Shown here: positions 1 through 34,402 of the stretch, in pieces
Position numbering within the stretch: position 1 is the stretch's first letter
How the letters are laid out: the number at the start of each line of letters is the position of its first letter
NCBI GenBank assembly: GCA_027077325.1
Contig: JALTGF010000052.1
Span: forward strand, 1-34,402
Direction of reading: 5' to 3'
DNA from: an archaeon
GTDB taxonomy: Archaea > Undinarchaeota > Undinarchaeia > Undinarchaeales > JALTGF01
DNA: 34,402 bases
Notes under the pieces: model-generated
The model's input: the letters and a program-made list of their open reading frames with translations, nothing else
Told to the model about the DNA's origin: nothing
Databases searched by the model: none
Position numbers and translations under genes: made by a program

Positions 1-3000
1 AAGTAAAATTGAATTGTTGGCGTGCTTGTTGAAACTATTGTGCTGTTTCTTGTTGTAATGTATATTGTTGGTAGTGTGTTTGGAGTTGAGCTTTGTATTG
101 TCTCAGATCCGTTCATTGCACTTGCTCCTGCAGAATCCCAAACAGTAACCTCACATGTCCAGGTTTCTCCTGTGCTTGTGTCTGTGTAAGCAGGCGCAGT
201 TGGGGTGCTCTCTAAAGTGTTGTTTGTTACTGCCAAGTTTGTCTGGTCCCAATTATTTAAATGAATACCATCTCTATACCAGGTTACGTTTGCGAGCAAG
301 GTTGAATTCTCATTATCTGTAAACCTGAAATTGCAGCCCAAATTGTCTGAGCTGGTTGGATTGTCTGGAATAACATCAACTAAATTTAGTGTTGGTGCAT
401 GATTTTGGCTTTTTAATGTTCTAGCAGTATCGTTTATCCAGAACGTATTAACATTCCCAACATTGTCAACTGTGTGGGTCCCGATCTCGTAAAGTGTGTT
501 TGGATTTAATCCAGTCGCGTTGTAGTAAGGATTTGAAGTGTCAGCAACATGAGTCCCGTTTATCCAAATTTCGGTGTGGTCAAAGTCCGCATCGCTTGGG
601 TTTGTCCACTGCCAATAAATCCAAGTCGTTCCGCGAGCGGTTTCATCTAAATTTGAAACTGTCACAGGTGGTGTCCTGTCTAAAGTTACAGCTCTTTCCC
701 CGGTTGAGACAACACTCCCTGCGGTGTCATTTGCATAAACCTTAAATGTGTAAGTCCTTTCTGCAAGCCCTGTCTTGTTTTCCCAGTACAGGGTCCCTGT
801 GTGATTGTCAAATGTTTCATTCACGCCGTTCCACTCAAGAACAACAGAATCTAACTGCACGTTATCGTCTGCAGTCACATTAATGAATACCCAATCCTTT
901 GAGTAAGTTCCATTTGAGTCTGTATTTGAATTATAATACAAACTTGGGGCGACAGTATCAACTGTTATTGTCCTAACATCACTTTGTGCAGTGCTAATCC
1001 CGTCATCACATGTTACATACCAATTGTAAACTCCATCCAAAACTGATGATGGTACAGTTAAGTCAGTTACAGTATTGTTGAATGTAGTTGAGTTTGTTGC
1101 GAGTGGGCTTGAATTGTAGTAAAGCGTGCAGCTTGTGGTCTGGTTTTCATTATCTATGAAGTAAAATTGATGTGTTGGTGTGTTGTCATTTGTTATTGAA
1201 TTGTTGTCTGGGCTAACTAAATAAACTCCTGGTTTTGTGTTTGGGACATTTTGTATTGTCTCAGATCCATTCATTGCATTTGAGCCTGAGGCATCCCAAA
1301 CTGTAACTTCACAAGTCCAGGTTTCTCCTGCTTGGGTGTCTGCAGCGCTTGGAGCATTTGGCGCGTTAGTTGCTGTGTTGTTATTTACTGCAATATTTGT
1401 TGAATCCCAATTAGTTAAATGGCTTCCATCTCTGTACCAAGTGACATTAGCATAAAAGTCATTGTTTTCATTATCGTCTGCTAAGAAACTGCATCCTAAG
1501 TTTTGGTTCGAAAGTGGGCTGTCTGGAGTTACATTAACCCATCCAAAGAATGGCGGGTGATTTACTTTTAATGTCCTAGCAGTATCATTAACCCAGTTAG
1601 GATTAACATTCCCAACATTGTCAACTGTGTGGGTCCCGATCTCGTAAAGTGTGTTTGGATTTAATCCAGTCGCGTTGTAGTAAGGATTTGAAGTGTCAGC
1701 AACATGAGTCCCGTTTATCCAAATTTCGGTGTGGTCAAAGTCCGCATCGCTTGGGTTTGTCCACTGCCAATAAATCCAAGTTGTCCCAACTGCAGTTTCC
1801 CTTAGGTTTGAAATTGACCCTGGATATGAATTGTCTAATGTTATGGTCCTCAAAGGTGTTGAAACCTTATTTTCTGCAAGGTCTTCTGCCCAGGCCCTAA
1901 ATGTGTATGTGCCTGAAGCAAGCCCAGTCTTGTTTGTCCAGTAAGCATCTCCTGCATTTTGAGCAAAACTCTCGTTTACACCGTTCCACTCTAAAGTTAC
2001 AGAGTCAAGGTTTGCATCAGTTGCAGAAACATTTACGCTAATCCAATTCTTTGCATAAGTTCCATTTGCATCTGTATATGTAATATAATTTATATTTGGG
2101 GCAGTAATATCAATTGTAATTGTCTGTGTTGCAGAAACCCCAGTGTCTTTTCCATCGTAAACCTCTATATAATATGTGTGGGTGCCTTCACTTTGGGCGC
2201 TTGTAGGTGTTATTGTTGAAGGAGTATTATTTTGAACATTAAACTCTGTGGCCACAGAGTTTCCATCAAAGTAAAGTGTTGCATTTCCTGTTTCATTTTC
2301 ATTGTCAATAAAGTAATAATCAATTGTTGGACTTGTGTTTCTTGTGTAGGTATTGTTTGGCGTAGTTATGTAAACTCCTGGTGCAGTATTTGGAATGCCT
2401 GAAATTGTCACAGATGAGCTGTTTTGAGCAACATCCCCATCGCGGTCATGTAGTGTCACTTCGCATGTCCAGGTTTCTCCTGCTGTTGTGTCTGAAGCCG
2501 TTGGACCATTTGAACTCATTAGTGTGTTGTTTTGTGCCGTAACTGTTGTGTCCCATTCATTGTCTCTTATATTGTTTTTGTACCAAGTTATATCTGCAGG
2601 AAGTGTTAAGTTTTCTGCATCTTGGTATTGAAATTCGCAATTTAAATCATCGTCAGTTCTTGGGCTTGATGGGTTAATCCTTACAAAATCAAATGTTGGT
2701 AAAGTATCTACTGTAAGTGTTCTTGCAGTGTCATTTACGAATGAGCCAATATTACCTGCAGTATCAACGCTTCTTATCTCAATTTCATACAATGTGTCTG
2801 GGTTAAGCCCCGTGGCATTAAAGTATTCATTTGTAGTATTCTCTTGAAATGTTCCATTTAGCCAAACCTCAACATGGTCAAAGTCTGCATCGCTTGGGTT
2901 TGTCCACTGCCAATAAATCCAAGTTTCTCCAATTGCAGTTTCATTTAAATCTGAAACTCCTGCAGGAGCCGTTGTGTCCAATATTACTTTTCTCTCTTCT

Positions 3001-4019
3001 GAATATCCAGTATTTCCAGAAGTATCTTGAACATAAACCTTAAATGTGTAAGTTCCAGAAGATAACCCTGTTTTGTTTTCCCAATAAACATTCCCGTTGT
3101 TATTATCAAATGTTTCAGATGCGCCGTTCCAAATCAAATTTACTGTTTGCGGATTGTCTTCAATAACTGTTGCATTTATAAAAATCCAATCCTTTTTGTA
3201 TGTCCCATTCAGGTCTGTATTTGGATTAAAATTGATTACTGGTGCGACTGTATCATCGCTAGTTTGTGCCCAGTCAACCAGTCCAGTTCCTCTGTTTCCA
3301 ACATCATCAACAGTGACTGTCTTTATTTGGTAAGAAGTACTTGGTTGAAGTCCGGTTGCATTAAAGTATTCATTTGTAGTGTTTTCTTTAAACACACCAT
3401 TAATCCAAATCTCCGTGTGGTCAAAATCTGAATCAGTTGGATTGTTCCATGTCCAATAAATCCAATTTGTCCCAACAGATTGCTCTCCTAAATTATAAAC
3501 AACGTGTGGTGGCGTAGTGTCAATTGTTAATGTTCTCGTTTGGCTGTAAACCAAGTTAGAATTGCTGTCTATGCACCTTATTTTCCATCTATAAGTTCCT
3601 TCGGTGGTTTCAGTGATAGGAACGCCATTGTATCTCCCATCTGCATTTACAGATAAGTTGCTCCATTTTTGTGAGCCATTATACCAGAGAGAGCATCCAA
3701 CAGTTGCATCATCTGGATCACTAACAGAAAAATTATGTATGTTTGTTGTTTCTTTTGTTTTGTAGTTATTTGGCGGGGAATACAAAGTTATTACAGGATA
3801 TGCACTCCCGGTCACTACAGGGGGGGTTGGCCCCGAATCTATTACTTTTGATGTTGTTGGGCTTGTTTTATTTGTGCCAATCCCTAAAAAATGGACTCCT
3901 AAAACGTGGTTTTGTGTTGGGCTTTTCTTAATTATGAAAAAAGAAGCATATATAGGGCTAACTAAAAGTAATGTAATCAATACTGTCACTGCCAAGAGTT
4001 TCGCTACATTTTTAGTCAT
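1..4019 (-). CDS. Giant secreted/surface protein with repeated FN3-like and Ig-like modules (N-terminal part; C-terminus beyond left edge)
   Basis: Minus-strand frame from ATG at 4019 reads MTKNVAKLLAVTVLITLLLVSPIYASFF... (signal peptide), then repeats of TWIYWQWTNPSDADFDHTEIWINGT..NATGLNPNTLYEI, TAGETWTCEVTVWD and SNGTY.KDWIFINVT..LEWNGVNETF modules. Frame consistency checked at 3467, 2924, 1781, 626 and 161. No stop in window, hence absent from the ORF track. Confidence 0.93.
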   Translation of the reverse strand, partial: MTKNVAKLLAVTVLITLLLVSPIYASFFIIKKSPTQNHVLGVHFLGIGTNKTSPTTSKVIDSGPTPPVVTGSAYPVITLYSPPNNYKTKETTNIHNFSVSDPDDATVGCSLWYNGSQKWSNLSVNADGRYNGVPITETTEGTYRWKIRCIDSNSNLVYSQTRTLTIDTTPPHVVYNLGEQSVGTNWIYWTWNNPTDSDFDHTEIWINGVFKENTTNEYFNATGLQPSTSYQIKTVTVDDVGNRGTGLVDWAQTSDDTVAPVINFNPNTDLNGTYKKDWIFINATVIEDNPQTVNLIWNGASETFDNNNGNVYWENKTGLSSGTYTFKVYVQDTSGNTGYSEERKVILDTTAPAGVSDLNETAIGETWIYWQWTNPSDADFDHVEVWLNGTFQENTTNEYFNATGLNPDTLYEIEIRSVDTAGNIGSFVNDTARTLTVDTLPTFDFVRINPSSPRTDDDLNCEFQYQDAENLTLPADITWYKNNIRDNEWDTTVTAQNNTLMSSNGPTASDTTAGETWTCEVTLHDRDGDVAQNSSSVTISGIPNTAPGVYITTPNNTYTRNTSPTIDYYFIDNENETGNATLYFDGNSVATEFNVQNNTPSTITPTSAQSEGTHTYYIEVYDGKDTGVSATQTITIDITAPNINYITYTDANGTYAKNWISVNVSATDANLDSVTLEWNGVNESFAQNAGDAYWTNKTGLASGTYTFRAWAEDLAENKVSTPLRTITLDNSYPGSISNLRETAVGTTWIYWQWTNPSDADFDHTEIWINGTHVADTSNPYYNATGLNPNTLYEIGTHTVDNVGNVNPNWVNDTARTLKVNHPPFFGWVNVTPDSPLSNQNLGCSFLADDNENNDFYANVTWYRDGSHLTNWDSTNIAVNNNTATNAPNAPSAADTQAGETWTCEVTVWDASGSNAMNGSETIQNVPNTKPGVYLVSPDNNSITNDNTPTHQFYFIDNENQTTSCTLYYNSSPLATNSTTFNNTVTDLTVPSSVLDGVYNWYVTCDDGISTAQSDVRTITVDTVAPSLYYNSNTDSNGTYSKDWVFINVTADDNVQLDSVVLEWNGVNETFDNHTGTLYWENKTGLAERTYTFKVYANDTAGSVVSTGERAVTLDRTPPVTVSNLDETARGTTWIYWQWTNPSDADFDHTEIWINGTHVADTSNPYYNATGLNPNTLYEIGTHTVDNVGNVNTFWINDTARTLKSQNHAPTLNLVDVIPDNPTSSDNLGCNFRFTDNENSTLLANVTWYRDGIHLNNWDQTNLAVTNNTLESTPTAPAYTDTSTGETWTCEVTVWDSAGASAMNGSETIQSSTPNTLPTIYITTRNSTIVSTSTPTIQFY
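447..626. repeat. 180-bp direct repeat, copy 1 (identical to 1602-1781)
   Basis: Base-by-base identity from attaacattcccaac to aaatccaagt; 1155 bp (385 codons) offset, in frame. Confidence 0.95.
1602..1781. repeat. 180-bp direct repeat, copy 2 (identical to 447-626)
   Basis: See copy 1. Explains the identical 44-aa N-termini of the plus-strand shadow ORFs 494..745 and 1649..1900. Confidence 0.95.
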
Positions 4020-4101
4020 TCACCCAAACATTGAGTTATTATATAGTAAAAGGGGTATTTATATTTTTGGATTTTTACCACTGGTCAGTTAAAAATATAA
4101 A

Positions 4102-4123
4102 ATCAGGTGGGGCCAGCGTGATA
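4102..4123 (-). repeat. Displaced extra copy of the tRNA-Phe 3' end (22 bp identical to 4206-4227)
   Basis: atcaggtggggccagcgtgata occurs at 4102-4123 and 4206-4227. On the minus strand it reads TATCACGCTGGCCCCACCTGAT (3' T-stem, acceptor, discriminator plus flank) and is preceded by a 9-bp hairpin CTAGGAACC...GGTTCCTAG. Confidence 0.9.
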
Positions 4124-4211
4124 CCCTAGCTAGGAACCTGCTTTGCAATTTATCCCGGTTCCTAGAACCTCCAGTAATAGAAATTATGACTACAAACAAA
4201 AAGTTATCAGG

Positions 4212-4326
4212 TGGGGCCAGCGTGATATCCAGCCGCACTGAATGCACAAAAGCGGCAGTGACGGCGTTTGAACACGCGACACCCAGATCTTCAGTCTGGT
4301 GCTCTCCCGAGCTGAGCTATGGCCCC
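4212..4326 (-). tRNA. tRNA-Phe (GAA) with a 41-nt insertion in the T-loop
   Basis: GGGGCCA TA GCTC..GAGC A CCAGA CTGAAGA TCTGG GTGTC GCGTG TTCAA[...]CACGC TGGCCCC A. Insert contains hairpin GCCGTCACTG...CAGTGCGGC. Confidence 0.88.
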
Positions 4327-4490
4327 ATTTTATAACATCTCATTAGTCTCTCTTATTATATATTAGTATTATATCATGTGAGTGTTTTTTACTTTTCTTA
4401 AGTTGTTGTTCTTGATTTGTTAAATCTATCTTATATATCTTTTTAAACCTCAAACTTTATAAGTCCAAAACACCTAACTTTAAAAAGATT

Positions 4491-4718
4491 ATGGTAACTG
4501 CTTTTATTTTAATAACAACAAAATCTGGAAAAGAAAAGAAAATCCGAAACACGCTTCTAAAAATTCCAGAAGTTAAGGAAGCCCAGGTAGTTTACGGGGA
4601 TTTTGACCTGGTTGTAAAGCTAGAAGCAGACAGCTTGGACAAACTAAACAATATTGTGCTTTCAAAAATTAGAAAACTTTCAGATATCTCTGTAACTACA
4701 ACTTTAATCTCAATATAA
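4491..4718 (+). CDS. Stand-alone Lrp/AsnC-type RAM (ligand-binding) domain protein
   Basis: VTAFILITTKSGKEKKIRNTLLKIPEVKEAQVVYGDFDLVVKLEADSLDKLNNIV is typical of AsnC_trans_reg; no HTH. Confidence 0.85.
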   Translation: MVTAFILITTKSGKEKKIRNTLLKIPEVKEAQVVYGDFDLVVKLEADSLDKLNNIVLSKIRKLSDISVTTTLISI

Positions 4719-4722
4719 CCTT

Positions 4723-4827
4723 ATGAAACTTGAAGTGCTTCTTAAAATTCTTGCAGTGTTTATGTTAATTTTTATATTAGGATTTATTTTTGCTGCAATT
4801 CATGTATTTGTTTTAGGTGGCCACTAA
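4723..4827 (+). CDS. 34-aa single-TM peptide
   Basis: ATG at 4723 to TAA at 4827: MKLEVLLKILAVFMLIFILGFIFAAIHVFVLGGH; starts 5 nt after the RAM gene stop; below the ORF-track size cutoff. Confidence 0.5.
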   Translation: MKLEVLLKILAVFMLIFILGFIFAAIHVFVLGGH

Positions 4828-4840
4828 TGTCTTTTTTTAA

Positions 4841-5257
4841 TTAAAGTACTTGTGAAAGTTTTCCTCTCATATCCTCAAGTGCAGCCTTCATGTTGTTTGT
4901 AAGTGCTTTAATCTTTTCCTTCTCAACCTGGATGTCTGAAATCCTTTTTTCACTGGTAATTATCTGGTACTCAAGTTCTTCTTTGTCTTTTTTGAGGCTT
5001 TTAATTGCCTCTTCTAGCTCTTTCTCTTCTTGCTCTCTCTTCTCAAACTCTCCTTTCAAGGTTTCCTTTGTTTTTTCAAGTGCAAGAATTGTTTCAGCAA
5101 GCTTTTGCTTTTTCTCTTCGAGAAGTGAGGTCATTCGCTCAAATCTTTCCTTTGCTTCCTGAATATTCAAAGCGTGCTCTACCTCGTGATTTAAGTTATC
5201 AATTACATTATCAATCTCTTCAACACCTATTGTTTCTAAATCCATATTTGTTCCCAT
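4841..5257 (-). CDS. Coiled-coil protein of unknown function
   Basis: 138 aa, heptad-like E/K-rich sequence. Confidence 0.75.
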   Translation of the reverse strand: MGTNMDLETIGVEEIDNVIDNLNHEVEHALNIQEAKERFERMTSLLEEKKQKLAETILALEKTKETLKGEFEKREQEEKELEEAIKSLKKDKEELEYQIITSEKRISDIQVEKEKIKALTNNMKAALEDMRGKLSQVL

Positions 5258-5301
5258 TCTAACCTCCTCATTTTCTAGTGATTAAAGTAATATAAAAATG
5301 T

Positions 5302-5712
5302 TTACCAAACTGAACTAACTGCGCTATAAATTATATGGGCCATTATTACAATTGGCAGCCCTAACTCAAAAAATGCAAGGCTAAACAAAACACCCATTAC
5401 AAGGCCATCTGCCGTAAATGGCGGCCCGTAAACAAGCCCCATATAAATCATATACAGGATAGCACTCCCTAAAAGGCCTGGAATTAGCCCAAAAGTCCCT
5501 ATTAAAAACATTAGCAGGAAAAGCCTAAAGAAAATTTCTTCAACAATTGGGCCAATTACGACAAACCATGTGCGCTTTCTCAAAATTATGAAGTTTCCTT
5601 GGTACATTATTGCCCTGATTGGGATTGCAATCCCTAAAGAGAGCAGAGCAAGGGCTATTGGAACCATCCACCAGGGTTCAAGCGTTGCAATTATATCTAT
5701 TGGATTTATCAT
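5302..5712 (-). CDS. CPBP (CAAX protease/bacteriocin-processing) family membrane protein, possibly degenerate
   Basis: EEIFFR motif and MAHIIYS; middle FxxxH motif replaced (ILYMIYMGLVYG). Confidence 0.7.
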   Translation of the reverse strand: MINPIDIIATLEPWWMVPIALALLSLGIAIPIRAIMYQGNFIILRKRTWFVVIGPIVEEIFFRLFLLMFLIGTFGLIPGLLGSAILYMIYMGLVYGPPFTADGLVMGVLFSLAFFELGLPIVIMAHIIYSAVSSVW

Positions 5713-5713
5713 T

Positions 5714-6172
5714 TTAGCCTATTTCTGATAAGAGATTATGCGTTATATGTGCAAAAATTGGGACTACTATGCCAAACTGCATAAATGCAAACCCCATAAT
5801 TATCCCAAATATTAGCCCGTCTGCAAGTTTAAGCCCGCCATATGGTATGTGTGCTATCCCAAAAAGAAGTGCGGATGCGGCAATTGCAATGATTGTTGAA
5901 TTAAAAAATGGAATTAGCAATGTTATAAGCGCGAACCTGAAAACAATCTCCTCAATTATTGGGCCCGTTACTATTGTGTGAAAAGCGCCAGTTCTCCAAC
6001 CACCCGACATTGGGCTTATAATAATCTGTGACATCAAAAAGCAGGAAATTACAAATGTAATAATTCCAAGAACTGCGCCTAGCTCAATTGGCAGAATATT
6101 AAACGTGTGGCCAAGCAAAGTAACTTCTGCGTATTTGCTTAGAATTTGCTCTAACTCTACTAAGATGTCCAT
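5714..6172 (-). CDS. CPBP family intramembrane metalloprotease
   Basis: EEIVFR, FGIAH and FAHITHN motifs; multi-TM. Confidence 0.8.
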   Translation of the reverse strand: MDILVELEQILSKYAEVTLLGHTFNILPIELGAVLGIITFVISCFLMSQIIISPMSGGWRTGAFHTIVTGPIIEEIVFRFALITLLIPFFNSTIIAIAASALLFGIAHIPYGGLKLADGLIFGIIMGFAFMQFGIVVPIFAHITHNLLSEIG

Positions 6173-6218
6173 CTTGTCACTACTACTAAGTGATAAAATT
6201 AGTATATAAACCTTTTCT

Positions 6219-6857
6219 TTATTTAATGATCCCCTTTAGTTCTCTTAAATTGTGGATAATGTAGTCCGGGCTTTTTTCTTTAATCTTTTCTTCACTTTCC
6301 CATTCATACTTTGAAAGAATTATACTTTTACACCCAACTTTTTTTGCTACTTCAACATCGTCTGCCTTGTCTCCAATGTAATACGTTTCCAAAGGGCTAC
6401 AATTTGCATTGCTAATCATGTTATCTATGGCCTCAGCTTTATTTTCAAATGGGCTATCTGCAGTTATTATTTTGTCAAATGTAGTCTTTTCAAAAAGTCC
6501 TTTTTCAAAGCAAGCATCAATAAATGCACGGTCCCCATTAGTCACTAGTGCAACATAATGGTTTTGCTCTCTCAGGTATTTTAAAATTTCATTTGCTTCT
6601 GGATCAACTCTTGAGAGTGCTAATGTTCCATCTTTCTTTAAGATTTTGTCAATTTGCTCTTTTGCCTTTTGAATTTCTTCTTCGCTCTCCCCAATTAATT
6701 CTCTTAAAACAACAATTGTCTTCGGTCCAAAATGGCTTGCAATTTCCTCATCTGTGTAAGATTTTCCAAACAATTTTATTGTTTCCTTAAATGCATGTAT
6801 CCAACTCTTTCTCGAATCTATAAGGACTCCATCAAAATCAAAAATTATGCATGCCAT
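6219..6857 (-). CDS. HAD-superfamily hydrolase
   Basis: MACIIFDFDGVLIDS...VTNGD...YIGDKADDVEVAKKVG. Start set at the internal ATG 6857 rather than the track start 6917. Confidence 0.88.
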   Translation of the reverse strand: MACIIFDFDGVLIDSRKSWIHAFKETIKLFGKSYTDEEIASHFGPKTIVVLRELIGESEEEIQKAKEQIDKILKKDGTLALSRVDPEANEILKYLREQNHYVALVTNGDRAFIDACFEKGLFEKTTFDKIITADSPFENKAEAIDNMISNANCSPLETYYIGDKADDVEVAKKVGCKSIILSKYEWESEEKIKEKSPDYIIHNLRELKGIIK

Positions 6858-6884
6858 TATAAGAACACCTTTGAAATATATGAG

Positions 6885-6900
6885 GCGCCGAGCCCAGTGG
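6885..6900 (-). repeat. Second displaced, diverged tRNA-Ser 3'-end copy
   Basis: Minus CCACTGGGCTCGGCGC matches tRNA-Ser ...TCCTGGCCTCGGCGC; also shares flanking CTCATA (tatgaggcgccgag). Preceded by hairpins ATCCTGCCTCGCGAAGCGAGTGCAGGAT and GGCTGACCACAGCC. Confidence 0.75.
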
Positions 6901-6981
6901 CTGTGGTCAGCCAGCACCCATCCTGCACTCGCTTCGCGAGGCAGGATTTGATTTTTATTTCAAGTACTTGCAAATGTATAA

Positions 6982-6999
6982 GCGCCGAGACCAGGATTT
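6982..6999 (-). repeat. First displaced tRNA-Ser 3'-end copy (17/18 match)
   Basis: gcgccgagaccaggattt at 6982-6999 vs gcgccgaggccaggattt at 7090-7107. Confidence 0.9.
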
Positions 7000-7004
7000 C
7001 CGCC

Positions 7005-7030
7005 CCTTTTCTTTTCGCGAAAAGAAAAGG
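7005..7030. repeat. Perfect 26-bp palindrome ccttttcttttcgcgaaaagaaaagg
   Basis: Checked base by base around centre 7017/7018. Confidence 0.95.
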
Positions 7031-7090
7031 TGTAGGGTAGCCCAAAAGAAAAGGCAAGGTATTACCCTTTTTTTATTATATATTATGAGG

Positions 7091-7215
7091 CGCCGAGGCC
7101 AGGATTTACAGTTCGCAAGCGAACGTAAATGTCCGCTTCGCGCACATTTGAACCTGGAAGGGCAAAGCCCACCTGCTCTCAAGGCAGGCGCGTTACCTGG
7201 TTCCGCCACCTCGGC
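7091..7215 (-). tRNA. tRNA-Ser (TGA) with a ~42-nt insertion in the T-loop
   Basis: GCCGAGG TG..., anticodon arm CCTGC CTTGAGA GCAGG, long variable arm GGGCTTTGCCC, T-stem CCAGG TTCAA[...]AAT CCTGG, acceptor CCTCGGC, discriminator G. Insert holds two hairpins (AAATGTGCGCGAAGCGGACATTT and TTTACGTTCGCTTGCGAACTGTAAA). Confidence 0.87.
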
Positions 7216-7265
7216 GTTTGTCAAACCTGTTTGCTATTGTTTAAAAAACTTTCAAGTACTTAAAA

Positions 7266-8105
7266 TTAGCGCTTATCCCATGGTTTTTTAATTTTGCCTT
7301 CATCCATTAGTTTATAAATAACTGCTGCCACGTGCTGGCACATTACAAGAATCTTTCTATGTTGCTGAACAATAAAGTCTTTACATTCACAGCTCCAGTT
7401 CCACTCCTCTGGTTCTCTATCAAGATTTTCAATTGTTACCATTCGGCTTCTGTGAATGTCGCTAAATGAGGGAACTTTTACTAAAACTTTAGTTATTTGT
7501 TTCTTTGAGTTGTAATGTTCTTCAATGTATTTCCAACTTCTAAGCTCTTCTCTATGCAACAAGTAAATTCTCCAACCCTTTGAAAGCCGTTTCCAATCAA
7601 TTAAAAGATGAAACCCAAGTTTATCTGCAGTTCTCTTTCCCCAAGGCAATGCTAACGGTATTGTTTTTCTTTTCCTAAATGAATACGCCTCATATCTATT
7701 AACTAGCCTCTGAAAATCTTTCTGCCAGACCCACTCACTTTTAGCATAAATTAAAAGGGCGCGGGCACAAAAGCAAAAGACAATTTGCCCAACAAGGTCC
7801 TTAAAAAGCCGCTCAATTGCCCAATCCTTTTTCTCATAAATTAACTTTGGAACAGATGTGAAAAAATCAGAGCTTATCTGGACAATTCCTCTCTGCAGCT
7901 TTTTCTCAAAATTTTTTCTGTATCTCTTTGGGATTTTTTCATACAATTCATACAACTTATTTAACAAATCTTCTTTTATTGCTAAATCGTAATTTCTTTC
8001 CAATACCTCTTGTGTTTCTTCCCAGGACAAGTTTTCTCTCTTTGCTTTTAGTATAGAAAGCTCAATCTTCCTAATTGACTTTTCAATGTTCTCTAAATCG
8101 CTCAT
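7266..8105 (-). CDS. SWIM-type zinc finger protein
   Basis: C-terminal CECKDF...VMCQHVAAVIYKL (CxCxnCxH). Confidence 0.75.
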   Translation of the reverse strand: MSDLENIEKSIRKIELSILKAKRENLSWEETQEVLERNYDLAIKEDLLNKLYELYEKIPKRYRKNFEKKLQRGIVQISSDFFTSVPKLIYEKKDWAIERLFKDLVGQIVFCFCARALLIYAKSEWVWQKDFQRLVNRYEAYSFRKRKTIPLALPWGKRTADKLGFHLLIDWKRLSKGWRIYLLHREELRSWKYIEEHYNSKKQITKVLVKVPSFSDIHRSRMVTIENLDREPEEWNWSCECKDFIVQQHRKILVMCQHVAAVIYKLMDEGKIKKPWDKR

Positions 8106-8141
8106 AAAAATAGAATGTTTCTTAAAGTATAAATTAATTGC

Positions 8142-8453
8142 TTAACTCTTAACTTCGATCTCAATATTGACTTCTTCTGGCACTTGGATTCTCATAATCT
8201 GCCGCATTACGCGCTCGTTTGGGTCCATATCTAAAAGGCGCTTGTGAATACGCATCTCCCACCTCTCAAAGGATGCAGTTCCATCTCCTGAAACGGATTT
8301 TCTAGTTGTAACCTTTAAGACCTTTGTTGGAAGTGGTATGGGCCCAGCTAAATTGGCCTTTCCAGTTTCTGCAATCTCTTTTATCTGGTTGCAGACCTCA
8401 TTCAACTTGTTTACATCTGTGCTGCTAAGTTTTACTCTTGCTCTTGTTGCCAT
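8142..8453 (-). CDS. rps10: 30S ribosomal protein uS10
   Basis: Sequence recognised (KANLAGPIPLPTKVLKVTTRKS...HKRLLDM) and operon position after tuf. Confidence 0.95.
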   Translation of the reverse strand: MATRARVKLSSTDVNKLNEVCNQIKEIAETGKANLAGPIPLPTKVLKVTTRKSVSGDGTASFERWEMRIHKRLLDMDPNERVMRQIMRIQVPEEVNIEIEVKS

Positions 8454-8561
8454 GTTTTTTATTTAATTGTGAAAGGGGTTTATAAGGGTTTTTATTTTGG
8501 TTATTACAAAATTAAATAAAGGAAGAGGTTTGCTTTAACCTCTCTCCTTATTGTGGATTAT

Positions 8562-9842
8562 CTATTTCTTCTTTGGAGTTACGTCAATGACCATCCCTGC
8601 ACCAACTGTTGCACCCATATCCCTAATAGCAAACCTGCCCAGTGGTGGGAAGTCTGCTGCTTTTTCAATAACCAAAGGCCTTGTTGGCTTTAACTTAACA
8701 ATTGCCGCATCACCAGTCTTCAAGAACTCTGGGTTCTCTTCCTTGACTGCACCACTTGCTGGATCTATTTTCTTTATCAGTTCAACAAATGTGCATGCTA
8801 CCTGTGCAGTGTGGCAATGGAATACTGGTGTGTACCCTTTAGTTATTGCAGTTGGGTGTTCCAAAACAACAATTTGGGCAGTGAAGTCCTCAACTACTGT
8901 TGGTGGAGAATTTACAGGTCCAGCAACATCTCCTCTCTTGACCTGGTCCTTGGAAATTCCTCGCACATTAAAACCAATGTTGTCCCCTGGCTCTGCTTTC
9001 TCTAATTGCTCGTGGTGCATTTCTATACTTTTAACTTCTCCAGTTGCACCAGATGGCTCAAAGACCAGCTTATCGCCTGGTTTCAAAACACCGGTTTCAA
9101 CTCTGCCTACTGGAACAGTTCCAACCCCTGTAATTGAGTAAACATCCTGGATTGGAATTCTTAATGGCTTGTCAACTGGTTTTTGTGGTGGTTTCAGTGA
9201 ATCCAGTAACTCCATTAAAGTAGGCCCCTTGTACCAACCCATATGCTCTCCTGCTTTCTTGGTAATATTCTCGCTTGTAACAAAAGAAGCAGTTGGGACA
9301 AATGGTACTTCATCTACTTTTGTTCCGAGTGGTTTTAGAAGATCTTCGACTTGTTTCTTTACTTCATTGAATCTCTCTTCTTTCCAATCAACTTCATCCA
9401 TCTTGTTAATTGCAACGATAAGCTGATTGACGCCCAATGTCTTAATTAGCCATGCGTGTTCTTTTGTCTGTGGTTGTATCCCTTCCTTTGCAGAAACAAC
9501 AAGAACTGCTGCGTCTGCTTGGGATGCTCCTGTAATCATATTCTTGACGAAGTCTCGGTGTCCAGGTGCGTCTATTATTGTAAAGTAGTATTTAGCTGTC
9601 TCTAGTTTCTTATGGGCTACATCAATTGTAAGTCCTCGCTCTCTCTCTTCTTTCATTCTGTCCATAACGAATGCCAATCCAAATGTCTCTTTACCTAGCT
9701 TCTTTGCCTCTTCCTGAATCTTTTTCATTTCTTGCTCAGGAATGTTCCCTGTGTCAAAGAGGATTCTCCCTACTGTAGTAGATTTTCCGTGGTCAACGTG
9801 TCCAACGAAGACGACGTTCATATGTGGTTTTCCTTCTGCCAT
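8562..9842 (-). CDS. tuf: Translation elongation factor 1-alpha
   Basis: [33 protein letters not shown] motifs; upstream GGAGGT Shine-Dalgarno. Confidence 0.98.
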
Positions 9843-9883
9843 GTTTGTTTTTACCTCCGTTTAATTATTATAATTATAATAAG

Positions 9884-9916
9884 GAATGGCATAAGCATAT
9901 GCTTTTAATGTCATTC
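9884..9916 (-). promoter_or_regulatory. Stem-loop in the EF-1A leader, downstream of a TATA-like TTTATATA
   Basis: Minus strand GAATGaCATtaaAAGCATATGCTTATGcCATTC; paired GAATG/CATTC, CAT/ATG, AAGCA/TGCTT. Confidence 0.5.
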
Positions 9917-9978
9917 TCTTACCTCTGAAGTGCTTTTATTATAATAAAAAAGAAGTATATAAACGCTTCTATTGTCCT

Positions 9979-12171
9979 TCAACCTAAATAATCGCTTGGT
10001 TGCGGCATTTGTTCCTTTAATCCCTTTCTTTTCCTAATTTCCATAATGATCTTTTGTTGAAGGTCATTTGGAAGCTTTTCAAATCCTGCATTTTCGGTGC
10101 TCCAAAGAACTCTGCCTTCGGTAGCAGACCTAATTGCAGATGCAAATCCGAACATATCTGAAACAGGGGCTTTTGCTTCAATTTCTATTGTATCCCCCTC
10201 TTGCTTCATGTCTAAAATCTGGCCTCTTCTGCTTTGCATTTCCTTATTTACAGCGCCCATATGTGTTTCAGGGACTCTTATGAATACCTTCTGTTTTGGC
10301 TCAAGCAAGTAGGGTTGTGCCATTAAAATTGCACCTTTTATTGCAGATCTAACTGCAGGGATTACTTGGGCAGGTCCTCTGTGAATAGCATCCTCGTGAA
10401 GTTTTGTGTCGAGAAGTTTAACTTTAATTCCTGCACACTTCTCATCTGCCAATGGGCCGCGCTTCATTGCTTCTTCAAATGCCTCAACACAAAGTTCAAT
10501 AACTTCTCCTATATGGACTTCTCCTTTTACCATATTCACAAACACATTTGTTCCATAAATATCCACAACTCGCTTTGCTTCTTCTTTGTCCATCCCAAGC
10601 TCTACTAACTCTTGTGTAATTGCTTTTTTCTTTATCCTACCTGGCTTAATGGTTCCATCCGCAATTGCATCATAAATTGGTTTTTCAAGGGGCTCAACTG
10701 TTATGTAAAACTTGTTGTGCTTGTTTGGGCTCTTTCCCTCAACCTCTTGTGATTTTCTGCTAACTGTTTCTCTGTAAACAACAATTGGCTCTGAAGATTG
10801 AATCTCAATCCCGTAATCCTTTGTAATCCTATATTTCCAAATCTCAAGGTGGAGCTCTCCCATGCCTGAGATCTTATGCTCCCCTGTCTCTTCATCAATC
10901 TCTACGTGAATTGCCGGGTCTTGCTTTTCTATGCTTCTTAAAACCTCAATAAGTTTTGGAAGGTCCTTTGTGTTCTTTGCCTCAATTGCTTCTGTAACAA
11001 CTGGCTCGGCTTCCTTTATTGCCTCAAATGGCTCAATTGGGTTTGAAGGGTCACAAGCAGTTTCTCCAGACCTTGCTGCTTTCATTCCAATAACTGCTAC
11101 AATATTGCCTGCTGGGATCTCATCTATTTTGATCCTTTCAGGGCCCATATAAATCCCAACCTGTTGGGTCCTAAAGTTTTGCTTGATGTTCGTTAAGTAA
11201 ATTGTTTCGCCACTTATCAATTTACCAGAAAAGAGCCTTCCAGTTGCAACATCCCCTGCATGTGGGTCTGCAATTATCTTTGTAATCATGAGCGCAAGAG
11301 GTGCGTTAGGATCGCACGCCATAAGTTTCTTTCTCATCTCCTCGTCTTCCCCCGGCCATATCTGGGGTATTCTATATACTTGGGCAGTTTTTGGGTCTGG
11401 AAGATGCTTTATGACCATGTCTAACACAATCTTGTGAAGTGTTGCTCTACGTCCAAGTTGTTTCCATGTTTCTTCTCCTGAGTAAGCGTCAATAATGTCC
11501 TTAAATGTCATATTGAGCTCTTTCATATGTGGGAATGAAAGTGCCCATTTGTGATATGCTGAACCAAACATAACTGAGCCATCTTCAACTTTTACTCGCC
11601 ATTCTTTACCAACTCCTTCTGGTGCGTTTCTCCTAATCAGGTCATTAATTTTTGAGATAATCTTAACAAATTGTTCTTGCATTTCCTGTGGCGTTAATTT
11701 AAGTTCTCTTATCAATCTATCAACCTTGTTTATAAACAGGATTGGCTTTACCCTCTCTCTTAGTGCTTGTCTAAGCACAGTTTCTGTTTGTGGCATTGCC
11801 CCTTCAACAGCATCAACAACTACAATTGCACCATCGACAGCCCTCATAGCACGAATAACATCGCCGCCAAAGTCAACGTGACCTGGTGTGTCTATCAGAT
11901 TAATTAAATAATCGTTGTTCTCGTAATTATGGACCAGTGATACGTTTGCAGCATTAATTGTAATCCCCCTTGCTTGCTCTTGTGGGTCAAAATCCAAATA
12001 AAGTTGTCTTCCAGCAAGTTCTTCTGAAATCATGCCCGAGCCAGCAAGCAAATTATCTGATAAAGTAGTTTTTCCATGATCAATGTGTGCAACTATCCCA
12101 ATGTTCCTAATCCTGTCTGGCTTCCACATTAATTCTTTTACTTTTGCAATTAAATCTTCTCTTCTTCCCAT
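9979..12171 (-). CDS. fusA: Translation elongation factor 2
   Basis: [22 protein letters not shown]; diphthamide loop [18 protein letters not shown]. Confidence 0.98.
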
Positions 12172-12176
12172 TGTCT

Positions 12177-12833
12177 CTACCTGGCACTTGATGCCACTCT
12201 TTCAAGTTCAGATTTTTTTGAAATAGAATATGCTTTCTGGTCCCCGTTTGATGCTGATATAAGCTCTTCTGCAAGCGCACTTGAAATTGATGTCTTCTTC
12301 TTAAATGCCCTCTGTCCTGCCCCATGTGCTATAAAACTCAATGCAAGATCAACTCTCCTTTGAGGTGATACATCAACTGCTTTGTGAACTATGATCCCGC
12401 CATGTCGTATCCTTGTCGTCTCTTCTCTTGGAGCTGCATTTTCAATTGCTTCAATTAGTACTTGAATCGGATTTTTCTTTGTCCTCTTCTCCACTTTTTC
12501 AAATGCTTTTAAAACAGCAGAAATCGCCCTTTGTTTCTTTCCAGTGTCTCTTCCGCTTACTCTTTTATGGACCCTGCTATCTTTTAAATGGCCTGTAACC
12601 ATAAGTTTGTTTGCAAGCCTTTCAATAACATTGTACTTTGCCTTTCCAAATCTTTTGCTTGCATACATGCTAAACGAAGTTATTTTTGGATTTTCTAATA
12701 CTGTATATCTTTGAAGGCCTAAATCCTTAACTGTAATATTTCGGATGTCCCATCTTCCCAAAAACATACTATTGGCTCCTTGCAAATCTTTCTGTTTTCC
12801 AGCAATTTTTTTGTCTTTGTTTTTATCTTCCAT
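12177..12833 (-). CDS. rps7: 30S ribosomal protein uS7
   Basis: [26 protein letters not shown]. Confidence 0.97.
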
Positions 12834-12840
12834 ATCTTCT

Positions 12841-13278
12841 CTATTTCATCGCCTTTTCTTTTCTTCCGTGAACAAGTTCGTTTAAGCTTATCCCATTAAC
12901 CTTAGTAACCTTAAATCTGACACCTGGGATATCTCCCTTTAGTTTTCCGCGTGGTCCACCAATTCCTGCGATCTCAACCTCGTCGTGTTCATCTATAAAT
13001 GAAATTGCCTTATTTCCCGGTGCAAAAGCAGTTACGGACCTGCCACTCTTTATCAATTGAACACGAACGCATTTTCTTATAGCTGAATTTGGCTGTTTTG
13101 CTTCAAGCCCAACTTTCTCTAATACAATTCCTCTGGCTGCAGGCGCACCTCTAAGTGGGGATGCCTTAATGTCTAGCCTTAGGGCTCTTCGCTTATATTT
13201 AGAGTCGTGCCATCTAAATTTCTTCCTTGCTTTTTTTAGCCTTCTTGCGGAGAAAAGTCCGCGCGTCTTATTTGCCAT
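12841..13278 (-). CDS. rps12: 30S ribosomal protein uS12
   Basis: [27 protein letters not shown]. Confidence 0.97.
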
Positions 13279-13313
13279 GTGACTATCTATATAAAATCCT
13301 CCCTTTAAATATG

Positions 13314-13745
13314 TTACTTAACAATAACGTCTCCAATATTGTAATGTCTTTTTAATAGGTCTTTTATTAATTGAATGTTTTTCCCTTTCTTTCCAAGTAT
13401 TGTCCCTCTTGCTTTAAAGTCTGCTTCAATTATTATCTTTTTATTTTTTCCGTTTTTTTCAAGGTATATGTTTTTAATCATTGTATTTTGGGTTTTTCCA
13501 ATTAAGTTGCTTGTAAACTTTACGGGATCTTTTGAAAATTCAACTAAATGTACTTTCTTTCCAAGATTTGTGCGTATCTTCTTTACGTTTGCCCCGTTTT
13601 TACCAATTGCTGCGCCAATCTGCCCCTCTTCTATGACATAAACTATTGTGTCTCCATTTACAACGCAATCCTTGACAACTGCTTTGCTTTCATTCTCCAG
13701 AGCTGCAATGTACCTCAATGTCTCAGTATTTAGTTTTATTGTCAT
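13314..13745 (-). CDS. nusA: Archaeal NusA-like KH-domain protein
   Basis: Two KH-like motifs ([30 protein letters not shown]) and operon position. Confidence 0.92.
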
Positions 13746-14893
13746 TTTTTCTTCTCTTTAAACAAATCTGGTTTTAAAATTAGTTCGGGGACTCCTGTTC
13801 CAAGTGCTATAACCTGTCCAACAATTATATTCTCAACAACTCCCTTCAATCTCTCAACTTCGCCATATGCACCTGCTTTTAAGAGGTGCTTTACAGTTTC
13901 TTCAAAACTTGCTCTTGCAAGGACTGACGCCTTGTCTCCTGAGACGCCGTGTCTGCCAATTGCCTTTACAACTCCATCTGCAGTCATTGTATCAGCAACA
14001 AGCGTTATGTGTCTTGGATCAACAGTAAGCCCTGCTTCTTTAAGTGTAATTAATGTTTCGTAGACAAGTGCATTTCTTGCGGCTTCTATTCCAAGCACTT
14101 TTTCTATTTCAAGAATGTCATTTGTCTTAGTCCTGTGGAAATCAATCTCTTTTACTTGTGTAACTCCTTTTAAATTTGACCCTTTTGTGTATAAAACATA
14201 ATCATTCCCCTCTTTTTGAACAACAACATAACTAATCCCCTTAACTCCAGAAACGTTCATATCTTGGACTTCTCTTTTAAGTTTTTGAAGTGCTGCTGCT
14301 GACTTTTTTTTGCTCTTGACAATCAACAAATTCTTTTCAAATCTAATCGCATCTCCGTACTTTTCCTTCATTGTCTTTTCAAGTTTTGATAATGTTACGC
14401 CTCTCTTCTTTAACTCGTTATTATCAATTTCAACCTCAACTTCAAATTTTAGGAAGTTCAATCTTGTTGTTTTCATAACATTCCTAATTCTCGTCTCCCT
14501 AATTGCATGTGCGAGTTTCTCTGCTTTTTCAAGAGTGTTGTACTCTTTTTTTAGGTAGATTGTCATCATTGGTGTCTTTGGTATTTTTCTAGCATCAAAT
14601 ATCTCAATCAGCCTTGGCAGTCCTCTAGTAACATCCATTGCAGTTCCTGCATAGTGTTTTGTTCTCATCATCATCTGTGTTCCTGGCTCTCCAATTGACT
14701 GTGCTGCAATAACTCCGACTCCTTCCCCCGGTTCTATTTTTGCCTTTCCATACGCATCTATAACTGCGTCAACAACTGCCTCTAAATATTTGTTCTTTAT
14801 TTTACCATCCTCATACATCTTATCCAATCTTTTAACAATACTAAGTGGAAGCTCTTCGTTCTTTTGTTTTAAAATTTCATTTATCTTGCTCAT
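13742..14893 (-). CDS. rpoA2: RNA polymerase subunit A''
   Basis: [24 protein letters not shown]. Confidence 0.97.
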
Positions 14894-17451
14894 CTCTTAG
14901 CTCCCTCCTGCACATCTGAAACAATTCTCTCTAAATCTATTGTTCCTCTATCTGATTTTGATGGGTCAATCCCATCCTCTCCATATTTATACTGGATTAT
15001 AACATCCCTGCCATCTCTAACAGTTTCACTATAGTCCACAAGAATGTCCTGTAGTGCGTTTATTAAACGCCTCTGTAGATACCCAGATTTTGGAGTTCTC
15101 ATAGCAGTATCCGTTAGAGACTCGCGGCCTCCCATTGCATGGAAGAAAAATTCTATTGGGTCCATCCCTTCCTTGTAGCTGTCTTTCACAAAACCACGTG
15201 ATTTTGCACCAAGGTCGCCTTTCTTAAAGTGTGGTAAAGTTCTGCCCCTGTACCCTCTCAAAATTCTCTTACCTCTAACTGCCTGCTGTCCAATACAAGC
15301 GCTCATCTGCGTTATGTTAAGCAAAGAACCTCTTGCACCTGTTTTTGCCATTGTAAGTGCAAAATTATCTTTCTTAAGATATTTCTCAGCAATCTCACCA
15401 GCAGCATTTCTGCTCTTGTTTAATTCAAGCATAATAAGTTCTTCTAATGTATCTTTAACGGATTTTCCTTTTGATGGTTTGAGATTTCCTTCTTTGTACT
15501 TTTTAACTAACTCTTTAACTTTCTTTTCTGATTTAAGAAGTACCTCCCCAATTTCTTTTCTGACACTTTCTGGAAGGTCCTCATCATCAAGACCTGTTGT
15601 AAATCCCTTGCTGTCAAGATATGCTACAGAAAGTTTAGTGATCCCATTTAAGAAATCTCTTGCTGCATTTGTTCCGCCTCTCCTTAGTACTTCCTCGAGC
15701 AAGATTCCACCCATTGCTCCAACTGCCCTGTCATCTATAACTCCTTTTACTAGTTTTCCATCTTTAATTATTACATCATTCCCATCCCTTGACTTAAACT
15801 TAATATTTATATTGTCTGGCACAAACACACTAAACAATTCTTTTCCATCAATTTCATCTTTGTTAAATGGGAACTCTTCAGTATAACCTGCCATTGCAAG
15901 AATGTCTTCTGCTTCCTTTCTAGTAAACTTAGAATTAGTTAAGAAATAAAGCCCAGTTATGTGGTCGTGAATTGCCCCTATTATTGGTCCTGCAAACCTT
16001 GGTGACCTGATCTGGGTTTGAACTTGCATCAAAATTCTTGCTTCTGTTCTTGCTTCCTCTGTCTGGGGAACATGCAAGTTCATCTCGTCCCCATCAAAGT
16101 CTGCGTTATATGGGGTACAAACTGCTAAGTTAAGCCTAAATGTTCTCCCCGGCATTACTCTCGCCCTGTGTGCCATTATTGACATTCGGTGAAGTGAAGG
16201 CTGTCTGTTAAATAAAACAATATCCCCATCTACTAAGTGACGCTCTACCTTATACCCTACTGTTAGTTCTTCTGCAAGTTCCTTTGCATTATCTTCTGTT
16301 ATTTTCTTTCTCTTTCCATCGGGCCTAATAATATAATTTGCACCTGGGTACTCATCTCCCCTTAAAACTAACTTCTTGAGTTTTTCTAAATTAATTGAAG
16401 TTGCCCTCTCAGGTATTGTCATCTCTTTAGCAATCTCGAGAGGAATCCCAACTTCGTCAATGCTTATGTTTGGGTCTGGTGAAATTACAGTTCTTGCAGA
16501 GAAATCAACACGCTTTCCAGCAAGGCTGTTTCTAAATCGCCCTTCTTTCCCTTTGAGCCTTTGCTTTAATGTTTTAAGTGGCCTTCCTGACCTGTGCCTT
16601 GCAACAGGAATTCCTGTTGTTGAGTTATCTAAATAAGTTGTTACGTGATATTGGACAAGTTCCCACTGGTCCTCTATGATTAGGTGAGGCGCTCCTGCTT
16701 CTATGTTCTCTTTCAACCTTTGGTTAAGTCTGATAATATCCACGAGTTTGTGTGTTAAGTCATCTTCAGACCTTTCACCTGTTTCAAGCGTTATTGATGG
16801 TCTTGTTGTGACCGGCGGAACTGGCAAAACAGTAAGCACCATCCATTCTGGCCTTGCAGTTTCTGGCTTAAGCCCAAAAATGTAAGCATCATCATCTGGT
16901 ATTTTTTCAAGTCGATCCCTTATGTCTGTTGGCATTAATCTCTGGGTTCCTTCTATGTATGTTGTTGGTTTTTCAAACTTTATTTTATGCTGTTTTGCAC
17001 CACAGTGTGGGCATGTACTTGCTTTTTTTGCTTCTTTAAATACATCCTTTACAATGCTTTCAAACTCAATCTCTCCCCCTAGCACATTATCTAGCCTTTT
17101 CTTGTACTCGTCAATTTTTTGTTGAGGGAGCAAAACTCTTGAGCACTCACTACATGTTGCTTGTAGAATGTTGTGAATATATTTTGCGTAGCCCACATGA
17201 ATTACTGGCCTTGCAAGTTCAATATATCCGAAGTGGCCAGGGCAGTCACCCATTTTTGACTTACATGTCCTGCACCTAAGTCCGGGATCAATAACTCCCA
17301 TTCGTGGGTCCATCAGCCCACCCTTAATTGGATAACCATCTGTATCGTGAGTATCTGGAGTGACTATCTTAGCCACTGCCATTTTCTTAATCATTTTTGG
17401 GCTTAGTATCCCAAATTTTATCTTTCCAATTTTCTTATTGACTTCAATCAT
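14890..17451 (-). CDS. rpoA1: RNA polymerase subunit A'
   Basis: [15 protein letters not shown]; zinc motifs [18 protein letters not shown]. Confidence 0.98.
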
Positions 17452-19308
17452 CTACCCCTTATCCTCCAATATTAATTTTGGATAAATGCCCATTGATTTC
17501 ATCTCATCAAGCAGAAGCTTAAATGCATAAGACATCTCTACAAATTCTACGTCTGCATTTTCACCACAAATTGGGCAATAAGCATAATCCCTAAATTTAT
17601 CATAAACCGCTACGGTCCCACACTTTGTGCATACTGGGACTATTGTTTTATCTGACTCATCTAGCAGGCGTTCTTTTAATAGGAGCGCAGCGCCGTGACC
17701 AACTAGGCAGTCCTTTTCCATTTCTCCAAGCCTTAGCCCACCTTCTCTTGCTTTTCCAGCAGTTGGCTGTCTTGTAAGTATCTGGACAGGACCTCTCGAC
17801 CTTGCCCTTATCTTGTCAATAACCATGTGCTTTAATTTTTGATAATAAACAACGCCAACAAAAATCTCTGCTTCTAATTTTACTCCTGTAACTCCATTGT
17901 ACATAACTTCTTTTCCAGTGCTCTTAAAGCCATACTTCTTCAATGCTTCTCTCATTTGCTCTTCTGGCTCACCTGAAAATGGGGTTCCATCAATAAATCT
18001 GCCTTCAAGCGATCCAAGTTTTCCTCCAACTGTTTCTAATAACTGCCCTACTGTCATTCTTGAAGGTATTGCGTGAGGATTAATTATCAAATCTGGTGTT
18101 ATCCCTTGCTCAGTAAATGGCATATCCTCTTGTGGGACTATCATCCCAATAACTCCTTTTTGTCCATGCCGTGAAGCAAACTTATCTCCAATTTCTGGGA
18201 TTCTAGTGTCTCTTGTCTTTACTTTCACAAGTTTGTCTCCATCTAAATTTTCAGAAACTAAAACATTATCAACAATTCCGCCTTCCCCAACCCTAACGGC
18301 AACAGAACTTTCTCTTCTATGCTCAACAGACCTTCCAAATTCTTCCATAACTTCTAAGAATCTTGGTGGGGATGTCTTTCCAATTAATACATCTCCTTCG
18401 CCAACTACGCATTCTGGCTCTATAACCCCATCTTCGTCTAAATAGCGATAGGCGTGCTCTGACAAGTATCCTCTTACTTCTTTGTCTGGAATCTCTATTT
18501 TATCAACTTGTCCTCCCGGATATTTTCTTTCCTCTGCCTTATATGTCCTAAAGAATACTGACCTTCCTAACCCCCTCTCAATTGATGCCTTGTTCATAAT
18601 TAATGCATCCTGCATGTTGTACCCTTTGTATGAAATAATTGCAACAACAAAATTTTGTCCAGATGGTCTTCTATTATAATTAATTATATCTGACCCAAGT
18701 GTTTTAACAATTGGCTTTTGGGGGTAATATAAAATATGCCTCTGGGTGTCTGTCCTAATATTGAAATTTGCAGTATACAACCCTATCCCTTGCTTTGACA
18801 TATTTGCCCCTAATGTTACACGGGTTGCCATGTTGTGATTTAAGAACGGAACAAGGCCTGCGCAAATCCCAAATATTACTGCAGGGTCTATCTCAAGATG
18901 TGTATGCTCTGGTGTTAAATCCTCTTTATTTATTGCAACATATGCGTTTTCTTCTTCAGATGCATCAAGATACTCAATAACACCCTCCCTTAGTAAGTCA
19001 TCCCAAGTAAGTTCACCAGAGTTTAATTTCTCAATGTGCTCCTGGGTGAGTTTAGGCTTTCCTTCTTCAACTTTTATTAATGGCCTAATTACCCGCCCTT
19101 CGTCACTCCATATATCTATCTCGGACTCTTCTCTAGAATACGATATGCTGACTTCAGGAGAAATAATTCCTCGGTTCCTCATATCTTTTAAATTAATGAC
19201 AATACTCTTTGGCTTTGTTGTTTCTCCAATAATTCTCCCATTTAGATAAACCTTGTACACCTTCTCTTTTTTGGTATGTTCTTGTGCGGTCTTGATTTGT
19301 TTTTTCAT
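17452..19308 (-). CDS. rpoB1: RNA polymerase subunit B' (C-terminal half of B)
   Basis: [30 protein letters not shown]. Confidence 0.97.
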
Positions 19309-20786
19309 TCTGGAAGCTTAACTCCTAGTTTTCTTAAATTTTCTTCAATTAAAGCATCATCCCTGCTTCTCGTTATCTTAGCTAAAAGTGAAAGGTTCTT
19401 AACAAGCCCTATGTTTGACCCTTCTGGAGTTTCATTTGGGCAAAGCCTTCCCCAATGAGTTGCATGAAGGTCACGGGCCTCGAAATGAGGTTGTGTTGTA
19501 CTTAACAATGACCTAACCCTCCTTCTGTGTGACATTGATGAAAGGAAATTCATCCTATCCAAATGCTGTGAAACCCCTTGCCTGTTGCCAATCCATGCAC
19601 CTGTTGCAACAGCGTGTTGAATTCTTTCTGTAAGGAAGTTTGATCTAATTGTAGTTATAACTGACATCTTCCTGTTTCTCTTGTATGCTTTTTCAAGAGA
19701 ATAAACGGTGTTATTAATCAATGCCCTAAATGCAACCCTGAACAAGTCCTCAAATAAAGTTCCTGCAAGTCTCAGTCTCTTGTTTGAGTAGTGGTCTTTA
19801 TCATCCACTCTTGTTTTCTTTAAATGTAGCTTAATAACTCTCTCTGCCATTTTTGCTAAGTAGTACGCCTTCCTAGTCCTGTCCTTTGGCAGTAGCCCAA
19901 TATGTGGTAGTAAAAATGTATCTAAAATTCTCTTTGCCCTCTCAATTCTTTCTGGCTTGTTTTGTCCAAATGCAACTTTCTTTCCAAGATAGTCTAAGGC
20001 TTCATCCACGGTGTTGTACTCTGCTGCTTCTTCAAAGCTTACATATAACTCTGCTTGGACTTCTGGGTCATCTGAGACCATCTCAACTATCTTTGAATCT
20101 TTTTCAATCCCAAGTGCGCGCATAACAACTACAAATGGTATCTGTTTTGAGAATGGGGGCGTGGTGACTACAATATTCCCGTCCTTCTTTTCATCCACGC
20201 TGTTTCTACGCCTGTACCAGCTGCCTTCAGAAAACACACGGACGGATTCCGTGTTTGTTCCAGTTGTGACTTGCTCTAAGTTTAGCTTATTTGCTGCGAG
20301 ATCCTCAACTAAAATAATAACTCTCTCGGTTCCATTTACAATAAAGTAGCCGCCTGGATCTTCAGGATCCTCCCCTGCTTTTATTAGTTCTTCTCTGCTC
20401 ATTCCATTTAGCAGGCATATGTTTGACTTCAACATAACAGGGATTTCGCCAATTTTTGGGGTTATCTTGTCTTGGTCAACGCCATCTTTTATTGGAACCA
20501 TCTCTAAGAATAATGGTGCTGAATAAGTCAAGTCCCTAAGTCTTGCTTCATTAGGGAGTATCTTCCTAATTGATCCATTTGCTTCCCTAACTGCTGGTTT
20601 CCCAATCTTTATGTTCTCTAGGCGAATCTCAAAATTTTCAATTTCTGGTTGGATAACTCCAACTTCATCAACAACTTTCTGTAATCCGTTCTCAATAAAA
20701 TCATTATATGACTCAATCTGGTGATTTATTAATCCATTTTCTTCGACAAATGCTTTTATAAGACTATCATACCTTTTATCCATCAT
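19305..20786 (-). CDS. rpoB2: RNA polymerase subunit B'' (N-terminal half of B)
   Basis: [36 protein letters not shown]. Confidence 0.97.
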
Positions 20787-21031
20787 ATCACAACCCTATA
20801 ATATATTGCTTTTCCAGCAGTTTTGCTGTTCCGCGTTATCTTTATAATGTCCCCTCTCTTTGCTTTTAGGTGATGTATCGCCCGGTCTTTCTTTAATATT
20901 TTTGGAAGTTGCAATCGTGTAACCCCTAACTCCTTTAGTAACTTCTCACTTTCCTTATCTGAGAGAAGTTCGTGCTTTGGGACAAATTCGTGCTTGCTTA
21001 TGTCTATTTTTATATCGTTTTCCTCTTCCAT
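20783..21031 (-). CDS. rpoH: RNA polymerase subunit H
   Basis: HEFVPKHELLSDKESEKLLKELGVTRLQLPKILKKDRAI. Confidence 0.96.
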   Translation of the reverse strand: MEEENDIKIDISKHEFVPKHELLSDKESEKLLKELGVTRLQLPKILKKDRAIHHLKAKRGDIIKITRNSKTAGKAIYYRVVI

Positions 21032-21051
21032 CTTATTTTATTATACTATGG

Positions 21052-21173
21052 GGGGCCCGACGGGATTTTCCTTCACATTGCCTATGCAATGTGTATTTTG
21101 AACCCGCGACCCCTTGGTTTCTTCGCCTTTCGGCTTAAAAGCCAAGTGCTCTCCCAGCCTGAGCTACGGGCCC
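21052..21173 (-). tRNA. tRNA-Lys (TTT) with two introns: 17 nt in the anticodon loop and ~31 nt in the T-loop
   Basis: GGGCCCG...CTTGG CTTTTA[AGCCGAAAGGCGAAGAA]A CCAAG GGGTC GCGGG TTCAA[..CACATTGCATAGGCAATGTG..]AAT CCCGT CGGGCCC C CCA. Total 122 = 74 + 17 + 31. CCA encoded (21049-21051). Confidence 0.9.
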
Positions 21174-21184
21174 GACCTTTTAAG

Positions 21185-21256
21185 CGCCCTGGCCGGAATT
21201 CGAATCCGGGTCACGGCCTCGACAGGGCCGTATGATAGCCACTACACCACCAGGGC
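21185..21256 (-). tRNA. tRNA-Asp (GTC), intronless
   Basis: GCCCTGG TG...CGGCC CTGTCGA GGCCG...CCGGA TTCGAAT TCCGG CCAGGGC G. Confidence 0.95.
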
Positions 21257-21401
21257 AGCATTTATTTTTGGCCGCCCCCATCACATAGCAATTAGTCTAT
21301 ACCTTAATAACTCAAATAAATTCTAGACTCTCCCCTCTGTGTATGTTTTAAGATTCACTTTGTGTAGTGGAACGACCATGAGATTTTTTTAATGCTAAGT
21401 G

Positions 21402-21518
21402 CCTGACAGCGTCCTGCTTTTTCCGCACCGAAGTGCAGTACTCAACAGATCGTCGGAGGGCTTAACTGCTGTGTTCGGAATGGGAACAGGTGTTTCCCCT
21501 CCACTATGGCCGTCAGAC
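21402..21518 (-). rRNA. rrf: 5S rRNA
   Basis: Minus strand CTGACGGCCATAGTGGAGGGGAAACACCTGTTCCCATTCCGAACACAGCAGTTAAGCCCTCC...GCTGTCAGG; termini approximate. Confidence 0.92.
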
Positions 21519-21563
21519 TCTCTACATAAATGTTATTTGAGTATATAAAGGTTACTATTTTAA

Positions 21564-22859
21564 TCAAATTTTGATTACTCTCCTCACCTTTAGAGACCTA
21601 TTATTATAAGCCCTGTATATCCATTCAACTAAAAAAGAGGCAAAAAATATCGCAATTAGTGTTATCAATGTTATCATTGACGTATTTACTAAGTAATAGG
21701 CCAGTACGATAAACGCTATAATGCTCCCTAGAATTGAAATCCAAATTATGTATGGGTTTGCCTTTGTTCTTTTATACACTCTCAAGTGTCCAATGTTTAC
21801 TGCTAGATATATCAACAAAAACATTGCACTCCCTAGCATTGCAATTTTGCTTAGGTCAAACAAGTCTGTAATTAAAATAACCAGCCCTGCAGTTATAAAT
21901 AGCCCTTCAATGTCCTTCCCCCATACCTTTCTTTCAAAAATCCTTGGCAGTTCTCCATACTTTGCAATTATGTAACTCACATTTGCACCACCATATAAAG
22001 TGGCGTTAATAGCAGATGCTGTTGAGAACATAGCTGCAATTGCTATCGCTTTAAATCCAACTAACCCTAAAAATGGCTTGGCCGCTTCTGCAAGTGCATA
22101 ATCTTTTGCTTTTATGATTTCAGATACTGGCAAATTTCCAATTACAGCAATTGAAACGCCAACATATATCATAATTACCATAATCACACTAAGATACAAT
22201 GCCCTTGGAATTGTTTTTATAGGGTTTTTTACATCCTCTGCAGCATTTGTAATAAGCCCAAAGCCTTCATAAGCAAGAAATACAACTGCTGCTGCAAATA
22301 AAATGCTGCTTGCCGGTGTCCATTTTGAGACAGAGAGAAGTTGCGGTTTTATAAAGAGTGAGCCAATTCCTGCAAACAGTATCAGAACTCCAACCTTTAC
22401 GGTAACTATAAACAACTCTGATTTTCCCATTGCCTCAGATCCAATAAAATTAACAATTGTAAACAAAACTATTATCCCACCCGAAATTAAATTCATGTTA
22501 TATGCTGGGCTGTTTGGAAAAAAAGTAAGGGCATAAGCTGCAAATGCTCTCGCGTAAAGTGCAAGGGCAAATATGTACCCAACCCATAGTAAAGTATTGA
22601 ACGCGCCGCTTAATACGTTGTCTCCAAGCCCCCTTATTAGGAACTCAACTGGCCCGCCTGCTGATGGAAATCTCATGCTTAACTTTGCATAAGAATATGT
22701 ACTAAACAATGCAAGTGCTCCGGCTATTATAAAAGAAATATAAACTGCATTACCAGCAATTTCACATGCAGTCCCTAATATAGAAAAAATTCCGGCGCCT
22801 ACCATGCCACCTATCCCAATGGATATTGCTGACCATAGCCCTAATTTTTTATTTTTCAT
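21564..22859 (-). CDS. APC-superfamily amino acid permease
   Basis: GLWSAISIGIGGMVGAGIFSILGTA, ~12 TM, FLAYEGFGLITNAAEDVKNPIKTIPRAL. Confidence 0.92.
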   Translation of the reverse strand: MKNKKLGLWSAISIGIGGMVGAGIFSILGTACEIAGNAVYISFIIAGALALFSTYSYAKLSMRFPSAGGPVEFLIRGLGDNVLSGAFNTLLWVGYIFALALYARAFAAYALTFFPNSPAYNMNLISGGIIVLFTIVNFIGSEAMGKSELFIVTVKVGVLILFAGIGSLFIKPQLLSVSKWTPASSILFAAAVVFLAYEGFGLITNAAEDVKNPIKTIPRALYLSVIMVIMIYVGVSIAVIGNLPVSEIIKAKDYALAEAAKPFLGLVGFKAIAIAAMFSTASAINATLYGGANVSYIIAKYGELPRIFERKVWGKDIEGLFITAGLVILITDLFDLSKIAMLGSAMFLLIYLAVNIGHLRVYKRTKANPYIIWISILGSIIAFIVLAYYLVNTSMITLITLIAIFFASFLVEWIYRAYNNRSLKVRRVIKI

Positions 22860-23251
22860 TTTTTAACTTCAAATCTCCACATCCCGTCCTTCTCTTTAAA
22901 CCCTGCTTTTTCATATATCTTCCAAAGCGCTTTGGTTTCTTCGTTTGGCATATGCTCTCCTAAAAGTGCCATTCCCTTTATTATTGTAGTGCCTTTTTCT
23001 ATTGCATATCCCTTAGCAACATTTATTAAAGCACTACCGATACCCTGCCTTTTGTACGGGCTTCTAACTTTTGGCCCTTCAAAATAAGCAATCCTTTCCC
23101 TTTTTTCCTTGTAAAAGTACATTCTCAGGTGTCCTTTTCTTGGTAGCACATCGACATTTACATAATAGCCAGTGCTGGTTTTAAATGGCTTAGAAATGTA
23201 AACCTCAATCTCCTTGCCATTGCTGTTCCGGTAAATTCTTTTCTCGCTCAT
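22856..23251 (-). CDS. GNAT-like acetyltransferase
   Basis: RSPYKRQGIGSALINVAKGYAIEKG...KIYEKAGFKE. Confidence 0.75.
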   Translation of the reverse strand: MSEKRIYRNSNGKEIEVYISKPFKTSTGYYVNVDVLPRKGHLRMYFYKEKRERIAYFEGPKVRSPYKRQGIGSALINVAKGYAIEKGTTIIKGMALLGEHMPNEETKALWKIYEKAGFKEKDGMWRFEVKK

Positions 23252-23310
23252 CGCCCTTATATTCTCAAGAGATATTTATTTATATTTCCTATAAAAATAA
23301 TGATAAGGTT

Positions 23311-23407
23311 CCCCCGATAGCTCAACGGTAGAGCGGCCGGCTGTAGTTCGTCACTCGCGTTGCGAGTAGAAACCGGCAGGTTCCAGGTTCAAATCCAGGT
23401 CGGGGGA
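23311..23407 (+). tRNA. tRNA-Tyr (GTA) with canonical anticodon-loop intron
   Basis: CCCCCGA TA GCTC..GAGC G GCCGG CTGTAG[TTCGTCACTCGCGTTGCGAGTAGAA]A CCGGC ... TTCAAAT ... TCGGGGG A. Confidence 0.92.
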
Positions 23408-23447
23408 CTTCTTTATTCTACTAAATAATTAACTGAGATATATGAAC

Positions 23448-24623
23448 TTATCCTCTTCGATATTTTTCATAAATGTCTTCCCATATCTTTGCAATCTTAG
23501 AAGCCGAGAACTGCATTACAAATCTTTTTCCACCTTCTCCAAGCTCTTTCTGTTTCTTTGGATTTTTGAATAGCAATTCTATTTTTTCTGCAATAGAACG
23601 GTAATCTCCAGGATTTACAAGAAACCCATTCTTGTTATTAATGTATTCTGGTAAAGCAGAGGCTTTAACCCCTATAACGGGCAGGGAATTTGCCATTGCA
23701 TGCATTGCTGCCAGGCATTGTGTTTCAACTGTACTTGTAATAACAAAAACTTTGCTTATTTTATAAATGTCTGCTATCTCTTTCTTATTAAGAAACCCAA
23801 GGAATCTAACAGAACTTTCAACACCTAGCTCTTTAGAAAGTGCACGAAGTTTATCCTCTGAAATACCTTTCCCTATCAAAGTGAGTGTTATTTCTGGGAT
23901 TTTCTTTTTAACCAGTGAAACTGCCTTTATTATAACGTCGATATTTTTCTCATCAGACAGTCGCCCGCAATACACTGTGTTGAATCTCGATAATCCATAC
24001 TTTTCCCTAATTGCTTGCTTTTTCTTTTTTGACAAAACAGAAACCGGAAAATTAACTGGATTTGGAACTACATTAGCTGGTATTTTCAAACCTTGCCTTT
24101 TCATTCCATCTAGAATTGTTTTGCTCGGGGAACTAATAAATCTGCATCTATTGTAATAGTAGCTATAATATTTTGCAAATAAGTTCCCTAACCTGTGATA
24201 ATTTTTGACATACCCTTGGATATATGTATGATTTGTGCCAATTAAAGGAATTCGAAAAATTCTTGAAGCTATTACTGCTTCAATTCCTGCCCCAAAAGGG
24301 GAGTGGACATGAATAACATCTGGCTTAAATTTTTTTATATGTCTTAAACTAGTTCCAATGGGTATCGCTGCTCTTCCTTGTCCAGTGCCTGTCTTAAATG
24401 GGAACGATTTTAGTCGTATGACCCTAACTTTTTTATCTATCTCTAATTCGCGGAAAGGAAGATTTACAAATTCATAATCTTTTTTTGAATAGTAAGGAAC
24501 ATAAACATTTATGTAATGGCCTCTTTTTGCAAGATTCTTTGATACCTCAATTATGGAATCACTAATCCCACTTATTTCCGGATAAAAATTATCTGAGAAT
24601 ATGGCAATTTTCATACTAATCAA
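23448..24623 (-). CDS. GT4-family (GT-B) glycosyltransferase
   Basis: MKIAIFSDNFYPEISGISDSI...HVHSPFGAG...GRLSDEKNIDVIIKA. Confidence 0.9.
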   Translation of the reverse strand: MISMKIAIFSDNFYPEISGISDSIIEVSKNLAKRGHYINVYVPYYSKKDYEFVNLPFRELEIDKKVRVIRLKSFPFKTGTGQGRAAIPIGTSLRHIKKFKPDVIHVHSPFGAGIEAVIASRIFRIPLIGTNHTYIQGYVKNYHRLGNLFAKYYSYYYNRCRFISSPSKTILDGMKRQGLKIPANVVPNPVNFPVSVLSKKKKQAIREKYGLSRFNTVYCGRLSDEKNIDVIIKAVSLVKKKIPEITLTLIGKGISEDKLRALSKELGVESSVRFLGFLNKKEIADIYKISKVFVITSTVETQCLAAMHAMANSLPVIGVKASALPEYINNKNGFLVNPGDYRSIAEKIELLFKNPKKQKELGEGGKRFVMQFSASKIAKIWEDIYEKYRRG

Positions 24624-24625
24624 AT

Positions 24626-25249
24626 CTATTTTTTAAGTTTTACTAACCCCCTTGTTGTAATTTTTGAAACTCCCTTAGATATCAAGGGAATTAAAACACT
24701 TAAACAAACGATAAATACAATCAATGCTGTAACTAAATTAAAATATTCTGTAAATTTGTTGAATGCTAGGCCAAAATAAAACCCAACTAATGTAAAAAAT
24801 AGCGCTATTGGAATGTTGATACCAAGACTTACCAGGAAAAATTTTTTGAAAGACATATTGTGGGCAATAAGCACAATTCCAAGCCCCGGAACTACTGGCG
24901 AAAGTTTTATCGCAATCAATGTCTTTACAGCGTGTTTCTTTAGGTAAGAATATATTGTGGCAATGCGTGATTTTGATAGCCCAAGATGCTTTCCGTATCT
25001 CTTAATAAACTTTTTTTTGCCAAAATAGCCAATAGAAAAGAACACCAAGTCTGCGACAAGATTCCCAAGTATGGAAAGGGCAAATATTACGTAAACATCA
25101 AAAAGTCCTAAGGAGGCAGCAAAAGCCGAGGCAGAGGTAATTATTGGGCCTTCAATAATCATTGCAATAAAAACGAGAGGGTATCTCTGCCCTTGAATAA
25201 AAGCCAGTGCCCCGACAAAGGTAAGAAAGCTCATCTTAGTTCTCCTCAA
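24626..25249 (-). CDS. DedA/VTT (SNARE-associated) family membrane protein
   Basis: EGPIITSASAFAASLG...FFSIGYFGKKKFIKRYGKHLGLSKSRI...KLSPVVPGLGIVLIA. Confidence 0.82.
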   Translation of the reverse strand: MRRTKMSFLTFVGALAFIQGQRYPLVFIAMIIEGPIITSASAFAASLGLFDVYVIFALSILGNLVADLVFFSIGYFGKKKFIKRYGKHLGLSKSRIATIYSYLKKHAVKTLIAIKLSPVVPGLGIVLIAHNMSFKKFFLVSLGINIPIALFFTLVGFYFGLAFNKFTEYFNLVTALIVFIVCLSVLIPLISKGVSKITTRGLVKLKK

Positions 25250-26291
25250 TTACTTGCATAAACTTTTTTACAGATTCTCTAGTATCCCACAATGGGCTGA
25301 ACCCATTAAGATTCTTGGATTTTCCTATGTCTTCTTTTAAATTCATTTCATTTTGATTAACATACCTAAAATATCCTTTCTCTTCATAATACCTCGCCAA
25401 ATACTCCTGTTCTGTCTGCCCCGGAGTTGGTATAAGTAATGCATTTTTATTTAGCTCGGCCAGTTCCATCATTGTAGTATAGCCAGGACGGCTTATTATA
25501 AATCTTGCGCGGTTCATTGTTTCCTCTTGTTTTTTTGCATCCAAAAAACTGTAGAATGTTATATTTTTAAAGTGTTTCTCAATCTTTGCGCTTGGATTTC
25601 CGCCTGCAATAACAACTTTCCCATAATTTAAAGAATTAATTTGCTCCATAATTTTTTTTTCAAAAACAGTTCTCTGTGGCTCTGGGCCTGAAATTGAAAT
25701 AAAATAATTTATATCCTTTCTTAATTCTAGCTTTTTTAGATGTGATAAAATTCCAATGTATTCTATTTTTTCCTCTTGGATGTACCTCAAATTATGGTCA
25801 AGGTCTCCTGCCAAACTATTTTCATCAAAATCTGGGACAATAATCTTTCCATACTTTCTCATCATTTTTGCAAGCCACCACTCCAGTGGGTTTTCAACGC
25901 CATATGGGGCTTTAATTCTCAGCTGGTGGTTTATGAGATATGATTTTTCCGGGATATCATAAACATCAAACCGGCAGTCAGAGATTATCTTGTCAAACCC
26001 TTTTTTTATTATCTTTTCAGATTGTTTTCTTGCAGTTCTCAAACTTCTCAGAACCCTTGGTATTGACATCACAAAATAGGGCACAAAAAATCGCGTTTTG
26101 TTGTATGGGACATAAACACTTGGAACATCATAATATATGCAATTTTCTTTGAATTGATTTTTAAGAAGTTCAAGTGCCCTTCCTGTACTAATTATATGTA
26201 CCTCGTGCTTTTTTAGAAGTTCATCAATTAGCGGGATATCTCTTGTTGCATGCCCAAGTCCCCAGTCAAAGACACCAAATAATATTTTCAT
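25236..26291 (-). CDS. MurG/GT28-like glycosyltransferase
   Basis: MKILFGVFDWGLGHATRDIPLIDELLKKHEVHIISTGRA...ISRPGYTTMMELAELNKNALLIPTPGQTEQEYLA. Confidence 0.85.
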   Translation of the reverse strand: MKILFGVFDWGLGHATRDIPLIDELLKKHEVHIISTGRALELLKNQFKENCIYYDVPSVYVPYNKTRFFVPYFVMSIPRVLRSLRTARKQSEKIIKKGFDKIISDCRFDVYDIPEKSYLINHQLRIKAPYGVENPLEWWLAKMMRKYGKIIVPDFDENSLAGDLDHNLRYIQEEKIEYIGILSHLKKLELRKDINYFISISGPEPQRTVFEKKIMEQINSLNYGKVVIAGGNPSAKIEKHFKNITFYSFLDAKKQEETMNRARFIISRPGYTTMMELAELNKNALLIPTPGQTEQEYLARYYEEKGYFRYVNQNEMNLKEDIGKSKNLNGFSPLWDTRESVKKFMQVIEEN

Positions 26292-27337
26292 TTACCTTTT
26301 TCCAATTCTTCTTTAATTATCTTTAGTTTCTTTTTATAATTCCAGATTAGCCATTCTTTTTTAATAATTACGTGGTAAATCAGTAGATATGCTATGGCAG
26401 TAACTAGGACTATATCCCAAAAATTAATGATTAAGAATGAATAGATGTAGATAACTAATGTGTGGCCAATCCTATCTAATATATCAAATTCGGGAGACTT
26501 TAACCTAACAACTTTGTACTCAACTTTTTTGTTTGAAACACTTACCTTAATATAATGGTAAAAATAGTGTTTGGGATCGGAGCCCATTAGTTCGGCGCCT
26601 GCACCCCCGGTGACAATGTACGGCGTATTGCTCCAATTGCCTCTGAAATATCCATGCACATGAGATGCAAAAACCATAGTTACATTGTACCTGTGAAAAA
26701 GATTATTCAAGTTTCTTGCACAGGACCTATTCTCCAATCCATAATATGTGGTGTGATTGCTCTCTCTCGGGTCATACAGTGGCACATGCATGAAAACAAA
26801 GCGATATCGATAATCCTGGCTTTTTTGCAGTTCATTTTTTAACCAATTCATTTGCCAACTGTCAATGCATTTTTCATTTGAATCATCCAAAATCAGGAAA
26901 TAACTATTATTGAGGGCAAAAGAGTAATAGAATCTCCCAAACATATCATAATAATTTCCCCTTCCGTTTCCTATCAGTTCGTGATTACCTATCACGGTAA
27001 GCAATGGTTTATTAAAGTTTTTAATTTGCTTGATAAAAAAGTGAAGCGCCTCTTTCTCGCCATCAAAAGCCAAATCGCCATCATCAATAGAAAACAGGAC
27101 ATTTTCCTTATTTACTTTTTTTATTAAAGAATTAAATGTTGTTACTGAATTCTTATTGTCTCCAAAAACCACAAATGAAAAATTGCTTTGTGTTTTGTTT
27201 ATTTCTTGTATTTGATTATAATTCCAGTTTTTTATGACAGGAAATGAAATCATGTCATAAATATTTACGCTAATAGCAGTCAGTAGAAAGACTAGAACTA
27301 TCGCCATTACATACTCATTAAATATTTTTGTCTTCAT
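26288..27337 (-). CDS. Membrane-anchored calcineurin-like metallophosphoesterase
   Basis: FGDNK, DDGDLAFDG, GNHE, HVPLYDPR, ASHVHGY; N- and C-terminal TM segments. Confidence 0.87.
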   Translation of the reverse strand: MKTKIFNEYVMAIVLVFLLTAISVNIYDMISFPVIKNWNYNQIQEINKTQSNFSFVVFGDNKNSVTTFNSLIKKVNKENVLFSIDDGDLAFDGEKEALHFFIKQIKNFNKPLLTVIGNHELIGNGRGNYYDMFGRFYYSFALNNSYFLILDDSNEKCIDSWQMNWLKNELQKSQDYRYRFVFMHVPLYDPRESNHTTYYGLENRSCARNLNNLFHRYNVTMVFASHVHGYFRGNWSNTPYIVTGGAGAELMGSDPKHYFYHYIKVSVSNKKVEYKVVRLKSPEFDILDRIGHTLVIYIYSFLIINFWDIVLVTAIAYLLIYHVIIKKEWLIWNYKKKLKIIKEELEKGK

Positions 27338-27387
27338 CTTGATATGTATACATTAGATAGATGATACCCTAAATAGTTTATGATTTT

Positions 27388-28377
27388 CTAATCGCCATAT
27401 CCATTTGGATGCTTGCTATGCCATTCCCACGCGCTTGAAATAATTTCATTTATCCCATACTCAGGGCTCCAACCAAAAAGTTTTTTTGCTTTTTTATAGG
27501 ACGCAATAAGCACTGGTGGGTCTCCCGCCCTCCTTTTTTCATAGGTTACTGGTATCTCCATGCTAGTAATCTTTCTGCATGCTTCTATAATGTCTTTGAC
27601 AGAGTATCCTTTCTCATTTCCAAGATTGACTTCCTCACTTTTCATATGATCCCCCATATACTCAAGGGCAAGTTTGTGTGCCTTGCAAATATCTAGGACA
27701 TGAATATAATCTCTAACTGCTGTGCCGTCCTTGGTTGGATAGTCTGTTCCATATACGCTTATCTCCTTGCGTTTTTTCAATGCTACCTGCAAAACTAGCG
27801 GTATTAAGTGAGTTTCAGGCTGGTGGTCCTCGCCAATGTCCCCGCTAAAGTCTGCCCCGGCAACATTGAAATATCTCAAAGCAACATACTTAAGACCATA
27901 GGATTTATCATATCTTCTCAGTATTTGTTCAACCATCAATTTTGTCAGTCCATAGGTGTTTATAGGTTTTTTCGGATGGTCTTCTGTAATTGGTGTGTAT
28001 ACGGGAACTCCATAAACTGCTGCTGATGAGGAAAATACCAACTTTAAGCAGTTATGCTGTATCATCGCATCCAGCAAATTTATTGTATTCACAACATTGT
28101 TTCTAAAAAATTTTTTTGGGTCCCTCTCCGATTCACCAACTTCTATGGAACCAGCCAGATGGATTACAGAATCAATATCATGCTTGTTAAAAATTTTGTC
28201 TAATCCCTTTTTATCAGATAGGTCAATCTTGTAAAATGTTGTGCCTTTTGGAAGTGCTTCTTTGTGGCCATTTGACAAATTATCCAAGACAATTATGTTT
28301 TTCCCGGATTTTTTTAAGTAGTGAACTATATGGCTCCCAATATATCCCGCGCCACCTGTAACTAATGTGTATTTCAT
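27388..28377 (-). CDS. galE: UDP-glucose 4-epimerase
   Basis: VTGGAGYIGSHIVHYL, SSSAAVYG, YGLTK, RYFNVAGAD. Confidence 0.94.
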   Translation of the reverse strand: MKYTLVTGGAGYIGSHIVHYLKKSGKNIIVLDNLSNGHKEALPKGTTFYKIDLSDKKGLDKIFNKHDIDSVIHLAGSIEVGESERDPKKFFRNNVVNTINLLDAMIQHNCLKLVFSSSAAVYGVPVYTPITEDHPKKPINTYGLTKLMVEQILRRYDKSYGLKYVALRYFNVAGADFSGDIGEDHQPETHLIPLVLQVALKKRKEISVYGTDYPTKDGTAVRDYIHVLDICKAHKLALEYMGDHMKSEEVNLGNEKGYSVKDIIEACRKITSMEIPVTYEKRRAGDPPVLIASYKKAKKLFGWSPEYGINEIISSAWEWHSKHPNGYGD

Positions 28378-28775
28378 TGTTTCTCCTTTTTATTACCTGT
28401 TTTCTTATTATAATATACGTCCTGAGTAAAATCTATAAAACTGTCAACAATTGCTATTCCTGTTGTTAGCGGGGAAATAATTCCTATAAGGACTGGGGAA
28501 ACAAGCCCCCTGGGAGGGATAACCCCAAATATCTCCAGCAGGCCTATAACTGAGATTAGTATCACAAGTGGCCCGTGTTCAAGCGAATATGGAATTGACC
28601 TTTCATAAATAGGGTCTATGAAAATGTCCTTTAATGTGAGAATAATCACCAGCCACAATAGGTAATCCTGCAAATTATATTGAAATACCAAGTACAAAAA
28701 AGCAAGCCATATCAGAAACCATATTGGATACAACTTTTTTATCCTGGCTATCCCTTCAGTGCTCATAATCAACAA
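28374..28775 (-). CDS. Small multi-TM membrane protein, unknown function
   Basis: 133 aa with hydrophobic segments; overlaps galE start by 4 bp. Start may be the internal ATG at 28766. Confidence 0.7.
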   Translation of the reverse strand: MLIMSTEGIARIKKLYPIWFLIWLAFLYLVFQYNLQDYLLWLVIILTLKDIFIDPIYERSIPYSLEHGPLVILISVIGLLEIFGVIPPRGLVSPVLIGIISPLTTGIAIVDSFIDFTQDVYYNKKTGNKKEKQ

Positions 28776-28848
28776 AGTATGGTTTACAAGATTTATAACT
28801 TTTGATTTGTCCTATATTTTTTAAACTATTAACTTCAATTATACCTTT

Positions 28849-29529
28849 ATGAAACTTGCAGTTCTTTTCTCAGGGGGAAAGGATTCAGCCTATGCTTTGT
28901 TTAAGGCAATGCAAAAAGAAGAAGTGGCTTGCTTAATTTCCATCCTTTCTGAAAACAAAGAAAGCTTCATGTTTCACACCCCAAACATTGAAATTACAAA
29001 GCTCCAGGCAGAAGCAATTGGCCTTCCTCTAATCCAAAAGCTCACGCCGGGGGAAAAAGAGAAAGAGCTTGAAGACTTGAAAGCCGCAATTCAGGAAGCA
29101 AAAGAAAAATTCGGGATTGGAGGCGTTGTGACCGGCGCGATTGAGTCCGTTTACCAGGCGTCGCGCGTGCAAAGAATTTGCAATGACCTAAACCTTTGGT
29201 GCTTTAATCCGCTTTGGCTAAAAGGCCAGGAATCCCTGCTTTATGAAATCCTAAAAAACAATTTTAAAGTAATTATCTCTGGGGTTTTTGCTTATCCTCT
29301 CAACAAAGAATGGCTCGGCCGCGCGCTGGATGAAGAAACTGTGAAGGAACTTGTTAAACTTCGCGAGAAATACAAGATAAGCCCTTCCGGCGAGGGCGGG
29401 GAAATTGAAACAACTGTTCTGGATGCACCGTTTTTCAAAAAGAGTATTGAGATTCTTGAATCAGAAGTAAAGGCAGGCAGGGACTCAGGAATTTTTATAA
29501 TAAAGAAAGCGAGGCTGGCTGAAAAATGA
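28849..29529 (+). CDS. dph6: Diphthine-ammonia ligase family ATPase
   Basis: MKLAVLFSGGKDSAYALFKAM...GVVTGAIESVYQASRVQRICNDLNLWCFNPLW...GEGGEIETTVLDAPFF. Confidence 0.92.
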   Translation: MKLAVLFSGGKDSAYALFKAMQKEEVACLISILSENKESFMFHTPNIEITKLQAEAIGLPLIQKLTPGEKEKELEDLKAAIQEAKEKFGIGGVVTGAIESVYQASRVQRICNDLNLWCFNPLWLKGQESLLYEILKNNFKVIISGVFAYPLNKEWLGRALDEETVKELVKLREKYKISPSGEGGEIETTVLDAPFFKKSIEILESEVKAGRDSGIFIIKKARLAEK

Positions 29530-30056
29530 TTTTAATTATCGACATGAACCAAAAGGAAAATTCTCTCGCATTTTCTGAATTCGTGGAGCCGATTGTTTCA
29601 CTTGCCGGGAACTGTGAAGTAAGGCATTACTTAAACTTGCCACAGGACTTTAGCAACTATGAAAAAGTAGTCCTCTGCGGCGCGCCTTTAAAAGATGTTG
29701 CTTATCTTGACCATTTGGAAAAGTTTCAATGGCTGAAAACTTTTAAAGGAAGCGTCCTTGGAATTTGCGCCGGTGTGCAGGTGATTGCGCTTGTTTTTGG
29801 CTCCTCTGTAAAAAAGTGCACAGAAATTGGAATGACTGAAATTGAAACATTAAAAGAAAACCCCTTGTTTTCCTCAAAGTTTAAGGCGTACGAGCTTCAC
29901 AACCTATCATTTGAGCCATCTGAAAGTTTTGAAGTCCTTGCAAAATCAGAAAAATGCGCCCAGGCAATAAAGCACAAGAAAAAGGAAATTTACGGGGTTT
30001 TGTTTCATCCAGAGGTTAGGAATAAGGGAGTGATTAGGGGGTTTGTGAATTTGTGA
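29526..30056 (+). CDS. Class-I glutamine amidotransferase (GuaA glutaminase-like)
   Basis: LGICAGVQVIAL nucleophile elbow, FHPE catalytic motif; ATGA overlap with dph6. Confidence 0.85.
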   Translation: MILIIDMNQKENSLAFSEFVEPIVSLAGNCEVRHYLNLPQDFSNYEKVVLCGAPLKDVAYLDHLEKFQWLKTFKGSVLGICAGVQVIALVFGSSVKKCTEIGMTEIETLKENPLFSSKFKAYELHNLSFEPSESFEVLAKSEKCAQAIKHKKKEIYGVLFHPEVRNKGVIRGFVNL

Positions 30057-30094
30057 GGCGCAGGTAATAACTGTGATCAAGAGTAAACTCTTTC

Positions 30095-30135
30095 AGAAAA
30101 ATTTTCTATCTTTCCCGCCGCCCAAAGATTTTTCT
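30095..30135. terminator. Candidate bidirectional hairpin between convergent genes
   Basis: AGAAAAA ttttcta TCTTT cccgccgccc AAAGA TTTTTCT. Confidence 0.4.
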
Positions 30136-31186
30136 AACGGGTGAGCGTTCTTTTATTTTTAAATTCTATTTTTCTAGCATATCTTATATTTTCTAATTGT
30201 AATTCTGCTGTTTTTAGAAGTTCATCAAAAGTAATAATTCTTATATGGGGTCTTAAATGCCTATTCCATTCATCAATCCATTTAATCTGTTCCTTATCTA
30301 ATTTGTAGCCAATCACAATATAACCAACAGGTGCCTGAATTTTATAAACTCCTGCTGTGCTGTATTCACTATATACATCTGACATTCTCATATACATAAT
30401 TAATTGATTAAGACCTTCAGCAAGTTCGTTAGTAATATGTAATCTTCCATCTTCTTTTTTCTTAAAAAATGGCTTGAGATTTGGACTTTTGAATTCAAAA
30501 ATTTTGTTTTCTCCAAGATCTGTTTTAATGTGCAAGTCAATAGCAAGTTGGGGATCTACTTCTTTTTCTTTTGCTTTTACTTCGCAATCAATACCAAGAA
30601 CCCACCTATTTTCTCTTATCTTCTTTTTTATCTCGGTTTCATTTCGTTTATTGTTTTTGTAAGAATCTTCTATTTTATTTTCTAATTCCTTTAAAGCTTT
30701 TTCATAATCTTCTAATTTGTTGATAATTTCTTTCGCTAATTCTAATTCATTCTCTTTTCTATTTAATTTTTCTTTCAACTCTTGAATATGCTGCTCCTTT
30801 GTTATTTGTTCGCTTCTCAATTCTTGTAGTTCTTTTTCTAGTTCTTGTTCTTGTTTTTTATAATATTCAAGTTCTTCTGCAATATCCGATATTTCCTTGC
30901 CCCAGATTTGAGATACAAATCTCCTCAATGTTTTGTAAAGCCAATTAAACCACTCCTTTAAATTAATGCTTTTAGGAATCCACACCCCGGGATGATGCTC
31001 TTTAAAATATGGTTGTGTTTTGGCAGTTCTTATTTTAATTCCTTCGTAATCATTTGAATTTTTGCTTATAGAAACTTGGGTAACAAAAGAATCATCTGAC
31101 CATTTTTCTGAATCTATATCTTTAATATACTCTAGTTTAGAAAAATCGTCTCTTCTTGATTTTTTCTTCTTATCTTTCCTAATCAT
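30134..31186 (-). CDS. Coiled-coil protein with C-terminal Shedu-like (DUF4263-like) PD-(D/E)XK nuclease domain
   Basis: DLHIKTDLGENKIFEFKSPNLKPFF...ELAEGLNQLIMYMR...VGYIVIGYKLDKEQIKWIDEWNRHLRPHIRIITFDELLKTAEL. Confidence 0.68.
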   Translation of the reverse strand: MIRKDKKKKSRRDDFSKLEYIKDIDSEKWSDDSFVTQVSISKNSNDYEGIKIRTAKTQPYFKEHHPGVWIPKSINLKEWFNWLYKTLRRFVSQIWGKEISDIAEELEYYKKQEQELEKELQELRSEQITKEQHIQELKEKLNRKENELELAKEIINKLEDYEKALKELENKIEDSYKNNKRNETEIKKKIRENRWVLGIDCEVKAKEKEVDPQLAIDLHIKTDLGENKIFEFKSPNLKPFFKKKEDGRLHITNELAEGLNQLIMYMRMSDVYSEYSTAGVYKIQAPVGYIVIGYKLDKEQIKWIDEWNRHLRPHIRIITFDELLKTAELQLENIRYARKIEFKNKRTLTR

Positions 31187-31197
31187 CTTTTATCATC

Positions 31198-33732
31198 TTA
31201 AGTGACAATATTTCCAAACTCTTCTCTCAATTTATGAATTTCAGAAACAGCCGCCCATTTTTTATAAAAAGCATCTTTTATTCTTTTACTTATTTTTAAT
31301 CTTTGATTTCTATTCTTTGCTATTGGCAAATACAACTCTTTCCAACGATCACCAATATTAGGCAAAGTTGTCTCGATAAATATTTTATTGTATAGCTGTT
31401 GTTGTGTTAGTTCATGAGATAATAAATAAATTAGATAATATGGGTTTATGTCCCATCTATTTTTTTCATTTATCACTCTTAAAACAAGCAATTCTCTAGT
31501 TAGAAGTACTTGTTTGTCATAAGGAGAGACCATAGCAACTGTACCTATCCTGTAACTGCCTCTTCTAACAAATATTAGATCTCTTTCTCGTAAATCAACG
31601 CCGTTTTTACCTTTAATTTTTTGATACACATGAAAGGGTATTAAAGATGTTGGATCTTTATAAAGTTCCCAATTAACTATATCTTTTACTCGGATATATG
31701 GTATCTCCCCTCTGCCTTTAAATTTACCTGGTGGTGAACCATGCCCATCAAAAGCTACAATTATCTTATTTTTCAATAATTCTTTTATTTGAATAAGTTC
31801 CAATCCTTGTTTCTCTGCTGCTTTTTTAAGTTCTTCCTCTCTTCTTTTCCAGTAATATCGTGGTACATAAGTATCGTGTTTAATCTCCTCTTTGCCTATA
31901 ACAAAAACATTATGGTTATTCTTATTCTCTGGATCTTTAATTTCTTTTCTAATTATAACTGTATCATCCCACAACTCATTGGTAAATTTTTGTTTTTCAT
32001 AATCAAAACGATAAATTAGTTTACCATTGTGATCGTGTCCCACCTCTTCAGCAACAGCCATTATTATTTTATCTTGTTGAGGCACATTTTTCTGAAGAAC
32101 TAATAACATTGTTTTTGCGTTACAATTTGGTCTAAATGTGTTATGAGCCAAATCAATTATTGCCTTGATATTATGTTTTTTTATAAATCCCAGTATATAC
32201 CTACTCTGTGGGGCATGGAAATATGTCTCTGGAAGAACGATACCTAAAATACCACCATCCTTGAGAAAATGTAAACATCTTTCAATAAATAAAACCTGTG
32301 GTTCTTCAGTTTCTTTTAAAATATTCGTTCTTTCAAATCGATCTTCTTCTTTTTTCCATTTATAAGCTAAGTCAAATTGCTTTAATTTTTCCTCACCTTC
32401 TACTTTAATTTTAGAACCGAAAGGCGGATTTGTTAAAACGATATCAAACATTTCAAATTTTATTTTTTCTCTAGTTTTACTCTTCCAATTTTTTGAGTTA
32501 TCAAGGCTATCCTCACAAAATACTCCACCTTTTCCGTCACCAATTATGGCCATGTAAGCTTTCGTCACTTTTGATAAGAAATAATCTTTATCAATTCCTC
32601 TAAAGTTTTCATTAGCTACTCTATTTTTTTCTCTTTCTATTTCATAAGGTGACCATCCATATTTTTGTCCTTCTTGTTCTACCTTTTTCCATACATATCG
32701 TAAACTATCTACCAAAAAACCACCACTTCCACAAGCAGGATCTAAAATTAAATCTTCGGGGGAAGGATCTATGACCTCTACAAGCGTTTGTATGACATTT
32801 CTCGGAGTAAAAAATTGTCCTTGAGAACCTTTGAGAGCTGGTCCAATAAAGGTTTCAAACGCATCAGCTATAACATCTCTTTCTGCTTCTAGCAAACAGA
32901 AATTTTGTAATTCTCCAACGGTATATGCTATTGATTTAGCATCTAATGTTATCTTATCGTCGGGATCTATGACTTCTTTATACTTTCCTTTAACACCATA
33001 ATAGAAGGGATCGCTTTTATCTAAAGTCTTATCTCCCTCAAAAATTTTTATAATCCGTTCTTTGATTTTTTTTGGATCTTCTCCCACTCCTGCCCTGAAT
33101 TTTACTATATCGTCAGGTTTAGTAAATTTTTCATCAAATATTTTACAAAAGATTATATTGATAAGTTGTTGAGCAAATACTTCGTCTCTTGTCACTCCAA
33201 CTGCCATCCCTGCCAAATAATTTCTCATCGCTTGAAAAACGAATTTTAAATTGTGAGATTTTTCCAGATCTCTTCTCTTAAATTTTCCTATATCTTCGAT
33301 TCTTTGACCAGCTTTTGGTATATTAGGTATCTCCTCAAAATAAACTTTACCTTTTTTTTCAATTTTTTTCAAGAATAGTCTTTCCTTACTATTAAACCAC
33401 ACTCCAAGAGGTGCTTCAGAAAATCTTAGATAATCTTGTAATTGTGATTTACCATCCTTTCTATTTTTCTTTTTACATTCAACAACTATCCATAGATTTT
33501 CATCAGATTTTTTATCTGATTTAAATACTGCAATATCCACTGGATATTCTTTTTTCTTATCGGAAGGTCTGGCTTTTACTCTCCACTGTGGATGTGTTTG
33601 TATTTGGGATTTTTTGTATCCATAATCTTCTACTAAAGTTCTAGCAAAAACTTGTACAGCTTCAACTTCTTCAGGAGTTGCTTTTACTTCTTGGTCTGAT
33701 ATAAAATCCTTAATATATCCTTCTTTAGTCAT
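31198..33732 (-). CDS. Fused restriction-modification protein: HSDR_N nuclease + HsdM N6-adenine methylase + C-terminal TRD
   Basis: YPVDIAVF..LWIVVECKKK (PD-(D/E)XK), DPACGSGGFLVDSL, TNPPFGSK, then a TRD-like tail GRGEIPYIRVKDIVNW. Confidence 0.88.
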   Translation of the reverse strand: MTKEGYIKDFISDQEVKATPEEVEAVQVFARTLVEDYGYKKSQIQTHPQWRVKARPSDKKKEYPVDIAVFKSDKKSDENLWIVVECKKKNRKDGKSQLQDYLRFSEAPLGVWFNSKERLFLKKIEKKGKVYFEEIPNIPKAGQRIEDIGKFKRRDLEKSHNLKFVFQAMRNYLAGMAVGVTRDEVFAQQLINIIFCKIFDEKFTKPDDIVKFRAGVGEDPKKIKERIIKIFEGDKTLDKSDPFYYGVKGKYKEVIDPDDKITLDAKSIAYTVGELQNFCLLEAERDVIADAFETFIGPALKGSQGQFFTPRNVIQTLVEVIDPSPEDLILDPACGSGGFLVDSLRYVWKKVEQEGQKYGWSPYEIEREKNRVANENFRGIDKDYFLSKVTKAYMAIIGDGKGGVFCEDSLDNSKNWKSKTREKIKFEMFDIVLTNPPFGSKIKVEGEEKLKQFDLAYKWKKEEDRFERTNILKETEEPQVLFIERCLHFLKDGGILGIVLPETYFHAPQSRYILGFIKKHNIKAIIDLAHNTFRPNCNAKTMLLVLQKNVPQQDKIIMAVAEEVGHDHNGKLIYRFDYEKQKFTNELWDDTVIIRKEIKDPENKNNHNVFVIGKEEIKHDTYVPRYYWKRREEELKKAAEKQGLELIQIKELLKNKIIVAFDGHGSPPGKFKGRGEIPYIRVKDIVNWELYKDPTSLIPFHVYQKIKGKNGVDLRERDLIFVRRGSYRIGTVAMVSPYDKQVLLTRELLVLRVINEKNRWDINPYYLIYLLSHELTQQQLYNKIFIETTLPNIGDRWKELYLPIAKNRNQRLKISKRIKDAFYKKWAAVSEIHKLREEFGNIVT

Positions 33733-33880
33733 ATTCTCTACCTATTTTAATTTTCTCTAATTCTTTTTTCATAAACATTTCAACTTGTTTAGACAAAATA
33801 ATTCCTCTCTCATCACAATATTTTTTATATTCATCATAAATTTTCTCATCAACACTTAACGATACAGTTTTTCTTCCCAT
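33725..33880 (-). CDS. 51-aa ribbon-helix-helix (CopG/Arc-like) protein
   Basis: Minus-strand MGRKTVSLSVDEKIYDEYKKYCDERGIILSKQVEMFMKKELEKIKIGREYD; overlaps the start of the RM gene by 8 nt; below ORF-track cutoff. Confidence 0.78.
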   Translation of the reverse strand: MGRKTVSLSVDEKIYDEYKKYCDERGIILSKQVEMFMKKELEKIKIGREYD

Positions 33881-33908
33881 TTTAACCCCTCATTTATCAT
33901 TATATAAG

Positions 33909-33928
33909 TTTAAATGTATCCATTTAAA
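33909..33928 (-). promoter_or_regulatory. Inverted repeat TTTAAATG-gata-CATTTAAA abutting a TATA-like element (TTATATA, 33901-33907), candidate operator
   Basis: Perfect 8-bp arms, 4-bp spacer, directly upstream of TATA and ~28 bp from the RHH ATG. Confidence 0.6.
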
Positions 33929-33964
33929 TATTTTTTTAAGAGCCAGCGCTTTGCTTCTCCTTGC

Positions 33965-34132
33965 TTATAGCTTTTTACAGAAAAAGTAGCCGAGCGCTTC
34001 TTCCCTTATTCTTTCCGGAACTTTGAGTAGGCAGTGCCTGCAATATATTACTCTTCCTTTTTTAATTTGCTTTAGGGATACAGAGTTCTCCCCCTTGCAA
34101 AAGGGGCACACATACCTATATTTCCAACCCAT
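33965..34132 (-). CDS. 55-aa zinc-ribbon protein
   Basis: MGWKYRYVCPFCKGENSVSLKQIKKGRVIYCRHCLLKVPERIREEALGYFFCKKL (CxxC...CxxC). Confidence 0.65.
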   Translation of the reverse strand: MGWKYRYVCPFCKGENSVSLKQIKKGRVIYCRHCLLKVPERIREEALGYFFCKKL

Positions 34133-34182
34133 TTTCCTGTAGTCTTCAATCCCGCTTTTCCCACCAAGATGTTAATGTTTAA

Positions 34183-34382
34183 AGCCCCGAGGGAGAGTTG
34201 AACTCCCGACCTCCTGTTTGCTTGAGCCTTATGCGAGCGCGCTTGCGCGCGAGCCATGCTATCTCGCGAAGCGAGTGTAGCATATTTTTCGCCAGCCTTT
34301 TCAGGATGGCGCAAGCACTTACCCGTTCACATGTTAAAAGGCTGTACAAGACAGGCGCTCTAGCCAGCTGAGCTATCGAGGC
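34183..34382 (-). tRNA. tRNA-Thr (TGT) with ~126-nt anticodon-loop intron
   Basis: GCCTCGA TA GCTC..GAGC G CCTGT CTTGTA[126 nt]A ACAGG AGGTC GGGAG TTCAACT CTCCC TCGGGGC T. Confidence 0.9.
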
Positions 34383-34402
34383 AATATCTTGTCTAATTAT
34401 TA

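Follow-up and report, generated by a model that had tools for sequence, protein, structure and literature searches.

Non-coding mini-elements probably insert at tRNA 3′ ends in Undinarchaeales and duplicate the local tRNA tail

Introduction

The tRNA-Tyr, -Lys, and -Arg genes of E. coli are accompanied by repeats (RtT, RF00391; tyrT-tpr repeats, rttR) in which a hairpin unit located 3′ of the tRNA is followed by a tRNA 3′ end that starts in the T loop, at position 58. The core is the same at the tRNA-Lys and the tRNA-Arg genes, each time followed by the local 3′ end. In enterobacteria, RtT matches number 1–18 per genome, with a median of 8.

Archaeal tRNA genes are known to carry bulge-helix-bulge (BHB) introns outside the anticodon loop, and transposition of tRNA introns is known in Thermoproteales. 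Casposons insert at tRNA 3′ ends with a target duplication of about 14 bp and possess terminal inverted repeats and Cas1. Integrative elements of the SSV/pNOB8 type duplicate the tRNA 3′ end as a direct repeat and reconstitute the tRNA; in SSV1 this repeat measures 44 bp, and tRNA-gene integration has been linked to the gain of tRNA introns (PMC3293823). Prokaryotic MITEs are short, non-coding, dispersed, and non-autonomous, and the text of a review devoted to them does not mention tRNA (PMC10969869).

Here, we describe displaced copies of tRNA 3′ ends in Undinarchaeales, a layout that is partly known in E. coli as RtT and appears to be undescribed in archaea. They are probably best explained by non-autonomous, non-coding, hairpin-forming mini-elements of about 40–105 bp, which insert at tRNA 3′ ends and duplicate the local 3′ end in the process. 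The Undinarchaeales genomes compared are metagenome bins, among which only G001 reaches 98% completeness; a search with RpoA′ yielded no relative of the source genome exceeding 59% identity.

Results

Displaced 3′ ends at two tRNA loci

The window analyzed is contig JALTGF010000052.1 in its full length of 34,402 nt, and all features described in it lie on the minus strand. In tRNA-Phe(GAA), exon 1 (4326–4267; tRNA positions 1 to about 59) is followed by a 41-nt T-loop insert (4266–4226) and by exon 2 (4225–4212), which comprises the last T-loop base, the 3′ strands of the T stem and the acceptor, and the discriminator. The insert is a predicted BHB-type intron, with UUCA/UGGA pairing, a 3-nt bulge, and the T stem. 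Downstream, a segment inserted 3′ of the gene (4205–4124; hairpin at 4165–4130) precedes a displaced tRNA-Phe 3′ end with 6 bp of trailer (4123–4102), which forms a 22/22 direct repeat (TATCACGCTGGCCCCACCTGAT) at a spacing of 104 bp.

The tRNA-Ser(UGA) gene (TGA in the DNA) consists of exon 1 (7215–7147), a 42-nt T-loop insert (7146–7105) resembling that of tRNA-Ser(CGA) on contig C40, and exon 2 (7104–7091). A perfect hairpin (7029–7006) lies before a first displaced Ser 3′ end (about 7000–6982), 108 bp from the functional end. A second displaced end, with a CCTCATA trailer (6898–6879; 18/19 relative to the functional end), follows at a spacing of 97 bp, and the two are separated by a segment with two hairpins (6981–6899). 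This segment is a copy of a dispersed element, element A, and shares 95% identity over 76 bp with its counterpart at tRNA-Pro (contig C181).

Our coordinates confirm the T-loop inserts of 41–42 nt, the one (Phe) and two (Ser) downstream copies of the own 3′ end, and their spacings, as given in the original prediction. Its further statement that each copy is preceded by a new hairpin holds for Phe and the first Ser copy; the last Ser unit contains the dispersed element A rather than a private hairpin. One interrupted gene had been overlooked: tRNA-Lys(UUU) (TTT in the DNA; 21173–21067 from the 5′ end through the insert) has a 31-nt T-loop insert (21097–21067) and no displaced 3′-end copy downstream, making it a counter-example within the window to a coupling of the two features.

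Displaced ends duplicate the local tRNA

Displaced own tails occur more often than expected by chance. In the source genome, the 13-nt tails of Phe, Ser, Gly, and Leu match their own downstream DNA best, with none of the tails of 27–29 other tRNAs performing better. Across five genomes of the same order, own-tail matches (at least 12/14 within 250 bp) were present at 9 of 98 tRNAs, compared with 13 of 1,924 comparisons with the tails of other tRNAs. Direct repeats of 16–36 bp with full or near-full identity were obtained for Gly, Phe, Arg, Val, Thr, Ile, Pro, Glu, and Lys, including the perfect duplications at Arg (22/22) and Gly (36/36). These nine repeats start at tRNA position 56–59 and end at +0 to +19 in the trailer (up to +44 elsewhere); overall, repeat length ranges from 16 to 57 bp. 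At Gln, Leu, and Pro of the source genome, the displaced T-stem matches the local one poorly, which may reflect either drift or a remnant of the donor.

Comparison of related genomes revealed occupied and empty versions of the same site. Between G004 and G005, members of one genus, the tRNA-Val locus differs by 113 inserted bp, with 210/213 (99%) identity in the upstream flank and 116/120 (97%) in the distal flank; the site is likewise empty in G003. Further empty sites in sister species were found for Thr and Ile and, by inspection, for Lys. The tRNA adjoining its own 5′ body remains complete after insertion, and the distal copy continues into the ancestral flank, in line with the earlier suggestion that the old 3′ end stays downstream.

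Direct repeats of tRNA 3′ ends are also the hallmark of tyrosine-integrase elements, and collapsed remnants of integrase-type elements targeting the T-arm had been offered as an alternative in the original prediction. Elements of the SSV/pNOB8 type, which use tRNA 3′ ends as attachment sites, are kilobases long and encode an integrase, whereas the archaeal units measure 40–105 bp and lack one. Moreover, a single core is found at many tRNAs in combination with the respective local repeat, which would not be expected from a single attP. In addition, identity begins at position 56–59 and does not extend across the whole 7-nt loop. No tyrosine recombinase (PF00589) was detected in G001–G005, and the two PF00589 integrases of the source bin reside on short, bacterial-looking contigs that are likely contaminants, one of them beside an IS91-type gene. 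We therefore consider an origin from integrase elements very unlikely.

The relation between displaced ends and interrupted T loops was not significant. In the source genome, displaced ends accompany 3/10 interrupted and 3/20 intact tRNAs (Fisher p = 0.37), and the cases in relatives have intact T loops, so that there is no significant enrichment at interrupted tRNAs, the lack of which had been named beforehand as refuting the prediction. This result argues against the coupling, not against the mobile unit. In the model proposed initially, a hairpin together with a tRNA 3′ end enters the T loop, creating an intron and a new exon and displacing the old end. The insertion spot is indeed identical, and both features coincide at three loci. 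In one Diapherotrites genome, moreover, three different tRNAs carry near-identical T-loop introns, which suggests that such introns themselves spread. Beyond the lack of significant coupling, however, the displaced ends match the local tRNA rather than a donor, and the element core is common to different tRNAs; the unit therefore brings no donor tRNA 3′ end. The model could hold at single loci; as a general account it is very unlikely. Its notion that a miniature mobile unit acts at the T loop is nevertheless supported.

Element families adjoin tRNA genes

Element A is present in eight copies in the source genome, all adjoining tRNA genes (Ser, Pro, Gly, Gln, Leu twice, Val, and Glu). Wherever a displaced end follows, it derives from the local tRNA. 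Exact-pattern scans for element A in wider genome and viral contig collections yielded nothing, and its RNA model gave only weak matches beyond the source genome (G001, G002, G021, and G046), those inspected not being located at tRNA genes. The segment inserted 3′ of tRNA-Phe (4205–4124) does not evidently resemble element A in sequence. Relatives of the same order harbor other element families with the same layout. Of the element D copies (G004/G005), 10 of 11 are located no more than about 150 bp from a tRNA, as are 6 of 12 copies of element B (G002), whose other half lies away from tRNA genes. Two inversely oriented D copies and an A-like copy upstream of tRNA-Glu are without a local repeat.

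The right ends of the elements frequently read GGTTC or GTTCGGA, resembling the T loop. Left ends are more variable: the copy at Glu is truncated with TTTTTC microhomology, a truncated copy is found at Pro, and some B copies have longer 5′ ends, while most D copies share a common left end. The elements are short, non-coding, and multi-copy, with empty sites, as expected of MITEs. They differ from these in their mostly tRNA-directed targets and their long and variable duplication. Moreover, visual inspection of the exact junctions revealed no terminal inverted repeats in the Gly, Arg, Val, and Phe copies, and no parent transposase was found.

Both-side compensatory changes affect 8 of 18 predicted pairs of element A, indicating conservation of RNA structure. 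This would suit immobile functional RNA modules, for instance structures with a processing or regulatory role within tRNA transcripts, that arose by local tandem duplication and are kept since the tRNA match is needed. In E. coli, RtT carries an annotation as small or cis-regulatory RNA, and complementarity exists between the left arm of the element and the displaced tail; this is not generally seen in the archaeal elements. Sister species, however, differ in the presence of the elements, each genus has different families, near-identical cores occur at unrelated tRNAs, and some copies are decayed, all of which makes immobile modules improbable. A function may have been acquired after insertion.

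The RtT covariance model (RF00391) matched the Tyr and Lys loci of E. coli but, up to E = 10, neither window positions 4000–7300 nor five other loci. With a shared architecture and no sequence match, the archaeal units are built like RtT without being sequence members of that family. They further differ from RtT in varying between genera, in being mostly single insertions, and in having empty sites in sister species.

T-loop inserts fit the BHB format

Five of nine T-loop inserts showed a perfect BHB motif (4-bp central helix, 3-nt junction bulges) against a background of 1.3% (p about 4e-8), and eight of nine had at least 3/4 central pairs (background 14.4%, p about 1.5e-6); the insert of tRNA-Pro fits poorly. 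Judged by these motifs, the T-loop inserts of the source genome fit separate BHB-type introns located at the same spot as the displaced-end elements, which are not part of the mature tRNA and do not depend on splicing. Both kinds of insertion share T-loop positions 56–60, and some displaced ends could serve as 3′ splice sites, namely Gly (UGAG, 3 nt, and T-stem) as well as Ile and Phe of G004. T-loop introns and displaced-end elements might therefore be converted one into the other. Many displaced ends do not fit as alternative 3′ splice sites, and we discarded this as a general rule.

Candidate insertion mechanisms

Insertion of the mini-elements would involve copying an element from another location: its left end, sometimes truncated, would be joined to the tRNA trailer, and copying would then return to the T loop of the local tRNA, duplicating the 3′ end while preserving the tRNA. 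As the underlying step, we tentatively consider a template switch or ectopic repair, with a probability short of even. The donor element would already end in a displaced T-loop/T-stem, and the strand could return to the recipient via the T-loop motif common to all tRNAs (GTTCRAATC). Such a switch would make a dedicated enzyme unnecessary and would explain why the right edge is fixed, why the repeat is local, and why tRNA genes are preferred. An unrecognized transposase would leave identical footprints.

The B copies away from tRNA genes speak against an enzyme-free step: at least one has an 11-bp, T-loop-like repeat (GAGTTAGAATA), and true transposition is thereby indicated. Cleavage at both the T loop and the trailer, with insertion of the element and duplication of the target, might be due to a DNA transposase or recombinase outside the families searched (e.g., Cas1/casposase-like, or supplied by a host or virus). 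The clean target duplications at Arg and Gly and the empty sites agree with this. Casposons share insertion at the tRNA 3′ end and target duplication; they are larger than the archaeal units. The missing terminal inverted repeats and the wide spread of repeat lengths fit less well, and while tyrosine recombinases are absent from the relatives, Y1 transposases (PF01797; IS200/IS605- or REP-type mobility) are absent from all six genomes. We regard this possibility as less likely than not.

SINE-like retroposition would also produce a variable local target duplication and 5′-truncated copies, if structured element RNA were copied at a T-loop nick and a second nick fell in the trailer. It is consistent with the constant right end, the left truncations at Pro and Glu, the longer 5′ ends of some B copies, repeats that vary in length with one side fixed, and the conserved RNA pairing. 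Reverse transcriptase (PF00078) is, however, absent from G001–G005, although a source could lie outside the genome; the left end is uniform in most D copies, and the elements have no poly-A or other tail. Retroposition thus seems unlikely. The sole reverse transcriptase of the source bin, similar in appearance to group II intron enzymes of bacteria, is probably a contaminant. A reverse transcriptase stop at methylated A58 would be an attractive cause of the fixed edge; we rejected it, as no such enzyme was found and the E. coli edge is identical.

Discussion

Our results identify displaced tRNA tails as insertion footprints rather than quirks of one locus, and the pairs of empty and occupied sites render the insertion mechanism readable base by base. 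T loops might be general landing sites, in archaea and bacteria, for enzyme-less minimal elements that insert by template switching, regenerate the tail, and give rise to T-loop introns upon loss of the proximal tail. We regard this broad reading as speculative and rather unlikely in its full extent. The findings also offer a testable route to the origin of T-loop introns and call for caution, as interrupted tRNA genes are missed by annotation in small archaeal genomes. Lastly, RtT, an old and weakly explained repeat of E. coli, is now joined with an archaeal phenomenon of like layout.

Displaced tRNA 3′ ends and a dispersed element

The original prediction described a T-loop insert of 41 nt and one displaced 3′ end (an extra downstream copy of the tRNA's own tail) at tRNA-Phe, and an insert of 42 nt with two displaced ends at tRNA-Ser(UGA). 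Both descriptions were confirmed, including lengths and spacings: the Phe copy is a 22/22 repeat 104 bp downstream, and the two Ser copies follow at successive spacings of 108 and 97 bp. When the tail of every tRNA was matched against the sequence downstream of it, with the tails of other tRNAs as control, displaced own tails were seen at 6 of 30 tRNAs of this genome (Phe, Ser, Pro, Gln, Gly and Leu); the tail by itself does not decide the case at Pro and Gln, where element and flank lend support.

The last tRNA-Ser(UGA) unit belongs to a hairpin-forming element (element A) that is dispersed in the genome; further copies lie at tRNA-Pro, -Gly and -Gln, with two in tandem at tRNA-Leu and a remnant at tRNA-Val. 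An A-like copy was found upstream of tRNA-Glu, and the genome holds no further copies of comparable score. The cores have two hairpins in common, and 8 of 18 predicted pairs show changes on both sides that preserve pairing. At tRNA-Gly, the repeat (36/36) extends 19 bp beyond the tRNA into the trailer. A core common to the loci, combined with a repeat local to each, is the sequence signature of insertion with target duplication.

The 34.4-kb window (contig C52) belongs to a fragmented archaeal bin (769 kb, 75.9% complete) whose genes include ribosomal, EF-1A, EF-2 and RNA polymerase genes. A search of genome_contigs with RpoA′ gave no match above 59% identity; the lineage is thus isolated. Judged by gene content and the size of the genome, it is probably a DPANN-type archaeon. 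Four small contigs (C8, C146, C74 and C179) are probably bin contamination and may be foreign to the archaeon; besides a second tRNA-Phe, they carry among them an IS91-type unit, a tyrosine recombinase and a reverse transcriptase of the group II intron type. Two tRNA-Thr(UGU) genes, each with a long intron in the anticodon loop, are nearly identical and occur at 34183-34382 of the window and at 1124-1323 of contig C40; since their downstream sequences differ, they reflect either gene duplication or an assembly error.

T-loop inserts

About ten tRNAs of this genome carry T-loop inserts. The proposed coupling of displaced ends to these inserts was not supported: displaced ends accompany 3 of the ~10 interrupted and 3 of 20 intact tRNAs (Fisher p = 0.37), and tRNA-Lys in the window carries an insert without any displaced end. 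Among nine inserts, the T-loop UUCA pairs with four bases located three bases 5′ of the T-stem perfectly in five and with at least three pairs in eight (background 1.3% and 14.4%, respectively). This predicted arrangement is the BHB format, which makes the inserts most likely ordinary spliced archaeal introns in an unusual position. Many T-loop inserts also occur in Woesearchaeote G060 and Diapherotrites G061; in the latter, those of tRNA-Ile, -Gly and -Phe are near-identical, which suggests an intron family that spreads. Contig C12 has a class II tRNA similar to tRNA-Ser, with anticodon loop CTGATGA (anticodon GAT by position) and a 20-nt T-loop insert.

Related genomes and empty sites

Five same-order genomes (G001-G005) were compared. 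Element B was found in G002 at the tRNAs for Gln, Leu, Ile and Trp. Element D occurs in G004 and G005, at the tRNAs for Val, Thr, Ile, Phe, Arg, Pro and Glu, and G001 has a displaced tRNA-Phe tail. Twelve or more of 14 tail bases recurred within 250 bp for 9 of 98 tRNAs, against 13 of 1,924 control comparisons. By the same criterion, other archaea showed a displaced tail at 1 of 90 tRNAs, all sampled near rpo genes and so biased to these neighbourhoods; this one lies in G060, whose further genome data yielded one more. In G060, two tandem units of 60 bp, each with a tail copy at its end, follow tRNA-Pro(GGG). A different repeat lies directly 3′ of tRNA genes in G001; its long terminal inverted repeats read ATTTAAYATCGG...CCGATRTTAAAT, and inside it carries the motif GGTGCAG...TTGCAAGGGAA.

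Empty sites, which the original prediction had suggested seeking in relatives, were found at Val, Thr, Ile and Lys. At tRNA-Val, G004 has 113 bp inserted relative to G005, between sequences identical at 210/213 positions upstream and 116/120 in the flank past the displaced copy; G003 is also empty here. Thr and Ile gave the same result, and Lys was compared by eye. The ancestral flank adjoins the displaced copy, not the proximal one. These comparisons indicate recent insertion, most simply read as gain.

Insertion footprints and a proposed mechanism

In the cleanest cases the repeat starts at tRNA position 56-59 and ends at +0 to +19 (other ends up to +44), counted back from the discriminator base with a possible error of ±1-2 where the match extends by chance. 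The right end of the element is constant within each family and the left end sometimes truncated, as at tRNA-Glu, where a TTTTTC microhomology is present. On these comparisons, insertion with local duplication is probable.

Tyrosine recombinases, which the original prediction had proposed to look for as integrases, were absent from G001-G005, as were reverse transcriptases and Y1 transposases. Retroposition of the elements appears improbable. Insertion by a DNA transposase or recombinase of another kind is somewhat less doubtful, though still unlikely, and is favoured by element B copies at non-tRNA sites. One element B copy in G002 (C7:30177-30257) is bounded by an 11-bp direct repeat, GAGTTAGAATA, which lies outside tRNA sequence and is T-loop-like. 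We tentatively infer a template switch as the insertion step; it would re-enter the recipient by way of the T-loop motif that all tRNAs share and could thereby account for the fixed edge, the local character of the repeat, the preference for tRNA genes and the lack of an enzyme.

Relation to E. coli RtT repeats

In E. coli K-12, tyrT/tyrV as well as six tRNA-Lys and three tRNA-Arg genes have a common hairpin core downstream, after which the tail of the local tRNA is repeated without mismatch over 16 nt; loci with core and local tail are tyrTV, the lysT operon, argQZYV and lysV. The Tyr and Lys cases match the Rfam model of the enterobacterial RtT repeats (RF00391). The left arm of this core (GGGGAAGGAT at tyrV, for example) is complementary to the displaced tail. 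The archaeal elements are alike in layout but gave no match to the RtT model. The layout is therefore already known from E. coli, and the archaeal families and their empty sites are new as far as we found, in a literature search that covered work later than the older RtT papers.

What the first reader, a model, noticed from the sequence alone, without database searches (positions are those of the whole stretch)
6885..7215. tRNA-Ser followed by two successive hairpin + tRNA-3'-end units
gcgccgaggccaggattt (7090), gcgccgagaccaggattt (6982) and a more diverged gcgccgagcccagtgg (6885). Divergence grows with distance from the tRNA, as expected if new units are added at the tRNA and older ones decay outward. 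Intervening hairpins differ completely in sequence.
Basis: partly seen in the sequence, partly recalled or inferred. Interest (0 to 1): 0.72.

Follow-up and report, generated by a model that had tools for sequence, protein, structure and literature searches.

The report
Hairpin elements inserting at tRNA genes
In this group of poorly known archaea, tiny hairpin-shaped DNA elements keep inserting into tRNA genes at two fixed points and leave a spare copy of the tRNA end behind each time, so the tRNA survives; none of the four insertion-enzyme families tested was found in the six genomes, so what moves them is unknown.

Summary
Each is a ~85-nt hairpin element plus a copy of the tRNA 3' part. 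The inner copy has 1 mismatch in 18 (chance ~4e-8). The outer copy is partial.

The outer element is a dispersed family in this genome, also found behind tRNA-Pro, -Gly, -Leu (twice) and -Val. Where copies exist, each is flanked by that tRNA's own 3' end; Gly is perfect over 36 nt. The window holds a second case at tRNA-Phe (22-nt perfect copy).

The same arrangement occurs in all six genomes of the order and in some named Altiarchaeota and DPANN contigs. Copies behind tRNAs start in the T-loop (positions 53-60, most often 59). Copies in front of tRNAs nearly all end at D-loop position 14/15, with the element reversed.

Decisive test: genomes G003 and G005 (94% identical) differ by empty versus filled sites at tRNA-Val, -Thr and -Arg. 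These are recent insertions with target duplication.

No tyrosine integrase, Cas1, reverse transcriptase or Y1 transposase was found in the six genomes. The mobilising enzyme is unknown.

The parts
7091..7215 (-). tRNA-Ser(TGA) gene including its T-loop intron
   Evidence: Rfam RF00005 partial match; spliced sequence called tRNA-Ser(tga) by ARAGORN; coordinates
7104..7145 (-). 42-nt T-loop insertion/intron (~59/60) between AAAT repeats, two hairpins; related one in tRNA-Ser(CGA) of contig C40
   Evidence: splicing itself is inferred from the restored tRNA fold
7000..7089 (-). unit 2 hairpin element (ends in a 26-nt perfect palindrome plus GGCGG), single copy in the sequence searched
6982..6999 (-). 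inner duplicate of tRNA-Ser 3' part (T-loop to just past the 3' end), 17 of 18 identical
6898..6981 (-). unit 3 element: AT-rich leader, 12-bp hairpin with bulged T, then GGCTG-ACCA-CAGCC hairpin; member of a dispersed family (C181, C182, C104 twice, C173, C113)
6879..6897 (-). outer, diverged duplicate of tRNA-Ser 3' end plus first bases of the trailer (GGCGCCTCATA)
4212..4326 (-). tRNA-Phe(GAA) gene with T-loop intron: second case in the window
4124..4205 (-). 82-nt hairpin element behind tRNA-Phe, 81% identical over 42 nt to the insert behind tRNA-Phe of order-mate G001
4102..4123 (-). perfect 22-nt duplicate TATCACGCTGGCCCCACCTGAT of the tRNA-Phe 3' end (first copy 4227-4206)

Best explanation
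The units are footprints of small non-autonomous mobile elements (about 35-165 nt, non-coding, usually an AT- or T-rich leader followed by hairpins). They insert at tRNA genes and duplicate the target. SHOWN by comparison: empty versus filled sites, duplication of the tRNA end, and a junction in the T-loop (copies start at positions 53-60, mode 59) or in the D-loop (14/15). The 3' end of the element, just after its last hairpin, faces the inside of the tRNA gene. INFERRED: an enzyme supplied in trans makes one cut in the exposed elbow loop (T-loop or D-loop) and a second, variable cut just outside the acceptor end on the other strand. The element is joined between them, and the single-stranded stretch is filled in. 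The result is an intact tRNA plus a spare end beyond the element. Repeated hits at the same tRNA build tandem units, as behind tRNA-Ser here. Function for the host: most likely none (selfish; tolerated because the tRNA is regenerated).
For: One element sequence lies at different tRNAs, each flanked by that tRNA's own 3' end: Ser, Pro, Gly (36-nt perfect), Leu. Compensatory changes keep hairpin 1 (6 pairs with changes on both sides over the structure, 0 of 500 shuffles). Empty/filled pairs: Val, Thr and Arg in G005 filled, empty in G003 and G004; Lys, Ile, Phe, Pro(ggg) filled in G005, empty in G004; Pro(tgg) filled in G003 and G005, empty in G004. The nine copies of element E6 in G005 all adjoin tRNA genes. 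Junction positions: 24 copies behind tRNAs start at tRNA positions 53-60; nearly all copies in front of tRNAs in four order genomes and two named Altiarchaeales end at position 14/15. Orientation: element same-sense behind tRNAs and opposite in front, with a few exceptions.
Against: No mobilising enzyme was found; tyrosine recombinase, Cas1, reverse transcriptase and Y1 transposase models all miss the six genomes, and G002 has no near-identical multicopy protein. The two-cut step is inferred only from duplication geometry. Some element copies are away from tRNAs (several E2 copies in G002, one in G000 C113), and some at tRNAs lack a detectable duplicate (G000 Val, G005 tRNA-Leu(gag)). All genomes are draft MAGs. 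The window locus itself has no close relative with an empty site.
Confidence: 0.82

Rival explanations
1. Ordinary integrative elements: a tyrosine integrase recombines at the T-loop (a known sub-location), and the units are remnants of larger elements with the tRNA 3' end as att core.
For: Tyrosine integrases commonly use tRNA genes and leave a duplicated 3' end (7 cases with ~9-23 kb islands in Thermococcaceae, PMC9897764). The T-loop junction fits.
Against: No PF00589 match in any of the 6 genomes, while all 14 controls ring. Inserts are 34-165 nt, and G005 has several recent ones with nothing larger. One element body carries the matching end of each different tRNA, so the flank is copied from the target and not brought as attP. 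Insertions also occur at D-loops, and E2 copies with 30-66-nt flanking duplications lie outside tRNAs.
Confidence: 0.06
2. Cas1-type integration (casposase, or Cas1-Cas2 acting off-site): the tRNA end acts like a CRISPR repeat and each hairpin is a 'spacer'.
For: The A. boonei casposase integrates at the 3' end of tRNA-Pro, recognises TCAAATC (a T-loop sequence) and duplicates 14-15 bp (PMC6614799). The arrays look CRISPR-like, with new units next to the 'leader' tRNA.
Against: No Cas1 (PF01867) in any of the 6 genomes. Duplications vary from 14 to 59 nt. The interior junction lies inside the T-loop, not 8 bp beyond it. No terminal inverted repeats were seen.
Confidence: 0.08
3. Retroposition: an element RNA is joined to, or copied with, the tRNA 3' part. 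Copying of a pre-tRNA trailer stops at modified A58, giving cDNA that starts at position 59.
For: Copies behind tRNAs most often start at 59, next to A58, which is methylated in many tRNAs (general knowledge). The element's 3' junction is sharp and its 5' side is variable. Duplication lengths vary.
Against: No reverse transcriptase (PF00078) in 6 genomes, including one 98% complete. It does not explain copies of the tRNA 5' end with the element reversed.
Confidence: 0.12
4. The downstream 3' parts are functional: alternative or trans-spliced 3' exons of split tRNAs.
For: Archaea do have split and permuted tRNAs (PMC3218864, listed), and this genome has many tRNA introns, including T-loop introns.
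Against: Each upstream tRNA is already complete. Distal copies decay and are absent in near-identical genomes. No 5' half with a matching leader was seen (not searched systematically). Mirror-image copies of 5' ends also occur.
Confidence: 0.03
5. Local tandem duplication by replication slippage between hairpins, or misassembly at repeats.
For: Tandem identical units exist (G005 tRNA-Pro(ggg), Altiarchaeales L125 tRNA-Glu), which slippage could amplify.
Against: The same element body is dispersed at unrelated tRNAs with precise ends. Slippage would not place all junctions at 14/15 and 53-60. The pattern repeats in independently assembled genomes.
Confidence: 0.05

Closest known systems
Double-hairpin elements / GC clusters of fungal and algal mitochondrial DNA (from general knowledge; papers mentioning them listed, not read)
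   Same: Tens of nt to ~100 nt, non-coding, two hairpins, dispersed and apparently mobile, no obvious enzyme of their own
   Different: Here the target is the tRNA gene elbow, with duplication of the tRNA end by 14-59 nt; archaeal; no sequence relation tested
Family 2 casposons and CRISPR spacer integration
   Same: tRNA 3' ends as targets, staggered integration that duplicates the target, polarised arrays
   Different: Elements encoding Cas1 with a fixed 14-15-bp duplication (PMC6614799); here no Cas1, no coding capacity, variable duplication, junction inside the T-loop or D-loop
Tyrosine-integrase elements in tRNA genes (SSV and pNOB8 type, genomic islands)
   Same: Complete tRNA on one side, partial tRNA copy on the other
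   Different: Usually kilobases, with the end brought by the element as attP; here ~35-165 nt, the end is copied from the target, and no such enzyme was found in the genomes
MITEs and REP/RAYT palindromic repeats of prokaryotes
   Same: Short non-autonomous palindromic repeats; hairpin 1 has a bulged T (known for IS608 hairpins, from memory)
   Different: No Y1 transposase found; Y1 insertion is not expected to duplicate its target; target specificity for tRNA genes
tRNA gene disruption at Caldiarchaeum tRNA-Thr (PMC3293823)
   Same: Archaeal population differences at a tRNA locus with a duplicated tRNA 5' fragment and intron gain attributed to a mobile element
   Different: There a 1.8-kb element with a recombinase gene and a duplicated tRNA 5' fragment (positions 1-27); here enzyme-less hairpins and junctions at 14/15 and 53-60

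Membership tests
tyrosine-integrase integrative element | tyrosine recombinase in element or genome | tested here: not met
   PF00589: 0 of 6 genomes, 14 of 14 controls
tyrosine-integrase integrative element | flanking tRNA end supplied by attP of the element | tested here: not met
   One element body is flanked by the matching end of each different tRNA, and empty sites show the flank pre-existed
casposon / Cas1 integration | Cas1 integrase | tested here: not met
   PF01867: 0 of 6 genomes
casposon / Cas1 integration | fixed short target duplication (14-15 bp) | tested here: not met
   14-59 nt
casposon / Cas1 integration | insertion at a tRNA gene 3' end | tested here: met
retroelement (target-primed) | reverse transcriptase in the genome | tested here: not met
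   PF00078: 0 of 6 genomes
retroelement (target-primed) | precise 3' end, variable 5' end and variable duplications | tested here: inconclusive
   3' junction sharp, duplications vary, but 5' ends are fairly constant within some families
IS200/IS605 or REP-type (Y1) | Y1 transposase in the genome | tested here: not met
   PF01797: none over cut-off in 6 genomes
IS200/IS605 or REP-type (Y1) | no target duplication | tested here: not met
   duplications present
non-autonomous mobile element (MITE-like, broad sense) | dispersed copies, target duplication, presence/absence polymorphism, no coding capacity | tested here: met
non-autonomous mobile element (MITE-like, broad sense) | terminal inverted repeats and an autonomous partner | tested here: inconclusive
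   No terminal inverted repeats seen by eye and no multicopy protein partner in G002, but a dedicated search for partners was not possible
split tRNA 3' half gene | 3' half is the only source of that tRNA | tested here: not met
   A complete tRNA precedes each copy; spliced tRNA-Ser folds normally

The most novel reading that the evidence does not exclude
A mobile-element type not fitting any known transposition family: enzyme-less hairpin DNA that is inserted by host machinery into the exposed elbow loops of tRNA genes (after A14/15 or before 58-60). It would use a structure-based target common to nearly all tRNAs and a long staggered cut, and might also be the source of T-loop introns, whose position coincides with the insertion junction.
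Probability: 0.35. Interest if true: 0.88.

Novelty: new variant of a known kind. Interest (0 to 1): 0.76.

Why it matters
These archaea have small genomes, and in the genomes searched no sign of the usual insertion enzymes was found. Yet something inserts short hairpins at tRNA genes within a window of a few nucleotides and does it repeatedly. If true, an insertion chemistry remains to be identified, tRNA genes are addressed by their shape or shared elbow sequence and not by one att sequence, and natural presence/absence pairs (G003/G005) make the question testable. It also gives a concrete candidate route by which T-loop tRNA introns and tRNA fragments arise, a long-debated matter.

Tried and rejected
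Rfam for the hairpins: only tRNA matched in the finding region. Searching genus and family for relatives: only the window's own genome is held. RNA model R1 of the unit-3 element in the order: confident hits only in the own genome; weak hits elsewhere were chance or a different element, which led to E2 in G002. Families for a mobilising enzyme: Cas1, RVT_1, Y1_Tnp, Phage_integrase all negative. Multicopy proteins in G002: none above 53% identity. Viral contigs with three element patterns: no hit. EF-1alpha-linked loci in 80 named archaeal contigs: copies seen only in some Altiarchaeota, other DPANN and one Iainarchaeum contig, none in 16 tRNAs of other archaea. Literature searches found nothing describing tRNA-elbow hairpin elements, but the library lacks most subscription papers.

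Full report
WHAT IS THERE. On the minus strand, tRNA-Ser(TGA) runs 7215-7091 and contains a 42-nt insertion in the T-loop (7145-7104). Removed, it leaves a tRNA that ARAGORN calls Ser(tga). Then come unit 2 (7089-7000), a copy of the tRNA 3' part (6999-6982, 17 of 18 identical), unit 3 (6981-6898) and a second, diverged copy (6897-6879), right up to the next gene, a HAD hydrolase on the same strand. Chance for the inner copy is about 4e-8.

THE ELEMENT IS DISPERSED. Searching the own genome (769 kb, 186 contigs, 76% complete) with the locus finds the unit-3 element again at C181 (behind tRNA-Pro), C182 (behind tRNA-Gly), C104 (twice, behind tRNA-Leu), C173 (behind tRNA-Val) and a partial copy at C113 with no tRNA nearby. 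The element body is conserved; the flanks are each tRNA's own end. At tRNA-Gly the copy GAGTCCCGGCTGGCGCACTCCTTCTTATTCTGTTTG is perfect over 36 nt and reaches 19 nt beyond the tRNA. Hairpin 1 varies with compensation: 10 of 10 pairs kept in all five sequences, 5 of them with changes on both sides. An E-like element reversed in front of tRNA-Thr and another element in front of tRNA-Leu duplicate the tRNA 5' end instead.

THE ORDER. Only six genomes of this order and class are held. On an EF-1alpha tree the window genome and G002 are sisters, near Altiarchaeota and the DPANN lineages (single gene, a guide only). G002 (fetched nearly whole) has other element families, E2, E3 and E4, with the same layout behind tRNA-Gln(ctg), Gln(ttg), Trp, Lys and a tRNA read here as Ile, and reversed in front of Tyr, Thr and Ala. 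G001 and G004 show further cases. Two named Altiarchaeales contigs and one DPANN contig do too: L125 has two identical tandem units of 36-nt copy plus 32-nt hairpin in front of tRNA-Glu; L128 has a 15-nt copy; L126 has a ~57-nt copy behind tRNA-Ser. In 16 tRNAs on contigs of other archaea there were none. Control pairings with other tRNAs' flanks give few hits, and some of those are likely real neighbouring tRNAs sharing the T-loop.

EMPTY SITES. G003 and G005 are 94% identical, G004 85%. In G005, tRNA-Val(tac), -Thr(tgt) and -Arg(gcg) are followed by element and copy; in G003 the same places have a single tRNA end continuing into the same downstream sequence, and G004 also has a single end (its tRNA-Thr flank is too diverged to align). 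For Arg the duplication CAAATCTCGGCGGGCCTGTTAA is perfect. Lys, Ile, Phe and Pro(ggg, two identical units) are filled in G005 and empty in G004. Pro(tgg) is shared by G003 and G005 and empty in G004. Glu(ctc) could not be judged because the flanks differ. This is direct evidence of insertion with target duplication, in recent time. The element of most of these cases, E6, has nine matches in G005 and all nine adjoin tRNA genes; two more in G003 do too, one next to a masked stretch.

GEOMETRY. In 24 cases behind tRNAs the copy starts at tRNA position 53-60, most often 59. Duplications are 14-59 nt (the apparent 98 for a tandem array aside) and inserts 34-165 nt, with one 339-nt case (L202, which may be different). 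In front of tRNAs the copies end at 14 or 15, except one 12-nt case. Inserts fold better than shuffles on average (mean z -2.6), and in all 22 folded the last stem ends 0-7 nt before the junction. With few exceptions the element is same-sense behind tRNAs and reversed in front, so its 3' end faces the elbow of the tRNA in both. Not every copy obeys: several E2 copies lie between protein genes, two of them with 30-nt and 51-66-nt duplications of non-tRNA sequence.

SECOND CASE IN THE WINDOW. tRNA-Phe (4326-4212, also with a T-loop intron) is followed by an 82-nt hairpin element (4205-4124) and a perfect 22-nt copy (4123-4102). This element is 81% identical over 42 nt to the one behind tRNA-Phe in G001, either an old shared insertion or the same family twice.

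MECHANISM. Shown: insertion, target duplication, the two junction zones, orientation rule, recency, tRNA preference. Inferred: one cut in the elbow loop and one outside the acceptor end, joining and fill-in, by an enzyme acting in trans. The usual enzyme families are absent at the sensitivity used; these are 75-98% complete MAGs, and serine recombinases and DDE transposases were not searched. The junction next to position 58 fits an RT stop at modified A58, but no RT was found and the 5'-side insertions are then unexplained. T-loop introns in this genome sit at the same place, and those of tRNA-Phe and tRNA-Glu resemble each other by eye; a link between such introns and these insertions is speculation.

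COMPARISON. It works like a tRNA-targeting non-autonomous transposon. It fails the tests for tyrosine-integrase elements, casposons, Y1 elements and known retroelements (membership table). Large integrated islands leaving partial tRNAs are well known in archaea (PMC9897764), as is a 1.8-kb case with a recombinase in Caldiarchaeum (PMC3293823). I found no description of enzyme-less hairpins at tRNA elbows in the open-access library. I call it a new variant of a known kind, with a fair chance that it is more.

Noticed in passing
window 4212-4326, 7091-7215, 21099-21173 (-); contigs C40, C181, C19: At least seven tRNA genes of this genome (Phe, Lys, Ser-TGA, Ser-CGA, Pro, two Glu) carry a T-loop insertion (~59/60) with hairpins. 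ARAGORN and Rfam miss or down-score them, though the five spliced forms tested fold well. The Phe and Glu introns look related.
   Followed up: partly
window 34183-34382 (-) and G000:C40:1124-1323 (-): A 200-nt tRNA gene with a ~126-nt anticodon-loop intron is nearly identical at the end of this contig and the start of C40: either a duplicated gene or a strain-level assembly fork.
   Followed up: no
window 3-4019 (-): Open-ended 1339-aa protein with a likely signal peptide, made of repeated modules that look fibronectin-like by eye; nearly identical repeats give the duplicated DNA seen at 494-745 and 1649-1900.
   Followed up: no
G002 C5:6605 and C8:69430: E2 elements between protein genes flanked by 51-66-nt and 30-nt direct duplications of non-tRNA sequence, unusually long for a transposon.
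   Followed up: partly
L202 (Iainarchaeum) 6628-7060: tRNA-Thr followed by ~340 nt that appears to include a short cysteine-containing reading frame and then an 18-nt copy of the tRNA 3' end: possibly a gene-carrying relative of the hairpin elements.
   Followed up: no
G000:C19:461-557 and G005:C9:13819: Elements whose 3' end abuts the outer end of a tRNA gene (first base of tRNA-Glu; last base of tRNA-Leu(tag)) with no duplicate seen: maybe a second junction type.
   Followed up: partly
L125 1910-2045: Two identical tandem units of 36-nt tRNA-end copy plus 32-nt hairpin in front of tRNA-Glu look like a two-spacer CRISPR array but are built from a tRNA.
   Followed up: partly

Follow-up and report, generated by a model that had tools for sequence, protein, structure and literature searches.

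Restriction-modification (RM) enzymes of types IIG and IIB, such as BsaXI, BcgI and BpuSI, combine a nuclease and an N6-adenine methyltransferase in one chain. The S subunit is separate in BsaXI and BcgI. Shedu (DUF4263/PF14082) is known as a single-gene system. According to a recent review (PMC12904381), characterised Shedu uses its N-terminal part to sense DNA ends, near which the nuclease nicks; in E. coli, SduA binds the ends and places its nick a fixed distance away. The same review describes as unsettled how Shedu spares host DNA. An additional nuclease gene inside an RM operon is a feature of EcoPrrI-PrrC, in which prrC is located within the ecoprrI locus (PMC12707154), although PrrC is a tRNA anticodon nuclease whereas Shedu cuts DNA. 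We describe here an archaeal operon in which a Shedu gene, in contrast to the known single-gene systems, is predicted to be co-transcribed with an RM gene. Shedu-type nucleases were found repeatedly inside RM operons, pointing to a possible cooperation of the two against viral DNA. No description of Shedu within RM operons was found in a literature search; Gu 2025, which a BREX survey credits with a Shedu-BREX link, was outside the reach of that search, so novelty is provisional.

Arrangement of the three-gene operon

The window, that is, the whole stretch of DNA analysed, is an entire contig of 34,402 bases from an archaeal assembly of 769 kb in 186 contigs. Genes for archaeal-type RNA polymerase, EF-2 and ribosomal proteins are present in it, in agreement with the original prediction, made from the sequence alone, that the DNA is archaeal. 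That prediction had also placed three neighbouring genes on the minus strand, and an open reading frame was confirmed for each of them. The features are as follows.

33899..33928, minus strand: AT-rich promoter-like stretch TTTAAACTTATATAAT, upstream of the operon (sequence and consensus scan)
33725..33880, minus strand: RHH-like protein, 51 aa, first gene of the operon (open reading frame and weak RHH/antitoxin family matches)
31198..33732, minus strand: RM protein, 844 aa, with HSDR_N, N6-adenine methyltransferase and putative C-terminal half-S domains (Pfam, PADLOC, alignment and model)
30134..31186, minus strand: SduA nuclease, 350 aa (PF14082, PADLOC SduA, catalytic residues and low-confidence model)

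The three genes form a tight minus-strand operon (30134-33880) in the order RHH-like, RM, SduA. The RHH-like gene and the RM start overlap, as had been noted earlier; the overlap amounts to 8 nt, and an 11 nt gap separates the RM stop from the SduA start. Neither the RM nor the SduA frame contains an internal stop. The gene downstream is convergent, and upstream lie an 84-nt AT-rich gap, a separate 55-aa zinc-ribbon ORF and then, at the contig end, an intron-containing tRNA gene. The operon therefore consists of only the RHH-like, RM and SduA genes. The GC content of the trio is ~30%, compared to ~37-40% in the adjoining DNA.

The single-chain RM protein and the SduA nuclease

The 844-aa protein had been proposed to be a self-contained RM enzyme, and profile searches bore this out. 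Residues 27-139 form an HSDR_N nuclease domain (HSDR_N_2 in Pfam, 52.9 bits; cut-off 25), in which the motif D66...E85-x-K87 is intact by alignment. Residues 284-622 form an N6-adenine methyltransferase (N6_Mtase in Pfam, 119.1 bits; cut-off 20.4) with intact PACGSGGF and NPPF motifs, and the PADLOC matches of the protein were MTase_II/MTase_I. The C-terminal region, residues ~620-844, had no match in Pfam; it gave a weak type I S subunit match (12.4 bits) and could be aligned to the specificity-like C-termini of relatives L004-L007, and it is regarded as one putative specificity (half-S) domain. A model of the protein built from ten sequences (pLDDT 73, with low values in the putative specificity domain) had the type IIB enzyme BsaXI as its best PDB match (E 2.3e-24), after which came type I M and the type IIG enzyme BpuSI. 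A D...E-x-K nuclease and an N6-adenine methyltransferase lie in the same chain, as in type IIG enzymes. The protein differs from the described type IIG and IIB enzymes in its HSDR_N_2-type nuclease and in the single putative half-S domain fused in the same chain. Most likely, it is a type IIG-like single-chain enzyme with the co-expressed Shedu nuclease as a second tier.

The best NCBIfam match of the RM protein was MAD2 (368.9 bits), whose layout of HSDR_N and N6-methyltransferase it shares, and the operon might on that account be what is left of a MADS (methylation-associated defence) locus. Membership was rejected because the score falls short of the curated 720-bit cut-off and no other MADS-type gene was found adjoining the operon. 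The protein further differs from MAD2 in its putative fused specificity domain, and we consider a MADS origin improbable in the extreme.

The likeness of the coiled-coil 350-aa protein to Shedu/DUF4263 was upheld, with an SduA_C (PF14082) score of 45.5 bits against a Pfam cut-off of 27 and a PADLOC SduA match of 5e-13. E231 and K233 of the expected E-x-K site are retained, as are D217 and Q261, and all four residues are invariant across 10 aligned SduA proteins. The protein shares with known Shedu a PD-(D/E)XK domain (residues 182-324) with all catalytic residues and a variable N-terminal part. It differs in having, in front of the nuclease, a small beta domain (~30-75) and a long coiled coil (~76-190), where a helix of ~115 residues is predicted. 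The single-sequence model was of low confidence (pLDDT 54.5); its five top PDB matches were all B. cereus Shedu (best E 8e-3), which was matched by both the profile and the fold searches. No match of the small beta domain to a known domain, including end-sensing ones, was found in Pfam or by PDB profile search. A PC4-like identity, considered from the pattern of strands and helices, was unsupported in the same searches.

SduA could itself be the restriction nuclease of the pair and HSDR_N no more than structural or regulatory. The HSDR_N E-x-K motif is indeed lost in three RM relatives (L006, L008 and L009), which by alignment retain the methyltransferase motifs. The window protein, however, keeps D66, E85 and K87, and its nearest relatives are without Shedu, so that SduA is very unlikely to have this role.

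Close relatives of the RM protein either occur singly or are accompanied by an S subunit, in both cases without Shedu. One, of 57% identity, comes from a single-cell genome of Pelagibacter, in which a separate gene probably encodes S; on Spiroplasma citri plasmids, relatives at ~57% identity occur as broken copies. Full-length single-chain relatives, with no Shedu gene beside them, stand alone in another archaeon (L171 and L172, two copies, 46% identity) and on Gram-positive plasmids (L020 and L021). These full-length relatives indicate that the RM enzyme does not need Shedu. A further archaeon carries a specificity-domain remnant (L173:4247-5110), 60% identical to RM residues 547-844 and without the methyltransferase part. 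In RM relatives that lack HSDR_N, a conserved ~335-aa protein beginning MATGRTIS... precedes the RM gene (L007:5991-7007 and L004:88-1095) and is perhaps their separate nuclease.

Shedu genes within RM operons

The surroundings of Shedu genes were surveyed by PF14082 search of 394 archaea (5 genomes positive), three archaeal phyla (87, 34 and 23 genomes) and two bacterial phyla, of which one had 25 positive among 297 genomes and the other 12 among 299. The surroundings of most matches were retrieved, and HsdM/MTase, HsdS, HsdR and SduA were labelled with custom-built profiles; those for RM were made from few proteins, taken from the surveyed and similar loci. Genes on the same strand with gaps of <200 nt were counted as sharing an operon. 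By this definition, 11 of 45 sampled SduA genes share their operon with an RM gene (hsdM, hsdS, hsdR or type IIG). The 45 loci are not independent, include the window itself and in some cases lie on contigs that stop close to the SduA gene. The proportion was 6/10 in archaea and 5/35 in bacteria, and at least six changes of the RM-operon state were needed on the SduA tree. Most bacterial Shedu genes lie outside RM operons, which indicates that Shedu does not need RM.

Several arrangements with hsd genes were found: hsdM-sduA-hsdS in L083, with overlapping frames, and in L101; hsdM-158 aa-hsdS-sduA-hsdR in L091; hsdM-sduA in L032, at a contig end; and S-M-348 aa-sduA-S-260 aa-103 aa-hsdR in L165. 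The last (L165:1659-11095) is a heavily loaded archaeal type I RM operon, in which hsdM and hsdR enclose SduA and proteins of 348, 260 and 103 aa. Another archaeon (L033) repeats the layout of the window, with a type IIG chain that runs 11 nt into the sduA frame. This chain contains HSDR_N_2, methyltransferase and TaqI_C domains (PADLOC REase_MTase_IIG, 438 bits), and is alignable with the window RM protein over the methyltransferase core only, at ~25% identity.

Shedu and RM could nevertheless be two independent defence genes under a common promoter, brought together by shuffling in a defence island. Relatives of each occur alone, and a search for the trio in GTDB contigs (16 RM relatives), at 7 plasmid relatives examined and in the 394 archaeal genomes found no second instance; neither an SduA nor an RHH gene was found adjoining the RM relatives at the loci examined. 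The operon counts argue against independence. AbiEii control loci, all from a single bacterial phylum, shared an RM operon in 0/40 cases compared to 11/45 for SduA (Fisher p = 0.0006), or 5/35 when bacteria only were considered (p = 0.019). Mere proximity to RM gave a smaller contrast, with 13/45 SduA loci against 4/40 AbiEii loci having RM within 6 kb (p = 0.034), and of 40 random 14-kb windows a single one had an RM match, a weak one (20.8 bits). Frames overlapping those of RM genes, found repeatedly, also speak against independence, which we consider unlikely though by no means negligible.

The original prediction had suggested that the RM enzyme and the Shedu-type effector may form a composite system, and had named a lack of recurrent association of the three genes as grounds for refuting it. 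The outcome of this check is divided: the trio was not found to recur, but as a pair RM and Shedu do recur in one operon, well above controls. A composite system of these two is a reasonable reading of the sequences; the RHH protein is not a recurring component. Close relatives of SduA were not found in plasmids, phages or viral contigs. One distant match lay in a viral contig, and no RM gene was noticed beside it.

Proposed cooperation and control of the operon

We propose that the operon is an anti-virus defence module composed of an RHH-like repressor, a type IIG-like RM enzyme and Shedu as a second tier primed by DNA ends, a tentative reading to which we give slightly less than an even chance. 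The single-chain RM enzyme would methylate adenine in its own target, and its HSDR_N domain would cut unmethylated DNA. Cuts in foreign DNA would expose ends that the co-translated Shedu nuclease may recognise and degrade, so that the invader would be destroyed even after few cuts. Since the RM enzyme would make ends only in unmethylated DNA, the two activities would fit together. Several observations weigh against this reading: RM and Shedu each occur without the other, the N-terminal domain of SduA had no match among known end-sensing domains, and the HSDR_N motif is lost in some RM relatives.

SduA could instead be held inactive and be released only once a viral anti-restriction protein inhibits the RM enzyme, by analogy with PrrC in the type I operon EcoPrrI. 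In several operons SduA is flanked by hsdM and hsdS or adjoins hsdS, a placement that parallels that of prrC within the ecoprrI locus (PMC12707154), and the long coiled coil of SduA could contact RM subunits. The known trigger of Shedu, however, is DNA ends rather than RM inhibition, and the RM partners vary widely (type I and type IIG), so that no single RM surface is conserved. Release upon RM inhibition appears rather unlikely to us.

A broader and more doubtful proposal is that Shedu embedded in RM operons constitutes a distinct two-tier immunity, preferred by archaea and assembled through independent type I and type IIG pairings, in which restriction licenses a sequence-independent nuclease either via ends or via RM inhibition. 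If the action of Shedu in these operons is confined to ends that restriction has made, or to cases of restriction failure, the RM partner would supply the specificity by which Shedu spares host DNA, and that question would become directly testable with the RM-Shedu pair. RM operons would then be assemblies of swappable nuclease parts.

Under the end-primed reading that we favour, the 51-aa RHH-like protein probably regulates the operon and is a probable autoregulator. Its best match to an RHH-type family was DUF6364 (19.8 bits; Pfam cut-off 27.3), those to RepB, CcdA and RelB were weaker, and profile searches found no match to any RHH family above its cut-off. The predicted gene was confirmed as a reading frame, and its RHH identity, which had also been predicted, is likely but not proven. 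In a Thaumarchaeota MAG (L035), a gene for a 112-aa RHH-like protein (2061-2399) lies directly upstream of the SduA gene (387-1898).

The AT-rich stretch at 33899..33928 is a possible archaeal TATA box for the operon; promoter-like sites in the region were no more numerous than chance in the consensus scan. The zinc-ribbon ORF just upstream (33965-34132, minus strand) weakly matches Elf1 as well as the restriction-alleviation family Lar. The tRNA gene (34183-34382, minus strand; Rfam 46.2 bits) carries a ~126-nt intron in the anticodon loop. ARAGORN identified it as Ala(TGC) with the intron at 36/37, while the canonical archaeal position 37/38 gives TGT (Thr).
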